64,000 nt of DNA from Synechococcus sp. PCC 7336 (GTDB lineage Bacteria; Cyanobacteriota; Cyanobacteriia; Thermostichales; PCC-7336): the NCBI RefSeq assembly GCF_000332275.1, contig NZ_CM001776.1, positions 4,214,008 to 4,278,007 of the forward strand. The letters run 5' to 3'. This document shows, piece by piece, positions 1 to 64,000 of the stretch (positions are counted from its first letter, which is position 1; each line of letters opens with the position of its first letter). The position numbers and the translations under genes are program-made. Below the pieces are notes generated by a model. That model saw only the letters and a list, made by a program, of their open reading frames with translations. It searched no databases and was not told where the DNA came from.

Positions 1-1
1 G

Positions 2-1237
2 GTGGCGAACCGCAATGCCGTGCCCCTCGTGCCCCATCCCACTGATGCGAAAGGGACTTGGGTGGGGATCGAGCGAGCTGCAGAGTATTACGACGCCGAA
101 AGAGCAGCGGCTCTGCTGGATGCATTTCAGCTCCTGCAGTCAACCTATCTCCGTCTCGGCGATGCCGCAGCGATCGCGCCAATGGCGCAGGAACTGCACC
201 GTCAGTTGCAGCAGTTGAGTCCCGAGGTATATCCCGGCGATCGCGTCTTGGCACGCGAGGTGTTTTTCAATCGCTTGCATGCTTTTGGCAAGACGTGGAA
301 GATTTTTGCGCTGGCGTTTGTGGCCATGTTGGCGGTGACGCTGCTGCCCCTACCCAATGGGTATTGGACTGCGATGGGGATATTTGTGGCGGGATTGGGC
401 ATCCAGATTTACGGATTTGCCCTGCGGATTCAGGTGGCCGATCGCCCGCCAGTCACCAATATGTACGAGTCGGTGGTGTGGGTGGGGTTTGGCATTGCGG
501 CACTGGCAACAGCCTTCGAGCTGCGCACTCGGGCTCGCTACTATCTCTTGGCCGCAGCTCCGCTGGCGATCGCCGCTCTAGTGTTGGCAGATAGTTTGCC
601 AGTGGTGTTGGATGCTCGCATTCAGCCACTCGTGCCGGTATTGCGGGATAATTTTTGGTTGAGCGTCCACGTCCCGACGATTGCGTTGAGCTATGCCTGT
701 TTTGCGCTGGCAATGGGATTGGGGCATATTATTTTGGGTCATTATTTATTCGCCTCGAGCGCAACGCAGCGGTTGCAGAAGTTGTCGAAATTGAATTACA
801 GCGTCTTGCAGGTGGGGGTGTTGCTCTTAGCTGCCGGCATTATTTTGGGTGGCATTTGGGCGCACTTTTCTTGGGGTCGTTTTTGGGGCTGGGACCCGAA
901 GGAAACTTGGGCGGCGATCGCTCTGCTCTGCTATCTGGCTCCCCTCCACGGTCGCTTTGTCGGCTGGACGAACAATTTCGGTTTGGCGGTGGCTAGCGTG
1001 GTGTCCTTTAATGCTGTTCTGATGGCTTGGTATGGGGTCAACTTTGTCTTGGGTCGGGGGTTACACAGTTACGGTTTCGGCACCGGAGGTTCTGGCTGGA
1101 TTGGAGCTTGGGTGGCTCTCGATCTGGCCTTCGTCTTAGCTGCTGCACTGCGACATCGAGCTGGATTGCCTGCAAGCTCCAACAGTTCAGCTCCTGTAGA
1201 AGAGCAGCGAGAGCCAGTCGGCAACTTGTCCCTCTAG
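2..1237 (+). CDS. ccsA: CcsA/ResC-type cytochrome c biogenesis protein, 5' end outside window
   Basis: Integral membrane protein of system II cytochrome c maturation; the family presents heme to apocytochromes at the outer face of the membrane with its CcsB/ResB partner. The tryptophan-rich heme-handling motif WGWDPKETWA is visible near residues 295-304, with many hydrophobic segments on both sides and a conserved TNMYESVVW stretch before it. The frame is open to the very first bases, the only start is a GTG at base 2, and about 95 soluble residues precede the first membrane segment. This extension, ending in EVFFNRLHAFGKTW, resembles the long CcsA proteins of other phyla rather than the short cyanobacterial form, so I think the gene continues upstream. 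The family call is firm; the start is not known. Confidence 0.85.
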   Translation: MANRNAVPLVPHPTDAKGTWVGIERAAEYYDAERAAALLDAFQLLQSTYLRLGDAAAIAPMAQELHRQLQQLSPEVYPGDRVLAREVFFNRLHAFGKTWKIFALAFVAMLAVTLLPLPNGYWTAMGIFVAGLGIQIYGFALRIQVADRPPVTNMYESVVWVGFGIAALATAFELRTRARYYLLAAAPLAIAALVLADSLPVVLDARIQPLVPVLRDNFWLSVHVPTIALSYACFALAMGLGHIILGHYLFASSATQRLQKLSKLNYSVLQVGVLLLAAGIILGGIWAHFSWGRFWGWDPKETWAAIALLCYLAPLHGRFVGWTNNFGLAVASVVSFNAVLMAWYGVNFVLGRGLHSYGFGTGGSGWIGAWVALDLAFVLAAALRHRAGLPASSNSSAPVEEQREPVGNLSL

Positions 1238-1350
1238 GCAGAGATTGCGCAAGCAAAGTCGAGGGTCTCAGACAGCCCTTCCGCACAATCCTCAAACTTT
1301 TCACCCAGTGGAGCGAGAGACCAAAGGCGATCCGCAATTCTACCTTCGAT

Positions 1351-1695
1351 CTAAAGTATTTCTGATATACCCTGATAGAGGTATTCCCGAACCCTATCTC
1401 TATAATTTAGACTTGAATCTAATGAGATAAAGTCTGCGCTATCAAGCTGAGGTCGAATTTTTTCACGATCTCTAAAGATACGGCTGAAGACATAAGAAAT
1501 CAGTTTTTCCTTGCGGCCATACCGAGTCAAGGCTTGAGTATTAAAGATCTGATAATTTTCATTCAAGAGTGATTCTAATTCTTCAGTGATGATTGAAATG
1601 GTGCTGTCGATCGGTGAGGTTTTCATGGTTAGATCGTCCCGATCTGTAGAGATCGATATATGGGTTTGAAACAAAGTTCGAATACTTTTTCTCAT
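1351..1695 (-). CDS. hypothetical protein, 114 aa
   Basis: Not recognised. It is a soluble, charged, alpha-helical-looking protein with no membrane segment. Its ATG overlaps the TGA stop of the upstream 89-residue gene by one base, so the two are probably translated in a coupled way and may work together. A GTG three bases earlier is an alternative start. Codon use is more AT-rich than in the neighbouring signalling genes. The overlap with an upstream gene is the best evidence that it is real; function unknown. Confidence 0.55.
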   Translation of the reverse strand: MRKSIRTLFQTHISISTDRDDLTMKTSPIDSTISIITEELESLLNENYQIFNTQALTRYGRKEKLISYVFSRIFRDREKIRPQLDSADFISLDSSLNYRDRVREYLYQGISEIL

Positions 1696-1964
1696 CACAA
1701 CATTGACTTTTTCGAAGTACTGAGATCTTGTTTTGTTCGATCGAGCATCTCTAAGGAAAGTCGAATGCCTTCGAGAGCTTTTGCAGGAGTGATTTCTCCT
1801 TGGGTTTCTAAGTCGTAGAGATGGCTAATGCGTCGAGCAAACCGCTGCAAGCAATCTAAATAGATTGTCTCTTCGATCTGGCTCTGCAAGAATGAAAACT
1901 CCGTTAGAGATTTATGTGGGATAGAAGAGGCTTTCGTTGCTTGCGAGGACATCAGGTTCTCCAT
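1695..1964 (-). CDS. small conserved cyanobacterial protein, DUF7219-like, 89 aa
   Basis: A small soluble protein whose core (an aromatic-rich start, then LQRFARRISHLYDLE, a short GEITPAKA turn and a basic helix ending in DRTKQDL) follows the pattern of a short cyanobacterial family I know as DUF7219, of unknown function. The ATG at its 5' end is followed directly by the family-like region after a 20-residue polar leader. It is the first gene of a two-gene minus-strand unit, overlapping the start of the 114-residue protein. The family assignment is from memory of the sequence pattern and should be taken as tentative. Confidence 0.55.
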   Translation of the reverse strand: MENLMSSQATKASSIPHKSLTEFSFLQSQIEETIYLDCLQRFARRISHLYDLETQGEITPAKALEGIRLSLEMLDRTKQDLSTSKKSML

Positions 1965-2361
1965 GTCAGGACTTTAAAAAGACTGAGAAATGATAGAAGC
2001 ATAAAAGCTAGATCTACTAAACTCTTGCGAAGGTTCTTTGGATCGCGAGGAATCTCTCAGCCACGAGGTCTGCTAGCTCTGACCGCAGCAGCTATGAAAG
2101 ATGTTCGCAACAGTAAATTAATTTACCAGTATCTACAGTTTCAAGTTCTCGATTCTGCGACGGTATGAGTCCAATCGCCAAGTAACTCGGTACCTATTGC
2201 ATTCGACTATAGAGAACGGATATGGAGAGAGTATGGAGAGGCCGAAGCCTTTAGTTAAGAAATGTAAACCCGCGCTGCAATTGCTACCAACAGCGCTGGG
2301 CTCCCGATCGAATTACCAGTTTGGGGCAGATCGTTGCTCTAGAAAACTGCTGTCTTGGGGA
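1965..2361. other. intergenic, no gene recognised
   Basis: About 400 bases with only short chance reading frames. It must contain the promoter of the 89-residue gene on the minus strand. I see no RNA gene, repeat or hairpin in it that I would defend. Confidence 0.5.
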
Positions 2362-2640
2362 TTAAGAGGCCCGAGCCTGGGATTGGCCCGAGTTTTCTGC
2401 GCTGGTCCGAGACGTTTTAATATTCCAGTCTTTATCTCTGACTTTGGAGGATTCATAGGGTTGTGTAAAGCATAGATTCTGGATTTCGCCTCTATTGACC
2501 GCAGCCTGTAGGCGAACGATCGCAGCCATATCCTTGTTGGTACATTTGCCAGCCTCGAGCAGGATGAGAACAGCCTTGCGGTGGCGCTCTAAAAAAACGC
2601 CGGATGCAAGCACCTGATGAACGACGGTTTCGATAGTCAT
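2362..2640 (-). CDS. small conserved hypothetical protein, 92 aa
   Basis: The N-terminal 55 residues (MTIETVVHQVLASG, then a variable stretch, then MAAIVRLQAAVNRGEI) follow the layout of a small cyanobacterial family that begins MTIxTIVxxVLxAG and ends its core with a DRLMxALLxGEV-like helix; its function is unknown. The last 35 residues are polar and unlike that family and may be a degenerate tail. The ORF stands alone, with about 400 bases free of genes on each side. No clear ribosome-binding site is seen. Moderate confidence that it is a gene. Confidence 0.45.
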   Translation of the reverse strand: MTIETVVHQVLASGVFLERHRKAVLILLEAGKCTNKDMAAIVRLQAAVNRGEIQNLCFTQPYESSKVRDKDWNIKTSRTSAENSGQSQARAS

Positions 2641-3070
2641 AACGATCTGCCCGACAAGTCAATAATGAGTGGTCGTACCAAATATTTCTGATGGCAGTAT
2701 TGAGATCTGGAGTTTTTTAATGGGCTTTAAGAGGTTGTGCAACAGTCCAGAATGCCGATCGGAGATTCGCCAGCAGCATCCAAATTGAAGGTTTAAAAAT
2801 CAGTGCATTAGCTTGGCCCTCCATCTGGAGATTCACGATCTCTTCAGGAATAGTGCTAATACAAAAAGGGGCCGAAATCGACCGATTAGAGGCAGCGCCC
2901 AATGACCTTTTGATGCCTTAGGAAGTTCCTTTACGATGACCTGGCCCCAGAGAGAACGATGTAAGCCTCGCGCGAAATACTTACTGCCTATACATTTTTA
3001 TTTTAAGAATTGAATGTGGAGATAGTATGGAGGGATTGGAACTAGTAATGAAGTTCTGTTAAGCGATCGC
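2641..3070. other. intergenic with one copy of a dispersed repeat
   Basis: No convincing gene. Bases 2731-2794 hold a roughly 64-base sequence that recurs in diverged form at 24646-24710, with a shorter match near 6507-6530. A 61-codon ORF on the minus strand here spans the repeat and I do not treat it as a gene. Confidence 0.5.
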
Positions 3071-3460
3071 TCAATTGTTGAAGTCGGGCATGGGCCAGTG
3101 CAATGCTCTTGCAATCTGCTCGGCCAAAGAAAGGGGATTCGATGCTTTAGAGATGACAGCAGCGACATTGCGCAAGCTGGACGAACTCCAATCTGCAGGT
3201 CTGCCCTCGACGATCGCGATGACGGGGAGGTTTTCAGTGGAGGGATGGGTAAGAACCCTCAGCAGATCTTCTTCCCCCCTATCTCCATCCAGCAAAATAG
3301 CGTCGAGTTCGGCTCGCTCTGCGATCTCCACCCCCTCGTCGATTGAGTTGGCGGATAGCACCTCCCAATCAGATGCCATTCTCAGGCCGAGTTGGATGAC
3401 CTTCCAATAGTCATCTGAGTGAACGAGCAGCAGAATCCTTTTTGGTTTCGCCTGACACAT
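3071..3460 (-). CDS. response regulator receiver-like protein, degenerate
   Basis: A stand-alone receiver fold of 129 residues. The expected elements are present but eroded: the acidic pocket reads LLLVHSDD, the phosphoacceptor strand ILLDGD keeps an Asp but lacks the usual MPxMDG loop, the switch Thr region is VIAIVEG, and the conserved Lys is in VISKAS. It may therefore be weakly phosphorylated or may act as a decoy or protein-interaction domain. It lies about 170 bases downstream of a canonical receiver protein and a histidine kinase on the same strand, suggesting one signalling locus. The ATG start gives a family-typical length. Confidence 0.75.
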   Translation of the reverse strand: MCQAKPKRILLLVHSDDYWKVIQLGLRMASDWEVLSANSIDEGVEIAERAELDAILLDGDRGEEDLLRVLTHPSTENLPVIAIVEGRPADWSSSSLRNVAAVISKASNPLSLAEQIARALHWPMPDFNN

Positions 3461-3634
3461 CCTGATGTTCTCTGCACTGGACGACGCAATGCGAGGGAAA
3501 TTTCACTCGGCCATCACTGGCTAGATTGCACAGATCGAAGGCCATTCGAATACTTCCCAGTATGGAATGCCGTACAAGCAAATTGCGAAAAATACGTAAA
3601 ATTACATCTTTTGGTCGAATGCAATTGTGTAGAA

Positions 3635-4015
3635 TTATGGCGTCCATCCCAGAATATTGGTAATGCGTTCGGCAAGCTCGAGTGCATCGAAGGGTTTGAC
3701 GATCGCCCCCGCAGCCTCCAGATCGGATACACCGTTCGGAGCACCGCCTCGAACTTTAGCCGTGAGCAAGATAACGGGAATTTTCTGGGTTTGAGGGTCC
3801 GCTTGCAGTTGCCTAAAGGTAGCAATTCCGTCCATATCGGGCATCATCACATCTAGCAGAATGGCGTCTGGCTGTTCGGTTTTAGCCATCTCAAGGCCTT
3901 CCGCTCCCGACGTTGCGGTCAGCACCTCCCAGCCCGCTGTCATCTTGAGACCAATTCGAACGACGGCAAGAATCCCCTCTTCGTCATCGACGATCAGGAT
4001 GCGTTTGGGGATCAT
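3635..4015 (-). CDS. single-domain response regulator (CheY-like)
   Basis: Receiver domain of 126 residues with all functional residues visible: acidic pair in ILIVDDEE, phosphoacceptor Asp in AILLDVMMPDMDG, switch Thr in VILLTAK and the conserved Lys in IVKPFD. The start is ATG at 4015 ([11 protein letters not shown]), not the longer reading frame upstream, because the domain begins at once there. Its start lies 32 bases inside the 3' end of the upstream kinase gene, so translation is likely coupled and the kinase is its probable phosphodonor. No output domain is present; it presumably works by protein contact or in a phosphorelay. Confidence 0.88.
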   Translation of the reverse strand: MIPKRILIVDDEEGILAVVRIGLKMTAGWEVLTATSGAEGLEMAKTEQPDAILLDVMMPDMDGIATFRQLQADPQTQKIPVILLTAKVRGGAPNGVSDLEAAGAIVKPFDALELAERITNILGWTP

Positions 4016-6056
4016 GCCTGTGCGCTCCAGTTGGCAACGTGAAATAAAAGGTACTGCCTCGACCTGGAGTGCTTTCAGCCCAGATCTGGCCGCCGTGCTG
4101 CTCGACAATACTGCGGCAAATGGCTAAGCCCAGGCCCGTTCCCCCTTTTTGGCGAGTCGTGGATGCGTCGAGCTGCTGGAAGCGCTCGAAGATGTTCTTC
4201 AGCCGATCTGCAGGGATTCCCTGCCCCCGATCTATAACAGAGAACAATACCTCATTTCCTCGTTCTCGAACATTTATCCAAACGGTACTGTCCTCGGGCG
4301 AGAATTTAATTGCGTTACCCATCAGATTGGTTAGGGTTTGCATAATATAGTCGGGATCGGCCCAGATCGACAGGGAGACTGGGGCGGTTTCCAGGCTAAT
4401 CCCGCGCTCTCGAGCCATCCCCTGCATGGCCTCTGCAGCCTTCGCAATCGCCTCGCCTGCATCCCAGACCTGCCGGTGCAAGGTCAGCCTGCCCGCCTCC
4501 AAACGCTGGAAATCGAGCAGGTCGTTGATTAAGCGCACCAAGCGATCGCAATTTTCGTCAGCGACCGCCAGCATTTCCTCGCCATCTGCAGAAAATGTCC
4601 CCAGCTCTCCAGTCGCCAAGAGTTTGAGAGAGCCGTGGATGGAGGTGAGGGGGGTGCGCAATTCGTGGCTAATGATAGAGAGAAATTCGTCCTTCATCTG
4701 CTCGATAGCTTTGCGCTCGCTGATATCGATAACGAGAGAAAAGATCCCCATCACAGTTCCCCTTTCATCGCGGTGAGGAATGAATGTGGCGCAGATGCTG
4801 CGGGGATGGCCATCTCCACACAGCCATTCCGACTCAACGGTTACCTCCTCGCCCGAGCATGCGGCTTGAATAGGCTCTCGAATTTCTTCGTAGATGATTT
4901 GCCCCAAGATGTCTTGCAGGTGACGACCCAAGATTGTCTCGCGCGATCGACCGAACCAAACCTCGCAGGTCTGATTGGCAAACTGATAGTGCTCTTGAGT
5001 ATCGATATAAGCGATCGCGACGGGTAGAGCGTCGGTGATAAGCCGGAGCTGCGCTTCCCGACGTTGCAGTGTCTCTCCTGCTTGCTTGCGGGCTGTGATA
5101 TCTCGGCCCACTGACTGGAACCTGAAAAAGCGACCCTGCCGGTCGTAGAGTGCCCGAAAGGTCCACTGTATCCAGCGAACCTTTCCATTTTGAGGGATCG
5201 CTCTGGATTCGAGAGCGCCTAAAGACTGCCTTCGGCTGCATGCATCCAGGTACTTTTGGACTGCCGGTCGATCGTCTTCCAGCACGTAAGATAGAAAGTT
5301 ATCGCTGACCAGATCCTCCTGCCGTTGGGCGAAATAACGGCAGGAGGCAGAATTAACAAATGTCAGCCGGCCATCTGCAAGGAACTGACAGACCAATTCT
5401 GTTTGATCTTCGACGATGGCTCGATAGCGAGCTTCGCTGTTCTCCAGAGCAGCTTTAGTCCGGCGAGACTCTGTCAAATCGCGGAAGGCCCAACGGAAGC
5501 CGCGAACTCGGTCTCGGTCGTCGCGCGCGGCAGAAATCGTAAAGGCAGCCCAGAATGGATCGCTCTCTCTCGGTTGCAGCATCAGCTCCGCTTGCATCGA
5601 GGCAGAGTTTTGCTGCATTTGGTTTAAGAGGGTATAGAAATGGTTTAAGAGGGTATAGAAACGCTTGTGCTGGTCGGGCGAGATGGCGATCGCCAGAGGC
5701 TTGCCGATTAAAAATCTAGCGGGATAATTGAGCAGTTTGGCAGCAGTGCTGTTGGCTTCTCGAACGATCCCTTGGATATCGGTGACGAGATATCCATCCG
5801 GGGCGAACTCAAACAGCTCTAAGTATCGCTTGCGCTCTGCCTCTAGAGTTTGGTTCGAAACTTGCAATTGCTCGGATTGTGCGTAAAGCTCTTCTGAAAT
5901 AACGTGCAGTTCCTCTAAGGCGATCGAAAGTTCTCCTAAGGCTTCTGCGACGATGACCGATGGCTGGGGCTCCTGGCCAGCACGCCAGAGTAGGCTATCC
6001 AGATGGTTTTGGGCGGCATCAAATTTTCGTTGCAAAATATCGAGATCGGATTTCAT
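3984..6056 (-). CDS. PAS-PAS-PAS sensor histidine kinase
   Basis: A 690-residue soluble sensor kinase. In order: an N-terminal coiled coil (about 35-85), three PAS domains (about 75-185, 200-320, 330-450), a HisKA dimerisation domain with the phosphoacceptor His464 in SHELRTP, and an HATPase_c domain with an N box (NLMGNAIKF, about 581), G1 (DRGQGI) and G2 (GTGLGLAI). No membrane segment is seen, so it should sense a cytoplasmic cue, perhaps redox, light or a small ligand. I chose the ATG at 6056 (MKSDLDILQ) because the 62 codons upstream look like translated repeat sequence. A 21-base tandem duplication at 5621-5661 adds a seven-residue repeat (FYTLLNH) in the first PAS linker. Paired with the overlapping receiver gene. 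Confidence 0.9.
5621..5661. repeat. 21-base in-frame tandem duplication inside the kinase gene
   Basis: The unit GGTTTAAGAGGGTATAGAAA occurs twice head to tail. Being 21 bases it keeps the frame and duplicates seven residues (FYTLLNH) of the kinase just after its first PAS domain. The two copies are almost identical, which suggests a recent event. Confidence 0.9.
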
Positions 6057-6590
6057 GTCTGTCGCGCCACTACGAGTGGCTGTTCTTTGGAAATTGCTCG
6101 AACTCTTCCCTCTTCTATGATGACTGCAACTCCAGGCAGCTAGGCTCTGCTTAACCCTTTGTTGGATTGTCCTACCTGAGTTCGATGGCTCTGCATTGCC
6201 CTCACACCCGACCCCTCTCCCAATTTTGCTAGAGGGGAGCAATAGTCTGAAACCCTATAATCTGCGGTTCTGTTCCCCTTCCCCCAAAATTGATACTGCT
6301 GGCCAATTTAACATTTAGAAATATTGGCATGGTGCAAGTCCTCTGCATGGCCCTCACCCCCGGCCCCTCTCCCAAACTTGGGAGAGGGGAGAAACAGCCG
6401 AAAATCCTTACGGGGCCTTGTTCCCCTGCCCCCAAAGTTGGGGGTAGGGGTTAGGGGAAGGGGGCCACAGGCATCTAGACAAATGGCCAATGTTTCGGAA
6501 TATGAATTTCGCCAGCAGCATCAAAATTGGGGGAAGGGGTTAGGGGATGGGGGCCAGACTTTTGTCGAACTGACGTGGCGAGAAACACCG
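6057..6590. repeat. intergenic palindromic C-rich/G-rich repeat elements
   Basis: No gene. At least two related units are present, about 6190-6300 and 6345-6470, each made of a CCCCTCTCCCAA arm, a short spacer, an inverted AG-rich partner such as TTGGGAGAGGGG, then a second C-run/G-run pair (CCCCAAAGTTGGGGG). A third partial block of GGGGGAAGGGGTTAGGGG lies at 6525-6560, after a match to the dispersed repeat seen at 2731 and 24646. This is the appearance of the intergenic inverted-repeat elements common in cyanobacteria; the hairpins could also end transcription of the kinase or CheR genes. Confidence 0.7.
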
Positions 6591-8447
6591 TCAAGCTTCT
6601 GAGCTGATGGTCTCTATCAGCAGGATCGCGCCCCGATTTTGGCGATCCGCTCCCACCAGCGGATCGAAGCTAACTTTACATTGAATGGGCTGACCCTTAC
6701 GGTTGACGGCTTCGAGGCTCGTTTCGCAGGGTCCTTCTCCAGCCAGAGAATTGTGAATCGGCTCTCGCAGTTGTTCGAGGGGCAAGCCAATATCCAATCC
6801 GAATAAGGACCGATCTTTCACCTCATCCGACCTCAACCCCCAGAGGTTTTCCGACTCGTGGTTCCAGGCCAGAATATTCATTTGGCTGTCGATGATAATG
6901 AGGCCAACTTTCAGACTTGCGAAGATGGATTGCAAAAATGCGTTGGCTTGGTTGAGTTCGGCTGTGCGCAAGCGCAGCTCGTCGTTGATCGTCTGCAGCT
7001 CTTCATTGGTGGACTGGAGCTCTTCGTTCATCGTCTCCAGTTCTTCGTTCGTGGACTGGAGCTCTTCATTAGTGGTTTCCAATTCTTCATTGGTGGATTG
7101 GAGCTCTTCGTTCGTGGTTTCTAGCTCCTCGTTACTGGATTGGAGCTCTTCATTCGTGGTTTCCAACTCTTGATTGGAACGCTCCAGCTCGTTCTGTAGA
7201 TGTTGATAGCGGGTCACATCGGCAAACGAAATGCTGACTCCGAGAATATCGCTACCATTTTCTCGAAGAGGACTGAACTGCACCTCCAGTAACTGAGTTT
7301 CTTCCTCCGACACGTTGCGCGTCACGTCAGGAATATCGATCGTCATCCCCTCGCTATAGACCCGATCGATTAAAGACCGCAACTCTAATGGGCGGTAGGA
7401 AATTTCTAGATCTTGAAGGGGGCGGCCAATATCTTTTAGATTGATGCCGAATAGGGAGCGGGCTAGGGCATTGGCTAGAACCATATTGCCGTTAAAATCC
7501 ACCACGATCTGTGCGATTGGCCCACTGTTAAATGCCGCATCTCGCAGGCGAACTTGAGCGGTAAGAATGCCACCGGCCTCGTCATTGCCGGTTTGAGCCA
7601 GCACTAACAGCCGATCGTGCAAGTTAACACTGGGCACTTTGGCAAAGATGCGATGTTGCAAACTCAGAGGAGTAAATAAATTGGGGTGGGTCATCAACAT
7701 TTCTGCTTTGCCCAGAAATAAAGCACCCGTGTTTTTGAGGGCAAAGTGAAGCCTAGCCAAGATGCGTCTTTGAGTCTCGGCATTGAAATACATTAGGGTG
7801 TTGCGGCAGACTAACAGGTCGAGTCGGGAAATTGGGGCATCTTGCACTAAATCGTGGCGGCCAAAGATGACCGCACGGCGCAGATCTTGGCGAAAGACAT
7901 GGCGATCCCCAAGGGGCTCGAAGTATTTTTCTCGTAGTTCGTTCGGCAGAGGCTCGATCTCTTTTGAGCTATAGCTGGCATGGCGGGCTTGGGTGAGAGC
8001 TTCTTCGTCCACGTCTGTAGCATAGATTTTGACCCGCTGGCGAAACTGATGGGCCCCGATCGATTCCGCCAGGATGATGGCCAGAGTATAGGCTTCTTCT
8101 CCCGAAGCGCACCCCGCGCTCCAGATCCGAATGGGTTCGTTAGATGTCTTGCCTTTAAGCACGTTGGGCAATGTATGGTGCCAGAGATAATCCCAGGCTG
8201 ACTTGTCCCTAAAAAAGGCCGTTACATTAATCAAAATGGTGTTGAACAAAGCATCAAACTCTTCCGGGTGGACTTCGAGATAATCGAGATAATCGCCAAA
8301 ATTGTCGATCTCGCGACTGCGCATTTGCTTCGTCACTCGACGCCGGAGTGACGATCGCTTATAGCCCGTAAAGTCAAAGCCTCGCGTCCGCCTCAGATAG
8401 TCCAGCAGGGCTTCAAATACTCGTTCTTCCTCAGTACTCGAACTCAT
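6591..8447 (-). CDS. CheR methyltransferase fused to coiled coil and PAS domains
   Basis: A 618-residue protein. Residues about 10-60 are the CheR N-terminal helical domain, and 75-270 the S-adenosylmethionine-binding domain with IRIWSAGCASGEEAYTLA. A PAS domain follows at about 305-410, then a long coiled coil (about 415-490) built of almost perfect seven-residue repeats of the type NEELQST/NEELETT, then a second PAS domain to the C terminus. Classical CheR methylates glutamates of chemoreceptors; CheR-PAS fusions next to CheB occur in signalling loci whose targets are often unknown. The ATG overlaps the CheB stop (ATGA), so the pair is co-translated. The coiled coil probably dimerises the protein and passes the PAS signal. 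Confidence 0.88.
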   Translation of the reverse strand: MSSSTEEERVFEALLDYLRRTRGFDFTGYKRSSLRRRVTKQMRSREIDNFGDYLDYLEVHPEEFDALFNTILINVTAFFRDKSAWDYLWHHTLPNVLKGKTSNEPIRIWSAGCASGEEAYTLAIILAESIGAHQFRQRVKIYATDVDEEALTQARHASYSSKEIEPLPNELREKYFEPLGDRHVFRQDLRRAVIFGRHDLVQDAPISRLDLLVCRNTLMYFNAETQRRILARLHFALKNTGALFLGKAEMLMTHPNLFTPLSLQHRIFAKVPSVNLHDRLLVLAQTGNDEAGGILTAQVRLRDAAFNSGPIAQIVVDFNGNMVLANALARSLFGINLKDIGRPLQDLEISYRPLELRSLIDRVYSEGMTIDIPDVTRNVSEEETQLLEVQFSPLRENGSDILGVSISFADVTRYQHLQNELERSNQELETTNEELQSSNEELETTNEELQSTNEELETTNEELQSTNEELETMNEELQSTNEELQTINDELRLRTAELNQANAFLQSIFASLKVGLIIIDSQMNILAWNHESENLWGLRSDEVKDRSLFGLDIGLPLEQLREPIHNSLAGEGPCETSLEAVNRKGQPIQCKVSFDPLVGADRQNRGAILLIETISSEA

Positions 8448-9085
8448 TCAGAATCCTTAGCGGTTACTAATGCAACCAATGCGGCCGCGATGTCGGGTAG
8501 AGGGAGGACAAAATCTACAGCACCGGTTTGGATGGCCGAGCTCGGCATGCCGGAGAATTCCGCTGTTTGCTCCTCTTGAACAATAACGGTACCGCCCATT
8601 TTTTTCACCGCTTCCACTCCCATAGCGCCGTCGCTGCCAGTCCCCGTAAGAACTACGGCGATGGCGCGGTCTTTGTGACTGGCGGCGACTGAATCAAACA
8701 GTAAGTCGGCAGATGGGCGAACAAAATGAACCAATTCCGACTGAGTCAAGCTCAAGCTTCGGTCTGGGTCGGCTAACAGATGGCGATTGGGTGGCGCGAT
8801 ATAGACCATTCCCGGCACGAGGCGATCGCCTTGTGCCGCCTGCTTGACGGTTAAGGAGGTACGGCGACTAAGTATATCCGCGATCAGAGAGCGATGCCTG
8901 GGATCGAGGTGTTGTACCACAACGATGGGGACTGGAAAGTCGGCTGGCAGATTGGAGAGGACTTCACTCAATGCGTTAAGTCCGCCGGCAGAGGTGGCGA
9001 TCGCCACGATGTCAAATGCCGTCTCGGCCAATTGAGAGTCCCGATCGTAGGTGTTCTGGGAGTTCGAATTATCCACAGCGGGCAC
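8444..9085 (-). CDS. CheB-type methylesterase, catalytic domain only
   Basis: A 213-residue protein consisting of a CheB methylesterase domain with a short polar N-terminal leader. The catalytic triad can be placed: Ser in ATSAGG, His in VVQHLDPRH and Asp in LTGTGSDGAMG. There is no receiver domain, so the esterase is not gated by phosphorylation in the usual way; control may come from the fused PAS domains of the CheR partner, whose start overlaps this stop. Family knowledge: CheB removes methyl groups from receptor glutamates or deamidates glutamines. No receptor gene adjoins the pair; the nearest MCP is about 10 kb away in another operon. Confidence 0.87.
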   Translation of the reverse strand: MPAVDNSNSQNTYDRDSQLAETAFDIVAIATSAGGLNALSEVLSNLPADFPVPIVVVQHLDPRHRSLIADILSRRTSLTVKQAAQGDRLVPGMVYIAPPNRHLLADPDRSLSLTQSELVHFVRPSADLLFDSVAASHKDRAIAVVLTGTGSDGAMGVEAVKKMGGTVIVQEEQTAEFSGMPSSAIQTGAVDFVLPLPDIAAALVALVTAKDSE

Positions 9086-9129
9086 AGAGTGATGGTATTG
9101 CTTCCTTCTCTAACAGTAGGATGAATAGC

Positions 9130-10959
9130 TCAGTTCTGCCCCCTGCTCAGACGGTTGAGAATGCGATTGGCCAGTTCTGCCGCCACGACTGGCTTGTTCA
9201 CATGGTCATCCGCGCCCACCGCAAACACCTTCCTGCGAATCTCTGCATCCGAACGCGCCGTGAGAAACAAAACGGGCAAGCGATTCCAATCGGGATCGCC
9301 GCGCAGCACTTGACACAACTCAATGCCACTGACATGAGGCATCGCTACATCCAACACCACTAAATCGGGCTTCACGGCCTCGAGCACCTGCCAAAACTGT
9401 CGGGGATCGTCAAGCAGCGAGAGCTTGAATCCCCAAGGTTCGAGCAACGTCGTTAACCTCTGCAATAACTGAGGATCGTCATCCACAACCATGACCTTTG
9501 CCCCAGCATGGCTGCGAGAAAGGGCTTGAGTCAGTACCTCGAACGCCTGTTCGGGTGTAACGGGAGTTTTGAGGAAAGTGCTCGCTCCCAAACGAGTGGC
9601 CTCAATGCGATCGCTGAGGCGATCGCTTTCCCCGATCGCGATAACCGGTACTGGCGGGGTTTGCTGGGCCAATGCTGCAATCGAGTCAGCTGCTTCTGCC
9701 TCAGCATCTCGTAACAGCGATAGATCGATGAATGCCGCTGAAGGGATTTCCTGCGCGATCGCCTGTCTGATTTCTGCCGAGGTCGAAGCGATCGCAGTTC
9801 GGAGGCCGACCGCCGCAGCCTGTTCGGCCAGTTGCTGCGCCATCCCTGCGTTGCAGCCAGCAATTAACACTAAAGGAGATTGGCCTCGCTCTAGCCAAGC
9901 CGCGCGCTCGGAGGGACTGACTTCAATCTCGTAACGCAGAGCGGTCGCAAGCGCATCGAGCAGAGTCACTTGCACGGTGTCCGGCGAATCGATACCGAGC
10001 AAAATGGATTCTAATTCCCGTGCCAATCGCGATCCCTCAGCCAAGCCAAACGTTCCCAAAGTTCCCGCTAAAGTGTGAGCCTCTCTAGCCGCGCGCTGCT
10101 GGAATTCGCGATCGAGTCCATGCCGCTTCAGCCGACTGCAGGCTTCAGACAAAACATTCAAACGTTCGGCAAACCTGCTCTGGTATTGCTCCCAAACCTC
10201 TGCCCGAGCAGCTAAATATTCCGCCTTCCGAGCGGTTTGAGGCTTGGGCGTTCCCAATGCATCCGCCTGAGGATTTACGGTAGGAGCGGGCAACTTCAAG
10301 CGATACCCTCGACCTCGAACCGTTGCGATCGTGTCGTAGGGAGCGCCGACTGCTTGGAGTCTCTGGCGCAAGTCTTTAATGTGGCTTCTGACAGTGTCTT
10401 TGCCGGGATATTCTCCAGCGGGCCACAGACTGTCCATAATCTTGTTAAAGCTGAGCACTCGCTGGCGATTGCGTAGGAACAGCTCTAGGAGAGCGTATTC
10501 CTTGGGCGTCAGCGTTATAGGCTGTCCGCCATAAGTCACTACTGCCTGGCTCGGATCTAAACTGAGTTGGCCCCATTGCAAAATTGGGGATGACTCCGGC
10601 CTTCCCCTTCGCAAGAGGGCGCGAATTCGAGCCGCGAGCTCGTCGATGTCGAATGGTTTGGTTACAAAGTCATCGGCTCCCGCATCGAGTCCTTCGATCT
10701 TGTTGATGCTGGTGTCGCGAGCACTCAGCAAGAGAACGGGCAGGCTGTAACCGCGAGAACGAAGCTCCTGGCAAAATCGAATGCCATCTTGTCCTGGGAG
10801 CAGGACATCTAGCACAACAAGGTCGTAGCTAAATACCGAGAGATACTCCCATGCAGTTTTAGCATCGGCAACAGCATCGATGGCATAGTGCTCTCCGGCA
10901 AGGCACTCGCTCAACGCCTTCCGCAACAGTTCGTCATCTTCTACGAGTAGAATTCGCAT
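9130..10959 (-). CDS. multidomain response regulator: REC-OmpR DNA-binding-HPt-REC-REC
   Basis: 609 residues. A canonical receiver (1-115; Asp in VVLDVLLPGQDG, Lys in VTKPFD) is followed by an OmpR/PhoB winged helix (about 125-225, ending in VRGRGYRLKL), a histidine phosphotransfer domain (about 250-345, His in AREAHTLAGTLG), a poorly conserved second receiver (about 370-485) and a canonical third receiver (about 490-605; Asp in VVLDVAMPHVSG, Lys in VNKPV). It is therefore a DNA-binding regulator carrying its own phosphorelay parts. Family knowledge places such proteins downstream of hybrid kinases. It lies 44 bases beyond cheB on the same strand and may be the first gene of the cheB-cheR unit. 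Target genes cannot be read from the sequence. Confidence 0.88.
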   Translation of the reverse strand: MRILLVEDDELLRKALSECLAGEHYAIDAVADAKTAWEYLSVFSYDLVVLDVLLPGQDGIRFCQELRSRGYSLPVLLLSARDTSINKIEGLDAGADDFVTKPFDIDELAARIRALLRRGRPESSPILQWGQLSLDPSQAVVTYGGQPITLTPKEYALLELFLRNRQRVLSFNKIMDSLWPAGEYPGKDTVRSHIKDLRQRLQAVGAPYDTIATVRGRGYRLKLPAPTVNPQADALGTPKPQTARKAEYLAARAEVWEQYQSRFAERLNVLSEACSRLKRHGLDREFQQRAAREAHTLAGTLGTFGLAEGSRLARELESILLGIDSPDTVQVTLLDALATALRYEIEVSPSERAAWLERGQSPLVLIAGCNAGMAQQLAEQAAAVGLRTAIASTSAEIRQAIAQEIPSAAFIDLSLLRDAEAEAADSIAALAQQTPPVPVIAIGESDRLSDRIEATRLGASTFLKTPVTPEQAFEVLTQALSRSHAGAKVMVVDDDPQLLQRLTTLLEPWGFKLSLLDDPRQFWQVLEAVKPDLVVLDVAMPHVSGIELCQVLRGDPDWNRLPVLFLTARSDAEIRRKVFAVGADDHVNKPVVAAELANRILNRLSRGQN

Positions 10960-11235
10960 GCGATCGCTGTCTGGAATGTCGTCGCAAGTCCTGACACAGG
11001 TTGCATCTCAGTTTGGCGATAAGTGTGATGTACTCGGGCTTTGTGCTTGAATTCTGAGAGATCGCAAACTCCTGTAACAGTTGCCAAGCGCAGTAACCCT
11101 AGCATGATAGACTTTGAAACAAATTTTGGGGGTTTCTGCTCGGCCTACTCGGACTTCAGGAAGTGCCTCTAGGTCAGTGGCGGCAACCTTATTAATAAGC
11201 ATCAGATCGAATAAACCGTTGGGAGATCCCGAAAC
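10960..11235. promoter_or_regulatory. divergent promoter region between regulator gene and apcF
   Basis: 276 bases separate the minus-strand regulator from plus-strand apcF, so both promoters should be here. A GGGAG ribosome-binding sequence lies at about 11220-11224, twelve bases before the apcF ATG. I could not settle on a -10/-35 pair. Confidence 0.45.
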
Positions 11236-11739
11236 ATGCGCGATGCTGTCGCAACCATTATTCAAAACTACGACCGCGTAGGCCGCTATCTCGACCCGAA
11301 TGCGATCGCCGGTCTCAAGTCCTATTTCGACTCGGGCGCGGTACGAATTCAGGCCGTTCGGGCGATCAATCTCAATGCTGCCGATATCGTCAAATCTGCA
11401 GCCGCACAACTCTTTACCGACGTTCCCGACCTGCTGCGTCCCGGCGGCAATGCCTACACCACTCGCCGCTACGCTGCCTGCCTGCGGGATATGGACTACT
11501 TTTTGCGCTACGCCAGCTATGCCTTAGTGGCTGGCAGTTTCGACGTGCTCGACGAGCGGGTCTTGGCGGGTTTGCGAGAAACCTACAACTCTTTAGGTGT
11601 CCCCCCCGGTCCGATCGTTCAGAGCATCGAACGGATGAAAGACGAAGTCTTGAACCTGCTGGAGGATGGTGCTGACTCCAGCCTGGTGACCGCGCCGTTC
11701 GAGTATATGGCTGCCCAACTCAGCGAAACCAATATCTAA
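11236..11739 (+). CDS. apcF: allophycocyanin beta-18 core subunit
   Basis: A 167-residue phycobiliprotein beta-type subunit. The N terminus MRDAVATIIQNYDRVGRYLD, the RPGGNAYTTRRYAACLRDMDYFLRY segment with the bilin-binding Cys (in YAACLRD), and the VAGSFDVLDERVLAGLRETYNSLGVPPGP segment match ApcF rather than ApcB, which has a different C terminus. ApcF replaces one beta subunit in the basal phycobilisome core cylinders and, with ApcE, forms a terminal emitter region passing energy to the photosystems. Length is slightly above that of ApcB, as expected. It starts 24 bases before tlyA, an arrangement with no obvious functional logic. Confidence 0.93.
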   Translation: MRDAVATIIQNYDRVGRYLDPNAIAGLKSYFDSGAVRIQAVRAINLNAADIVKSAAAQLFTDVPDLLRPGGNAYTTRRYAACLRDMDYFLRYASYALVAGSFDVLDERVLAGLRETYNSLGVPPGPIVQSIERMKDEVLNLLEDGADSSLVTAPFEYMAAQLSETNI

Positions 11740-11762
11740 CTCGCCTTCACCGCTCTCTCTAG

Positions 11763-12599
11763 ATGCCCCGTCAGCGCCTCGATGTTTGGTTGGTCGATCG
11801 CGGTTACTTTGAATCGCGCCAACAGGCTCAGAGGGCAGTTTTGGCGGGGGAAGTTTTTGTTGACGATAGGACGATCGACAAGCCCGGTACGGCGATCGCC
11901 GACGATGCTGTCGTGCGGGTCAAAGCCAAGCCCAAATATGTCTCTCGTGGAGGAGACAAGCTGGCGGGGGCATTGCAGACTTTCGATCTGGATATCCGCG
12001 ATCGCATTTGTCTGGATGGGGGGATTTCCACAGGCGGTTTTACCGACTGCCTCTTGAAGCACGGCGCTCGCGAGGTCTATGGCATAGACGTGGGCTACGG
12101 TCAGGTGGCCTGGTCGCTGCAGACGGACGATCGCGTTCATCTTCGAGAACGCACGAATTTGCGCCATCTCAAGCCGGAGGAGCTCTATCCTGCCGATCTG
12201 CCTCCCGAGTGCTGGCCCACGCTGGCGGTGGTGGATGTGTCGTTTATTTCGCTGACGAAGGTTCTGCCCGCGCTGTGGAACCTGTTGCGATCGCCGAAGG
12301 AGGCTCTATTGCTGGTCAAGCCCCAATTTGAAGCGGGACGCGATCGCGTGGGGAAAAAAGGGGTGGTGCGCAATCCGCAGGTACAGGCGGAGGCGATCGC
12401 CTCTGTTTTAGCAGCGGCCCGAGCACTCGGCTGGCACTATTGGGGCGTCACTTGGTCGTCAGCCCCCGGCCCTGCTGGCAATCTGGAGTTTCTATTGTGG
12501 CTGCAGGACCGCAGCGGTCCTGACGAGCCTGCGCTCTCGCACTTGCAAGCATTGGCTCGGGAGGCTCGGCTGGCATTGGCAGATACGGCGCGACGGTAG
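11763..12599 (+). CDS. tlyA: TlyA-family rRNA 2'-O-methyltransferase
   Basis: A 278-residue protein with an N-terminal S4 RNA-binding domain (RLDVWLVDRGYFESRQQAQRA) and an FtsJ-like Rossmann methyltransferase. The methyl donor loop reads LDGGISTGGFTDCLL, where most homologues have DIGASTGGFT, followed by DVSFISLTKVLP and VKPQFEAGR. The family adds 2'-O-methyl groups to cytidines of 16S and 23S rRNA and was first described as a hemolysin, a label that should not be carried over. It begins 24 bases after apcF and may be co-transcribed. Confidence 0.88.
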   Translation: MPRQRLDVWLVDRGYFESRQQAQRAVLAGEVFVDDRTIDKPGTAIADDAVVRVKAKPKYVSRGGDKLAGALQTFDLDIRDRICLDGGISTGGFTDCLLKHGAREVYGIDVGYGQVAWSLQTDDRVHLRERTNLRHLKPEELYPADLPPECWPTLAVVDVSFISLTKVLPALWNLLRSPKEALLLVKPQFEAGRDRVGKKGVVRNPQVQAEAIASVLAAARALGWHYWGVTWSSAPGPAGNLEFLLWLQDRSGPDEPALSHLQALAREARLALADTARR

Positions 12600-12819
12600 G
12601 TCGATCTGGCGGCCACAGCACTAATTTGGAGCGCTGGCGATCGCCAGAAAAATAGAATTGTCTCAAAACCTTAATCCCAGACACAATTGAGACTCAGCCC
12701 TTGGCAAACATGCTAGAGTAGACGCGCCTTAGTTTATTGCGGTTCGCTGGCGTGCGTCTGTAGACTTCGCCCTACTGTAGTAGTTCCGAGGCAATTTCAC
12801 TACTGGAGAGCTCAATCAA

Positions 12820-13119
12820 ATGTCCATTTATGTTGGCAATCTGTCCTACAGAGCCACTAAGGAAGATATTACAGAAGTCTTTAGCGAGTACGGAACTGTA
12901 AAGAACGTCACTCTGCCTATGGACCGCGAAACCGGACGCCCGAGAGGATTTGCATTCGTCGAATTATCTGCAGACGAGGAAGAAGCAAAGGCGATTGAAG
13001 AATTAGATGGTGCCGAGTGGCTGGGCCGCGAAATGCGCGTGAACAAAGCTAGACCTCGCGAAAACAGCCGTCCCCGTTCCGATAGCGCCCGTTCCGGTTC
13101 CTTTCAGCCCCGATACTAA
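12820..13119 (+). CDS. RRM-domain RNA-binding protein (cyanobacterial Rbp)
   Basis: A 99-residue protein with one RNA recognition motif: RNP2 is IYVGNL at residues 3-8 and RNP1 is RGFAFVEL near residue 43. The C terminus is a short basic Arg/Ser tail rather than the long glycine-rich tail of cold-induced Rbp proteins. The family binds single-stranded RNA and many members respond to temperature or help localise mRNAs at membranes. About 220 bases of non-coding sequence precede it, which could hold a long 5' leader as in other rbp genes. A small hairpin (CGCTAA, loop, TTAGCG, near 13130-13146) follows the stop. Confidence 0.9.
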   Translation: MSIYVGNLSYRATKEDITEVFSEYGTVKNVTLPMDRETGRPRGFAFVELSADEEEAKAIEELDGAEWLGREMRVNKARPRENSRPRSDSARSGSFQPRY

Positions 13120-13322
13120 ATTACAGCCCCGCTAAGTTTTTTAGCGCGAGAGAAATGGTGGCCGAAGTCGTCCCCGCCACTCGGCAGGGGAAAATATGGC
13201 CGCCATTTCTGCTGTTTGTCTCGCTTCTGCCACCGGAAAATAAACTTGAATCGGACCATCAACGGGGTTTCACATTCGACCGAAATACGGGTTCAAACGC
13301 ACTAACGTCTCGAGGTTTGATT

Positions 13323-13469
13323 ATGGCTAAACGCCGCAACTTGAAGAAAGAAAAAGCGCAGCGCAATCGCGAATATGCCCGCAAGCTCCGCCAGTTATCC
13401 CGCAGCCGGTCTTCTCGGCGAGGATCGGGTAACAGCACGGGCGGGCGGCGCGACTCGGATGAAGAATAA
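13323..13469 (+). CDS. small very basic protein, 48 aa
   Basis: Starts at the ATG of MAKRRNLKKEKAQRNREYARK; the longer frame upstream is untranslated-looking. About a third of the residues are Arg or Lys, followed by a Ser/Gly-rich stretch and an acidic DSDEE tail. Such short basic proteins are conserved in cyanobacteria without a known role and plausibly bind nucleic acid or ribosomes; the position after an RNA-binding protein gene fits that. A strong terminator lies 27 bases after the stop, which supports this being the last gene of a transcript. Confidence 0.72.
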   Translation: MAKRRNLKKEKAQRNREYARKLRQLSRSRSSRRGSGNSTGGRRDSDEE

Positions 13470-13496
13470 GCTTTGTGCCAGTTTTAACTGATATAG

Positions 13497-13542
13497 AAAA
13501 GCCCAAGCCTGCGGATGTTTGCTGCCAGGGCTTGGGCTTTTC
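13497..13542 (+). terminator. Rho-independent terminator
   Basis: A perfect stem AAAAGCCCAAGCC / GGCTTGGGCTTTT with a 20-base loop, ending in a T-run. It sits just after the small basic protein gene and, because of its A-run on the other side, could also end transcripts arriving on the minus strand from the Uma2/DM13 region. Confidence 0.88.
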
Positions 13543-13579
13543 TGTGGGTGCAATTGAAGCTTGGGTCAGTTTCTGAGGG

Positions 13580-13850
13580 TTACGAACCAAAGGTCGCGTA
13601 GCCGAAGGTCACGTTAAAGCGGCGGCACCAAATCACGGCAGACTCAAACGCCTCGATATCGACATCTTCTGGCACCCGATAGCGCTGCGTACCGCTGACT
13701 CGCTCTAGGCGACCGAGATTGACGACGTAGTCGCTAGCGTTATAGCTGCGGGGAATGTCTCGTGCGTGCAGCAGTACGAACAGATCGGGACCGCGATCGG
13801 TGCGGAAGTTTTCATCCAGTTCTACATCTCCTGGGATGAGAGGCTTATGA
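13580..13850 (-). pseudogene. DM13-domain gene remnant (3' part only)
   Basis: Read on the minus strand, the sequence encodes about 85 residues of a DM13 domain: ELDENFRTDRGPDLFVLLHA, then YVVNLGRLERVSGTQRYRVP, then FESAVIWCRRFNVTFGYATF, ending at a TAA. DM13 domains are predicted redox or electron-transfer modules, often in secreted proteins. In this frame there is a stop six codons before the recognisable domain and no ATG, GTG or TTG in between, so the signal peptide and start are missing. It abuts the 3' end of the Uma2 gene. I read it as a gene truncated at its 5' end. Confidence 0.7.
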
Positions 13851-14483
13851 GAGAGTCTCTAACTGTCTGCGCAAATGACGGCTTGCGGCACTGGTGTTAG
13901 AGTTATACGCCGCCTGCAAAGACTCAGAAACAATCTGAGGAATATTGCGGATCGCAAAATAGCGGCTATCTGTACGAGCAACATAGCGATCGCCTTCCAA
14001 GCGATAAACCACTAACTCGTCCTCTTTTAACAACCACACCTCGGGAACCCGATAGATGAGATAGTCATTCACATCCGTATAGCTGGTGACATCCACCTCA
14101 ATTGCTAAATCCGGTGGCGGATCTATCCTCCAATCCATTCGATCCTTTCCGGCTACTGCTTGCCAATGCTCGATATACAGACAGTAGTCCGGTTCTATGC
14201 CGCTCTCCTGTGGCAAAGCCATCGTAATGGGTGTAAATGCCTCGCAATCGCGTTCCAAACTATCCAGCACAGCCATCGCGATCGCTGCAAGCATATGGAC
14301 CTTGCGCCCGTGGTCGGGTAGGGGAACCATTAACAGAATTTCTCCCGCTCGGTACTTGAGGCGAGGAAGCGCGCGATCGCCTCGCTGTTGAGTCAACTGT
14401 TGATAGTCATCCCAGGTTCCTGGAAGGCGCACTACTGCACCTGGCGGTAATTGAAGTCGATCTGGCGTAACAACTGCAAACAT
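13845..14483 (-). CDS. Uma2-family (DUF820) restriction-endonuclease-like protein
   Basis: A 212-residue protein of the Uma2 family, greatly expanded in cyanobacteria and having a PD-(D/E)xK nuclease fold. Visible family marks are KYRAGEILLMVPLPDHGRKVH near the N terminus, the GIEPDYCLYI strand, PPDLAIEVDVTSYT, and EVWLLKEDELVVYRL with the active-site-like strand. Their biological job is not established; many are linked to mobile DNA. The coding end overlaps the start of the DM13 remnant region. A second Uma2 gene lies in the cassette array at 37831. Confidence 0.88.
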   Translation of the reverse strand: MFAVVTPDRLQLPPGAVVRLPGTWDDYQQLTQQRGDRALPRLKYRAGEILLMVPLPDHGRKVHMLAAIAMAVLDSLERDCEAFTPITMALPQESGIEPDYCLYIEHWQAVAGKDRMDWRIDPPPDLAIEVDVTSYTDVNDYLIYRVPEVWLLKEDELVVYRLEGDRYVARTDSRYFAIRNIPQIVSESLQAAYNSNTSAASRHLRRQLETLS

Positions 14484-14579
14484 CCTCTGCCCCAGTCCCG
14501 AAAATCGCAGGAAAGTGGAAAATCTTTCACCCAGTTAAAGATCGACGATCCCAGTGTAGTTGATACACTGGCTACACTT

Positions 14580-15050
14580 CTAAGCAGCAACCGGAATCGA
14601 TAGCGCTAGGATTTTCTCTAGATCGAGGACGAAAACACGCCCGCTGCCAGCGAACAGAACGTGACTGGCGATCGCGTGGGGAGATTGGCAAGCTTCGGCA
14701 GACGGGATCGATTCTTCGGCAGGCGGAAGAGGTTCTAAAGCCTCGGTTGCAATCGCGAGTAGATTCGGCAAACTATCGGCCAACAGGCCCCAAAGATTGA
14801 GATCGCCATCCCGCAAGACAATTAGGAATTGGCGATCGCTGCTGGGGGTAGCTTCGGACAAGCGCTCGTGCAGGTTGAGCCAGCGGATGGAATGGGAGCC
14901 AGAGGGCACGAACCCCGCTTCCCGAAAGCTGAGGATGACCTGTGGAGAAGCTTCTACCACCTTGACAATCGTCTCTGCCGCCAGCATGAGGGGAACATTG
15001 GCAATTGCAAAAGTGAGGTATTGAGTGGTAGGGGATTCAGTCGTGGCCAT
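14580..15050 (-). CDS. CheW-like adaptor, last gene of the phototaxis operon
   Basis: A 156-residue CheW-fold protein: YLTFAIANVPLMLAAETIVKVVEASP and the C-terminal VLFAGSGRVFVLDLEKIL fit strands of the adaptor. It is more divergent than the CheW at 23819 and lacks the usual GVxxxRGE motif, so it may be a specialised adaptor. It follows the CheA gene by 38 bases on the same strand. In chemosensory arrays CheW bridges CheA and receptors. Taken with the other four genes this gives an operon with two adaptors. Confidence 0.78.
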   Translation of the reverse strand: MATTESPTTQYLTFAIANVPLMLAAETIVKVVEASPQVILSFREAGFVPSGSHSIRWLNLHERLSEATPSSDRQFLIVLRDGDLNLWGLLADSLPNLLAIATEALEPLPPAEESIPSAEACQSPHAIASHVLFAGSGRVFVLDLEKILALSIPVAA

Positions 15051-15088
15051 ATGACAGTCCTTATCTCTGGAAATAAGCGGCTTGGAAA

Positions 15089-18000
15089 TTAAGGTGCCGC
15101 GATCGCGAGGGCGGGTTGTGCCAAATAGCGCGTGGCGGTTTCGAGGATGATCGGCTCCATATAGGGCTTAGTGAGATAGCCCGTGGCCCCTAAACTGAGG
15201 GCGGTTTGGCGGTGTTTGCCAGCCGTGCGGGAGGTCAGCATCACAACTGGAATCTCTTTGAGCTGGACATCCTGTTGGCGCTGGCGCAAGAAGTCAAAGC
15301 CGTTCATCTGGGGCATCTCGATATCGCAAAAGATCAGCCCAACTCGACCTTCGTATTGCTGGATTTGGTCGAGACCGTCGCGTCCGTTGCGGGCTTTGAG
15401 CACGTGGTAGCCAGCTTTTTCGAGGGTGAGGGATAGCGACATGCGTTGAGTGATGGAGTCATCCACAACCAATACGGTTGCTCTGCGATCGCCCCCAGTC
15501 GGAGTTGTTGAAGCCGCCGCCTTTTCGTTGGAGGAGGGCAGAGCGGTCGCTCCCGAGCGCTGGGGAATGGCAATCGTCCGCGCGCGAGACGCTTCGCGAT
15601 CGATCTGCTGCGCCAGGGTTTCGCCATCGATCGCCAGGGCGAGGCGACCGTCAGCCAGAACCGTACCGCCGCAGACATAGTTCGGGGGAGACAGAGCGCT
15701 GCCGAGGGGGCGAACGATCGATTCCTGTTCGGCTAGGGCGCGATCGACGGCTAAGCCGATCTGGCGATCTCGCGATCGCACCAGCAATATTGTCGATGTC
15801 AGGTTTGTCTCCAGGGTTAGGAAGCTGTTGGGAGGTGGCTCGTTGGGGTCGGGCACGGTGGAGTGATAGTCCAGAATTTCGGCGAGGGGATAGACCGGGA
15901 TGAGGCAAGTTTCGTCTCCTTTGCCCCAGCGCAGGACTGGCTTGCCACCCTGTTGCTTGAGCTGGTCGGGCTGCGGCCTGACAATATGCTCAATTGCCTC
16001 CGCCAGTAAGGCGTAGGATTTGTGTCCCACTTGGCACAGCAGCAGTTTTTCAATCGTTTGCTTGAGGGGAATTTGGATGGTGAAGGTGGTGCCTCGGCCC
16101 AGTTCGGTTTCGACGGCGATACTCCCCTGTAAAGCTTGCAGTCGCGATCGCACCACATCGAGACCGACGCCGCGACCGGAAATATCGCTGACGGATTCGG
16201 CGGTGGAAAAGCCCGGTTGGAAGAGCAACTCAATCGCGCGATCCCGATCGAGTTGACTGGCTGCTTCCGCTGACAGGAGACCTCGCTCGACCGCCCGCTG
16301 ACAAATTCGTTGGGGATCGATGCCGCCTCCATCGTCCTGCAGTCGCACAATCAGATTGCTGCCGCGATGGTCGGCCTGAATCGCGATATGGCCCCGCTCG
16401 GGCTTACCCGCCTTCTGGCGCAGCTCGACGGGTTCGATGCCGTGGTCGAAGGCGTTGCGAACTAGGTGCAAGAGGGGATCGTAAAGTTTCTCGACGACGG
16501 CTTTGTCGGCCAGCACGTGTCGGCCAATGGTCTCTAGTTCGACCGGCTTGCGGTGCCGAATACTGAGTTGTTTTAAGGTGCGGGGGAAGCGATCGAGTAG
16601 AGTACCCAGCGGCACCATGCGGGCATCCATCAAGGTGTTGCGGCTATTGGTGACCAGCCAGCGCTGCTTTTCGAGGGCGAGGTTAGAGTCTCGGGCAAAG
16701 AGTTCGATCGCGCCTGCGGACTCGCTTAAGTAAACCGAACTATCGGCTGTATCTAGGAGCAGGTGCTGAATTTCGGAATAGCGATCCATTTCGAGCGGAT
16801 CGAAGTCATCGCTGCGCTGCTCTGGGCTGCGATCGCGATGGGATTGGCGGACCGCAAGGGTGGCGATGCGATCGGAGATCTCGCGCAGCTTGCCGAGGCG
16901 GTTTTGGTGCCCCTCTAGTTTGAGAAAGAGCGTGCGCACGGCGTCGCGCAGTTGCTCGTTTTGCAGGACTTGGCGATTGTGCAGGGTGAGGATTTCAGCG
17001 ATGAAGTAATTGAGGCGATCGAGGTGCTCGACGTCCACCCGTACCGTTTCGGCAGAGGGAGAGGGGACTGGGGACGAGCCTTCTGCTGAGGTGGCTGGTT
17101 GGGGTGCAAAGCGAGATTTTTCGGGGTTGGTAAAGCCGAAGCCCGATAGCAGCGATGTGGATGAAATATTGAGGGCAGAATCGCTGTTGGAGGGATTGCT
17201 GCGGTCGGGATCGCGATTGGAGGATCGGGCAGATGGTGGGGTGATTAGCGAGGGGAGTTCGGCTAGGAATGCGCCTGCAGAGATGCGATCGTCCGCTTCG
17301 GCTGGCGATGTTGGCTTGGCACTTTCTTCCGGTTCCTGCGCTGCTGGTGTCGGCACTGGCAGATCGCTGCTGGGAGAATTGGGTGATTGCTGGGCAATGA
17401 GCGAGGCGAGTTTGGCCAGCAATGCTTCGATAGAGGGGAGATCGTCTGCTGCGGCTGGCGATGTCGGGCGATCGCCTTCAGATTCCTGCGCCTCTAGCGT
17501 CGAAACTGGCGAATCGTTTGGGGGAGTTGGGGCAGTAGTTGGGCGATCGCCATCGACTGCTCGATTGGCGGGTTCCTGGGAAAGAACTGCTGCAGAGGGG
17601 TCGGAACGATCGGCTTGGGTATCAGCTAACTGAGCTGGAGGGACGACGGGTTCGGATGGCTCCAATCCATTAGCAGTCTCTCGATCGGAACTGGAGGTTT
17701 CAATCTGGGCAGCGGGGGCGGTCAGTTCCTCATTACCCGACCTGACTGCTGATAGGGTGCGCGCGGCAAGTGCCGTGAGGTCGTCGAATGACAGTGTTTG
17801 AAAGTCTGGCAGATCGAGGGGGCGATCGAAGGCAACATCGATAGGCTCTGGCGGACTGGATTCGGGGGTTGCTGCGGGGGAAATCGGCTGCTCCTCGGGC
17901 TCTTCAAGAGCGCTTGCCTCCGCAATCTCGGGTGTAGATTTGACTTCGGGCAGCGAATGCTCTGGGTCTGCAGGTGCATCTACTTCCGCAGACGCGATCG

Positions 18001-19285
18001 CACTCATTGCCCCATCGGCTGCAATCGGAATCTCCTCCAGATCGGCAGTCTCAGAAGTGCTCTCTGCCACAGTCTCGCAAATCAGTTCGACTTCAGACGG
18101 CAGATTCGTTGCGCCTTCCAACAGCTCCGGCAACCCACTATCGCCGCTTTCATGAGGAGTCTCGGGAGCCTCTTCCAAGAAGTTAGCCAGCCTGAAGTCG
18201 GCCGATGCGTCAGTCGTATCGGCGATGCTGCCATTTCTGTCAGGTACGGATGGAGAGGCCTTGCCCCATAGCTCATCCATTAACGATTCGTCCAGAGCAG
18301 ACATCGCGCTGTCATCATCGACCCCCTCCCCATCGCCAGATTGGGAGAGCTCTAAGTCGGCATCTGCACTGCCCCAAAAGTCATCCAGTCCTCCTGCTTC
18401 ACCCGTAGGGGCAAATAAATTCTTCAGCTCTGAAACGTCTGCTTCGTCAAAAAAATCCGGCTCGACCTCTTCTATATCGGGGGCAGGAGCGCTCGAAGCG
18501 ATACCTCCTGCCAATTCGCAGAGGGATTCGCTGGGTTGACCGCCAGAGTCGCGATCGCCCTGCAAAACCGCCTGCTGGCCCGCTCGAAAATCTGTCAGGG
18601 CTAAGCGGGCAATCTCCGCGACGCGGTCGGGATGGCAGTTCAATGCCGCCAGAGTGGTGTGGGCGATCGCCTCAAAACCCGTCAGCCCCAACGATTCTGC
18701 CAACCCTGCAAACACCTCGCATTGCACTGGCAAAATCTGCCCCAATTCGCAGGAGTCGCCGTCGATCGCCTCCTGCAACTGCTCCAGCCGCTGCTCTACC
18801 CCCGTCTCAAACATCGATTGAGTCAGATCGAACCCCAGCTCGGCAGAAGAGGGCACTTCAGCTTCTTCGTGAAAGGCATCCCCTGCCAGTGCCTGCAATT
18901 GCTCCACAATTCTCTGGGCGCGCTCGACACAAGCAGACCCATCTGACACAGGCAAGCCTGCCAATTCTGCTTCCAGCGGTGCCTGCAAGCATTCGTATCC
19001 CTCAAACATCAGCCCTAGCATCTCTGGACTCATTTCCAGATCGGGCTGACACATCGCCTTGAAGGCATCTTCTAGCGTGTGGGATACCGCTTCGACAGTA
19101 CTCACCTCCACACTGGCGGCAGCCCCTTTCAGGGTGTGGGTGACGCGCATCAGTGCGTGCATCTGTTGCAGGTGGTATTCCTCCTGCATGGCAAAAAGAG
19201 TTTCCTCCATCTCGCGCAGCAGTTCGGGCGCTTCTTCTCGAAAATATGCGTAGCTTTGTGCTCGAATGGATGGGTCGATGGTCAT
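15089..19285 (-). CDS. CheA-type hybrid histidine kinase with C-terminal receiver (PixL/TaxAY type)
   Basis: A 1398-residue kinase. An HPt domain (1-110) carries the phosphoacceptor His50 in THTLKG. A very long Pro/Ser/Glu-rich linker (about 230-770) replaces the compact P2 region. Then come the dimerisation helices, an HATPase domain with NAFDHGIEP, DDGGGIDP and SGRGVGLDVV, a CheW-like regulatory domain, and a receiver (about 1268-1390; Asp in IFCDIEMPQMNG, Lys in LTKPY). This is the domain order of cyanobacterial PixL/TaxAY/PilL kinases for phototaxis or pilus motility. The ATG at 19285 is chosen over a TTG eight codons earlier. It is co-directional with the MCP gene 128 bases upstream. Confidence 0.92.
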   Translation of the reverse strand: MTIDPSIRAQSYAYFREEAPELLREMEETLFAMQEEYHLQQMHALMRVTHTLKGAAASVEVSTVEAVSHTLEDAFKAMCQPDLEMSPEMLGLMFEGYECLQAPLEAELAGLPVSDGSACVERAQRIVEQLQALAGDAFHEEAEVPSSAELGFDLTQSMFETGVEQRLEQLQEAIDGDSCELGQILPVQCEVFAGLAESLGLTGFEAIAHTTLAALNCHPDRVAEIARLALTDFRAGQQAVLQGDRDSGGQPSESLCELAGGIASSAPAPDIEEVEPDFFDEADVSELKNLFAPTGEAGGLDDFWGSADADLELSQSGDGEGVDDDSAMSALDESLMDELWGKASPSVPDRNGSIADTTDASADFRLANFLEEAPETPHESGDSGLPELLEGATNLPSEVELICETVAESTSETADLEEIPIAADGAMSAIASAEVDAPADPEHSLPEVKSTPEIAEASALEEPEEQPISPAATPESSPPEPIDVAFDRPLDLPDFQTLSFDDLTALAARTLSAVRSGNEELTAPAAQIETSSSDRETANGLEPSEPVVPPAQLADTQADRSDPSAAVLSQEPANRAVDGDRPTTAPTPPNDSPVSTLEAQESEGDRPTSPAAADDLPSIEALLAKLASLIAQQSPNSPSSDLPVPTPAAQEPEESAKPTSPAEADDRISAGAFLAELPSLITPPSARSSNRDPDRSNPSNSDSALNISSTSLLSGFGFTNPEKSRFAPQPATSAEGSSPVPSPSAETVRVDVEHLDRLNYFIAEILTLHNRQVLQNEQLRDAVRTLFLKLEGHQNRLGKLREISDRIATLAVRQSHRDRSPEQRSDDFDPLEMDRYSEIQHLLLDTADSSVYLSESAGAIELFARDSNLALEKQRWLVTNSRNTLMDARMVPLGTLLDRFPRTLKQLSIRHRKPVELETIGRHVLADKAVVEKLYDPLLHLVRNAFDHGIEPVELRQKAGKPERGHIAIQADHRGSNLIVRLQDDGGGIDPQRICQRAVERGLLSAEAASQLDRDRAIELLFQPGFSTAESVSDISGRGVGLDVVRSRLQALQGSIAVETELGRGTTFTIQIPLKQTIEKLLLCQVGHKSYALLAEAIEHIVRPQPDQLKQQGGKPVLRWGKGDETCLIPVYPLAEILDYHSTVPDPNEPPPNSFLTLETNLTSTILLVRSRDRQIGLAVDRALAEQESIVRPLGSALSPPNYVCGGTVLADGRLALAIDGETLAQQIDREASRARTIAIPQRSGATALPSSNEKAAASTTPTGGDRRATVLVVDDSITQRMSLSLTLEKAGYHVLKARNGRDGLDQIQQYEGRVGLIFCDIEMPQMNGFDFLRQRQQDVQLKEIPVVMLTSRTAGKHRQTALSLGATGYLTKPYMEPIILETATRYLAQPALAIAAP

Positions 19286-19413
19286 GACATACTTGCCTGG
19301 AGAAGCCAACGGGGCGATCGGAAATTAGGGTCGAGTCAGGAGGGTCGAGGTTAGACGAGGAACGAGGCAATCCCCGCCCCTACAGCCTCTCCCCGAGATC
19401 GAATATCGCTGCC

Positions 19414-22400
19414 TCAATCCACCTTGAACTGGTTAGCCCGAGATTGTAGGTCTTGGGCGGTGGCGAGCACCTGCTCGAAGGAAGCAGAGAGCTCGGTGGT
19501 ATCTGCCGATGTCTGGCTGGCAATCTCCGCCACTTCGTTCATGGTGAGAGTCACGAGCTGCGATTGGGTGGTTTGGCTTTGGGTAGCGGCTGCAATCCCT
19601 TGCCCCAGTTGACGAATGTGCTCGGTAGCCCGAACGATCTCGTTCAAGTTGCGGCGGGCGTCGTTCACTAAATTAGTTCCCTCCACCACCTGGTGAATGC
19701 CGCTGTCCATTGCATTGGACACCTCTACGGTGCCTGCCTGGATTTCTTCCACGAGAGCTGCAATCTCTGTGGTTGCTGTGGCCGATTGGCGAGCTAGCGA
19801 ACGGACTTCGTCCGCTACCACTGCAAAGCCCCGCCCATACTCGCCCGCCCGGGTAGCCTCAATAGCGGCATTGAGTGAGAGCAGGTGGGTTTGGGTGGTG
19901 AAGTTCTCAATCAGACTGACCACCTTCGAGATTTTCTGAGAAGATTCGCTCAAGCGCTTAATGCGCTTGCTGGTTTCCGCCACTGTTTCGCGAATGGCAG
20001 AGATGCTCTCTACCGTGCGGTCCATAGAGGAGTCTCCAGCGCGAACGGTTTGATTGGCTTGCTCGACCGCCTCGTTGACCTGACCGGCGTTTGCTGTCAT
20101 TGCATCAGTGGCTACTACCATCCCCTGCAGTTGAGCGATCGCTTCGCCGATCGCTTCAAGCTGTTTCTCCGCTTGGGTGGCCACTTTGGCGATCGCCGTA
20201 CCGCTGGCTTGAGAGGTTTCGGCTACACCACTGGAGGCTGCTTGTACCTGCACCACAATGGCCCGCAGGCTTTGCAGCGTAGAGTTATAGGCAGAAGCAA
20301 TCGTTCCGACCTCCGTTTCGGTAATCGGCGCGCGCACCGTCAGATCTCCCTGTAGGGCAGGACGCACTGCGGTGAGCAATTGCACCGCTTGCTGCTGAAA
20401 TTCTTCTTTCGCGACTTTCTCCCGTTTGGCAGATTCAGCCAGTTGCTCGGACTGAGTTTGAACCGTTTCTAAATAGTCGGCTTGCTGCAGGGCAATGTTA
20501 AGCTGACCGGCAATACGGCGGGCAAAGTCCACCTCCGAGTCATCCCACTGGCGGGGGCCATCGCACTTGTGGATGGCAAATAGACCCCACAAGACATCCC
20601 CTTTGACGAGGGGCATCAACATACTGGCTTTAATCTGCAGCTTGGAGAGCACTTGAACCAAGCAATCTTCAAGGTCTCCCAGTTCGTTAACATCGGGAAC
20701 AATCCAAGTGCGCCCTTTGCGATAGTTTTCTACTTGATTGACAAAGCAATGGTCTTGAATCTTGGCTGCCATGGCCGAGTATCTGGGCTCGGAGACATCT
20801 TCGACCACAAACTCGCCGGAGGTGTAATTTGACTCCGGCGAGAATTGGAACAGGCCAACGCGATCGACGTTTAGCAATTGGCGGATATCCCGTGCCGAAG
20901 CTTGCAATACCTGTGGCAAATCGGCGGTCTGGCGCAAGCGCTCTGCAACTTTGGCAATGAGTTGTTCCTGTTGGGTCTTGCGCTCTAACTGTGCAATATT
21001 CTCCAATTTTTCTAAGCCAATTGCCAAGAAATTGCTGATTTGGAGAACAACATTCACCTCGTCGTCCTGCCAAGTCCTCGGTCCCGAGTTTTGGTAAACC
21101 GCCAAGAGACCCCAAAGCTTATCGCCCTGAAAAATGGGGACGTTAATATACGCCCGACATTGGAACTTCTCTAAACTTTCGAGGTAGCAAGGGGAAAATC
21201 CTGCCTCGTAAATATCGTCAACGCGACTGAAGCGCTTGCCCTGCATATACAGCCCGCCCTTCGTGTCTTTCAAGTAGGTGTCGGCATTGGCTTTACGGGG
21301 GGCATTGAGGTCTTTGATGAGACAGCGATCGCTACTCATTAAGTCTTTTTTGAGGGCGTCGTCTCGCTCTTGCAGATCCACAATCGATGGCCAGCCGGGA
21401 CCGACAGATTCCGCCACCAATTCCCCACTCCAATCGGGGTAGAACATGTAAACGCCGACTCGGTCCACCTTGAGTAGCTGGCGCATATCTTGGGTGACTG
21501 CCTGGAAGATCGACTTCTCATCGCGGGCGATCTGGATTTTTGAGACCGCGCGGCTGACTAACTTTTCTCGCTCTGCATTCGCAGTTAACTGGTTGAAGGT
21601 CTCGGATTTTTGTAGAGAGATCGCCACAAACTTAGCAATCTTGAGTACGAGATTGACGGCATCGTCCCCCCAATCTCGCGGACCGTCATTTTGATAGACA
21701 GCCAAGAGTCCCCACAGTTTTTCGCCGTGAAAAATCGGCACGTTGATATAGGCTCGACATTGGAATTTTTCTAAACTTTCCAGATAGCAAGCTGAAAAGC
21801 CTGCTTCGCGAATATCGTCAACGCGGCTGTAGGGCTTGCCCTGCATGTAGAGGCCGCCCTTCGTATCTTTCAGGTAGGTATCGGTACCGACTTTTTGGGG
21901 AGCATTGAGATCCTTAATCAGACAGCGATCGCTCCTCATCAAGTCCTGTTTGAGTTTGCTATCGGTTTGCTGCAAGTCCACAATCGAAGGCCAGCCAGGA
22001 CCGACGGATTCCGCCACTAACTCGCCGCTCCAATCGGGATAGAACTTGTAGATGCCGACGCGATCGGCGTTGAGCAGCTTGCGCGTATCTTGTGTAACGG
22101 CGCTGAAGATAGTTTTTGCGTCAGTGGTTTGCTGCAGGTTGGCCAGCAAGCGGCCCACCAGCTCCTCTTGAGAGACTTTCTCCGCGAGTTCGTCAATCGT
22201 CTCCACTTTTTGAATGGCGATCGCCGTACACTGTGCGACCTTCACCACTAAATTGACGGCATCGTCCCCCCATTCCCGAGGGCCGTCATTCTGATAGGCC
22301 GCCAAGAGTCCCCACAGTTTGTCCCCGAGAAAAACTGGGACGTTGATATAGGCCCGACATTGGAATTTTTCTAAACTTTCCAGGTAGCAAGCCGAAAAGC

Positions 22401-23637
22401 CTGCTTCGCGAATATCGTCAACTCGGCTATAGGGCTTGCCCTGCATATACAGGCCGCCTTTTGTATCTTTCAGGTAAGTATCGCTGCCGACCTGACGGGG
22501 GGCGTCGAGATTTTTAATCAAACAGCGATCGCTGCTCATCAAATCCTGCTTCAGCTTGTCGTCAGAATCTTGTAGCTTCACAATCGAGGGCCAGCCGGAA
22601 CCCACCGATTCGGCCACCAGTTCGCCACTCCAGTCGGGGTAAAACTTGTAGATACCGACACGATCGCAATTGAGCAATTGCCGCAACTCTAGCGTCACGG
22701 TCTGGAAAATACTGTCAATATCGGATGACTGCTGCAGGTTGGCCAACAGCTTGGCGATCAGTTTCTCGCGCTCGCGCTGTTCGTCCAGGGTGGCCTGAAA
22801 CTCTACCGGCTGCAGCCCCAGCATCAATTCTGTCGCCACTTGGGAGGTGAGAATCACTTCTGCGTCCTGCCACTGCCGCACGCGATCGCATTGCTGCACC
22901 ACCAAAAGCCCCCAGAGTCGATCGTCAAAGACAATCGGTAAGCTCAGGCTGGACTTGACTTGGAATTGCTCCACTAACTGCTGTTGATAGGGGCTAAATT
23001 GGCTGTTCTCGGTGTCGATCTCCACTAGAGGGGACTGGAGATAAGTGGAAAAATCTCCGCCAAAGGCGATCGCGGGCAGGATAGTGCCGAGGGTGGGGGT
23101 ATAGCCGGGGGTCATGGCCTCTGCCAAGATCTTGCCGCGCTCGCCATCGACAAACTGGAAGATCGAGACGCGATTGGCCTTGAGGACTCTAAACAGTTCC
23201 CCCACAGCTGTATCGAGTAGTTCCTCAAGCGTGTTGGTGCGTCGCAGGCGATCGCCAAAGGCTAAAATCTTGCGGACGTTCGAGAGACTTTCAACTTCTA
23301 CCGTCACTTCCTGCGCCGAATGAGGCCCCGAATGAGCGAGCAGTTCCCCTCGTGTTTTATCGGCGGTCCTTGCAAGATCCAAGGATTCTCGCTGCACGGT
23401 AGCGGCATTGTTCGCGGGGTATCCGTTCGACACATTCTGGCCGCTCGTCGTTATGCTGTGCGAGGATACCGCTGTCGCACTGGCCGTTTGCGAGCGATAA
23501 ACCCCAGATCGGTTCGCAGCGCTGCCATTCCCCGTGCGCCCCTGCCCGCCTGGGTCAGTGGGGGCTTTTGTCGGCTGGTCTTCGAGATTGTCTCCAGCTT
23601 GGGGGAGCGAGGTAGGAATGGGATTGCTGTTTTGCAT
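19414..23637 (-). CDS. methyl-accepting protein with five GAF domains (PixJ/TaxD-type photoreceptor candidate)
   Basis: A 1407-residue soluble receptor. After a polar N terminus come five GAF domains (about 130-290, 300-480, 500-670, 695-865, 885-1045), a HAMP-like linker (about 1080-1130) and an MCP signalling domain whose hairpin tip region includes GFAVVADEVRSLARQS. GAF2, 3 and 4 are close copies of one another, also at DNA level. Each has a Cys at the place where cyanobacteriochromes bind bilin (AGFSxCYLESLEKFQCRAY), followed by Tyr instead of the common His; the position of the second Cys in DXCF proteins reads DTYL. GAF1 and GAF5 lack the Cys. No membrane segment is evident. The operon context with CheW and CheA-REC matches pix/tax phototaxis loci. 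Chromophore binding is an inference. Confidence 0.88.
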   Translation of the reverse strand: MQNSNPIPTSLPQAGDNLEDQPTKAPTDPGGQGRTGNGSAANRSGVYRSQTASATAVSSHSITTSGQNVSNGYPANNAATVQRESLDLARTADKTRGELLAHSGPHSAQEVTVEVESLSNVRKILAFGDRLRRTNTLEELLDTAVGELFRVLKANRVSIFQFVDGERGKILAEAMTPGYTPTLGTILPAIAFGGDFSTYLQSPLVEIDTENSQFSPYQQQLVEQFQVKSSLSLPIVFDDRLWGLLVVQQCDRVRQWQDAEVILTSQVATELMLGLQPVEFQATLDEQREREKLIAKLLANLQQSSDIDSIFQTVTLELRQLLNCDRVGIYKFYPDWSGELVAESVGSGWPSIVKLQDSDDKLKQDLMSSDRCLIKNLDAPRQVGSDTYLKDTKGGLYMQGKPYSRVDDIREAGFSACYLESLEKFQCRAYINVPVFLGDKLWGLLAAYQNDGPREWGDDAVNLVVKVAQCTAIAIQKVETIDELAEKVSQEELVGRLLANLQQTTDAKTIFSAVTQDTRKLLNADRVGIYKFYPDWSGELVAESVGPGWPSIVDLQQTDSKLKQDLMRSDRCLIKDLNAPQKVGTDTYLKDTKGGLYMQGKPYSRVDDIREAGFSACYLESLEKFQCRAYINVPIFHGEKLWGLLAVYQNDGPRDWGDDAVNLVLKIAKFVAISLQKSETFNQLTANAEREKLVSRAVSKIQIARDEKSIFQAVTQDMRQLLKVDRVGVYMFYPDWSGELVAESVGPGWPSIVDLQERDDALKKDLMSSDRCLIKDLNAPRKANADTYLKDTKGGLYMQGKRFSRVDDIYEAGFSPCYLESLEKFQCRAYINVPIFQGDKLWGLLAVYQNSGPRTWQDDEVNVVLQISNFLAIGLEKLENIAQLERKTQQEQLIAKVAERLRQTADLPQVLQASARDIRQLLNVDRVGLFQFSPESNYTSGEFVVEDVSEPRYSAMAAKIQDHCFVNQVENYRKGRTWIVPDVNELGDLEDCLVQVLSKLQIKASMLMPLVKGDVLWGLFAIHKCDGPRQWDDSEVDFARRIAGQLNIALQQADYLETVQTQSEQLAESAKREKVAKEEFQQQAVQLLTAVRPALQGDLTVRAPITETEVGTIASAYNSTLQSLRAIVVQVQAASSGVAETSQASGTAIAKVATQAEKQLEAIGEAIAQLQGMVVATDAMTANAGQVNEAVEQANQTVRAGDSSMDRTVESISAIRETVAETSKRIKRLSESSQKISKVVSLIENFTTQTHLLSLNAAIEATRAGEYGRGFAVVADEVRSLARQSATATTEIAALVEEIQAGTVEVSNAMDSGIHQVVEGTNLVNDARRNLNEIVRATEHIRQLGQGIAAATQSQTTQSQLVTLTMNEVAEIASQTSADTTELSASFEQVLATAQDLQSRANQFKVD

Positions 23638-23818
23638 CGTCGGTGTCCTTGGAATGTGAGGCTAAAGGGTGTGAGGCGAATGCTCGGGCAAGGGGTGAAT
23701 TTGCTTTCTATGACAGGGGCAGAGGAGAGACCCACTGGAGGTTCGAGCAACCGCTAGCGCGAGCCTTTGAGAGGCGATCGCAGACTGTCAGTTATCCTTA
23801 GCGATGGAGGCTAACTGA

Positions 23819-24331
23819 CTAACTGAGCGGCAAGTAATCGAGTGTGCGAGTATCGATAACAGGTCCGGCATCGATAAAATATCCGCCTAAATAAGGCAAA
23901 AGTTGCTCGGGAAAAACCCCCGGTCCTGCCTCTTGCAACCGGTCTTCGTCATACAGTTCGATATCCTGTACGGCCTGTACCGCGATGCCCAGTTTCTGCT
24001 GACCCACCTGGACGACAATCGCCTTCACGCTCTGCTGCGCGCTCTCGAGCTCGCAGACTGAAGTCATGCCCGTTAAGGCATTCAGATCGAGCATCCACAA
24101 CATTTCCCCTCGCCAGTTGTAGACCCCCAATACCCAGGTGGGCATGGCGGGTACAGGCAAAATATCGACTGGATGGATATGGAGAATCTCAGTCGCTTGA
24201 GCTAGTGGCAAGAGAGCCCACTCCTCCCCTAACTGAAGGCGAAGAAAGGCTTGTCGCAGGTCTGGAGCGGGGGGTTCGAGTGCAAAGCCCTCAAGTCCCG
24301 TTACTCCAGCCTGTAATTGCTGCTCGCTCAT
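23819..24331 (-). CDS. CheW-type adaptor (PixI-like)
   Basis: A 170-residue CheW protein with the classic features: LRLQLGEEWALLPLAQATEILHI, then VPAMPTWVLGVYNWRGEMLWMLDLNAL with the YNWRGE adaptor motif, then VQVGQQKLGIAVQAVQDIELY. It links the MCP to CheA at the signalling array. It lies between the CheY-like gene and the MCP gene, the order of pixH-pixI-pixJ-pixL operons. The gap of 181 bases to the MCP gene is moderate. Confidence 0.9.
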   Translation of the reverse strand: MSEQQLQAGVTGLEGFALEPPAPDLRQAFLRLQLGEEWALLPLAQATEILHIHPVDILPVPAMPTWVLGVYNWRGEMLWMLDLNALTGMTSVCELESAQQSVKAIVVQVGQQKLGIAVQAVQDIELYDEDRLQEAGPGVFPEQLLPYLGGYFIDAGPVIDTRTLDYLPLS

Positions 24332-24853
24332 ACGCTATCCGTGTTGCTCCATTCGTGCAGATCGCAGATCTAGAGGCTTCCCAAGCCAAGTCGCTCGCGA
24401 TCGCCGTCAACCGACGAACCGCGATCGTGCTTTTGCCCATTCAGCACTAGCAAAGATTTGAGCTCAATTGGCTTGCTCTAGGGCTAGTTTGCCCAAATGA
24501 GAAATATTAATACCTGTCCGCGTTGGCTTTCACGATTTTTATGGTTGCCACTTGCAGTAGGATCTCATTCATCAATAGACTTCTGGTCTCAATGCTGAGG
24601 CGAGAGTTCTACAGTGGCTGAACTGCTTGGCATATCCTGCACTCGGGGGTTGTGCGACAATCTAGAACATCTGTTGGAGATCTGCCAGCAAGATCGAAAT
24701 AGAAGGTTGGGTAGAAATAGAAGGTTGGGGAGGCGATGCAATACATTGACTGTCAGTTAGAAGAGTCTCAATCGATTTTTGCCAAGAGATCTAACAGACG
24801 CTGCGAGCAATGGAGTCATTGCTCGCAGAAATTCTACATCTACTTCAAGCTCG
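24332..24853. other. 522-base gap within the phototaxis gene series
   Basis: No gene seen. It holds a diverged copy (24646-24710) of the dispersed repeat also at 2731, a short tandem duplication of AAATAGAAGGTTGGG at about 24694-24728, and the hairpin at 24801-24828. The gap suggests that the CheY-like gene may be transcribed separately from cheW onward, or that repeat sequence was inserted between them. Confidence 0.5.
24801..24828 (-). terminator. 12-bp perfect hairpin after the CheY-like gene
   Basis: CTGCGAGCAATG and CATTGCTCGCAG form an uninterrupted 12-base-pair stem with a four-base loop, 26 bases past the stop of the CheY-like gene. There is no T-run after it on the minus strand, so it may be a processing or pausing hairpin rather than an intrinsic terminator. 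Confidence 0.5.
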
Positions 24854-25219
24854 CTAGGCAGGTAGGAGTTGCCGCACCGTGCTGAGAAATTCTTGACCGT
24901 CGACTGGCTTGGGGACATAGGCATCGGCCCCTACCATCGAGCCCCAAAGTTTATCGGCATCAGTCCCCTTGGTGGAACACATCACTACCGGAATATCTTT
25001 GGTGGCAGGGTCAGATTTGAGATCGCGGCAAAGCTCGAAGCCACTTTGTCCCGGCAAAATCACATCTAACACGACGAGGTCCGGGCGCTGCGATCGCATG
25101 GCCGATTGAGCTTCTTCACTACTGGAAACCTTAACGACCCCAAAATAAGCCTGTTTCAAGTACTGCGTCAGCACTTCAGCTTCAGTCAGGCTGTCTTCTA
25201 CAAGCAATACAGTCCTCAA
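24854..25219 (-). CDS. CheY/PilH-type response regulator (PixH-like), TTG start
   Basis: A 121-residue receiver: RTVLLVEDSLTEAEVL with its acidic pair, phosphoacceptor Asp in LVVLDVILPGQSG, switch residues in VVMCSTKGT, and Lys in VPKPVDG. SLTEAEVL is typical of PilH/PixH/TaxY proteins. I place the start at the TTG of 25219, because the domain begins at once there and a GGAG lies about eight bases upstream on the minus strand; the longer frame adds about 60 residues without family character. It would take phosphate from the CheA-like kinase. Confidence 0.85.
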   Translation of the reverse strand: MRTVLLVEDSLTEAEVLTQYLKQAYFGVVKVSSSEEAQSAMRSQRPDLVVLDVILPGQSGFELCRDLKSDPATKDIPVVMCSTKGTDADKLWGSMVGADAYVPKPVDGQEFLSTVRQLLPA

Positions 25220-25698
25220 GGGAATACTCCGTTTTTGCGCGATACAGATGATGTGTTGGGTAGGCCATTGGACAAATCCGGCGATGCAAGCTGGACCCAC
25301 AATCGCTAGCTTACCCAGGCTGCAAGGAAGAAGTTGCGATCGCCAAGCCTCAAACTTTTGCCCTTCGGGCAGCAGAGTTGCTCTCAATTGAGGGGCTGCC
25401 GTTGCCACCGCAGCGCAACTCCCCCACGGATAGTTAGGGGGTCGATTGCAGTATCTGAAGACTCTCGGTCTCTAGTAAAGATGCGGCCTATAATGATAAG
25501 TTTCTCTTTATCTTCCCCATTACAAACGATCGTGTCGCTAGCGATCGCAATTGGAGTTTTCTGTGTTTAGATGCCCATTAATGTTTAGATGCCCATTAAT
25601 GACTGTCTTTTTTATTTTTAGGCGGACGTAGGGAAACCTGCACGTCCACCATACAGCCTGACGTAATTTACTTTACCCAGTTAAGAGGTTTTTTAGCC
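25220..25698. promoter_or_regulatory. divergent upstream region of the CheY-like gene and bicA, with a tandem repeat
   Basis: About 480 bases without a gene. An 18-base unit, TGTTTAGATGCCCATTAA, is repeated head to tail at 25564-25599, about 100 bases before bicA; it contains inverted halves (ATTAA/TTTAG-like) and could be a regulator site. An AGAGG ribosome-binding sequence lies at about 25682-25687 before the GTG start of bicA. Confidence 0.5.
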
Positions 25699-27390
25699 GT
25701 GCAACTGACCAATCAAATTCATTTTCGAAATTTACGCGGTGACATCTTCGGGGGTGTTACCGCAGCCATTATCGCGTTGCCTCTGGCTTTGGCCTTTGGG
25801 GTTGCCTCTGGGGCCGGTGCAGTGTCTGGCTTGTGGGGCGCTATTTTAGTTGGCTTCTTTGCAGCTTTATTTGGCGGGACGCCAACTCTGATCTCGGAAC
25901 CCACTGGCCCGATGACAGTGGTCATGACGGCTGTGATCGCGAACTTAACGGCTGCCAATCCCGACAATGGTCTGGCCATGGCCTTTACCGTCGTGATGAT
26001 GGCCGGGGTTTTCCAAATTATTTTTGGCAGTCTGCGGCTCGGTAAATACGTCACGATGATGCCCTACACAGTCATTTCGGGCTTTATGTCCGGCATCGGC
26101 ATCATTCTTGTCATTCTGCAGCTCGCTCCATTCCTGGGACAGGACAGTCCCGGGGGAGGAGTCATCGGAACTCTCCAAGCAATACCGGCGCTGCTCGTTA
26201 ATATTCAGCCAGCAGAAACGGCGTTAGCCGCGATCTCGCTCGCCATCATCTGGTTCATGCCCTCGAAGTTCAAGCGGATTGTGCCTCCCCAGTTGGTTGC
26301 TCTGATTGCCGGTACTGTTTTGTCCCTAATTTTGTTCCCGGGACTCGATATTCGTCGGATTGGTGAAATTCCGACGGGCTTCCCGGCTATTCAGATACCG
26401 ACCTTTAGCCCCGATCAGCTCCAGCTCATGTTTGTAGATGCGGCTGTGTTAGGCATGTTGGGTTGTATTGATGCCCTGTTAACCTCGATGGTTGCAGATA
26501 GTTTGACCCGTACGGAACACGCTTCTAATAAAGAGTTGATCGGGCAAGGGCTGGGCAACTTAATGTCTGGTTTATTTGGGGGAATTGCCGGTGCTGGAGC
26601 CACGATGGGAACGGTTGTCAATATTCAAACGGGTGGCAGGACAGCACTATCGGGTTTGACGCGTGCCATTGTATTGGTGATTGTGGTTTTAGGTGCGGCG
26701 AACTTAACGGCTACCATTCCTCTCGCAGTATTGGCAGGAATTGCGCTCAAGGTCGGGATTGACATTATTGATTGGGATTTCTTGAAGCGGGCCCATCAGA
26801 TTTCGCGTAAGGGCTCCCTAATTATGTACGGCGTTATTCTGCTGACCGTTTTGGTTGACCTGATCGCAGCAGTGGGGATTGGGGTCTTTATTGCCAACAT
26901 TCTGACGATCGAGCGCATGAGCGATCTGCAGTCGGAGTCTGTTAAGGCGATTAGCGATGCTGACGATACCATTCAGCTCAATTCCGAGGAGGCGCGCTGG
27001 CTTGACGAAGCCAATGGTCGCGTGCTCCTATTCCAATTGAGTGGCCCCATGATCTTCGGTGTTGCCAAAGCGATCTCCCGCGAACATAATGCGATCGGGG
27101 AGTGCGATGCGATCGTTTTTGACCTCAGCGATGTCCCACATCTGGGGGTGACGGCATCGTTAGCTCTAGAGAATGCAATGGAGGAGGCTGTTGAGAAAGA
27201 CCGCCAAGTCTTTATTGTGGGAGCTGCGGGACAAACCAAGCGTCGTCTCGAAGACCTGAAGATCTTCAGTTTGGTCCCGCCTCAAAATCTCTACATGAAT
27301 CGTTCGGAGGCATTGAGGCGTGCGGTCGACACAGTCTTCTCCGAATCTAATGTGCAAGCCCTAGATTTGGGGGCACCGACCATAACCTAG
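25699..27390 (+). CDS. bicA: SulP-family sodium-dependent bicarbonate transporter
   Basis: A 563-residue SulP/SLC26 protein. The N terminus (NLRGDIFGGVTAAIIALPLALAFGVASG) and the GGTPTLISEPTGPMTVVMTAV stretch are the hallmarks of the BicA clade, followed by about twelve to fourteen hydrophobic segments and a C-terminal STAS domain (about 440-555, LLFQLSGPMIFGVAK to DLSDVPHLGVTAS). BicA is a plasma-membrane, low-affinity, high-flux Na+-HCO3- symporter of the CO2-concentrating mechanism. The start is GTG. It is followed after 14 bases by an mrp operon, so sodium brought in with bicarbonate could be expelled by the co-expressed antiporter. Substrate is inferred from family and context; some relatives carry other anions. 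Confidence 0.88.
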   Translation: MQLTNQIHFRNLRGDIFGGVTAAIIALPLALAFGVASGAGAVSGLWGAILVGFFAALFGGTPTLISEPTGPMTVVMTAVIANLTAANPDNGLAMAFTVVMMAGVFQIIFGSLRLGKYVTMMPYTVISGFMSGIGIILVILQLAPFLGQDSPGGGVIGTLQAIPALLVNIQPAETALAAISLAIIWFMPSKFKRIVPPQLVALIAGTVLSLILFPGLDIRRIGEIPTGFPAIQIPTFSPDQLQLMFVDAAVLGMLGCIDALLTSMVADSLTRTEHASNKELIGQGLGNLMSGLFGGIAGAGATMGTVVNIQTGGRTALSGLTRAIVLVIVVLGAANLTATIPLAVLAGIALKVGIDIIDWDFLKRAHQISRKGSLIMYGVILLTVLVDLIAAVGIGVFIANILTIERMSDLQSESVKAISDADDTIQLNSEEARWLDEANGRVLLFQLSGPMIFGVAKAISREHNAIGECDAIVFDLSDVPHLGVTASLALENAMEEAVEKDRQVFIVGAAGQTKRRLEDLKIFSLVPPQNLYMNRSEALRRAVDTVFSESNVQALDLGAPTIT

Positions 27391-27404
27391 ATCGAGCAAC
27401 GGGA

Positions 27405-27764
27405 ATGAACGTGCAGCCAGAAATATCCGTACTAGAAGCATGCATTTTTGCAACAATATTGTGTGGATTTTTCGGCATCATCCTGAAAAAGAACCTCATG
27501 ATGAAGATCGTCTCAATGGATGTGATGAGCACTGGGGCGATCTCCTATTACATTTTGGTTGCCTCGCGAGGGGGGGTATTTGCGCCCATTGCTGCGGATG
27601 CCGAACCCGTTGCTTACGCAGATCCGGTGCCCCAAGCGGTCATTTTGACAGCGATCGTGATTGGCTTTTCGATCCAAGCCTTAATGCTGGTGGGAGTCAT
27701 GAAGCTAGCCCGAGATAACCCGACTCTGGAGATCGACGAGATCGAGAAGAATAATACCCCATGA
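27405..27764 (+). CDS. mrpC: Mrp Na+/H+ antiporter subunit C (NuoK-like)
   Basis: A 119-residue membrane protein with three hydrophobic helices (ACIFATILCGFFGIIL, an MDVMSTGAISYYILVA segment and AVILTAIVIGFSIQALMLVGVM), the architecture of MrpC/MnhC and NuoK. It forms part of the multi-subunit antiporter in the plasma membrane. It follows bicA by 14 bases and its stop overlaps the mrpD start (ATGA), so it is translationally coupled. The polar acidic C-terminal tail is longer than in many MrpC proteins. Confidence 0.88.
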   Translation: MNVQPEISVLEACIFATILCGFFGIILKKNLMMKIVSMDVMSTGAISYYILVASRGGVFAPIAADAEPVAYADPVPQAVILTAIVIGFSIQALMLVGVMKLARDNPTLEIDEIEKNNTP

Positions 27765-29212
27765 GTATGCTGGCGTTCACCGGAGGTACGACTGCGGCGA
27801 TCGCCTGGATTGCCCTGCCATTTTTTGTGGGGTTCAGCATTTATCTCCTCCCCAAACTCGATCGCCACCTCGCACTCTGGGTGGCACTGATTTCGCTTGG
27901 CTATGGTCTACAGCAAGTCTTCGCCCCCGTCCCCCTGAGCTTGCAGTTATTGGATCGTTTTGGCGTCACATTAGTCGTCGATCCATTAAGTGGCTACTTC
28001 ATTCTGACCAATGCACTCGTGACCGCAGCGGTCATTCTCTACTGCTGGCAAAGCGATAAAACGGCTTTTTTCTACATGCAGGCCATCATTTTGCATGGCA
28101 GTGTCAACGCGGTGTTTATCTGTGCAGATTTTGTCAGTTTGTATGTGGCCCTAGAGGTCATCGGTATTGCTGCGTTCCTCTTAATTGCCTATCCCCGGAC
28201 TGACCGCTCGATTTGGGTTGCCTTGCGCTACCTCTTTGTCAGCAATACAGCCATGCTGTTTTACCTGATTGGGGCAGTACTCGTTTATCAGGCCAACCAT
28301 TCGTTTGCATTTGCTGGGTTACAGGGGGCTCCCACCGAGGCGATCGCCCTCATCTTCCTCGGACTCCTGACCAAAGGGGGAATCTTTGTCTCGGGTTTGT
28401 GGCTGCCCTTAACCCACTCCGAATCCGAGACCCCCGTATCGGCCCTACTGTCGGGAGTTGTGGTCAAAACAGGGGTCTTTCCGCTAGTCCGTTGCTCCCT
28501 CATTGTGGCTGAGCTCGACCCAATCGTCCGTATCTTTGGGGTTGGCACGGCCCTCTTGGGAGTCGGCTATGCGGTCTTTGCCAAAGATACAAAGCGCATG
28601 CTCGCGTTTCACACGATTTCTCAACTCGGCTTTGTCCTTGCAGCACCGGAAGTCGGTGGTTTTTATGCGCTGACACACGGTCTGGTCAAAGCGGCTCTCT
28701 TCCTGGTTGCAGGGAACCTACCGAGCCGAAAGCTCGAAGCGCTCAAACAGAAGCCGATTCCCACTCCAATCTGGATTGCCCTGGCGATCGCCAGCTTTTC
28801 AATCTCGGGTTTTCCCCTGTTATCTGGTTTTGGCGCGAAGGTACTGACCATGAAGAATCTAGCGCCCTGGCAAGTGATTGGTATGAATATTGCGGCTCTG
28901 GGAACTGCAATCTCGTTTGCTAAATTTATTTTCCTGCCTCATGGGGGCAAAGGGAATGTTAAGCCTGGTTTCTGGCCAGCAATGACTGTGTTACTCGGCG
29001 GGTTGGTTATCGCAAATGGCATCTATTATGAAGCCTATACCGTAGCAAATATTGTCAAGCCACTGGTCACAATTGCTATTGGCTGGCTCGCGTATCTTCT
29101 GATTTTTCAGAAATTGAAGGTTGAGATTCCTCGAATTGTGGAGAAATTTGAGCATTTAATTGGAGTCATGACTCTGATGTTAACCCTGCTTTTTTGGATG
29201 GCTTTGGCATGA
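27761..29212 (+). CDS. mrpD: Mrp antiporter subunit D (NuoL/M/N-like proton channel subunit)
   Basis: A 483-residue polytopic protein of the complex I antiporter-like family. Recognisable are VALEVIGIAAFLLIAYPRT with the channel Glu in VALEV, LFLGLLTKGGIFVSGLWLPLTHSE with the conserved Lys and His, and KRMLAFHTISQLGFVLAAPE. It is the only large NuoL/M/N-type subunit in this operon; a full MrpA, normally the second, is absent. The start overlaps the mrpC stop and the stop overlaps mrpE. The family is firm; the subunit letter is by position. Confidence 0.88.
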   Translation: MSMLAFTGGTTAAIAWIALPFFVGFSIYLLPKLDRHLALWVALISLGYGLQQVFAPVPLSLQLLDRFGVTLVVDPLSGYFILTNALVTAAVILYCWQSDKTAFFYMQAIILHGSVNAVFICADFVSLYVALEVIGIAAFLLIAYPRTDRSIWVALRYLFVSNTAMLFYLIGAVLVYQANHSFAFAGLQGAPTEAIALIFLGLLTKGGIFVSGLWLPLTHSESETPVSALLSGVVVKTGVFPLVRCSLIVAELDPIVRIFGVGTALLGVGYAVFAKDTKRMLAFHTISQLGFVLAAPEVGGFYALTHGLVKAALFLVAGNLPSRKLEALKQKPIPTPIWIALAIASFSISGFPLLSGFGAKVLTMKNLAPWQVIGMNIAALGTAISFAKFIFLPHGGKGNVKPGFWPAMTVLLGGLVIANGIYYEAYTVANIVKPLVTIAIGWLAYLLIFQKLKVEIPRIVEKFEHLIGVMTLMLTLLFWMALA

Positions 29213-29598
29213 TTGGATATCTAGATTTTTCATTGCGGTTGGCTATCTGGTTTCTACTCACTGCCGATGCGAGTGTAGCCAATATTCTCATCGGTGTTAG
29301 CGTTGCGCTTCTATTGCCGAGACCCTACACAGCTCCAGGGGCCTTGAAAGATTGGTTGCGAATATTCTGGGAAATCCTCATCGCTATTCCCAGAGCATAC
29401 TTTGAAGCCTTGGAAATAATGTTTCGCCCCCACACTCGGGAAGAGATCGTGCTGGAGCGAGTCAAACCCCAGCGGACCCCCGGACTCATCTTTCTAGATA
29501 TTTTCCTCATCACTTTTACCCCTAAAACAATCGTCTTAAAATATCGCGAAGATGGCTGGTATGAAGTACATCGGGTACAGCGGAGGCCAAAGACATGA
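29209..29598 (+). CDS. mrpE: Mrp antiporter subunit E
   Basis: A 129-residue MrpE/MnhE protein: two N-terminal membrane helices (FSLRLAIWFLLTADASVANILIG), then IAIPRAYFEALEIMFRP, and a C-terminal segment ending TPKTIVLKYREDGWYEVH, close to the family pattern of TPGTLTVxxxxxxLxVH. The ATG at 29209 overlaps the mrpD stop and is preferred over an in-frame ATG five codons earlier inside mrpD. A membrane subunit needed for assembly of the antiporter. Confidence 0.87.
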   Translation: MIGYLDFSLRLAIWFLLTADASVANILIGVSVALLLPRPYTAPGALKDWLRIFWEILIAIPRAYFEALEIMFRPHTREEIVLERVKPQRTPGLIFLDIFLITFTPKTIVLKYREDGWYEVHRVQRRPKT

Positions 29599-29846
29599 AT
29601 TGGGTGCTCGTGCCCATGATTCTGGCCCTACTCATCCCCATCTATGAGGCTTGTAAGGACAGAAGCATTTGGCAAAAAATGTTGGCCTTTGCCAGTATTG
29701 CAACCAAAACATCTATGATGATTCTGGTCGTATCTGTCTTGCGGGATGACTGGACGATCGGGGTGGTTGGGGTACTCATTTTAAGTGTGGGGAATGCAGC
29801 CTTAATGCTGCTGGCTCATGTCCTCAGGCGGATGAACGAACAATGA
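29595..29846 (+). CDS. mrpF: Mrp antiporter subunit F
   Basis: An 83-residue protein with three hydrophobic helices, the size and helix layout of MrpF/MnhF. The middle helix carries the conserved Asp that is usual for the family region (VLRDDWTIGVVGVLIL). Start and stop overlap mrpE and mrpG by four bases each. Small accessory subunit of the antiporter. Confidence 0.85.
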   Translation: MNWVLVPMILALLIPIYEACKDRSIWQKMLAFASIATKTSMMILVVSVLRDDWTIGVVGVLILSVGNAALMLLAHVLRRMNEQ

Positions 29847-30121
29847 TTGATACTATCAGCTATATCTGTATCGGAATTGGAATTATCTTCTGGTTCTGGG
29901 GAACATTTCCCCTGATTGGCGATCGCTCGGTCTTATTCAAGCTGCACAGTCTTTCAGTCGCCGATACCCTCGGTTCGATGAGTATTCTTCTCGGGCTGCT
30001 CCTCCAAATACCCCGAGAATGGCCGCTGCTGATTCTGGCGCTGATTTCCCTCGCGATCTGGAATACGGTGCTGGGGTATGTGTTGGCCTACTGTTCTAGC
30101 AGTGGAGGTGAGGATGACTGA
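29843..30121 (+). CDS. mrpG: Mrp antiporter subunit G
   Basis: A 92-residue MrpG/MnhG protein: three helices, with the family-typical KLHSLSVADTLGSMSILLGLLL between helices one and two (the usual form is RxHAxSxxDTLG). It overlaps mrpF at its start, and its last eight bases overlap the start of the DUF4040 subunit. Small subunit of the antiporter. Confidence 0.87.
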   Translation: MIDTISYICIGIGIIFWFWGTFPLIGDRSVLFKLHSLSVADTLGSMSILLGLLLQIPREWPLLILALISLAIWNTVLGYVLAYCSSSGGEDD

Positions 30122-30803
30122 GGATTTCTACGTTATCGCGATCGTTGCTCTGCTTCCCTTAACAGCCTGTATGGTGGTTTTGCAGGTCAATCCCTATCAC
30201 GCCCTGGTCATTCGCGGCATTTTGGGTGCCGTTGCCGCACTGGTCTACGCACTCTTTGGGGCAGCGGATGTCGCCTTGACCGAAGCCTTGGTCGGCACCA
30301 TGCTATCCATTACCCTCTACGCAGTGGCGGTGCGCTCTTCACTGAGTATGCGCGTTGGCTTGCTCGCTCGCGAGTCGAGTGCGAAAAGCGCACCTCTGGC
30401 GAATGCAGCAGCGTCAGAGCTCGCGCATCCTTCCGAGCAATTGCTCTCGGCTTTACGCAAAACATCGAACAAATACCACATGCGTCTCGAACTGGTGACC
30501 TATACCAATCTTCAAGCCTTACAAACCGCTTTGATGGCAAAAGAGATTCATACAATCTATGTCTTGTCAGACTATGACTTGTCAGAGCAGTCAGTTGCCT
30601 GGGAGCCATCTCAATCGCCCCCCGCAGACGGACAGCCGCGTCACCACATCCAAACCCGGGTCCAACGTCTCTACGACATCATGCAGGAGGAACTCCCAGC
30701 AACCTTGGCCAGCCTGACCTATATCGACTCAGGCAGCTTCAGCCAGTCCAATGCCAGTCAGTCAGGGGACGGGATACCCGATCTCATGGGGGATCGAGCA
30801 TGA
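30114..30803 (+). CDS. Mrp antiporter DUF4040 subunit (MrpA C-terminal part / MbhD-like)
   Basis: 229 residues. The first 90 contain three hydrophobic helices with NPYHALVIRGILGAVAALVYALFGAADVALTEALVGTMLSITLYAVAV, which matches the DUF4040 domain found at the C terminus of MrpA in heteropolymeric antiporters or as a separate MbhD-like subunit. The remaining 130 residues are soluble, with an ELVTYTNLQALQTALMAKEIHTIYVLSDYDL stretch whose role I do not know. The ATG at 30114 is used because it overlaps the mrpG stop. It shows that the MrpA function here is split: its NuoL-like part is not in this operon. Confidence 0.83.
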   Translation: MTEDFYVIAIVALLPLTACMVVLQVNPYHALVIRGILGAVAALVYALFGAADVALTEALVGTMLSITLYAVAVRSSLSMRVGLLARESSAKSAPLANAAASELAHPSEQLLSALRKTSNKYHMRLELVTYTNLQALQTALMAKEIHTIYVLSDYDLSEQSVAWEPSQSPPADGQPRHHIQTRVQRLYDIMQEELPATLASLTYIDSGSFSQSNASQSGDGIPDLMGDRA

Positions 30804-31462
30804 AGTGGATCTACATTGCGGTCGGGATAGCGTTGTACATTAAGATGCTCGTCTTCCCCAATCTGGCGATCGACTCAGCCGAGCTCTCGATCGTTGAGTC
30901 GATTGTGCGAGATAGCGGGGTGCCCAACACCGTTTCGGGCATTATTTTCAGAAACCGACTCTATGACACGATCTTCGAGGTTGTGGTCTTCACGATCGCG
31001 ATCTTGGGAGTGCGATTTCTGTTGGCCGACGAACAACCTTCCAGCAAAATCTACCAATTCACCGATCGCCCCTCGATCGTGCTGGCACGCTTGGGAGCCA
31101 CGATTGCGGCATTAATCGGTATCGAGCTAGCGATTCGGGGGCACTTGAGTCCAGGCGGTGGGTTTGCGGCGGGCGTCGCCGGCGGAACGGCGATTGGCCT
31201 TGTGGCCATCACCTCATCATCAGAACGGATGGAAGCGATTTACCAGCGCTGGCATGCCGCCACCTGGGAGAAGGTTTCGGTGCTGATTTTCATTGTGCTG
31301 GCGGTTCTGAGCCTGGTTGGTATGGAATTACCGCAGGGAGAGTTTGGCACCTTGGTCAGTGGTGGGTGGATTCCGCTGCTCAATCTTCTGGTTGCCATCA
31401 AAGTTGCCTTGGGGTCGTGGGCTGCCATTTTGGTTTTTATTCGCTATCGGGGATTGTTGTGA
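30800..31462 (+). CDS. mrpB: Mrp antiporter subunit B
   Basis: A 220-residue MrpB/MnhB protein. An N-terminal helix, a short soluble part (VPNTVSGIIFRNRLYDTIFEVVVFTIAILGVRFLL) and the family signature RGHLSPGGGFAAGVAGGTAIGL are clear. Its start overlaps the previous stop by four bases, and it is the last gene of the bicA-mrp series; chlD follows after 108 bases. Membrane subunit of the antiporter. Confidence 0.88.
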   Translation: MKWIYIAVGIALYIKMLVFPNLAIDSAELSIVESIVRDSGVPNTVSGIIFRNRLYDTIFEVVVFTIAILGVRFLLADEQPSSKIYQFTDRPSIVLARLGATIAALIGIELAIRGHLSPGGGFAAGVAGGTAIGLVAITSSSERMEAIYQRWHAATWEKVSVLIFIVLAVLSLVGMELPQGEFGTLVSGGWIPLLNLLVAIKVALGSWAAILVFIRYRGLL

Positions 31463-31570
31463 GAGTTGCCAGGAAGTTCTGAGACACCCGCGCTCTAGGC
31501 CGCGCCTGCGTCGGGAGTATGTCAGGATAAGAGGGCTTCGGCAATCCAAGAGCTCCGATATCCTTCTAGC

Positions 31571-33592
31571 ATGGTCAGTTCCCGCACCCGCGTCCCCAAT
31601 TTCCCCATTACCGCTGTCGTCGGTCAAGCCGCCATTAAAACCGCCCTACTCCTGGCTGCTGCCGATCCGGGTTTGGGCGGAGTGGCGATCGCCGGACGGC
31701 GAGGCACCGCCAAATCCATCTTGGCCAGAGGCATTCACGATCTGCTCCCCCCCATCGAGATCGTCAAAGGCTCCCCCTGCAACGACGACCCCCGCCATCC
31801 CGAAACTTGGTCGGACTGGGCCAAAGAACAGTATCCCGACCCGACTGTTTTTCCCGAAACTGAAGTCGTCCCCGCCCCCTTCATTCAAATTCCCCTCGGT
31901 GTCACCGAAGATCGCCTACTCGGCTCGGTCGATGTCAGCAAATCTGTCAAAACCGGCGAAACCGTTTTCCAACCCGGCCTGCTAGCCGCCGCTCACCGAG
32001 GCGTGCTCTACGTCGATGAAATGAACCTGCTAGACGACCAAATCGCCAATCTGCTGTTAGCCGTCACCAGCGAAGGCGTCAACATCATCGAGCGGGAAGG
32101 CATCAGCCTGCAACATCCCTGCAAGCCCATCCTGATTGCCACCTTCAACCCCGAAGAAGGCCAACTGCGAGACCACCTGCTCGATCGGATGGCGATCGCC
32201 CTCTCCGCCGATGCCGCCCTAGACCTCGACATGCGCTTGCAGGTGGTGGAACGGGCCACCGCCTTTGCCGATCGTCCCGAAGCGTTTTGGGCCGCAGAAA
32301 GTGAGGCGATCGACCAAATGCGCACCCAGATCGTCTTAGCTCGCGAATGGCTCAAAGACGTGCGCGCCACCCCCGAGCAGGTGAAGTATCTGATCGTCGA
32401 AGCGATTCGCAGCGGCATTCAGGGCCATCGGGCCGAGTTATTTGCCCTGCGGGTGGCAAAAGTCTTAGCAGCTTTGGAAGGCCGCACGTTTATCGAAGCA
32501 GACGATCTGCGCACGGCAGTGGAACTGGTAATTTTACCTCGGGCGATGGACGCACCGCCCCCACCGCCTGCCGAGCCCCCGCCACCGCCTTCATCCGAAG
32601 ACCGAGAGGACGACGAGGATAACTCGAAGGACGAGGATGAGGACAACACCGACAACGAGGACACCGACGACGACGATAGCGATTCTGCCCCCCCCAGCAT
32701 TCCCGAAGAGTTCGTCTTCGATCCCGAAGGGGTCGTACTCGATCCGGAATTGTTGAGATTTGCCCAATCCGCGAACCGACAGGGCAAGAGCGGTTCCCGC
32801 AGTTTGGTGTTTTCAGACGATCGCGGTCGCTATATCAAACCCATGCTGCCGCAGGGGGACACCCTGCGCATTGCCGTTGACGCCACTTTGCGCGCTGCTG
32901 CCCCCTACCAAAAAGCCCGTCGTCGGCGCCATCCCGATCGCAATGTCATCGTCGAGCAAAGCGATATCCGCAGCAAAAAACTCGCTCGCAAAGCCGGGGC
33001 TTTAGTCATCTTTATTGTGGATGCTTCGGGGTCGATGGCCCTCAACCGGATGAATTCGGCTAAAGGCGCAGTGCTCCGCCTACTGACTGAGGCTTATCAA
33101 AATCGGGACAAAGTGGCGCTGATTCCGTTTCAGGGGGAGCGGGCGGAGGTGTTGTTGCCACCGACGCGATCGATTGAAGCCGCTAGCCGCCGCATGGAGA
33201 CGATGCCCTGCGGCGGCGGTTCGCCCTTAGCTCATGCGTTTACGCAGGCCATTCGCATGGGCTTGAACGAGATGTCGGCGGGGGATGTGGGTGAAGTCAT
33301 GGTGGTGGCGCTGACGGACGGTCGCGGCAATATTCCCCTCAGCCGATCGCTCGGCACCGCCCTCGATCCCGACGAAGAAAAGCCCGATCTCAAACAGGAG
33401 TTGCGGGATATTGCGACCAAAATGCGAGCGCTGGGCTTTAAGTTCCTGCTGGTCGATACCCAAAGTCGGTTTGTCAGTAGCGGCTTCACCAAAGAGCTCG
33501 CGAATTTGGCAGGCGGCAAGTATTTCTACATTCCTCGGGCGAACGATGCGGCGATCGCCGCCACAGTGCGAGAGACCTTCACTAACCTGTAA
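31571..33592 (+). CDS. chlD: magnesium chelatase ATPase subunit D
   Basis: A 673-residue ChlD. An AAA+ module (1-340, [40 protein letters not shown] with the P-loop variant GRRGTAKS) is joined by a Pro-rich and then strongly acidic linker (about 325-375; [12 protein letters not shown] and many Asp/Glu) to a C-terminal von Willebrand A domain with the MIDAS motif [11 protein letters not shown]. With ChlI and ChlH it inserts Mg2+ into protoporphyrin IX, the first step committed to chlorophyll. Length and domain order are those of cyanobacterial ChlD. The start is the ATG directly before the AAA+ domain. Confidence 0.94.
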
Positions 33593-33664
33593 TACCTGGT
33601 GGAAATTGGGGAGAACAGGCCAACGAGTCCAAGCGATTGCTCGTCTTAAATTGCATCGCTGTAA

Positions 33665-33844
33665 AATCCTCAAGAAGTAGCAGTATATCTAGATGCGGTG
33701 TTAGAAGATTGCAATCCTGAAGAATTGCGGCTGGCATTGCAGAATGTTGCTGAAGCGCCGATGAAGGCTTGGGTCGAGCTGGCCCTCTATCATGAGGATA
33801 GTTGCTGGCATGAGGATAGTTGCTGGCATTCATTTGAGGAAATC
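33665..33844 (+). pseudogene. fragment of an addiction-module antidote (HigA-like) N terminus
   Basis: After a TAA at 33662 the frame reads EVAVYLDAVLEDCNPEELRL, then ALQNVAEA. This is the start of the addiction-module antidote family (usual form: YLNAALEDGDPxxLxxALGDIARA), but the helix-turn-helix part that should follow is missing and there is no start codon before it. The frame runs on without a stop into the antitoxin at 33845. An 18-base unit, CATGAGGATAGTTGCTGG, is tandemly duplicated at about 33790-33825. Confidence 0.5.
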
Positions 33845-34066
33845 ATGCAAAGCGATCGAACGATAGATCGACGTCTAACTACTCTCGAACAAACGGTAGC
33901 AAATTTACAGCAACATATAGGGGTCCCTCAACCCACATCAAGTAATTGGCTAGAAATCGTCATGGGCTCTGTTTCCGATGAATCGGCGTTTCTCGAAGCA
34001 TTGGAATATGGCCGGCAGATGCGCGAAGCCGATCGACCCAATGACCGAGATGATGAGGATTTGTGA
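33845..34066 (+). CDS. putative antitoxin of the downstream PIN toxin
   Basis: A 73-residue acidic protein starting at the ATG of MQSDRTIDRRLTTLEQTVAN. It has a short coiled-coil-like start and an acidic C-terminal tail (READRPNDRDDEDL) of the kind that often wraps a toxin partner. It resembles no DNA-binding fold that I recognise. Its stop overlaps the start of the PIN-domain gene (GTGA), the usual toxin-antitoxin layout; role assigned from that context. Confidence 0.6.
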   Translation: MQSDRTIDRRLTTLEQTVANLQQHIGVPQPTSSNWLEIVMGSVSDESAFLEALEYGRQMREADRPNDRDDEDL

Positions 34067-34491
34067 AATATCTTCTCGATACCGACCATATCAGCATTTT
34101 GCAACGTAGAGCAGGGCCGGATCGTGCTGCGTTGCTGGCTCGGCTTACCGACCACCCAATCTCAGACCTTGCTTTCTTCATTGTCAGTTTTCACGAGCAA
34201 GTTCTTGGAGCTCACACACTTATCACCCGCACCCAAAATGCTGCAGATGTAATTCGCGGATATCGACTCCTTTCAGAAATCCACAAGGGATTTTCAGCGG
34301 CTCCAGTACTGCCTTTTAACTCACAGGCTGTGGAAATCTTTAAATCCCTACGCTCGCAACAGGTTCGGGTAGCCACGATGGATTTGCGCATTGCTGCGAT
34401 CGCCTTATCGAACAACCTGATATTGCTTACGCGGAATGTGCGCGATTTTGGCAAGGTTCCGGGTTTAGTCAGTGAAGATTGGACGGCGTGA
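34063..34491 (+). CDS. PIN-domain toxin (VapC-like)
   Basis: A 142-residue PIN protein starting at GTG. The four acidic active-site positions can be placed: Asp in LLDTDHIS, Glu in VSFHEQVLG, Asp in TMDLRIAAIA, and Asp in RNVRDFGKV. The family cleaves RNA, commonly tRNA or rRNA, in an Mg2+-dependent way, and is held inactive by the antitoxin encoded just upstream. The DTDHISIL start places it in the group of PIN proteins common in cyanobacteria and proteobacteria. Confidence 0.82.
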   Translation: MKYLLDTDHISILQRRAGPDRAALLARLTDHPISDLAFFIVSFHEQVLGAHTLITRTQNAADVIRGYRLLSEIHKGFSAAPVLPFNSQAVEIFKSLRSQQVRVATMDLRIAAIALSNNLILLTRNVRDFGKVPGLVSEDWTA

Positions 34492-34660
34492 AAAAGTGTC
34501 TAACTTGAGGGCGATCGCCAATGGGGAATCCCTCGATAATTTGACCTATTTTTATACAAATATTGAGAGCTTGAGGGTAAACACCGAGCCTTCATAATTC
34601 CCACGATCGCTAAGTGAGGGAAAGCTGGGGCTGCCGTAGAAATGACCGGAAGCGACTGTC

Positions 34661-36895
34661 ATGGTGCAGACCTATTGGATTGCGTTGGCCTGGTTATTCG
34701 GGCTGCTCTCGCGATCGCTCTGGTGGGGCTGGCTGTGGATCTTGGCGATCGCCGCGATCGCTGCTGTCAGTCACATTCGCAAGCCTCGTTTGGCAAGAAC
34801 TTACATCGCTGCCGGTCTGATTGGATGTTTGGCCTGGGCCTATATCGGCCTGCGAACCCCTACACCGTCCCCCTTCGATATCAGTACCCGCGCCCCGCAA
34901 CCCAATGCCACTGTCGTCGGTCAGGTCGAAACCGTGCCCCGTCAAACCCGCTCGGGTCGCCAGCAACTGTGGTTGCGAACGGAGAACTATCGCTCCCCCC
35001 ACCGGAGTGGGTCCGCCATCGCCAGTCGGCTTTACGTCACCTATCCGCTGCAGGAGGAGCTCCCGAATTTACTGCCCGGTCAAAGGCTGGAATTAACTGG
35101 ATTTCTGTATCGCCCCAGCGGCGCGCAGAATCCGGGGGGCTTTGATTTTCAAGCCTATTTGGCTCGCCACAATGCGTTTGCGGGGTTGAGCGCGCGCCAG
35201 GTAGCGATTGTCGATCCCGATGTGCAATGGGGGGGATGGCTGCTGCGCCAGCGAATTGTGGATGCGTTTGTGGCAGGGTTGGGCGATCGCCTCGGGGCCT
35301 TATTGGGGGCTTTAGTGTTGGGCTCTGCTGCCAGCCAGGTGCCCTTCGATCTTCAAGATGCTTTTCGCGAGGTGGGTTTGGCTCATACGATCGCGGCCTC
35401 CGGCTTTCACGTCGCTTTGTTATTGGGCATTGTGTTGGCGATCGCGCGATCGCGACCGGTGCGACAACAGCAGGTTATCGCGATCGCCAGCTTGCTGGCC
35501 TATGTAACTCTGACAGGGGGCAGCCCGTCTGCGTGGCGAGCCACAATCGCGGGGGTGGCTGTGGCGCTTTCGCAGGAGTTGGAAACTACTGGGCGACGCT
35601 TGCAGCCCTTGGGGTTTCTGTTGGCGACAGCGGTTCTACTCACCCTCTTCAACCCCCTCTGGATTCGCGATTTGGGGTTTCAGCTCAGCTTTGCAGCCAC
35701 GGCAGGGCTGCTGGTCAGCGCGCGCCCCATCCAAACTTGCTTGGAGTTCTTGCCGCCAGCGATCGCCCAAGCGATTGCGACGCCGCTCGCCGCTACTCTG
35801 TGGACTTTGCCCTTGCAACTGGCGGTGTTTGGCAAAGTATCCACTTATTTTCTCGTAGCTGCACTCCTCACGAGTCCGCTGACTATTGCAGCCGTGGCAG
35901 CAGGCATGGTAATAGCTGCGATCGCCCTCGTGCTGCCGCCCTTGGGTGCTGTGGCGGTTTGGCCACTGCAGTTTTTGCTCCAACCAATGGTGGGATTCGC
36001 CCAGTGGATAGCAAGTTGGCCCAGTCCGTCTATTGATACGGGAACGGCTTCGGTACTGCAATGTGTAGGACTGTATGGCGTCATGCTTCTCCTGACGTTT
36101 GGCAACCGTTGGTGGCCGAGATTGCGATTGAGTACTTTACAGCGCACTGCTATGGGGGTGGCAGGCGCGATCGTCATTCTGGTTGCCATCCCTGTCTTGT
36201 GGCCCAAGCCGCCACTGCAAGTGATCGCTCTCGCTGCCGAGACTCCTGTCTTCATCGCCCGTAGTGCTAACCAGACCGCACTCATCAATAGCGGTTCTGC
36301 CCAAACCGTGCAGCAGGTGGTGCTACCCTTTTTGCGCCGGGAAGGGATTCGCCACATCGATCGCGCTTTTGCTCTCGCTGACGGCAATGCCAATCATGGC
36401 TGGTCGGAGTTGGCCCAAAGCGTCCCCATCAGCGAGATTTGGACTCCAGAGCGATTTGCGATCGCCAGTGCAGCGGCTGCCAATCTCAATTGCTTGCAGC
36501 AGTCGGGGACGGAGTTGCATGGCTGGGCTGAGGGGACAGCGGTAACTATAGGTTCGACCGAATGGGAGTTGGTGGGCGATCGGGCCCTCAGCTTTGCGGT
36601 TGCCGGTCAGCGAGGCCTGTTGGTCGGGACGCCGATTCCTGCGATCGATCGCCTGTTGCGTTCCCATGCCAGTCTCATCCCAATCGATTGGCTGTGGTGG
36701 GATGGCTCGTCACTGTCGCCAGACTGGTTGGAAAAACTGCAATTGCGAGGTGGGGTGGTGGGCGGCCAAAGTCTTCATCCCGGCAATTCTCAACGGTTTA
36801 CCCAAAACGACATTCCCCTGCTGTGGACCGATCGGGTCGGGGCCGTGTTGTGGCAGCCGCAGGAGATTCGTCTAACCCGACAAGATTTTGATTAG
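34661..36895 (+). CDS. comEC: ComEC/Rec2-family DNA-uptake channel protein
   Basis: A 744-residue polytopic membrane protein. An N-terminal pair of helices is followed by an OB-like extracytoplasmic domain (about 70-170, QPNATVVGQVETVPR), then the Competence domain with LGALVLGSAASQVPFDLQDAFREVGLAHTIAASGFHVALLLG and GGSPSAWRATIAGVAVAL, and a C-terminal metallo-beta-lactamase-like domain that is degraded (no clear HxHxDH; it reads FALADGNANHGWSEL). It moves single-stranded DNA across the plasma membrane during transformation. The loss of the metal-binding motif means nuclease activity is not expected, as in other cyanobacterial members. Confidence 0.86.
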   Translation: MVQTYWIALAWLFGLLSRSLWWGWLWILAIAAIAAVSHIRKPRLARTYIAAGLIGCLAWAYIGLRTPTPSPFDISTRAPQPNATVVGQVETVPRQTRSGRQQLWLRTENYRSPHRSGSAIASRLYVTYPLQEELPNLLPGQRLELTGFLYRPSGAQNPGGFDFQAYLARHNAFAGLSARQVAIVDPDVQWGGWLLRQRIVDAFVAGLGDRLGALLGALVLGSAASQVPFDLQDAFREVGLAHTIAASGFHVALLLGIVLAIARSRPVRQQQVIAIASLLAYVTLTGGSPSAWRATIAGVAVALSQELETTGRRLQPLGFLLATAVLLTLFNPLWIRDLGFQLSFAATAGLLVSARPIQTCLEFLPPAIAQAIATPLAATLWTLPLQLAVFGKVSTYFLVAALLTSPLTIAAVAAGMVIAAIALVLPPLGAVAVWPLQFLLQPMVGFAQWIASWPSPSIDTGTASVLQCVGLYGVMLLLTFGNRWWPRLRLSTLQRTAMGVAGAIVILVAIPVLWPKPPLQVIALAAETPVFIARSANQTALINSGSAQTVQQVVLPFLRREGIRHIDRAFALADGNANHGWSELAQSVPISEIWTPERFAIASAAAANLNCLQQSGTELHGWAEGTAVTIGSTEWELVGDRALSFAVAGQRGLLVGTPIPAIDRLLRSHASLIPIDWLWWDGSSLSPDWLEKLQLRGGVVGGQSLHPGNSQRFTQNDIPLLWTDRVGAVLWQPQEIRLTRQDFD

Positions 36896-36913
36896 TCCGT
36901 AGCGCTAGCAAAG

Positions 36914-37007
36914 CTATACCAATCCCAGATGATTCTGGAGAACGGGGTGAGCCAAAACCCTTGCTATGACTAGGGTGATTCTTCAATCTCACTGAGGTTT
37001 GGTATAG
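36914..37007. repeat. 94-base MITE-like element after comEC
   Basis: Bounded by the inverted ends CTATACCAA and TTGGTATAG. The interior (36954-37000: CCCTTGCTAT, CTAG, then CTTCAATCTCAC) recurs in diverged form at 44136-44179. No coding capacity. The ends and second copy suggest a small mobile or foldback element, though it may also act as the comEC terminator. Confidence 0.6.
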
Positions 37008-37121
37008 CCCTCTTCTGTCAAGTCAGTCATAGTGGAGCAAAAGTTCATCATACAAATGGCGTGGAGAAAATTTCATCACAAGCCTCAAATGCTTATGGTA
37101 TAGCAGCTAGAGTTTTTATTC

Positions 37122-37427
37122 TTATTCATAAGGTATGAAGCGGGAACGCTTAGCCCGCATGGCATCGATAGGGCCGTTTAGTTCAATTTGAAGTACGTAT
37201 TTGTATAAGTATAAGTATAGTAAGGCACTAAGGGCTTGATTCTGAGTTGACGCAGCAACTTTTTCATTCACCGCCAAATAGCTCAGGAAGGCTTCGATCT
37301 CTGCCGTTTCCTCTCGGGGGTGCCGCTTGTTGTGAAACAGGATAAAGCGACGAATCCAATGAACGTACGACTGTTCGGTGCGGTAAGAGTAGTGCTTCAT
37401 GCGGATGGAGTCTCTGACTCGATCCAA
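37122..37427 (-). pseudogene. integron-integrase-like (IntI) tyrosine recombinase, N-terminal fragment
   Basis: About 102 residues of the SAM-like, core-binding N-terminal domain: LLDRVRDSIRMKHYSYRTEQ, then SYVHWIRRFILFHNKRHP, then KVAASTQNQALSALLYLY and GPIDAMRAKR. These are hallmark segments of IntI-type integrases. The frame stops after FIPYE, before the catalytic domain with its Arg, His and Tyr residues, and nothing in the following 230 bases continues it, so this is a truncated gene. The frame stays open upstream of the TTG at 37427 (PPPQK) without an ATG. It points away from the cassette array to its right, as in a standard integron. Confidence 0.78.
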
Positions 37428-37647
37428 TAGTTTTTGGGGAGGGGGTGGTATAGGCGACAGCTCGATCCAGTCCGGCTAATTATCTTTTCCGGCATATTAG
37501 GCGGACAAAACGCCACTTTCGGACCGAAAATTCACTGAAATATTCCGCCTAAACACCCATCTAAGGGGTATTATGCGGAATATTTCTCTCTAATCACCTT
37601 CCTCAGGGGTATTATGCGGAATGGGTCCGTCTATTAAATAGTTAGGT
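37428..37647. promoter_or_regulatory. attI-like region between integrase remnant and first cassette
   Basis: The non-coding stretch holds two direct copies of AGGGGTATTATGCGGAAT (about 37565-37583 and 37605-37621) and two related inverted pieces (CATATTAGGCGG and ATATTCCGCCTAA). It ends at a core site GTTAGGT (37641-37647) matching the integron consensus GTTRRRY. Integrase-binding direct repeats next to a core site are what an attI site looks like, but no activity can be inferred. Confidence 0.5.
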
Positions 37648-37830
37648 CGGGCTCAAAATTGTATCTGCCAATACTCAAAATCAAGATGGCATAAGATTAT
37701 CGGATTGAAGTGAATCGGTAGTTGGCTGTTTTTGGAAATCCGCTATTCCAAGGAAGTATGTTGTGAGGCAGTACAGTCACATAATCAAATTTAGTAGACT
37801 GAAGGCATTGATTGGGACTGAGGTAACTTA

Positions 37831-38457
37831 ATGATCCTTGAAACCGACCGACCAATACAACAGAAACCCCTGAGCTTTGACGAATTTCTCGCCCATTATG
37901 GTGGTGATAAGCGCTATGAACTGATCGATGGAGAGGTCTTTGACTTGGAACCAACAGGCAAACATGAAGAAGTTGCCGCCTTCATCACTACAAAAGCCTG
38001 TGTTCAGATCGACAGAGCAGGCTTACCTTGGTTTGTTCTTCAGCGAGGACTACTTCGTCCTTCTAATGCTGTTATGACAGCATTTCGGCCTGATGTCGCA
38101 GTCGTCGATCGCGCAGAACTTTCCAAAGAACTACTCTGGTCTGAGCAGTCAATCATAACGAGAGGCAGTTCGATTAAATTTGTGGTGGAAGTCGTTAGTA
38201 GCAATTGGCAAAATGACTATGCCCGTAAAGTCGAAGACTACGCGGCTTTAGGCATTCCCGAATATTGGATTGCAGATTACGCAGGCTTAGGTGGTATTCG
38301 GCACATTGGGAAGCCCAAACAACCTACCCTTTCTATCTGTACGTTAGTGGATGAAGAGTATGAAATTCAGTTGCTCCGAGGCAATGAGACTATCGCCTCT
38401 GCTACATTCCCTGGTCTGAACCTGACGGCTGAACAAGTGTTGAAGGCTGATAGGTAA
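37831..38457 (+). CDS. Uma2-family (DUF820) nuclease-like protein, cassette 1
   Basis: A 208-residue Uma2 protein: LSFDEFLAHYGGDKRYELIDGEVFDLEPTGKHEEVA, FRPDVAVVDRAEL, IKFVVEVVSSNWQNDYARKVEDYAALGIPEYWIADY. The PD-(D/E)xK-like residues (Asp in PDVAVVD, Glu in VVEVVS, Lys of RKVEDY) are present. Function of the family is not established. It occupies the first unit after the attI-like site, in the direction expected of a cassette. About 190 bases separate the unit boundary from the ATG. Confidence 0.87.
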   Translation: MILETDRPIQQKPLSFDEFLAHYGGDKRYELIDGEVFDLEPTGKHEEVAAFITTKACVQIDRAGLPWFVLQRGLLRPSNAVMTAFRPDVAVVDRAELSKELLWSEQSIITRGSSIKFVVEVVSSNWQNDYARKVEDYAALGIPEYWIADYAGLGGIRHIGKPKQPTLSICTLVDEEYEIQLLRGNETIASATFPGLNLTAEQVLKADR

Positions 38458-38562
38458 CATCGCCACTGTAGCGTATTACAAGCTGGCTTGCTCACTTACG
38501 TTATTAAAACGCCACTGCACCCATTACTCAGGCAGAGCCGTAATCTTAAACACAAGTTAGGT
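38458..38562. repeat. putative first cassette boundary, core site GTTAGGT
   Basis: A core site GTTAGGT at 38556-38562 is followed by the leader sequence that also begins the ORF-less units at 39149 and 40864 (CTGCTG, CTTAA, GGTGAAATTGGGAGGTGCTAGCC). The upstream half of a full attC is not obvious here; a TAAC at 38455-38458 is the only candidate inverse core. A weak or divergent site. Confidence 0.4.
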
Positions 38563-38610
38563 TGCTGCCGTTCTTAATTTTTGTTGGTGAAATTGGGAGG
38601 TGCTAGCCGC

Positions 38611-39123
38611 ATGACCATCGTTACCATTCGAAAAGCCCTGGAATCCGATGCATCGGAGATAGCTCGTATACACGTCGAGTCTTGGAAGGGTGCTTATAAG
38701 GGATTGATGCCGGACGATGTACTCGATGCATTGAACGTCTCTTCAAAGACGGAAGCGTGGAAAAGCCTACTTACTAATCCAGAGAATCATAGCTACGTCG
38801 CAGAGGTGAACAGTTCAACTGCCGGGTTTGCGTCCTTGTGCGCATGCCGTGACCCGGACAAGAACAGTATAACGGTTGGCGAAATCGCTGCTATATATGT
38901 TCACCCGAGCAATTGGCGGCTAGGATACGGCTCGAGACTAATCGCAAAAGCCTTTGAGTTTTTTCGTGGCTTTGGGAATTCGGAGATAATTTTGTGGGTT
39001 CTTGAGGGCAATCGCATGGCGCGGGATTTTTACGAGAAACATGGCTTTCTTGTAGACGGGGAGAGCAAAACCCATCCTAAATCGGGTTTAGTTGAGATTC
39101 GCTATGCAACCCACATCAAATAG
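38611..39123 (+). CDS. GNAT-family N-acetyltransferase, cassette 2
   Basis: A 170-residue GNAT protein. Family marks: IRKALESDASEIARIHVESWKGAYKGLMPDDVL at the N terminus, the acetyl-CoA-binding loop in AAIYVHPSNWRLGYGSRLI (Q/RxxGxG/A pattern), and the C-terminal WVLEGNRMARDFYEKHGF. This subgroup often acts on small molecules or protein N termini; the substrate is unknown. The ATG at 38611 has a GGGAGG ten bases upstream that lies inside the repeated leader sequence, so the repeat itself seems to supply the ribosome-binding site. Acetyltransferases are frequent integron cassette genes. Confidence 0.87.
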   Translation: MTIVTIRKALESDASEIARIHVESWKGAYKGLMPDDVLDALNVSSKTEAWKSLLTNPENHSYVAEVNSSTAGFASLCACRDPDKNSITVGEIAAIYVHPSNWRLGYGSRLIAKAFEFFRGFGNSEIILWVLEGNRMARDFYEKHGFLVDGESKTHPKSGLVEIRYATHIK

Positions 39124-39135
39124 ATTCAGCGCCAC

Positions 39136-39334
39136 GTCTAACGGCGGAGTTAGGTTTCTGCTGTCCTTAAGATTTGTCGGTGAAATCGGGGGTGCTAGCC
39201 TGCGATCGCTATAATTGGCTTATCTGTTGCAAGTGGGCCATTAAACCTAACCGTTCACCGCAGCGGATGCTTGGCAAAACTGTCGCTCTTTGTTGAGAGG
39301 TTATCTAGCACCGCTAACCTCAAGGCCGTTAGGC
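39136..39334. repeat. attC-like site plus ORF-less 179-base cassette unit
   Basis: GTCTAAC (39136-39142, inverse core RYYYAAC) and GTTAGGT (39149-39155, core) form the boundary after the acetyltransferase. From there to the next core, GTTAGGC at 39328, there is no ORF. The last 90 bases (39245-39334) begin with ACCTAAC and end with GTTAGGC; between them AGCGGATGCT pairs with AGCACCGCT apart from one unpaired A, the extrahelical-base pattern of attC sites. A related unit lies at 40864, and the end part recurs at 40025. Confidence 0.68.
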
Positions 39335-39352
39335 ACGCAAAACAGGCTATAG

Positions 39353-39622
39353 TTATAGTTTTTTATAGATTTCCCTTCGGTGGCCTACACGGATTACGAC
39401 TATTAACAGAACTTTATCTTCAACTGTGTAGACAATTCGGTAATCACCGACTCTGATCCTAAAATATTCACAGTTTTTCCCTTTCAATTGTTTGCAGCCA
39501 GAGGGACGAGGGTTATTCGCTAGGTCAGATATTGCAGTTTGGATGCGAACTACTTCCTGAGTAGTAACTGATTTAAGATCCTTTTTTACACGCCGATCGA
39601 ACTCAATCCTGTATTGGCTCAC
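39353..39622 (-). CDS. RelE/ParE-type toxin, cassette 4 (reverse orientation)
   Basis: An 89-residue RelE-superfamily protein starting at GTG: YRIEFDRRVKKDLKSV, IQTAISDLANNPRPSGCKQLKGKNCEYFRIRVGDYRIVYTVED, and VIRVGHRREIYKKL, where the last motif is the typical C terminus. RelE proteins cut mRNA on the ribosome; ParE proteins act on gyrase, and sequence alone does not separate them with certainty, though GDYRIVY and HRREIY favour RelE. It lies one base after its antitoxin's stop. It is on the minus strand, against the cassette direction, so it needs its own promoter. Confidence 0.85.
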   Translation of the reverse strand: MSQYRIEFDRRVKKDLKSVTTQEVVRIQTAISDLANNPRPSGCKQLKGKNCEYFRIRVGDYRIVYTVEDKVLLIVVIRVGHRREIYKKL

Positions 39623-39623
39623 A

Positions 39624-39887
39624 TCACGCCTCTAGTTCCGCAAAAAAATCATCAAAGTCAACCCGTTCTTGCTTTGAGTCAGCCATGCGTTTCTCCGCTC
39701 CTTGAAGATCGAGGTCATCTTCTGCTTGTTGCAGAAGCTTCAAAAAAAGTTCGTAGTCTTTAGCTGGAATCATATACACCGGTTCTTTCCCAAGTCGTTG
39801 TATAGCAACATGCTCTGAAGCATAAGCGACATGATTGAGCGTATCGGCAAAGCTATTTCTCGCTTCTCCAGAAGATAAGGAACGCAT
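39624..39887 (-). CDS. Phd/YefM-type antitoxin, cassette 4
   Basis: An 87-residue antitoxin: MRSLSSGEARNSFADTLNHVAYASEHVAIQRLGKEPVYMIPAKDYELF is the Phd/YefM DNA-binding fold, and the acidic tail neutralises the toxin. I prefer the ATG at 39887, with AGGA eight bases upstream, to the upstream ATGs that add nine residues. Family members repress their own promoter, so the promoter and operator should lie around 39890-39960. Confidence 0.82.
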   Translation of the reverse strand: MRSLSSGEARNSFADTLNHVAYASEHVAIQRLGKEPVYMIPAKDYELFLKLLQQAEDDLDLQGAEKRMADSKQERVDFDDFFAELEA

Positions 39888-39959
39888 CGTAAGAATCCTG
39901 TACGTCATGTACATAGCGTACCACAGATAAAAGCTGTAATGCTGTATTTCAATATCCTG

Positions 39960-40114
39960 GTAAAGTGGGGGATGCTAACCTGCGATCGCCCTAATTGGTC
40001 TAGCTATTGCAAGTCAGCCATCAAACCTAACCCTTCACCGCAGCGGATGCTTGGCTAAACTGTCGATCTTAATTGAGAGTCTCTCTAGCACCGCTAACCT
40101 CAAGGCCGTTAGTC
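39960..40114. repeat. attC-like repeat closing cassette 4
   Basis: Starts with a shortened form of the repeat (AAAGTGGGGGATGCTAACC, then GCGATCGCCCTAATTGG). Its final 90 bases (40025-40114) run from ACCTAAC to GTTAGTC and closely match 39245-39334, including AGCGGATGCTTGG and CTAGCACCGCTAACCT. The leader that begins the ORF-less units (CTGCTGTCCTTAA) is missing here. Confidence 0.65.
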
Positions 40115-40257
40115 CCTTCTATTTCAGCAATCCCCCCAATTTCAGTAAGAAATTTTCTAACTGTTTCGATCTTCTGGCCTATTTGTTTTATAGGGTATTA
40201 TTTTTGAGGATAATCTTATATACTGTAGAAGTATACAAGCTTGGTTGAGGTCCATTG

Positions 40258-40470
40258 ATGCTTGAAATTCCAAAGCAATATGTTCTTGATGAGCAGCAAC
40301 GTACTCTTGCTGTTCAAATCCCAATAGAAGTGTACAATCAGATTGAAGAGATTTTAGAAGACTTTGGTCTGGCAAAGCTAATGAAGGAAGTAGAAAATGA
40401 TGAGTTACTTTCTGGCAGTCCTGCGCACTCATACTATCAGTCAATAAAAATGCAAAATGTGGGAAGTTGA
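40258..40470 (+). CDS. putative antitoxin of the RelE-like toxin, cassette 5
   Basis: A 70-residue protein beginning MLEIPKQYVLDEQQRTLAVQIPIEVYNQIEEILEDFGL. The start resembles a swapped-hairpin or RHH-type antitoxin, followed by an acidic middle (EDFGLAKLMKEVENDELLS). The ATG at 40258 is used. Its 3' end overlaps the next gene's ATG by 14 bases, and the pair occupies one cassette between the core sites at 40108 and 40864. The role follows from the context with a toxin. Confidence 0.75.
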   Translation: MLEIPKQYVLDEQQRTLAVQIPIEVYNQIEEILEDFGLAKLMKEVENDELLSGSPAHSYYQSIKMQNVGS

Positions 40471-40729
40471 GTATACAAAGAGATTCTTAAAAGAGCTTTC
40501 ACGCTTGCCAGATAATGTTCAAGCTAGAGCGGAGTCTATTGTGTTTCAAGAACTCAAATCAGAGAACCCATTTGGCCTTGGATATATTGAGAAGATGAAA
40601 GGGTACACCAATAAGTATAAGATCCTTATTAGCGACTATAGAATTGGCATCAGTGTTGATTCAGCAGGCAAGCGAATTATTTGCCAAAAAGTAGCACATC
40701 GTCGAGAGATATATCGAATTTTTCCATAA
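40457..40729 (+). CDS. RelE-superfamily toxin, cassette 5
   Basis: A 90-residue RelE/ParE protein: WEVEYTKRFLKELSRLPDNVQARAESIVFQELKSENPFGLGYIEKMKGYTNKYKILISDYRIGISVDSAGKRIICQKVAHRREIYRIFP. The SDYRIGI strand and HRREIYRIFP end are diagnostic. It is expected to be an mRNA interferase. It is distinct from the toxin of cassette 4, the two differing at most positions. More AT-rich than chromosomal neighbours, in keeping with acquisition. Confidence 0.85.
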   Translation: MWEVEYTKRFLKELSRLPDNVQARAESIVFQELKSENPFGLGYIEKMKGYTNKYKILISDYRIGISVDSAGKRIICQKVAHRREIYRIFP

Positions 40730-40863
40730 TAGAGTTTTTGAGATGGCGATCGCTTATCCTCTAAGGTGTGTGAGCTACTTCCTAAAAACTTTCTGCAAGG
40801 GACGCTCAGTCCACACTTTACCTGTTTGAATTTTAGGCTACTTTCGCGCCCCTGAGCAACTCC

Positions 40864-41048
40864 GTTAGATTTCTGCTGTCCTTAAGTTGTGGTTAAAATT
40901 GGGAGGTGCTAGCCTGCGATCGCCCTAATTGGCTTGGCTATTGCAAATGGGCCATCAAACCTAACCCTTCACCGCAGCGGATGCTTGGCTAAACTTTCTT
41001 TCTTCGTTGAGAGTTGATCTAGCACCGCCAGGCTCAAGGCCGTTAGCT
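40864..41048. repeat. ORF-less 178-base cassette unit with attC-like end
   Basis: From core GTTAGAT (40864-40870) to core GTTAGCT (41042-41048). It begins with TTCTGCTGTCCTTAAG and carries GGGAGGTGCTAGCC, then the 90-base end from ACCTAAC (40959) on. Compared with the unit at 39149-39327 it is of almost the same length and mostly identical. No open reading frame. Confidence 0.66.
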
Positions 41049-41171
41049 AGCTCCATTTCTGGCTTGAGACATGCAGAAAGGTCACTTACTGTTGCCTGAG
41101 TGTAGTCGCTCTTGTAATATTGGTATAACTGGGGTATAACTTAAAGCGTAGGGTTTGCAGCTAAGATCGCT

Positions 41172-41408
41172 ATGAAAACTGCAATTTCGCTTCCAGACTC
41201 AGTGTTTGAAGAGGCAGAAGCCATGGCTCAGCAGCTAGGGCTGTCACGTAGTGAGCTTTATACGAAAGCGTTAAAAACTTATCTAAAAAAGTACAACCGC
41301 AATCAAATTTTGCATAAGCTGAACCAAATTTACTCTAAAGAGCCTTCTGAGCTAGATGCAGTGATGGCAAAGATGCAGTTTATGTCTCTGCCTCATGAGG
41401 ACTGGTAA
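41172..41408 (+). CDS. ribbon-helix-helix antitoxin (MazE-type partner), cassette 7
   Basis: A 78-residue protein: MKTAISLPDSVFEEAEAMAQQLGLSRSELYTKALKTYLKKY is a ribbon-helix-helix DNA-binding domain, followed by a linker and a C-terminal toxin-binding tail (FMSLPHEDW). Its stop overlaps the start of the MazF gene by one base. Expected to repress the operon and neutralise MazF. Confidence 0.86.
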   Translation: MKTAISLPDSVFEEAEAMAQQLGLSRSELYTKALKTYLKKYNRNQILHKLNQIYSKEPSELDAVMAKMQFMSLPHEDW

Positions 41409-41746
41409 TGTATCGGGGAGAAATTTGGTGGGCGAACTTACCCAACCCAGTAGGTTCAGAACCTGGATACCGTCGTCCTGTCTTGGTGATTCAAGATGAT
41501 GTTTTTACTCAAAGCCGTATCAATACAGTTATCGTCGTAATCATCACCTCGAATACTCAGCTAGCAGGAGCACCAGGAAATGTGTTATTGCCTGGTGAAG
41601 TATCAGGTTTATCTAGAGATTCTGTCGCTAATGTATCTCAGATTTTTACGGTTGATAAAACGTTTTTAACTGAACGTATCGGTTCACTACCAAACTATTC
41701 GCAAGAGGAGGTAGATGAGGGTTTACGAGTGGTTTTGTATCTCTAG
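41408..41746 (+). CDS. MazF/PemK-type mRNA interferase toxin, cassette 7
   Basis: A 112-residue MazF-family protein: MYRGEIWWANLPNPVGSEPGYRRPVLVIQDDVFTQSRINTVIVVIIT, VLLPGEVSGLSRDSVANVSQIFTVDKTFLTERIGSLP. The RGEIWWANLP start, the Arg of RRPVLVIQ and the Ser/Thr loop needed for cleavage are all visible. The family cuts single-stranded RNA at short sequences. Cassette-borne mazEF-type pairs are well known stabilisers of integron arrays. Confidence 0.9.
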   Translation: MYRGEIWWANLPNPVGSEPGYRRPVLVIQDDVFTQSRINTVIVVIITSNTQLAGAPGNVLLPGEVSGLSRDSVANVSQIFTVDKTFLTERIGSLPNYSQEEVDEGLRVVLYL

Positions 41747-41751
41747 CTACA

Positions 41752-41837
41752 AGCTAACAAATCGCTGCACCGGAATGTTCTAATCTGTCGGTTGGGTTTT
41801 CAAGGTTATCTGCTTCCGGTGAGCTTGGCCGTTAGGC
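41752..41837. repeat. attC-like site ending the cassette array
   Basis: 86 bases from AGCTAAC to GTTAGGC (41831-41837). CACCGGAA (41768-41775) and TTCCGGTG (41814-41821) form a perfect eight-base-pair stem around a 38-base loop, and the outer inverse-core and core pair. Its sequence differs from the other three sites of the array but the architecture is that of an attC. It begins five bases after the MazF stop, the usual place. Confidence 0.68.
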
Positions 41838-41955
41838 TCCTTTGTATTCCGGTTATGACAACACTTGCCCATGAAATTGAAAAGCCATGAGTTGAGAGGC
41901 TGACCTTACTCATCAAAATGAGAGCGATCGGAATTTTGTGTAAGCAGAGAGTTGT

Positions 41956-42178
41956 TCAAAAAGTGCAGCGCTCTGGAAGCAGAGTAGCAAAATGCGACAG
42001 AGCTGCCTTCCAATCTTTGATGGGGCGAGTCCATCGCTTGGCAATATTGTTCATCGCCAAATACATCAACTTCAACACAGATTCCTCATTGGGAAACACA
42101 GCCTTGGTCTTAATCACCTTGCGCAGAAAGCGGTTGAGGGACTCGATGGCATTGGTGGTGTAGATGCTGATTGACTGA
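41956..42178 (-). pseudogene. IS256-family transposase, C-terminal remnant
   Basis: On the minus strand the sequence reads YTTNAIESLNRFLRKVIKTK, then AVFPNEESVLKLMYLAINNI, then AKRWTRPIKDWKAALSHFAT, ending at a stop. The TTNAIESLNR and NIAKRW segments are diagnostic of the IS256 (Mutator-like) C terminus, where the last acidic residue of the catalytic site lies in NAIESLN. The N-terminal two thirds are missing at the junction near 42178. Confidence 0.78.
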
Positions 42179-42249
42179 CAAAAGAATCATCGCTGTGATA
42201 CAAAAAGCAGCTCGCTCGCCCCGCAGGGCTACCCTGACGCCGAGCAAGG

Positions 42250-43182
42250 GATGCAATCGGGGCGGAGAATCTGGAACTCCAAGCGATATTTCCGTTTGCG
42301 ATGTTGCTTGCGGGAAGCCATCGCCGGTTCTGGGTCGTGCCCAGAGCGGCAGACGACGCGTCGAATCCAAAACCTATAAGCGAGGAATGAGCGCAGGAGC
42401 CCCTGACACCATCCAAGTTGCCGATCGCTTCCATCTTCTGCAGAATCTTGAAGAGGTGTTAGAGAAAGTCTTCAAAGGGCAAACTCAAACCCTTACACGG
42501 GTTGAGAAGGCGCAGCTTCACACCGAACAGAGGAGCATTACGCCAACGGTAGCCCCCCAGCATAGGCGTCCTGCCTACACCTACCTTGCCGCTCCCACTT
42601 TTCCAGAACGGCAACCCACGATACGGCGAAGGGCAGCAGTTGCTTGGATCCATACAAACCTTATTTGCGAGACCCATGGAAGCAGGGAAGCCAACAGAGC
42701 AAAGAACTGTAGAGCAAACCCAGCCGGGAGTCCCTGAATGACTTACCCGGTCGGGGCCAGCCCCAGCGAACGACGCTTCCGCTTAACAGCCCTTGAGTGC
42801 TCGGCGAGCGGCTTGGCTTATTTTGAAGCGCTCGGAAAACTTCGATACTGAGGAGGAAACACTTCTGGAGAAACTATGCCAACAGCCTGAGCTAGCGGAT
42901 GCGATCGCCCTCGCGCAAGGGTTCATTGAACTGGTGCGCAAACGGCTGCCTGACAATCTCGACGATTGGCCCGAACGAGCTCGGACCAGCTCGATTAAGG
43001 TATTTCAGAGTTTTGCTAAGGGTCTGAAGGATGACTACGATGCGGTTAAAGCGGGTCTGACTCTCGATGTCAGCAATGGACCGTTGAGGGGCTAAACAAC
43101 CGACTCAAAATGCTGAAGCGACAGATGTTTGGGCGGGCAGGGCTAGACCTTTTGGCCAAATGCCTCATTTTGACAAGCTGAT
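42250..43182 (+). pseudogene. ISL3-family transposase, decayed
   Basis: Pieces of an ISL3 transposase occur in several frames. Near 42357 is SKTYKRGMSAGAPDTIQVAD followed by RFHLLQNLEEVLEKVF, the catalytic core; from about 42793 to 43182 is a C-terminal segment ending SNGP, then (after a frameshift near 43082) VEGLNNRLKMLKRQMFGRAG. A piece of the N-terminal cysteine region is seen near 42290-42320. At least one frameshift and internal losses make it non-functional. A further fragment of similar sequence is at 44804-44853. Confidence 0.72.
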
Positions 43183-43331
43183 TTATTACTCGTGTAGCGC
43201 TTCTTTTAGGGATATTTTTTACATCACCAAAAGCGGACAAGACCCCAATGCGATCGCCCATCCAAAATTGCACTACATAGAAACCCTATCCGAACGCGAA
43301 CGCGATCGAGAACTGTCCCCAATCTTCTAAT

Positions 43332-43358
43332 CCCTTCCCCGACTGCAGAGGGAAGGGT
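43332..43358 (-). terminator. hairpin between ISL3 remnant and the TPM-domain gene
   Basis: CCCTTCCC and GGGAAGGG form an eight-base-pair stem with an 11-base loop, 22 bases beyond the stop of the minus-strand TPM-domain gene. There is only a weak T-run on either side. Confidence 0.45.
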
Positions 43359-43379
43359 AACTTCTCGATCGCAGGCTGG

Positions 43380-43931
43380 TTAATGACTCTTTTGAGGGAG
43401 GGAGTGTGGATGACTACCTTTGAACCATTGATTGACGCAGACCCCCAGCCCGAGGAAGATAGCTGCTAGAAGCAGACCCCAGGTGATGAGTGTCAGAGCA
43501 GTTGGCTGAACCGTACCCGGCGGCTCCCACGACCCGGCTAGCTTCTGTTCTAGAGCCGGAAATGCTTCTTGCATTCCTTGGTAGTGGTATCCCTTCTGGA
43601 AAAAGGCCGCAGCCTCTGCTTGAATGACTTGATGGACTTCATATTGGGTCAGGGGAGAGTTCTCGCCTACTAATACTGACCATCTGCCGTTCGCAGACAT
43701 CACCAAAACAATCTCTCCTTCATCGAGTTCCCCAAACAGGGTATTCGCAACTCCTGCTATATAATCTCGATAGCTCACACCGTCGAAGTTTGGCACAGTG
43801 ATGCAATAAATCCGAACCCCATAATTTGCTTCGATCTCCGTAATGATTGGTGCCAGCTCCGAAAATTCGGCTGGAATAAGCGAGGCGCGATCGTGCATCC
43901 ATTTTTCGCGTGCAAGTTCAATGAAAGTCAT
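43380..43931 (-). CDS. TPM-domain membrane-anchored protein
   Basis: A 183-residue protein whose first 125 residues follow the TPM (YgcG/TLP18.3) fold: FSELAPIITEIEANYGVRIYCITVPNFDGVSYRDYIAGVANTLFGELDEGEIVLVMSANGRWSVLVGE. A single membrane helix (LTLITWGLLLAAIFLGLGVCV) lies near the C terminus. TPM proteins include photosystem II repair factors in chloroplasts, but in bacteria their roles vary. There is no signal peptide, so the domain would face the cytoplasm unless orientation is unusual. The ATG at 43931 (MTFIELAREKW) is chosen over a start 37 codons earlier that encodes repeat-like sequence. Confidence 0.72.
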   Translation of the reverse strand: MTFIELAREKWMHDRASLIPAEFSELAPIITEIEANYGVRIYCITVPNFDGVSYRDYIAGVANTLFGELDEGEIVLVMSANGRWSVLVGENSPLTQYEVHQVIQAEAAAFFQKGYHYQGMQEAFPALEQKLAGSWEPPGTVQPTALTLITWGLLLAAIFLGLGVCVNQWFKGSHPHSLPQKSH

Positions 43932-44264
43932 AATATTCCTCACGACTGAGTAGAATTTGCATGGCATTACACAGAAAATTGAGAAAGTAAATGCAGCCGC
44001 GACGGTTGTAGGATCGCCCCGACTCACTCTGGCGAGCGACACGGGATGAACCTTCTATTCTGTCTGGATCGCTTCTCTAATTCTATGTATGGCTGCGATA
44101 TCAATCGCAGTTGATTATGAAAATTGAGGCGAAGTAAAGCCCTTGCTATAGCTAGCTTTACTCTTCAATCTCACTTAGGATGAACATATAAATATTCGAA
44201 TATTGATATGTTTGAGATATTTGCAGGCAGATCGATAAAGAATCTCTATATATCATTAAATTCT
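43932..44264. other. intergenic with second copy of the 36914 repeat interior
   Basis: AT-rich; no gene recognised. Bases 44136-44179 match the interior of the MITE-like element at 36914-37007 (CCCTTGCTATAG, CTTCAATCTCAC), here without recognisable inverted ends. Confidence 0.5.
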
Positions 44265-44477
44265 TTAAAAATCATGTATCGGGCTTGAGAGCATTTGCTC
44301 GCCTTTATTGTTTGTGCTAGCGATGCTAAGAAAAGTGATTTGAATCATACTCGAGCCAGCCACTGAAAAGTTTGTTCGCAATCCTAATAAATCTGTTGGA
44401 ACGCCAAATAATTCAACCATTTGCGATAAATTTTCCTTGACTGTAAGGGTTGGTGCTGAATCAGATAGAGTAAGCAC
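44265..44477 (-). CDS. possible small protein or gene fragment, 70 aa
   Basis: An open frame from GTG; the same frame continues about 13 codons upstream (NANDELIHVLTLSDSAPTLTVKENLSQMVELFG) to a stop, without an ATG. The start has the strand-rich look of a short DNA- or protein-binding module but I do not recognise it. It stands alone in an AT-rich stretch between mobile-element remnants, so it may be a remnant. Confidence 0.25.
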   Translation of the reverse strand: MLTLSDSAPTLTVKENLSQMVELFGVPTDLLGLRTNFSVAGSSMIQITFLSIASTNNKGEQMLSSPIHDF

Positions 44478-44977
44478 GTGAATCAGTTCATCATTGGCAT
44501 TTATAATTTAATATTTTCTTCGCCCTCCACAAATACATCATCGTTAACCCAGCTCTTCTGAGAGAGATTGACGTCATAAGATTACTCCCGACTTTATCGG
44601 GCCTTCATGAATGTTCTGTCTTCATGCTACCTTCATGAAGATGCTGCGAGCCCGATATCTTTACTGAAAAGGTCAGGCGGATAGGACTCATGTACGTATA
44701 AATACCGGTTTATGGCAATCCAGAGTACGCAAAAAGCAGTGAAGGTTCGATGATTCTGACCAATCGATTGACAAAACTACTCACGATCGTCGATATAGTG
44801 CGAACCTGAAACTCCAAGCGGTAAGTCCGTTTCTCACCCTACTTACGGGATGTTTTAGCTGGGGTGAGCCCGTCGGGTAGCTGCAAAGACAAACCCGTTT
44901 TCACTTGCCATTGAGAGCGATCGCCCCATCCAAAACCGCACGACACAGCAGACCCTATCCGAGCACCCCCTTTCTAT
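44478..44977. other. intergenic with ISL3-like fragment
   Basis: No gene. 44804-44853 matches the ISL3 N-terminal fragment near 42265-42319 (CTCCAAGCG, GTCCGTTT), and 44917-44964 matches 43250-43293 (GCGATCGCCC, ATCCAAAA, ACCCTATCCGA). The two pairs lie about 930 and 110 bases apart, so this may be a more deleted copy of the same element. Confidence 0.45.
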
Positions 44978-45457
44978 CTATCCCGACAAACCACTCGCTC
45001 CCCCAACACCTCCCAAACGAGGTGGCTCGCCCTGCCGCCGCCAATGCTGCACGTTCGATGCATTCATCTCAATCGAATACCACCAGCATTTCAGCAACGG
45101 GTCCAACTCCACCCAGCTCAACACCTTAACCTGTAAGCCCCCCGCGCCCCCAACCTGCTCGACCGCATAGCAAGGACGGTATTTCCCCCCTATATCGGGA
45201 ATCAGCCGTCGCCCAATTCGCCTCCAACTCGGCTGCTTGCCCCGCCACTCCAACGAACAACAGGGCCAAGGCAACCCCTCCCGGTCGTACAGTAAACACA
45301 CCGGCCCCCCAGCCACTCGATAAAACACCTCTCCACCAGGGCTCGCAAACAGATCCCCTTGCTGCAAAAGCTCCCTCCCCAGACAATCTCTGGACTTGTA
45401 CTGAGGCGACAGGCAAAGACTCTCGCAAGTTGGACGATAGACAGGAAACTTCAGCAT
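44978..45457 (-). CDS. hypothetical protein, 159 aa
   Basis: I take the ATG of MLKFPVYRPTCESLCLSPQYKS, since an upstream frame adds only low-complexity residues. The protein is soluble, rich in Trp, Cys, Gly and Arg, with ELLQQGDLFASPGGEVFYRV, GGPVCLLYDREGLPWPCC and VELDPLLKCWWYSI. It looks like a conserved protein and not a chance frame, but I cannot name the family. It is divergent from the CBS gene 187 bases away. Its C terminus is glycine-rich and may be slightly off. Confidence 0.55.
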   Translation of the reverse strand: MLKFPVYRPTCESLCLSPQYKSRDCLGRELLQQGDLFASPGGEVFYRVAGGPVCLLYDREGLPWPCCSLEWRGKQPSWRRIGRRLIPDIGGKYRPCYAVEQVGGAGGLQVKVLSWVELDPLLKCWWYSIEMNASNVQHWRRQGEPPRLGGVGGASGLSG

Positions 45458-45644
45458 TATTTTCAAAGTCTCGGGGTCTCCAGGGTATGACAGCGATCGG
45501 CACAATGGTTCGAGAAATTTGGGCAGGAGTTCCGCTAGTGCTGCCGCTCAACGCTTGCTTCGATCCATTGCAGTATGTGTCGAACTGGGGGGGCGAACTG
45601 GCGTGGCGACCTAAGATCGAAGGTAAAAGCTCTGGAGGTACAGT

Positions 45645-46103
45645 ATGACCCAAACGGTTGCAGATGTGATGACGGCAAACCCCATTTGCGTGAGGCCAGA
45701 AACCCCCCTGCGAGAGGCAGTTCAGATTTTAGCTGAAAAGCGAATTAGGGGCGTACCCGTGTGCGATCGCGACGGTCAGTTAGTGGGAATGCTCTCCGAA
45801 TCCGATTTGATGCAAAGGGAATCGGGGGTATCGCCGCGTCCGTTTGTGATGTTTTTGGACTTGGCCATCTATCTCAAGAACCCGAAGGATTACGAGAAAG
45901 AGCTGCACAAGGTGTTTGGCGAGACGGTGGGGGAAGTGATGAGCGATCGCCCTCAATCTGTCCCGCCCGATTGTCCGCTGCCCGAAGCTGCCCAGCAGTT
46001 AGCCGCTAAAAATGTGAATAGCCTATTGGTGGTGGATCGCGATCGGCACCTGTTAGGCATTGTCACCCGTGGCGATGTGGTACGGGCGATGGCAAGTGAA
46101 TAA
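45645..46103 (+). CDS. CBS-domain protein
   Basis: A 152-residue protein composed of two CBS motifs (about 8-60, TANPICVRPETPLREAVQILAEKRIRGVPVCDRDGQLVGMLSESDLM; and 95-150, MSDRPQSVPPDCPLPEAAQQLAAKNVNSLLVVDRDRHLLGIVTRGDVVRA). A single pair folds into a Bateman module that usually binds adenine nucleotides and relays energy state. A roughly 30-residue insertion between the motifs is typical of this subgroup. No partner domain is fused. It precedes a membrane-protein gene by 60 bases. Confidence 0.9.
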   Translation: MTQTVADVMTANPICVRPETPLREAVQILAEKRIRGVPVCDRDGQLVGMLSESDLMQRESGVSPRPFVMFLDLAIYLKNPKDYEKELHKVFGETVGEVMSDRPQSVPPDCPLPEAAQQLAAKNVNSLLVVDRDRHLLGIVTRGDVVRAMASE

Positions 46104-46163
46104 AGTCACATCCCGATCGCCGCGATCGAGCCGTGACGAGTGTAGCTTGGAGGCTGGCAATCG

Positions 46164-46784
46164 ATGTCATCACAGCAAGGTAAAGGTTGCTGCTTTTGGG
46201 GCTGCCTGTCACTGTTTGTGTTGCTATTACTGGGCGGGGGCTGCACGGCATTCGTAGGGTATCGAACGATCGCGCTGTTTACAGACGCTCGACCGACTCT
46301 ATCCATCCCCAAAACGGAAGTGACCGATGCAGAGGTGAACGAGCAAAACCGACGCTGGCAAGCTTTCCAGCAAGCGATCGCCGCAGACCGACCGGCTGAG
46401 TTAGTGTTAACAGCTCGCGATCTCAATGTCCTAGTCTCTCAATCTCCCGAGTTGGCGGAGCAGATTTTCTTCGAGATCGAGAACAATTTATTGGTGGCAT
46501 CGGGCAATGTCCGAGTCTTTCAACTGCCGTTGCTGGGCGATCGATATTTTAACGGCAGATTGGTACTGGATGTTGCGATCGATAATGGGGTTTTAGATCT
46601 CGGGATGGAAGATTTTGAGCTGGCGGACGATACGTTGCCGCCAGAGTTAAAAGAAGCAATTTTGGCTGGTTTCGAGCAGCAAAATGCTCTCGACGATCTC
46701 TTGGCCGATACAGATTTACCCGAGCTTGCAGCGCGGGTGAAGCGATTGGAGATTCGAGACGATCGCATTGTGTTGACCCATTAG
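46164..46784 (+). CDS. hypothetical membrane-anchored protein
   Basis: A 206-residue protein with one N-terminal helix (CCFWGCLSLFVLLLLGGGCTAFVGY) that could be a signal anchor or, with its Cys at GGGC, a lipoprotein signal. The rest is soluble and acidic: EVNEQNRRWQAFQQAIAADRPAELVLTARDLNVLVSQSPELAEQIFFEIENNLLVASGNV and later IRDDRIVLTH. Similar architectures occur in uncharacterised cyanobacterial and planctomycete proteins. Function unknown. It is close behind the CBS gene on the same strand. Confidence 0.7.
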   Translation: MSSQQGKGCCFWGCLSLFVLLLLGGGCTAFVGYRTIALFTDARPTLSIPKTEVTDAEVNEQNRRWQAFQQAIAADRPAELVLTARDLNVLVSQSPELAEQIFFEIENNLLVASGNVRVFQLPLLGDRYFNGRLVLDVAIDNGVLDLGMEDFELADDTLPPELKEAILAGFEQQNALDDLLADTDLPELAARVKRLEIRDDRIVLTH

Positions 46785-46982
46785 GCTGTGGGTTGCCGTT
46801 CGGACTCCTGCAGCTCGAGGCGAAATTTCAGTTAAGTCTGAGGTTGAAATTGCACCGATTTGGACAAATTTTCTAAAATTGCGCAATTTACCCCTAAGAT
46901 TAGCCATAAGAATTGATGGCATTCTAAGATTAAACGAGATACAAGTATCTGAGTCGCTAAATTGCGCTGGGAACGCAACCGT

Positions 46983-47183
46983 ATGAAGGTAGCCCTCGAA
47001 TTTCTCTATCACTTTCGCTGCGACAACTGCCGAGCGTGGTGGAGTCAGGCGGACATTGAACCGAAAGAGGGCGATCGGCTCTACTGCCCCAGTTGCGGAG
47101 AACTCAATACGATCGACCGAATTCAGACGTTTCGAGATTCCGCGCGCAATAGCTGTCTGAAAGTCGTGCCCGACCAGTGTTAG
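46983..47183 (+). CDS. small zinc-ribbon-like protein, 66 aa
   Basis: A 66-residue protein starting at the ATG of MKVALEFLYHFRCDNCRAWW. CDNC and CPSC pairs, 26 residues apart, make a likely zinc ribbon; the rest is basic and hydrophilic. Function unknown; such ribbons often bind nucleic acids or partner proteins. Its stop overlaps that of the convergent nucleosidase gene by two bases. Confidence 0.72.
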   Translation: MKVALEFLYHFRCDNCRAWWSQADIEPKEGDRLYCPSCGELNTIDRIQTFRDSARNSCLKVVPDQC

Positions 47184-47938
47184 CGATCGAGTCTCGCAGT
47201 ACCTGACAGGGCCGTCAGAATCGCTTCAGTAATGGCAGCGGAGTTGCTGGCAACTGCCGCGAAAAAATCGAGGAATTCCTCGCTGCTGCCGCCATCGCTG
47301 ACCGTGCGCACCAATACGCACGGAATCTCGGCAGCCTGCGCCACTCTCAATACGGCAGTGCCCTCCATCTCCACCACATCCGCTCGCGTGAGCTGGTAGA
47401 TGCGATCGCGCAATTGCGGATCGGCCACAAACACATCCCCAGTGGCCACCACTCCTGCAAACACCTGCGGAGTTTGAGTCTTACCCGCCACCAATTCAAA
47501 GGCAGTCTCCTTGCGGGCCAGCTCTAGTGCGAGATCGTAATAGTCCGATATGGCGGCAATGGGGCGGTATTCTTGGCCGGGTAAAAAGGCCAGCCCCAAC
47601 TCAAATCCATCCGGTTTCGCCGTGCCAAAATCGTGTTCCCGACCTTCGCAGGCGATCGCCACATCCCCCGCCTTCAGACCAGATCGCAATGCCCCCGCCA
47701 CCCCCGTCACAATCAAACCCCGCACTCCAAAATGGGTGGCCAACACGGTTGCCGTAATCGCCGATCGCGCTTTGCCGATGCCGCTTTGCACCAACACCAC
47801 CGACTGACCCTGCAACTGGCCGCAGTAAAATTGGCGCTGTAAAATCGTCACTTCTCTAGAATGTTCCAGACGCGATCGCAAGCGGGCAATTTCTTCCGGC
47901 ATCGCCCCAATAATGCCGATCGCAGCAGTCTTTGCCAT
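47180..47938 (-). CDS. 5'-methylthioadenosine/S-adenosylhomocysteine nucleosidase-like protein
   Basis: A 252-residue PNP/UDP-fold phosphorylase. AAIGIIGAMPEEIARLR, the GIGKARSAITATVLATHFGVRGLIVTGVAGALRSGLKAGDVAIA segment and the purine-site VVEMEGTAVLRVAQAAEIPCVLVRTVSDGG match MTA/SAH nucleosidases, with acid residues Glu in MPEE, Glu in MEGT and Asp in SDGG at the expected places. The family splits MTA or SAH to adenine and the thioribose, but cyanobacterial relatives can have other nucleoside substrates. The ATG at 47938 is used. Confidence 0.82.
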   Translation of the reverse strand: MAKTAAIGIIGAMPEEIARLRSRLEHSREVTILQRQFYCGQLQGQSVVLVQSGIGKARSAITATVLATHFGVRGLIVTGVAGALRSGLKAGDVAIACEGREHDFGTAKPDGFELGLAFLPGQEYRPIAAISDYYDLALELARKETAFELVAGKTQTPQVFAGVVATGDVFVADPQLRDRIYQLTRADVVEMEGTAVLRVAQAAEIPCVLVRTVSDGGSSEEFLDFFAAVASNSAAITEAILTALSGTARLDR

Positions 47939-48027
47939 TCTGATTGACCTCCCATTTGCAAGCACGAACCTACCTCCCACCCACAAGCCCTAGAATGGGG
48001 ACGCCTACACCTTCCCACGATTGCGAA

Positions 48028-48453
48028 ATGGATAGCTCGGCTCAACACCATCTCACCCTCAAAATTTTAATTGGCTCCGCTTGGGCCGATGGCGTTCTCA
48101 AACCAGAGGAAGAAGAGTATCTCGCGGTTTTGCTGCAACGGTATGGAGAAGAGTACGATCGCGAACTCAAACACCTACTTGCAAAGCCTGTCTCCCTGCA
48201 GCTCACCGAACGCTGGATGACTGAATATCTCTACGATTCCACCGCCGAAGAACGACAGCAGTTGTTGGGGGCGATCGGCACCATGATGTTTGCCGATCGC
48301 AATATCTCTGAGGAAGAACACCTGCTCTTGGACGACTTTCACGCCATGATGGCCGACATTCCCGCCCATGCTGAAGCGCCGGAGCTGGTCAAATCTATCG
48401 GGCGATTTGTCAAATCGGCGATCGGCAAAGTGACGGGCCACCCTTCCGCTTGA
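48028..48453 (+). CDS. TerB-like protein
   Basis: A 141-residue all-helical protein with two TerB-type repeats: [27 protein letters not shown] and [30 protein letters not shown]. The acidic Asp/Glu-rich helices (WADGxLxxxE, ADRNISEEE) can bind metal in other TerB proteins. The ATG at 48028 is used; the longer frame is unlikely. Location and target unknown. Confidence 0.78.
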
Positions 48454-48523
48454 CGGGATTGCTATAGCATTGAAAAACAGGCATTGCGCAATGCTGCCAC
48501 TATCGCATCGGCAAAGAGGGCGT

Positions 48524-50005
48524 ATGACAACTGCTGCACCCGTCAAAACTGAGTACGAAGCAGTGATCGGTTTAGAAACCCACTGCCAGCTCTCCACCCA
48601 AACCAAGATTTTCTCCGGTAGCTCCACCCAGTTTGGGGCTCCCCCCAATACCCACATCGACCCTGTCTGCATGGGCTTGCCGGGAACCTTACCCGTGCTC
48701 AACCAAAAGGTGCTGGAATATGCGGTCAAGACAGGCTTGGCCCTCAACTGCACCATCGCCCGCTACAGCAAGTTCGATCGCAAGCAGTATTTCTATCCAG
48801 ACCTGCCCAAAAATTATCAAATTTCCCAGTTCGACCTACCGATCGCCGAGCACGGCTGCCTCGACATTCAGCTAGAGGACGGCAGCCAAAAGCGAATCGG
48901 CATCACCCGCCTCCATATGGAAGAAGATGCGGGCAAATTGGTCCATGCCGGGAGCGATCGCTTAGCTGGCTCCACCCATTCGCTGGTGGACTACAACCGG
49001 GCGGGCATTCCCTTGGTGGAAATTGTCTCCGAACCGGACATTCGCAGCGCTCTAGAAGCAGCAGAATACGCTCAGGAATTGCGCCGCATTATCCGCTATC
49101 TCGGGGTAGGGGACGGCAATATGCAAGAAGGCTCGCTGCGCTGCGATGTCAATATCTCCGTCCGTCCCAAAGGCACAGAGGCATTTGGCATCAAAGTCGA
49201 AATTAAGAATATGAACTCGTTTAGCGCCATCCAAAAGGCGATCGAGTACGAGTTTAAGCGTCAGGTCAAAATGGTGGAAGCGGGCGAGCCGATCGTGCAA
49301 GAAACTCGCCTGTGGGACGAAAATACCCAACGCACGACTAGCATGCGCACCAAAGAGGGATCTAGCGACTATCGCTACTTCCCCGAGCCCGACTTGCTGC
49401 CCATTCGCATCTCCGAGGCTCAGTTGCAAGAATGGGGGCAATTGCCCGAATTGCCCCAGGCAAAGCGCAATCGCTACATCAACGAGTACGGTCTCTCGGT
49501 CTATGACGCGCGCTATCTCTCGGACGACAGAGACACAGCAGCCTACTTCGAGGCCACAGTAGCAGTCGGAGCCGATCCGAAGGCTGCGGCCAACTGGATC
49601 ATGAGCGATATCGCTAAATATCTAAACGATCGCAAGCTGGGATATCCCGATATTGCTCTCAAACCCGAAACGCTAGCGGAATTGATTGGCCTGATCGATA
49701 CTGGCACCATCAGCAGCAAAATTGCCAAAGAAATCTTGCCCGAGCTGCTCGAACGGGGGGGGACGGCCAAGGGGCTCGTGGCCGCCAAGGGGCTGACGCA
49801 AATTTCGGATGTGGGGGCGCTAGAGAGTCAAATTGACGAGATCGTGGCGGCCAATCCCAAGCAGGTGGAGCAATACCGAGCGGGCAAAACCAAACTGTTG
49901 GGCTTCTTTGTCGGCCAATTGATGAAGCAAACCCAAGGTCGAGCCGATCCTCAGTTGGCCAATCAACTGATTGCCGAGAAGTTGAAAGCTCAATCGGACG
50001 GATAG
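48524..50005 (+). CDS. gatB: aspartyl/glutamyl-tRNA amidotransferase subunit B
   Basis: A 493-residue Gat[79 protein letters not shown] and [11 protein letters not shown] are all family signatures, and the C terminus is the tRNA-binding YqeY-like tail. With GatA and GatC it amidates misacylated Glu-tRNA(Gln), and in many bacteria Asp-tRNA(Asn). The start is ATG at 48524, with AGAGGG ahead of it. In cyanobacteria gat genes are dispersed, as here. Confidence 0.96.
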
Positions 50006-50067
50006 CCCGAAGCTAGGCAACTGGATACCGAGTTGTTCAAATTTTCGAGTTACGCTTAGGAGCGATC

Positions 50068-50346
50068 GTGCCTGCCAGTCAAGAGCCTGTTCGCCGCTGC
50101 ATTGCTTGTGGCAAACTCGCCCCCCGCCACGAGTTTTTCCGCGTAGTGCGGCAGTTCGAGACCGGACAAGTGCAACTCAATCGGGGCATGGGTCGTTCGG
50201 CCTATATCTGCCGCGAGCTCGATTGTTTGCGACGCAGCCAAAAAAAGAACCGCCTCGGTAAAGCATTGCGCACTCCAGTGCCGCCAGAGATCTACAATGA
50301 ATTACAGATGCTATTCGTGTTGGATTCACAGATCGGCGATCGCTAG
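50068..50346 (+). CDS. ylxR: YlxR (DUF448) RNA-binding protein
   Basis: A 92-residue YlxR starting at GTG: EPVRRCIACGKLAPRHEFFRVVR, GRSAYICRELDCLRRSQKKNRLGKAL. It lies directly upstream of infB, the order found in many bacteria where nusA-ylxR-infB form one operon. Family members have been reported to bind RNA or nucleoid DNA; the exact role is not settled. A nusA gene is not visible upstream; gatB is there instead. Confidence 0.86.
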   Translation: MPASQEPVRRCIACGKLAPRHEFFRVVRQFETGQVQLNRGMGRSAYICRELDCLRRSQKKNRLGKALRTPVPPEIYNELQMLFVLDSQIGDR

Positions 50347-50683
50347 CCTCTTTTCCAATTCTCAAGCCCTCCAATTCTCAAGCTCTCAATTCCCAAGCTC
50401 TCCAATTCCCAAGACAAGCTCTCCAATTCCCAAGAGGAGACAGTCTCTGGCAACACATCTCGATCTCAGCCTTGCCAATTCTCGACTGTTTATTCCGACG
50501 GAATTTTTTTGGCCGAGCAGCCATTGCGAGCTAAGCTAGCATAGCCGATACGCTGGCATTGGCTTCGGGAGACTTTGCCACTTCCCCATTCGTTAGCCTA
50601 AAATGCTACTACCTTAGAGCAGGCTCTTTTTGCTCGCACTTAACTTCCACCCCCTCACTGCACAGTCCCCAACTCCACAACAT
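50347..50683. repeat. intergenic tandem CCAATTCYCAAG repeats
   Basis: Between ylxR and infB. Five imperfect copies of a 12-16 base unit, (CTC)CCAATTCYCAAG, at about 50354-50434. The stretch from 50435 to 50683 has no gene; the infB ribosome-binding site is not clear. The tandem repeat is likely a slippage-prone spacer that may form part of the infB leader. Confidence 0.6.
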
Positions 50684-53600
50684 ATGACCCAATCCTCGTC
50701 CCACGCAGACCCCACTTCTCGCCACAGTGCTAAGGTTCGTATCTACGACCTGTCGCGAGAACTCGGTCGAGACAACAAAGATATTCTAGATGCGTGCGAT
50801 GAGTTAGGGATTGTCTACAAGAGTCACAGCAGCACTATTAGTGCCGACGATGCTGTCCGCATTCGCGAGCGTCTTGGGGGGGCGATTGCCCCCTCCCCTC
50901 GGCCCAACAAACCTCGTAAAGCCACTACTCCCCAAACTAAGCCCCCGCGCCAGCCAGAGCGAGCCCCATCTGGCTTGCAAATTGTTGAAGTGCGCAAGGC
51001 TACCTCCCCAAGCGGAACAGTTTCGCCCCCCGAGCGACCGGCCAGCCCAGAGCACCCCAGTCCGATCGCCCCTGCAGCCCCTAGTGCGAAAACAGCACCC
51101 CCCAAGGCGGCTACTCCGAAATCTCCCACCCTCGCAGGGCCGCCACCCAAACCTCAAGAGGCTAAACGAGCCGCCAAACCCCTGGCGGCAAAACCTGCTG
51201 CGCCCAAGCCAGAAGCTCAACCCCCTCAAGCCCCAGCGCCAACGCCTGCAGCTAAGCCAACGCCTCCTCCTGTAGCCAAGGCTCCCGAGGTCAAGCCTCC
51301 TACGCCTGCGGCCCCTCCCACGCCACCCCGCCGTCAAGTAGCTAAACCCCTCGCCCAGACAGAACGCTCGGTCAAGCCCAGTCGTGACGATGCCGCGCGC
51401 CAATCTCGCGATGGCGATCGCAGTTCAAAAGTTGCTGCCAAAGCCAAGCCCGCCGCCCCCAAAAAACCTCAATTGGTAGGAGCCCCCACCCGTCCTGGAG
51501 TCAAGGCGAAGATTGTCCAACCGGCTCGCGATCGCCAGACATCGGCCCCCGCTGCCCCCAAAAAACAGCTACCAGAGCTGGTGGGACCGCCCATTCGAGC
51601 TAAAGCGGTGGCCGCCGCCGCTGCTGCTAAAGCAGCGGGAGAACAGCAAGACACTGAAGATATCGCGGCTCCCGTGCCGGAACTGGTCGCCGCCCCCAAG
51701 CGTCCCCCCAGCCGCCTGACCAAACGCAAGCCGGGTGCTGGCAGTGAAGATGACGAGATGGCAGCACTCAAGCAGCCCGCCTCTCGCAACACCACCAAGC
51801 GCAAGCGCCGTCGCGGCGGCGGTTTAGCCAGCGAGGACGAGGGACTGGAGGTCGACACCGAACTGCTGTCTCCCGCCAAGCAGGCGGAGCTAGCTGCACT
51901 CAAACCCTTACCCAGGCCGGGAGCTAAACCTCCCTCCAGCGGTCCGCGTCCCACCCGCACTGCCAGACAGAAAACTGCTAGGCCGGGACGAGGGCGCAGG
52001 GATGCTAAAGCCAGTAAGCCTGTCGAGCCTGCTGTAGTCGAGGAAGTTCCCACTATTTTGGAACTGGAGGGGAGTTTGACGGTGCAGGAATTGGCCGCAC
52101 GGATGAAGCTGCCCGAAACCGAGATTATTAAGGTGCTGTTCTTGAAAGGGGTGATGGCCAATATTAACCAGACCCTCGATGTGCCAACCGCTGAAATGGT
52201 AGCGGTCGAGCTCGGCTACGAAGTCGAGCACAAAGAAATTCAAGCTGCTGCTACCAAGACCGAGATGTTGGATGTCGAAGATATCGAGCATTTGCTGCTG
52301 CGACCTCCGGTGGTCACCATCATGGGCCACGTCGACCACGGTAAAACGACTCTGCTCGACTCCATTCGCGAAACCAAGGTAGCAGCGGGCGAAGCGGGAG
52401 GGATTACCCAGCACATCGGTGCCTACCACGTCGATTTAACGGTGGAAGGAGAGGAAAAGCGGGTTGTCTTCTTGGATACCCCCGGTCACGAAGCGTTTAC
52501 CGCAATGCGGGCACGCGGTACTAAAGTCACGGACATTGCCATTTTGGTGGTGGCTGCTGATGATGGCGTCCAGCCCCAAACCTTAGAGGCCATCAGTCAT
52601 GCAAAAGCGGCAGAAGTGCCCATTGTGGTGGCGATTAACAAGATTGACAAAGAAGGGGCCAACCCCGATCGCGTCAAGCAAGAGTTGGCCGAACGCGGCC
52701 TCGTCCCCGAAGAATGGGGGGGAGATATCCCCATGGTGGGGGTGAGTGCGCTAGCCAAGCAGAATCTAGACGAATTGCTAGAGATGCTCTTGCTGGTGGC
52801 GGAAGTGGGCGAATTGCAAGCCAACCCCGATCGTCCGGCTAAAGGTACCGTGATTGAAGCCAATTTGGATAAAGCGCGCGGTCCTGTAGCCACCCTCTTG
52901 GTGCAAAACGGTACGTTACGGGTGGGCGATACTCTGGTGGCGGGCTCTGTCATGGGTCGGGTCAAGGCAATGGTGGACGATCGCGGCGATCGCGTGCAGG
53001 AAGCCGGTCCCTCTTCCGCTGTCGAGGTGCTGGGCATGAATGATGTGCCGGCGGCGGGTGACGAGTTCGATGTCTTTGCCGAAGATAAGCAGGCCCGTCA
53101 GGTGGCCGAGACCCGCGCTGCCGAGCGGCGGCAATCGCGCCTGCAGCAAGCAATGGCCTCCCGCCGCGTCAGCTTGGGCAGCCTGTCCGCCCAAGCTCAA
53201 GAGGGCGAGCTGAAGGAACTCAACCTCATTCTCAAAGCGGACGTACAGGGATCTGTCGAGGCGATTCTCGGCTCGTTGGAGCAGCTCTCGCAGGAAGAAG
53301 TGCAGATTCGCGTGTTGATGGCGGCTCCTGGAGAGATTACCGAGACCGATATTGACTTGGCCGCTGCCAGTAGTGCCATTATTGTGGGCTTCAACACCAC
53401 CTTGGCTCCTGGCTCGCGGGCTGCCGCCGATCGCTATGGCGTCGATATTCGCGAGTACGACATCATCTACAACCTGCTCGAAGAAATCACGGCTGCCATG
53501 GAAGGTCTGTTAGAGCCCGAAGAGGTGGAAGAGTGGCTCGGTCGAGTGGAAGTGCGCATGTTGATTCAGATTGGCAAGGGAGTAGTGGCCGGAAGCTACG

Positions 53601-53833
53601 TCCAGAGCGGCAAGGTCGTCCGCAACTCTTTTGTGCGGGTGATGCGGGGGGGCGAACAGGTGTACGAAGGCCGCATCGATTCCCTCAAGCGATTTAAGGA
53701 AGATGTGCGCGAGGTGGCCTCTGGCTTCGAATGCGGCATTGCGATCGATAAGTTTAACGACTGGAAGGAGGGCGATGTGATGGAGGTCTACCAGTTAGTT
53801 GCCAAACGCCGCACGCTAGCTGCTGCCAAGTAA
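50684..53833 (+). CDS. infB: translation initiation factor IF-2
   Basis: A 1049-residue IF-2. The N-terminal IF2_N-like segment ([34 protein letters not shown]) is followed by a very long Pro/Ala/Lys-rich linker (about 70-450), the second IF2_N ([26 protein letters not shown]), and the GTPase core with G1 [10 protein letters not shown]3 DTPGHEAF and G4 NKID, then domains II-IV. IF-2 places formyl-methionyl-tRNA on the 30S subunit. I take the ATG at 50684 ([10 protein letters not shown]); the upstream TTG adds 18 residues. The long linker is usual in cyanobacteria. The downstream hairpin closes the transcript. Confidence 0.96.
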
Positions 53834-53854
53834 GACTGCTTGCCTCTACCTTTT

Positions 53855-53885
53855 CGCCAATCCCCCAATACTCAGGGGATTGGCG
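53855..53885. terminator. strong hairpin after infB
   Basis: CGCCAATCCCC and GGGGATTGGCG form an eleven-base-pair perfect stem with a nine-base loop, 21 bases after the infB stop. No T-run follows, so it may be Rho-independent only in part or may be a stability element. Confidence 0.6.
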
Positions 53886-53980
53886 ATCTCGTTGACGTAT
53901 CGATCTCGATCGCCCCTCGCCTACAATACACATCAGTTCCACCCTTCGTTTTGCCCCCCTACAGGGCGATCGCTGCTGCC

Positions 53981-56095
53981 ATGAAACAACTGCTCTACCT
54001 CGAACTCCCCACTCCCGATACCGCCGCCGTTTGTACTTGGCTGCAGCAACTCCCAACCGCGCTCGCCCCGGCAAGCGCGACAGTTGAGCCTACCCCTGAC
54101 GGTATCCGCCTCACTGCGAGAAGCGCGACCCTAGCCTGCTTCACCTGGACGGTCCAAAACACCACCTACCTCAAACTCTTCCAGTGGTCCGAGCGCCTGT
54201 TTCCCCAGCAAGATCGATGGATCGAGCAATTCTCTACCGCCCTTCGCCAAGCTTTTCCCTATCGGCCCCCTCAACTGCCCGACCTCGATCTATCCCAAAC
54301 CGACATCTTCACCGCCCTAGAACCCCACTATCCCCTCACCGCCAAATACTTCCGCAAAATTCCCAATGGCGAATTCGATTTGCAGCGGGTGTATTGGTGG
54401 GAAAAACGCTGGCGGGAGAGCGTTGCCTCTGGATTCGCGGCCCGAGTCGATGTCAAAACGCAGCCCATTGTTCGCAGTGCTCCGAAAGTCAAACAAGCCG
54501 ACTCCAGTTGGGATGTGGTGGTGGTCGGGGGGGCACTGGGGGCTCTGAGTGCTGCCATGCTGGCCCGCTTGGGCTATAAAGTCGCACTGGTGGAGCGGCT
54601 GAAGTTCGGTCGTATGAACCGGGAGTGGAATATTTCTCGCAGCGAATTGCAGGCACTGGTGGATGTGGGGTTGCTCTCGGCTGCAGAGGTGGAAAGCCTG
54701 ATTCTGAGGGAGTATCGGGATGGGTTCAATCTATTCTTTCAGGGGAATGTGCCCGAGCGGGCCAAGTCGCCGGTACTCCACACGCCGACGGTGCTCAACA
54801 TTGCCCTCGACAGCGATCGCCTCTTGCAATTGTGTGGTGAAAAGCTTGTGGCAGCGGGAGGCCAAATCTTCGAGCGCACCGAATTCGAGCGGGGGTATGT
54901 GGGCCAAAAGAGCATTACCCTCAAGCTGCGCAATCTAGAGACGGATGAGGTGCAACACCTGCGGGCTCGCCTCATGCTGGATGCGATGGGAACGGCTTCC
55001 CCTGTCGCGCAGCAAATCAATGCGGGTCGAGCTTTTGACAGCGTTTGCCCGACAGTCGGCGCCGTGATTGAGGGTGGCTTCGAGCCGGGGGTGTGGGATA
55101 GCGACTACGGCGACGTCTTATTCAGCCACGGCGATATCAGTCGCGGTCGCCAACTGATTTGGGAGCTATTTCCCGGCAAAGGGGACGATCTGACCTTTTA
55201 CCTCTTCCACTACCACCAAATTCACCCCGAAAACCCCGGCTCGCTGTTGGAAATGTACGAAGACTTTTTCCAAATCCTGCCGGAATATCGCCGCTGCGAT
55301 GTGGAGAAACTGCAATGGGGTAAGGCGACGTTTGGCTATATCCCCGGACGTTTTACGAGCAATGCTAGCGATCGCCGTACCGGTTACGATCGCGTTTTGG
55401 CGATCGGCGACGCCGCCTCTTTACAATCCCCCCTGATCTTCACCGGCTTTGGCTCCCTGGTGCGCAATCTGCCCCGCGTCACCGACCTGCTCCACACAGC
55501 CCTCCAATACGATCTGCTCTCGGGGGAAGATCTCAGCCGCATTAGCACTTACCAGAGCAATATTGCCGTCACCTGGTTATTCTCGCGGGGCATGATGGTT
55601 CCCACGGGCGAGTCGCTCTCCCCCGAGCGAGTGAATGCCATGCTCTCCACCTTCTTCGGCATTTTGGGGGAGGAGAGTCCTGCAGTGGCAGACGCTTTTG
55701 TCAAAGACCGAGCGGGTTGGATTCCGTTTACCCGCATGGCCCTCCGCGCCGCTCGACGCAATCCGGCACTGCTGGTCTGGATTTGGGAGATGGTGGGCTG
55801 GGAAGGAATGCTGCGCTGGCTGCCCTCCTATCTAGCTTTCACCCTCGGCGCGCTGCAGTCATTTTTGTTTGGCTGGGTTCCGGCGATCGCCCCTCGCCTC
55901 GAGGCGATCCTGCTGCCCCGCTATCCCCGCCTCTGGCACCGCCTGCAGGCTTGGAGCTATCTACTCACTTACGGTGTGGGCAATCCAGCCATGCGGTTTC
56001 AATTGCCTCCGCTGGCGGAGCTGGTGGAAGCAGAGCGCGAGGCCGAAGCCCCTAGCTCCGTTGGAGCTGACTCTGAAGGGGCTACCGTCAGTTGA
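53981..56095 (+). CDS. cruA: CruA-type lycopene cyclase (FAD flavoprotein)
   Basis: A 704-residue protein. About 165 N-terminal residues precede a Rossmann FAD-binding fold with WDVVVVGGALGALSAAMLARLGYKVALVER (the GxGxxG analogue reads GGALGA). Further family segments are FGRMNREWNISRSELQALVDVGL, TPTVLNIALDSDRLLQLCGEKL, YDRVLAIGDAASLQSPLIFTGFGSLVRNL and a hydrophobic C terminus. This matches the CruA/CruP flavoproteins; length and N-terminal domain favour CruA. CruA-type enzymes close the rings of lycopene to gamma- or beta-carotene. The ATG at 53981 is used. The last 32 bases are repeated at 56940, beyond the toxin-antitoxin module. The CruA versus CruP choice is not certain. Confidence 0.78.
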   Translation: MKQLLYLELPTPDTAAVCTWLQQLPTALAPASATVEPTPDGIRLTARSATLACFTWTVQNTTYLKLFQWSERLFPQQDRWIEQFSTALRQAFPYRPPQLPDLDLSQTDIFTALEPHYPLTAKYFRKIPNGEFDLQRVYWWEKRWRESVASGFAARVDVKTQPIVRSAPKVKQADSSWDVVVVGGALGALSAAMLARLGYKVALVERLKFGRMNREWNISRSELQALVDVGLLSAAEVESLILREYRDGFNLFFQGNVPERAKSPVLHTPTVLNIALDSDRLLQLCGEKLVAAGGQIFERTEFERGYVGQKSITLKLRNLETDEVQHLRARLMLDAMGTASPVAQQINAGRAFDSVCPTVGAVIEGGFEPGVWDSDYGDVLFSHGDISRGRQLIWELFPGKGDDLTFYLFHYHQIHPENPGSLLEMYEDFFQILPEYRRCDVEKLQWGKATFGYIPGRFTSNASDRRTGYDRVLAIGDAASLQSPLIFTGFGSLVRNLPRVTDLLHTALQYDLLSGEDLSRISTYQSNIAVTWLFSRGMMVPTGESLSPERVNAMLSTFFGILGEESPAVADAFVKDRAGWIPFTRMALRAARRNPALLVWIWEMVGWEGMLRWLPSYLAFTLGALQSFLFGWVPAIAPRLEAILLPRYPRLWHRLQAWSYLLTYGVGNPAMRFQLPPLAELVEAEREAEAPSSVGADSEGATVS
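56064..56095. repeat. direct repeat left copy, end of cruA
   Basis: The final 32 bases of cruA, GAGCTGACTC through CAGTTGA, recur exactly at 56940-56971, and similarity continues less strongly for about 25 bases past the stop. Between the two copies lies only the VapBC module. Confidence 0.85.
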
Positions 56096-56177
56096 ACTCG
56101 TCAGATCGACTGCTTGGTTGATGTCAAGCGGAAGATGCATCGAGCGGACTTTGCCCATAGTAAAGAAGGTGAGCGAA

Positions 56178-56426
56178 GTGACTCAAATCAAAACGCTAGA
56201 GATACCAGATGAGCTGTACAGCCAAATTCAAGGGATGGCGTTTTCTCAATCCCGCTCTATTAACGAGCAAATTGTGTCCTTACTGCAACAAGTCTTAGAT
56301 GTTGAGATGCAGCAACAGACTCAATCTAGGTTACTCCAGGAAATTCATCGAGCTCGATGGACCCCTCCGCCAACCGTGCCGGATAGCGTTTCGATCCTGC
56401 GAGAAATCCGAGGATACGATGAGTAG
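56178..56426 (+). CDS. VapB-type antitoxin (ribbon-helix-helix-like)
   Basis: An 82-residue protein starting at GTG (VTQIKTLEIPDELYSQIQGMAFSQSRSINEQIVSLLQQVL). The N-terminal half is a ribbon-helix-helix with the FitA-like SRSINEQIVSLL; the C terminus (TQSRLLQEIHRARWTPPPTVPDSVSILREIRG) is the toxin-binding tail. A GAAGG lies eight bases before GTG 56178; GTG 56169 is an alternative. The stop overlaps the toxin ATG by eight bases. Confidence 0.82.
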   Translation: MTQIKTLEIPDELYSQIQGMAFSQSRSINEQIVSLLQQVLDVEMQQQTQSRLLQEIHRARWTPPPTVPDSVSILREIRGYDE

Positions 56427-56877
56427 ACCTGTTCGATGTGTGGTCGATGCCAGCATTGCCATCAAACTCTTCATCGATCGGGAGGGGTCCGATAGAGCAG
56501 AAGTTCTATTTGCCCAACTCGGTAATGAACCAGACACCGCTTTGTATGTGCCAGAGCTGTTTTATGCCGAATGCGCTAATGTGCTTTGGCAGTATGTGCG
56601 ACGGGCCAATTACCCTGCGGCTGAGGCAAAGGCCAGCTCACTCAGGCTTGCGGCACTGGCGCTCCAAACAGTTGCAATTCCAGAGCTTGTGAATGAAGCG
56701 CTAGACATTGCCATTGCTCAAAATATCTCAGCCTACGATGCCTGCTACGTTGAACTCTCCGAGCGTTTGCGCCTTCCTTTAGTGACAGCCGATCGCAAAC
56801 TCATCCGATCGCTGCAGGGCACAGCCTACCAAATTCATTCTCTGGCAACGTTTTTGTTGCCGGATCGAAACAAGTAG
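56419..56877 (+). CDS. VapC-type PIN-domain toxin
   Basis: A 152-residue PIN protein: CVVDASIAIKLFIDREGSDRAEVLF with the first Asp, VPELFYAECANVLWQYVRR with the Glu, SAYDACYVELSERLRLPLVTADRKLIRSL with the two later Asp. These four acids bind Mg2+ or Mn2+ for RNA cleavage. Paired with the overlapping antitoxin. The module is bracketed by direct repeats of the cruA 3' end. Confidence 0.87.
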   Translation: MSRPVRCVVDASIAIKLFIDREGSDRAEVLFAQLGNEPDTALYVPELFYAECANVLWQYVRRANYPAAEAKASSLRLAALALQTVAIPELVNEALDIAIAQNISAYDACYVELSERLRLPLVTADRKLIRSLQGTAYQIHSLATFLLPDRNK

Positions 56878-56939
56878 CTCGAGACCGTCCTCGTCCCATC
56901 AAATGTTGCTTGCCTTCTGAAATAGGTTGCAATCGGCCA

Positions 56940-56971
56940 GAGCTGACTCTGAAGGGGCTACCGTCAGTTGA
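56940..56971. repeat. direct repeat right copy
   Basis: Exact 32-base copy of 56064-56095, with diverged similarity beyond. It no longer codes in frame for anything here. The spacing between copies is 876 bases. Confidence 0.85.
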
Positions 56972-56993
56972 GCTCGCCAGCTCGATCGCTGGG

Positions 56994-57266
56994 TTAGGTA
57001 CTGCAATCGCTAGGATGCAAGTTTAAATCGGTTAGCGGAGTGTAGTTGATATCTTTTACGTTAAAACGCAGGGAGATGCCCTGATTGAGTAGGGATTTTA
57101 TCGAGGCATCTTCACAAGCAAAAGAAGTGAAGATGGAGTCAAGCACGGTAGCCACCAACTCTGGGCTAGTCTCCTGGGCATTGATGTTCGAGAACCGCAT
57201 ATCGTAAATAAAAGTATCTCCTTCCACTGACGTCGAGAGCAGCTCGGCATTTTCGTCAATTTGTAA
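56994..57266 (-). pseudogene. gene remnant cut by IS5-family element
   Basis: The open frame runs from inside the IS border (FLQIDENAELLSTSVEGDTF, then IYDMRFSNINAQETSPELVA) to a stop at 56994, about 92 residues. An ATG at 57227 is only internal. The piece is a C terminus of a protein I do not recognise; its 5' part is not seen on the other side of the insertion. It is more AT-rich than cruA. Confidence 0.5.
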
Positions 57267-58127
57267 GAACGTGTCTGAAAAGTCTCAAGCCAGCCTACGA
57301 AGCATGAGATTGACCATAGCAGCGTAAAGCATCGTCTCACTCGTAGTGGGCAAATATTCGTAGTCCTTGCTCAAGCGACGGTATCGACCAAACCAGGCAA
57401 AGGTGCGCTCAACCACCCATCGCCGAGGTAAAAGCTGGAACCCTTTTTGCTCAGCAGGCCGTTGTACGACTTCAATAGTCCAGCCAAACGCTTGCTCAAC
57501 CCAAGCCACAAAAGATTTGCCACCAAAGGTTTTATCGGTCCAAATCAATTGCAAGCAACTCCACATACTGGCAAACCAAATCCCCAGCAAGGTGAGGCCG
57601 TCATGGTCGGAGCGTCGGGCACTGTGGACCTTGGCACCCAGCAGTAGACCCATCGTATCAACCAGGATAGTGCGCTTGCGACCTTTAACTTTTTTGCCTC
57701 CATCAAAGCCTGTTTCTTGAGCGGCACCAGCTGTTTTGACCGATTGGGAATCCAGGCAGGCTGCCGAGGGAGAAGGATTGCGCCCCACCGTTTCTCTCAG
57801 TTGCTGGCGCAGAGCATGGTTGAGAGCTTCCCAGGTGCCATCGGCTTCCCACTGACGGAAGTAATGGTAGACCGTTTGCCAAGCGGGGAAGTCGTGGGGC
57901 AGCAGACGCCAGGCACATCCGGCTCTCAACAGATAGAAGATGGCATTGACCACTTCGAAAACGTTGACGCTGCGGGGACGACCGCCTGGCTTAGCTGGCG
58001 GTAATAGCGGAGCTAGAAGCTCGCACTGGGCAGGGGTTAGATCGGTGTCGTAGGATTGGCGTGTCATTGGTTGGGAGGCTCTAACTCAGCCTCTCAACTT
58101 TATCTGCTGACCTTTTCAGACACGCTC
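57267..58127. mobile_element. IS5-family (IS1031-like) insertion sequence, 861 bases
   Basis: Ends are GAACGTGTCTGAAAAGTC on the left and the reverse complement of GAGCGTGTCTGAAAAGGTC on the right, about 16 of 19 positions matching. It contains one transposase gene. Flanks TAA and TTA are TNA-type target sites but not an identical duplication. The ends resemble those of the MITE at 58746-58856. Confidence 0.82.
57285..58067 (-). CDS. IS5-family transposase
   Basis: A 260-residue DDE transposase, apparently intact: MTRQSYDTDLTPAQCELLAPLLPPAKPGGRPRSV at the N terminus, AGCAWRLLPHDFPAWQTVYHYFRQW, CLDSQSVKTAG with the first catalytic Asp, LIWTDKTFGGKSFV with the second, and VVERTFAWFGRYRRLSKDYE with the Glu. 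Matches the IS1031/ISL-like group of IS5. The ATG starts near the right terminal repeat. It could drive its own element and perhaps the neighbouring MITE. Confidence 0.9.
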   Translation of the reverse strand: MTRQSYDTDLTPAQCELLAPLLPPAKPGGRPRSVNVFEVVNAIFYLLRAGCAWRLLPHDFPAWQTVYHYFRQWEADGTWEALNHALRQQLRETVGRNPSPSAACLDSQSVKTAGAAQETGFDGGKKVKGRKRTILVDTMGLLLGAKVHSARRSDHDGLTLLGIWFASMWSCLQLIWTDKTFGGKSFVAWVEQAFGWTIEVVQRPAEQKGFQLLPRRWVVERTFAWFGRYRRLSKDYEYLPTTSETMLYAAMVNLMLRRLA

Positions 58128-58141
58128 TTAGGCTTACAAGA

Positions 58142-58570
58142 ATGCATATTAGCTTAAAACAGTCTATTAAACTTGCTCTAGATATTTTTCAAGAACTACA
58201 GGACTTAGATGATAAAGAGCTTATTGAGGTTTTTCTCTCCAGAGGAATCTCTAAAGATCTTGCTAATGAGATTGTTGTATTTGTCCCAATGGCATTTTGT
58301 CGGATAATGCTAATGAATTCAAGGGTTTCATTTCCTCATTCTTTTGTCTTTAAGGAGGTTGTCACTGGAAGTGAACAGGAGCACCTTTTTACTGATATAT
58401 CAACTTTTTGTGAAGCCTTTTTGATCGCAGAGTCTAGATTGGATCTAGGTTTTAATTACTTTATAGGAGTCGCAAAAAGAAGTTGTGAGTATCATGCAAT
58501 TAGCAATCTTGTAAGTCATGGGTCTCGGTTAGAAGATATTATACTTGTCCCGCCAATTATTATTCTTTAA
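58142..58570 (+). CDS. hypothetical AT-rich protein, 142 aa
   Basis: An open frame with ATG right after the IS right end: LKQSIKLALDIFQELQDLDDKELIEVFLSRGISKDLANEIVVFVPMAFCRIMLMNSRVSFPHSFVFKEVVTGSEQEHLFTDISTFCEAF. It is soluble with an acidic helical N terminus. It has low G+C compared with the chromosome and no homolog that I recognise; the layout resembles small immunity or regulator proteins, but that is speculation. Probably acquired with the surrounding mobile DNA. Confidence 0.55.
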   Translation: MHISLKQSIKLALDIFQELQDLDDKELIEVFLSRGISKDLANEIVVFVPMAFCRIMLMNSRVSFPHSFVFKEVVTGSEQEHLFTDISTFCEAFLIAESRLDLGFNYFIGVAKRSCEYHAISNLVSHGSRLEDIILVPPIIIL

Positions 58571-58619
58571 GTCTTCACCAATAGGCATCTCGATTAATTA
58601 GTGTTACTCTCTTTCCGCT

Positions 58620-58975
58620 CTATGATTGAGTAGCCAGGTTGTAGATATGAGCGGTAGTATTTTGAATCTGCTGTGGTGTTTGAAGCTGATGATTCTGCAA
58701 ATAAGCATCAATCTCTGTCTCTATGCTAGCCATCGTTGTTCCTTAGAGGGCGTTTGAAAAGGTAGCTAAGAAGCCTGAAACCCTGATTCTCGCGTTCGGA
58801 GTTGATGTCTGGAACCCCTATTCCTTCGTAGGACGGTAGACTTCTCAAACACGCTCTAAGGGTAAATGGTGAAGGAGTTTCAGTCTTAATTGATGAATGA
58901 GATATTCGGCTAAATTGAACTCAGGAGAGTAGGACGGAATATGGATAAACTCTAGGGCGATCTTGTCCTTTTGGG
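58620..58975 (-). pseudogene. IS630-type transposase C-terminal remnant, interrupted by a MITE
   Basis: Read on the minus strand from 58975: AQKDKIALEFIHIPSYSPEF, then NLAEYLIHQLRLKLLHHLPL, then, after skipping 58746-58856, GTTMASIETEIDAYLQNHQL, ending at a stop at 58620. PSYSPEFNLAEYL is the catalytic Glu region of IS630/Tc1-type enzymes. The frame is restored exactly by removing the inserted element and one target trinucleotide. The N-terminal part is missing. Confidence 0.75.
58746..58856. mobile_element. 111-base MITE related to the IS5-family element
   Basis: Left end GAGGGCGTTTGAAAAGG, right end (inverted) GAGCGTGTTTGAGAAGTC, close to the ends of the IS at 57267-58127. No ORF. It sits between TTA and TAA, in the IS630-type remnant. 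It could be moved by the neighbouring transposase. Confidence 0.8.
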
Positions 58976-59459
58976 CAATGCCATCTTCTCGGGCGGTTTA
59001 GATATCGGCCAGTTCTCCGATGTGGTGACGCTGACCTTCAGCAATCCCGACCTGCTGCAGTTCGACCTCAATGCCACCGTGCTGTCGGGGGGAGCTAACC
59101 GAACGCCGGTCTTCGAACCCCTACCGCCTCTGGAGGTGATGCCGGGGGACACGCTATCGCTGCCGCTGACGGCAACGGATGCGGATGGGGATACGGTCAC
59201 CTTCCGAATTCAGGCGGATGGTCCTCTGCCTGCGGGCACGTTGGAGGGCAATGGCCGTCTGGTGTTCCGGCCTCAACTGGATGAGATTGGCAGTTACAGC
59301 TTCACGTTGGTGGCCACCGATGGCGGCGCTGAGGTTCGTCAGCAAGTGACGCTCGATGTGGTGGCCGACCCGGTGACGACTACCCACTTTTCTGGCACGG
59401 TGGCCAGCACTGAAGCCGATCCGGTGACGGGGGAACAACTGCGCCTGGAGGGGTTGTGA
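58963..59459 (+). pseudogene. cadherin/Ig-like domain surface-protein gene fragment
   Basis: An open frame of about 165 residues with no start of its own: GDLVLLGNAIFSGG, then TPVFEPLPPLEVMPGDTLSL, then PLTATDADGDTVTFRIQADG and VATDGGAEVRQQVTLDV. TDADGDxVTF and the PGDTLSL opening are features of cadherin-like or Ig-like repeats in large secreted or surface proteins. The frame runs into the IS21 end, which supplies the TGA. The 5' side is bounded by the IS630-type remnant. A middle piece of a gene cut from both sides. Confidence 0.72.
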
Positions 59460-59554
59460 ATTCCGGAAACTATGGCCGGAAAAATTCCGGAAATTATGGC
59501 CGCTTTTTAACATCGTCTAACCTCCTTGCAAAAGTCAAGCATTACACCTCCCCC

Positions 59555-60343
59555 TCAAGCCAACGACTGAGTCGTCTGGGTCGGCTCAGGGTGAGCAGTC
59601 TGGTCGAGATCGAGCTTGCGACCGCGCAAGCGATAAGAGGAGCCGGACAACTTGATGTACTCCCCCTGATGCAGGGTGCGATCGATGATGGCCCGAGCCA
59701 ACTCGGGGTCGTGCAAGACCCGCCCCCACTGACGTAGAGGCTTGTTGGTGGTAAACAGAATCGGCTTTCCCTTGTGGTAGCGCCGATCCACTACCTGGAA
59801 GAGAATATCGGCCGCCCCTGGCCCATAGCCGAGATAGCCCATCTCATCAATCACGAGCACATGAGGGTTGACGTAGCTTTTAAGAGTCTCGTTGAGGTCG
59901 CTGGCAATGCGCAGCTCGTTAATCAGAGCGGCTGCCGTGGTAAAGCGAGCCACAAAGCCGTTCTGGCTCGCTTTATAGGCCATCGAAATACACAGATGTG
60001 TCTTTCCAGTGCCGGGAGGCCCCTCCAAGATGAGGCTGCGGTTGTCGCTGACTAACTCGGGCCCCAGAAAGCGCCCGAGCATTTGACGTTTGAGCTCGCT
60101 GCGGAACGTGAAGTCAAACGTCTCAATCGTGGCCTGGAAGGGGAACTTAGCCCGCGCCACCTGCTGAGCAATGCGGGCTTCGCTGCGCTGAGCCACCTCC
60201 TCGGAGAGCAAGCGCTCTAAGAAAGTGGGATAAGACCATCCCTCTTGCTCGGCCAACGGCACCAGCTCGGGCAACAGCCGTTCGAGGCGGGTGAGCTTCA
60301 AGCGTTTGAGCAACAGCGGCAATGTAGTGGTAGCGTCAGTCAT
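59555..60343 (-). CDS. istB: IS21 helper ATPase IstB
   Basis: A 262-residue AAA+ protein: LILEGPPGTGKTHLCISMAYKA with the Walker A GPPGTGKT, VLVIDEMGYL with Walker B, and PILFTTNKPLRQWGRV as sensor region, and RLLSEEVAQRSEARIAQQVARAKFP in the N-terminal domain. It controls target choice and drives the IstA reaction. It overlaps istA by four bases. Confidence 0.94.
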   Translation of the reverse strand: MTDATTTLPLLLKRLKLTRLERLLPELVPLAEQEGWSYPTFLERLLSEEVAQRSEARIAQQVARAKFPFQATIETFDFTFRSELKRQMLGRFLGPELVSDNRSLILEGPPGTGKTHLCISMAYKASQNGFVARFTTAAALINELRIASDLNETLKSYVNPHVLVIDEMGYLGYGPGAADILFQVVDRRYHKGKPILFTTNKPLRQWGRVLHDPELARAIIDRTLHQGEYIKLSGSSYRLRGRKLDLDQTAHPEPTQTTQSLA

Positions 60344-61794
60344 TTTGTCCCCCCAGAGGCTTGAGCGATGGGCAGCAGGTCTGCTGGAGCGGCAGTCTGA
60401 GCGATCTCGACGAGGTACTCGCTACCGAAGCAGCGCTCCTCGCTGGCCAAGGCGATCGCTGCCAACAGTTCCGCCTGACCCAGTTGACGGTAGAGTTGGT
60501 AGATTTTGTCGATATCAGCTTCCCAAGCGTTGGGTCGTCGGTGGACTAGCTCCGTGAGATAGGGCTCCACCAAGGGGTCCAAATCCAGCAATAGCTGTCG
60601 CTGCGCGTAAGGCTTCCCCCGTCGAAAGCCAAACAGTTGCTCGGCATGCTCCCCCAGAACGCTGGAGCGACCATTTTCCGGAAAGCGAGGATGAGTCGCC
60701 AGTAAGCGCTCGCCCAAGTACACCTGCACCCTCTGCTGCTGCAGATGCAGGGTGACTGATTGCCCGATCGCTTGTGCAGGCACGGAGTACTCCAAGCCCC
60801 GGTAATGGACCCGAGCCGTTGGTCGCACCACTGCCGTGACTTTAAAGGCATAGGTTTCAGCCTTGTGGGCACAGGGCCTCAGAGACTCTCTTAGCAAGCG
60901 CTGGGCGGGAATCTCTTGGGTGGCATCGCAGACCCGCTCGTGGTTGACATAGTCCAGCCAGCCACTCAGTTGCTCGGCTACATCCGCCCAGTCACGCAAC
61001 TTTCGTCCGCAGAAGAAATTGCCTTTGACGAAGCCCACCAGATTTTCCACCGAGCCTTTCTGTTGCGGGCGATAGGGCCAGCAGGCCACCGGGATAAACC
61101 CACAGTCCATCACCAACTGGCTAAACCGTTGTGTCCAGATGACTTCCACCTCCCCCTCCGCTTGTTTGATGCGGCCATTGACGGCGGCACTGAGGTTGTC
61201 AAACACGCACTTGAGCGGCACGCCACCAAAGCGCTCGAAGGCTCCCAGCAAGCAGCGCACCACCGTTTCCTGCTGCTCGTTGTCCGCCAGTTGCACGTCA
61301 ATGGTGCGAGAGTATTTCAGGCGAGAGGCAAAAAATCGGATGACATGGCGGCTGCCATCCTCAAAGGTGACTCGACGCTGTCCGAAGTCGTGTTGAGAAA
61401 ACTCTCCCGGCAGTCCTTCGAATCGCACGATGGGGGTGGGTGGCTCACTGGGGCGCAGACGCCGTACCGCATCGTACACGGCGCTTTTGCCGCCGCTGTA
61501 GCCTTTGGCCTTCAAGCGGGTGTACACTTCAATGCTCTTGAGAGGGCCGTCTTCGGGGTATCTGGGTTCCTTCAACCACTCTCTAATCAAGTTTTCGTAA
61601 GGCTCCATTCGGCTGGGACGGCCCACCTTTCTCGATTTCCGGAAATTCTTCTCCTCAGTATCGCTGACGGCTGGTTCTTGCTCGATGCGGCGAATCGTTC
61701 GCTCGCTGATTCCGGTCAAGTCACGGGTCGCTTTCTGAGTCGCCCCCGTTTGTCTGAGTTTTTGTGCCATGTATCGCTCCAGTCGGGTGAACAT
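60340..61794 (-). CDS. istA: IS21 transposase IstA
   Basis: A 484-residue IS21 transposase. An HTH in the first 60 residues (GATQKATRDLTGISERTIRRIEQEP) is followed by an rve-type catalytic domain (FSQHDFGQRRVTFEDGSRHVIRFFASRLKYSRT with the first Asp in the HDFGQ position, CVFDNLSAAV with the second Asp, and the Glu in YRPQQKGSVENLV) and a C-terminal binding domain. All three acids are present. The ATG or TTG start is not separated; the 484-residue form is usual in length for this family. Confidence 0.92.
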   Translation of the reverse strand: MFTRLERYMAQKLRQTGATQKATRDLTGISERTIRRIEQEPAVSDTEEKNFRKSRKVGRPSRMEPYENLIREWLKEPRYPEDGPLKSIEVYTRLKAKGYSGGKSAVYDAVRRLRPSEPPTPIVRFEGLPGEFSQHDFGQRRVTFEDGSRHVIRFFASRLKYSRTIDVQLADNEQQETVVRCLLGAFERFGGVPLKCVFDNLSAAVNGRIKQAEGEVEVIWTQRFSQLVMDCGFIPVACWPYRPQQKGSVENLVGFVKGNFFCGRKLRDWADVAEQLSGWLDYVNHERVCDATQEIPAQRLLRESLRPCAHKAETYAFKVTAVVRPTARVHYRGLEYSVPAQAIGQSVTLHLQQQRVQVYLGERLLATHPRFPENGRSSVLGEHAEQLFGFRRGKPYAQRQLLLDLDPLVEPYLTELVHRRPNAWEADIDKIYQLYRQLGQAELLAAIALASEERCFGSEYLVEIAQTAAPADLLPIAQASGGTK

Positions 61795-61910
61795 CTTGCC
61801 CTGTCTTGGGTTGAGCTTTTTTCCATTTTGGAATTAGCTCGCTCCACTACAGCTCATTCGACCGGCCATAATTTCCGGAATTTTTCCGGCCATAGTTTCC
61901 AGAATTCACA

Positions 61911-62135
61911 ATATTATGATATACGTATCAGTATCATTACGGTATACACACTTTTGAGGTGAGATACCATGTAAAATTTACGGTGTTAAAGATCCTCAAC
62001 AAGCAGTAAAGGAGCATCTTTGAATGAATACATGGCTAGGTCTATGGCTGAGGTGGCGGCCTTGGACAGATAGGAATGCGGTCGTACCCAGTTCTGAGGG
62101 GGCGGAGCCGTAGCAATATGGCTCCGCTACCCGAC
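61911..62135. other. non-coding DNA between IS21 end and the group II intron remnant
   Basis: AT-rich first half with a TATACGTATCAGTATC run, then a GC-rich inverted repeat (GGCGGAGCC, GGCTCCGC) at about 62101-62128 just ahead of the intron boundary. No gene. Confidence 0.4.
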
Positions 62136-62642
62136 GTGCGCCAGGGCATGGCGCGCAGCGCCTTGCCCTGGCGCTGTCAACCGGAAGGCGAAAGCCAACC
62201 GGGAAGTGACTAGAGGAAGGTGATCGAGCAGGTCAATCAGTTTATCTGGGGATGGGCTGGCTACTTTCGGCTAGCCACAGTCAAACTCGTGTTCGAGCAG
62301 TTGGATCAATGGCTGCGCCGTCGGCTTCGTAAGATCTTATGGGAGCAATGGCGTACCCCGAAAACCCGCTGCCGAAAGCTGATTGCACTGGGGGTTAAAA
62401 CAGAGCGTGCGCGTAAGGCAACTGCCACAGGCCGCGCGGCCTGGTGGAATGCGGGGGCCTCTCATATGCACGCGGCTATCACCAATCGGTTATTAGCTCA
62501 ATGGGGACTTCTCAGTATGGGGACTTCTCAGTGTCGCCGAGTTGATTCGCGGTTGGCAGTGATCTACTTGAACCGCCGTGTACGGAACCGTACGCACGGT
62601 GGTGTGGGAGGACGGGAGGGGCGACTCTCCCTCCTACCCGAT
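62136..62642 (+). mobile_element. internally deleted group II intron
   Basis: Begins GTGCG, as group II introns do, followed by a structured GC-rich stretch (CCAGGGCATGG, GCGCAGCGCC, TTGCCCTGGCGC; then AACCGGAAGGCG, AACCGGGAAGTGACTAG) typical of domain I. It then jumps to the C-terminal maturase/X-domain reading frame, and ends with the domain V/VI type hairpins (GAACCGCCGTGTACGG, CCGTACGCACGGTGGTG; GGACGGGAGGGG, CTCCCTCCTACCCGAT). A complete intron of this class is about 1.8-2.5 kb; this one is about 0.5 kb. Confidence 0.65.
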
Positions 62643-62657
62643 CATTTAGGTAAGTGA
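62217..62657 (+). pseudogene. group II intron maturase, C-terminal part
   Basis: IEQVNQFIWGWAGYFRLATVKLVFEQLDQWLRRRLRKILWEQWRTPKTRCRKLIALGVKTERARKATATGRAAWWNAGASHMHAAI is the X-domain and following segment of group II intron reverse transcriptases (usual: LNPVLRGWxNYFR, RRRLRxxLWxQWK, ASHMxxAxxxxYFxxLGL). The reverse transcriptase palm with YADD is absent. The frame runs on through the domain V region. GTG at 62220 or thereabouts is only the reopening of the frame. Confidence 0.78.
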
Positions 62658-62916
62658 GAAAGAGTTAGAAGCGGACAGATGGATTCTAGGGCAGACGGAG
62701 TGCTAGGAGGAGCAATCTAGAGGACTTTAACTGTAGATATTGATTGGATTTTGGATTAGATTTCAAGGTATAGATATCGGAGGATTCGTGGAGTTCCAAT
62801 TGAAGCCCAATACCTGAATCTCCTTTTGCGTATGGGTTTCAGCTAAGTATCAGAAAATATTTTTGCGCTAGCCGACCCTGATGAATATGGACTAAATCTG
62901 AATTATCTAAGGGCTT
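62643..62916. other. intergenic region before the sulfatase gene
   Basis: AT-rich; no gene or repeat recognised. An AAGGG precedes the ATG at 62917 by six bases and may serve as its ribosome-binding site. Confidence 0.45.
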
Positions 62917-64000
62917 ATGCACATTTTGCAAAAATATATAAAAGCATTGATAAGCGCGTGTTATTTGAAAGGCTCTTTCTCACGGTGCAGAGTCAGAATT
63001 TTCCAGGCAGGTTCTGGCATAGCTTTACTTTTTGGGATTATTGGATGCTCGATCTTCCTTACATCACATTCCTCTTCCAATATAATTTCTGCATCAGTAA
63101 TGGATCGAGATCGCCCCAATATCGTTATCATAGTTGCTGACGATCTCGGTTGGAACGACGTTGGCTACCACGGATCTGAGATTCAAACTCCAAACATCGA
63201 TCACCTAGCCGGAACATCTGTTCAATTAGATAGATTTTACGCTAAAAATTCCTGCACTCCTTATCGGGCAGCCTTGATGACAGGTGTTCATCCATTTCGC
63301 TATGGCATGTCAAGCAATGTCATTCAACCCTGGGATAGAGTTGGACTCCCTATTGATCGCCCCACTATTGCTGAAGTCCTTAAAGAATATGGATATAGAA
63401 CGGCAATTGTGGGCAAGTGGCACCTTGGCCACTGGAATGAAGCATTTTTGCCCACAAGCCGTGGATTCGATTATCACTACGGGAATTACTGCAGTGATTT
63501 AGATTACTTTAGCCATACTAATCCAAAGGGTGGCAGTTTAGACTGGCATAGGAATAGAACTCCTATAGAAGAAGAGGGTTACTCAACTGATTTATTGGCG
63601 GCTGAAGCTAGTAGTTTGATTGAGACTCACGACTACAATAAGACCCCTCTTTTTCTGTATGTTTCATTCAACGCTCCTCATACCCCGCTGCAAGCAAAAG
63701 AAGGATATATTGAAAACTACAGAAGCATTTCGAATGTTAATCGTAGAACCTATGGAGCAATGGTACAGTCTCTTGATGAGGGCGTGGGCACTATCGTATC
63801 TGCTCTCAAAAAAAGTACTGTTTGGGACAACACCCTTGTAGTATTCACGAGTGATAATGGCGGTGGGTACAACAGGGGTGCTGCAGGAGACAACCGGCCA
63901 TTAAATAATGATAAAGGGTCAGTTTATGACGGTGGAGTTAGAGTTCCTACACTTTTTAGATTTCCAAATAAGACTTTTTCAAATGAGATAGACAGTCACT
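62917..64000 (+). CDS. type I sulfatase (arylsulfatase-like), 3' end beyond window
   Basis: The first 361 codons of a sulfatase. The formylglycine motif C-x-P-x-R reads CTPYR at residues 113-117. Other family signatures are RPNIVIIVADDLGWNDVGYHG with the two metal Asp, VGKWHLGH, and VVFTSDNGGG. The N terminus has a basic region and a hydrophobic core SGIALLFGIIGCS that ends in a lipobox-like IGC, so it is probably exported and may be a lipoprotein. The ATG at 62917 gives a 43-residue leader; a TTG at 62965 would give a more usual 27. Substrate unknown; the family hydrolyses sulfate esters of sugars or aryl compounds. Confidence 0.88.
   Translation, partial: MHILQKYIKALISACYLKGSFSRCRVRIFQAGSGIALLFGIIGCSIFLTSHSSSNIISASVMDRDRPNIVIIVADDLGWNDVGYHGSEIQTPNIDHLAGTSVQLDRFYAKNSCTPYRAALMTGVHPFRYGMSSNVIQPWDRVGLPIDRPTIAEVLKEYGYRTAIVGKWHLGHWNEAFLPTSRGFDYHYGNYCSDLDYFSHTNPKGGSLDWHRNRTPIEEEGYSTDLLAAEASSLIETHDYNKTPLFLYVSFNAPHTPLQAKEGYIENYRSISNVNRRTYGAMVQSLDEGVGTIVSALKKSTVWDNTLVVFTSDNGGGYNRGAAGDNRPLNNDKGSVYDGGVRVPTLFRFPNKTFSNEIDSH

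Follow-up and report, generated by a model that had tools for sequence, protein, structure and literature searches.

Three putative insert-Cys CBCR domains of one type and a DXCF-type domain in a probable MCP taxis photoreceptor of Synechococcus sp. PCC 7336

In this work, we analysed an MCP-type gene in the window (the whole 64,000-nucleotide stretch of Synechococcus sp. PCC 7336 DNA under study) and conclude, with good confidence, that the domains GAF2, GAF3 and GAF4 (GAF2-4) of its product are insert-Cys CBCR domains predicted to carry a bilin with a violet/near-UV dark state, and that together with the DXCF-type GAF5 they probably serve in a taxis photoreceptor. The insert-Cys kind of domain is itself known; newer here are the coupling between a tyrosine after the bilin cysteine (CY) and the insertion, and the recurrence of insert-Cys arrays in MCPs. 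The odd Cys-Tyr pair thus becomes a testable prediction: three violet/near-UV sensors and one DXCF sensor per taxis receptor. The receptor gene, its domains and its neighbours are as follows (positions in the window).

19414..23637, minus strand: MCP-type photoreceptor gene, 1407 aa (ORF; Pfam GAF five times, MCPsignal once)
22774..23283, minus strand: GAF1, aa 119-288, without a cysteine at the canonical bilin position
22183..22773, minus strand: GAF2, aa 289-485, insert-Cys type
21583..22173, minus strand: GAF3, aa 489-685, insert-Cys type
20983..21573, minus strand: GAF4, aa 689-885, insert-Cys type
20470..20973, minus strand: GAF5, aa 889-1056, DXCF type (DHCF)
19522..19992, minus strand: MCP signalling domain, aa 1216-1372 (Pfam)
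15089..19309, minus strand: PixL-like kinase of the CheA type, with domains Hpt, HATPase, CheW and receiver (Pfam)
14580..15050, minus strand: CheW-like protein (Pfam)
23819..24331, minus strand: CheW-like protein, PixI-like (Pfam)
24854..25408, minus strand: CheY-like protein with a single receiver, PixH-like (Pfam)

CBCR-type GAFs are fused here to an MCP domain, and cheA, cheW and cheY genes adjoin. The host genome gave four bilin-reductase and two heme-oxygenase matches. A scan of genome contigs with the whole receptor returned one distant MCP only, and plasmid records gave a single match at 33% identity. The receptor shows no strongly hydrophobic stretch (highest 19-residue Kyte-Doolittle mean 1.41), and the same hydropathy scan revealed no membrane helices like those of PixJ1, which not all members of the group possess; the protein is probably soluble. 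Most likely, judging from these features, it is a PixJ/PtxD-like taxis receptor in which three predicted near-UV/violet sensors are combined with one DXCF sensor.

The cysteines of GAF2-4 on which this reading is built are listed below; homologous ones are spaced by exactly 200 residues.

22387..22389, minus strand: Cys417, canonical bilin cysteine of GAF2, followed by Tyr (by alignment to GAF3 and GAF4, themselves matched to CH in solved domains)
21787..21789, minus strand: Cys617, canonical bilin cysteine of GAF3, followed by Tyr (alignment to solved CBCR domains)
21187..21189, minus strand: Cys817, canonical bilin cysteine of GAF4, followed by Tyr (alignment to solved CBCR domains)
22522..22524, minus strand: Cys372, candidate second bilin thiol of GAF2 in CLIK; Asp386 of DTYL follows 14 residues later
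21922..21924, minus strand: Cys572, candidate second bilin thiol of GAF3 in CLIK
21322..21324, minus strand: Cys772, candidate second bilin thiol of GAF4 in CLIK

A sequence-only reading of this DNA had assigned to GAF2-4 a bilin-type cysteine followed by tyrosine, with DTYL replacing DXCF, and this was borne out by C417, C617 and C817. An offset of the cysteine from the canonical position was sought by alignment and not found, since FSxCYLESLEKF has its Cys at the position of the bilin Cys in NpR6012g4 (6bhn), AnPixJg2 (3w2z) and Slr1393g3 (5dfx), all of which have CH. DTYL (Asp and Tyr, with Leu replacing Phe) likewise aligns with DTHL/DTYL of the same three domains. The AlphaFold model of GAF3 (mean pLDDT 79.9) has AnPixJg2 as its best solved-fold match (Z 22.5, rmsd 2.0, 172 residues), so that both alignment and fold match place GAF2-4 among CBCR-type GAFs with a canonical bilin Cys. 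The only large gap against these single-Cys red/green domains, also seen in A3, is an insertion of about 23 residues directly before DTYL in each of GAF2-4. It holds the cysteine of CLIK, which conforms to the insert-Cys motif CXXR/K, and this second cysteine had not figured in the sequence-only reading. In the GAF3 model, the insertion (residues 82-105) has pLDDT below 50, so that contact of the second Cys with C10 is a prediction only. Three residues of the red/green pocket are altered in GAF2-4, namely the Trp two before the Asp, the Arg of GGRY and the His after the Cys. We also considered a third cysteine (C427/C627/C827, in FQC) as the thiol partner and rejected it; being rare in both sampled groups (11/117 insert-bearing and 7/79 other domains), it lies outside the insert-Cys type.

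GAF5 likewise adds a feature to the earlier reading. It has DHCF (D962-H-C964-F) and a canonical Cys992 situated 28 residues from Cys964, and the tree groups it with DXCF domains; in TePixJ, the spacing between the DXCF and canonical cysteines is also 28. The His after the canonical Cys, usual but not defining for DXCF CBCRs, is replaced by Leu in GAF5; among 50 sampled DXCF domains this residue was H in 34, Y in 13, and L, Q and R in one each. From its sequence, GAF5 is likely a fourth bilin domain, of the DXCF type, a type characterised by PCB-to-PVB isomerisation and a dark state at short wavelength.

The survey of relatives showed that CY and the insertion go together. Tyr follows the bilin Cys in 117 of 117 insert-bearing domains among cyanobacterial relatives, GAF2-4 included, a count that covers the sampled relatives and not the four published insert-Cys domains, of which VO1 is mentioned with a "CH motif" (PMC5240096). 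A cysteine lies within the insertion in 115 of these 117, and CY without a full insertion was met in only 1/79 sampled domains. The count comprises regex-matching domains only, with near-identical cores taken once; three rows (L155, L226, L227) were left out as mis-parsed far-red/orange-like domains, which have CH and whose own Asp motif lies upstream of the one that the regex picked. The Fisher value of 8e-55 for the association ignores kinship; when independent pairs were compared by a sign test, two supported contrasts remained, too few for any power. Sampling was biased in both directions, since the fetching profile A1 consists of 13 rows that are all CY and the control profile A2 was built from CH domains. 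Four insert-type domains in the tree that come from A2-fetched loci (two of L158, one each of L162 and L174) are all CY. The profile matched in 144/291 sampled genomes, a match alone being no proof of the insertion. On the best tree, built from 112 of the 246 domains (a selection made in part at random), the insertion changes seven times, at least two of these changes being forced by starred branches; with the backbone unresolved, the tree does not decide between one and several origins. Arrays of two to four insert-Cys domains recur in other MCPs.

These data suggest that, among the sampled relatives, CY is a simple mark of insert-bearing domains. The idea that CY is private to the window receptor is ruled out, and the earlier view of CY and DTYL as oddities is not supported, because CY occurs in all sampled insert-bearing relatives against a single domain lacking the full insertion; DTYL is found in UG1, UG2 and Slr1393g3.

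The mechanism that we propose is as follows. A phycocyanobilin-type bilin would be attached to each of GAF2-4 via the canonical Cys (C417/C617/C817), and in the dark 15Z state the insertion-loop Cys (C372/C572/C772) would be bonded to bilin C10. Since such a thioether splits the conjugation, the domains should absorb in the near-UV/violet. Light would convert the bilin to 15E, the second Cys bond would break and a longer-wavelength state would appear, from which a second colour would return the domains to the dark state. From the GAFs, the signal would travel along linker helices into the MCP domain and then reach the adjacent CheA/CheW/CheY proteins. Violet/orange appears a more likely colour pair than UV/green, because the published tuning rule invokes a small residue at beta2, which is Leu here, together with a helix-4 Phe. 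The "unusual colour" suggested earlier would then have an ordinary likely source, the second Cys in the insertion. Three like chromophores in one chain had also been suggested; three like candidate sites at the canonical position and a host with bilin-synthesis genes are consistent with them.

As a tentative extension, three features may have co-evolved as a cassette: the insertion with its Cys, the missing Trp ahead of the Asp and the His-to-Tyr exchange after the bilin Cys. The Tyr ring would stack near ring C and poise the bilin for reversible C10 addition of the insert Cys, so that CY would be an obligatory partner of the second thiol and, in sequences, a sign of violet/near-UV domains. 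Here the cassette would have been triplicated, with its pocket partly homogenised, as a violet dose sensor before the DXCF colour sensor.

The three copies were earlier called near-identical, also in DNA, and ascribed to recent tandem duplication. The similarity is real and the wording generous: pairwise, the gap-free copies share 69.5-76.6% of the protein (137-151 of 197 residues) and 69-76% of the DNA. According to the tree, the triplication took place within the receptor's own lineage, yet it is not recent: third-position identity is 49-58%, dS is about 1.2-2.0 and the longest identical DNA run is 29 bases, which rules out a very recent duplication. The pocket block looks homogenised in the GAF2/GAF3 pair only, where 43/57 codons are shared against 46/88 elsewhere (p 0.0055). 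This enrichment, the same pocket in three domains at a constant spacing and the independent four-copy array that the tree shows in L066 would all suit a device that reads intensity (dose) and not simply colour; redundancy or drift after tandem duplication is likewise compatible with them, and we regard the dose reading, which is compatible with our preferred explanation, as rather doubtful. The recurrence of same-domain arrays in MCPs makes the question of colour or dose testable by copy removal.

It is unlikely that GAF2-4 bind bilin via the canonical Cys and do not photoconvert, being inert or fluorescent with an idle or structural insert Cys. NpF2164g5, the sole natural red/green-type domain reported with CY in the accessible parts of the sources, is strongly fluorescent and does not photoconvert (PMC9378818; PMC5578081), and the accessible part of the former records increased fluorescence upon H-to-Y exchange after the bilin Cys in engineered domains (PMC9378818). 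However, the insert Cys and CXXR/K of GAF2-4 fit domains with demonstrated photoconversion (PMC5240096), and conservation of this Cys in 115/117 relatives is hard to reconcile with an idle role. We consider it very improbable that GAF2-4 are now bilin-free structural or ligand-binding GAFs with cysteines kept by descent. Trp, Arg and His common in red/green domains are indeed gone, and GAF1 of the same protein is without the canonical Cys; but each of the three copies retains its two cysteines as well as the Asp and the Tyr despite near-saturated synonymous divergence, and the changed residues differ across the whole insert-Cys type, four members of which are reported to bind PCB (PMC5240096). 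That GAF2-4 are single-Cys red/green CBCRs with an odd colour from CY, as their closest solved relatives might suggest, is scarcely credible given that they have the insertion and CY and lack the Trp two before the Asp, whereas the solved relatives are insertion-free, have CH and mostly keep this Trp, and that CY without the full insertion is so rare.

Among known systems, the red/green CBCRs AnPixJg2, NpR6012g4 and Slr1393g3 are the nearest solved ones to GAF2-4 in sequence and fold, but they lack the second Cys; DTYL is shared with the single-Cys Slr1393g3. The preferred reading, insert-Cys domains, rests on a closer likeness. The published insert-Cys CBCRs, Mbl3738g2/UG2, Mbr3854g4/UG1, NpF2164g3/VO1 and NpR1597g2/UB1, are reported to bind PCB, have the CXXR/K motif and include two with DTYL (UG1 and UG2; PMC5240096); like GAF2-4, such domains combine a canonical Cys, an insertion before the Asp motif and a second Cys. 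In UG2 (insert Cys C569, Asp D583; PMC5240096), the spacings calculated from residue numbers equal those of GAF2-4 (32 from beta2 to the insert Cys, 14 from there to the Asp, 37 from the DTYL Tyr to the helix-4 position), whereas beta2 carries Tyr instead of Leu and helix 4 Leu instead of Phe. Few insert-bearing domains with a published spectrum were found. Unlike the published examples, the window receptor, known here from sequence, strings three such domains together in one chain. PtxD (NpF2164, Nostoc punctiforme), as described in the accessible part of PMC5812497, is likewise a phototaxis receptor of the MCP type with multiple GAFs, dual-Cys domains among them, several bilins and a CheA/CheW/CheY cluster; it has seven GAFs of mixed colours, whereas the window receptor has five, three of them of one type through triplication. 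With PixJ1/TePixJ, the window receptor shares the MCP type, a pixGHIJL-like cluster and a DXCF-type GAF last before the MCP domain. It differs from them in the CL of GAF5 and in that the neighbour genes checked revealed no PATAN regulator, and from PixJ1 also in its number of GAFs and its lack of a visible hydrophobic helix, PixJ1 having two transmembrane domains and two GAFs according to the accessible part of PMC5812497.

The receptor is the 1407-aa product of a single minus-strand gene in which Pfam finds five GAF stretches and one MCP signalling domain; a simple hydropathy scan revealed no stretch hydrophobic enough for a membrane helix. The features of the window considered here are:

19414-23637, minus strand: receptor gene (GAF1-GAF5 and the MCP domain)
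21583-22773, minus strand: GAF2 and GAF3, which contain the chromophore-pocket block
20470-20973, minus strand: GAF5
13845-14483, minus strand: Uma2-family protein (Pfam: putative restriction endonuclease), adjoining the che genes
11236-11739, plus strand: phycobilisome-family protein of 167 aa, with other genes on either side
6591-9085, minus strand: CheR-PAS and CheB genes, downstream of the receptor gene and co-oriented with it; their products may serve in its adaptation

The sequence-only reading had pointed to a bilin-type Cys followed by Tyr (CY), and to DTYL, in GAF2-GAF4. Alignment with cyanobacteriochromes of solved structure confirmed this: the Cys of CYLESLEKF (C417, C617 and C817) falls on the bilin Cys of the red/green domains NpR6012g4, AnPixJg2 and Slr1393g3. 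The proposed tandem of like bilin domains is likely. The DTYL motif is not strange, since it aligns on the Asp motif of these three domains and is shared by Slr1393g3. The large difference from them is an insertion of ~23 residues directly before DTYL, which holds a Cys (C372, C572 and C772) within CLIK in all three copies. According to PMC5240096, what defines insert-Cys cyanobacteriochromes is an insertion loop whose CXXR/K motif supplies a second Cys; Mbr3854g4 has DTYL, and the four members known all carry Leu in place of the Phe. The residue numbers of Mbl3738g2 given there place the insert Cys 32 residues after the beta2 position and 14 before the Asp, and the helix-4 position 37 after the Tyr; the spacings in GAF2-GAF4 are equal (32, 14 and 37). 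The same paper shows that the second Cys bonds bilin C10 in the dark state, resulting in near-UV/violet absorption, and that a smaller beta2 residue red-shifts both states. The Leu at the beta2 position and the Phe on helix 4 in GAF2-GAF4 argue, by analogy with four published proteins, for a violet/orange rather than a UV/green response.

An AlphaFold model of GAF3 built from a 20-row alignment (mean pLDDT 79.9) had AnPixJg2 as its best structural match (Z 22.5, rmsd 2.0, 172 aligned); residues 82-105, including the insert Cys, scored under 50, so the model is uninformative on the distance between this Cys and the bilin. As for chromophore supply, searches of the genome gave four bilin reductase family matches and two heme oxygenase matches.

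The Cys-Tyr pair, taken earlier as unusual, proved to be the rule among the sampled domains of this type. Cyanobacteriochrome-like cores were scanned in 235 cyanobacterial loci (L009 left out), giving, after three mis-parsed rows were dropped, 117 unique insert-bearing domains, the window's three included, vs. 79 with neither insertion nor DXCF Cys. CY was present in 117/117 of the former and in 1/79 of the latter (locus L084, with a shortened insertion), while Trp two residues before the Asp occurred in 0/117 vs. 46/79; these are non-independent events, as the tree backbone is unresolved and only two independent contrasts are supported. The insertion holds a Cys in 115 of the 117 domains, a CXXR/K motif in 81, and a Cys exactly 14 residues before the Asp in 65. 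The two domains devoid of the insert Cys (loci L011 and L158) both keep CY, so that CY tracks the insertion rather than the insert Cys. CY alone is no proof of an insertion, since 13 of 50 DXCF domains have it. The L084 (Cys at ORF position 651), L011 and L158 domains have CY, yet either the insert Cys or the greater part of the insertion is missing from them; they may be red-shifted variants that occur in nature and could help to show what the Tyr does.

Nor is CY a bar to bilin attachment, since the bilin-binding miRFP670nano, of known structure, has it by alignment; PMC9378818 names H87Y in this protein, and in its model the Tyr ring stacks on ring C. The Tyr may aid thiol addition at C10. 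A link between CY and the insert Cys was not stated in the literature searched, the original papers being outside the search's reach.

GAF2-GAF4 share 69.5-76.6% of their residues and 69-76% of their nucleotides, without gaps among them, and their homologous cysteines are spaced exactly 200 residues apart. They form one clade (SH-aLRT 99) separate from every sampled relative, indicating that the copies arose in this lineage. Contrary to the earlier supposition, the duplications were not recent, because synonymous divergence over the domain is high (dS 1.2-2.0). In the GAF2/GAF3 pocket block dS is 0.45, the remainder being near saturation, and shared residues use the same codon in 43/57 cases in the pocket vs. 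46/88 outside it (p 0.0055, for one pair out of the three compared), which suggests local gene conversion confined to this pocket.

GAF5 has DHCF (C964) and, 28 residues on, the canonical C992, and groups with DXCF domains in the tree. Its canonical Cys is followed by Leu where His is usual, the sole such case among the 50 DXCF domains. With GAF5 counted, the number of bilins per receptor would rise to four. The genome has 42 GAF matches, five of them in the receptor; in 20 stretches of this genome, which cover the others except two weak matches, a pattern search picked out the canonical bilin Cys in only three further GAF domains, and the insertion in none of these (0/3).

Arrays of this kind occur elsewhere. 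In another cyanobacterial family (locus L066, 1875-6200), an MCP carries four successive insert-Cys GAFs with a constant Cys spacing of 204 residues; these form their own group (support 94), making the array independent. Patterns such as two insert-Cys plus two red/green domains are recurrent, and all nine multi-GAF proteins put through Pfam (7/7 and 2/2; chosen, not random) have an MCP domain. For ORFs with a single insert-type domain, the MCP pattern was found in 14/85, some ORFs being cut by locus ends.

Encoded next to the receptor, on its strand, are two CheW-like proteins, one CheY-like receiver and a CheA-type kinase that carries a receiver itself, which is the layout of a pix/ptx taxis cluster as described in PMC5812497. 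We infer the photochemistry of the domains and a role in movement, and the receptor is best filed as PixJ/PtxD-like, holding further insert-Cys cyanobacteriochrome domains.
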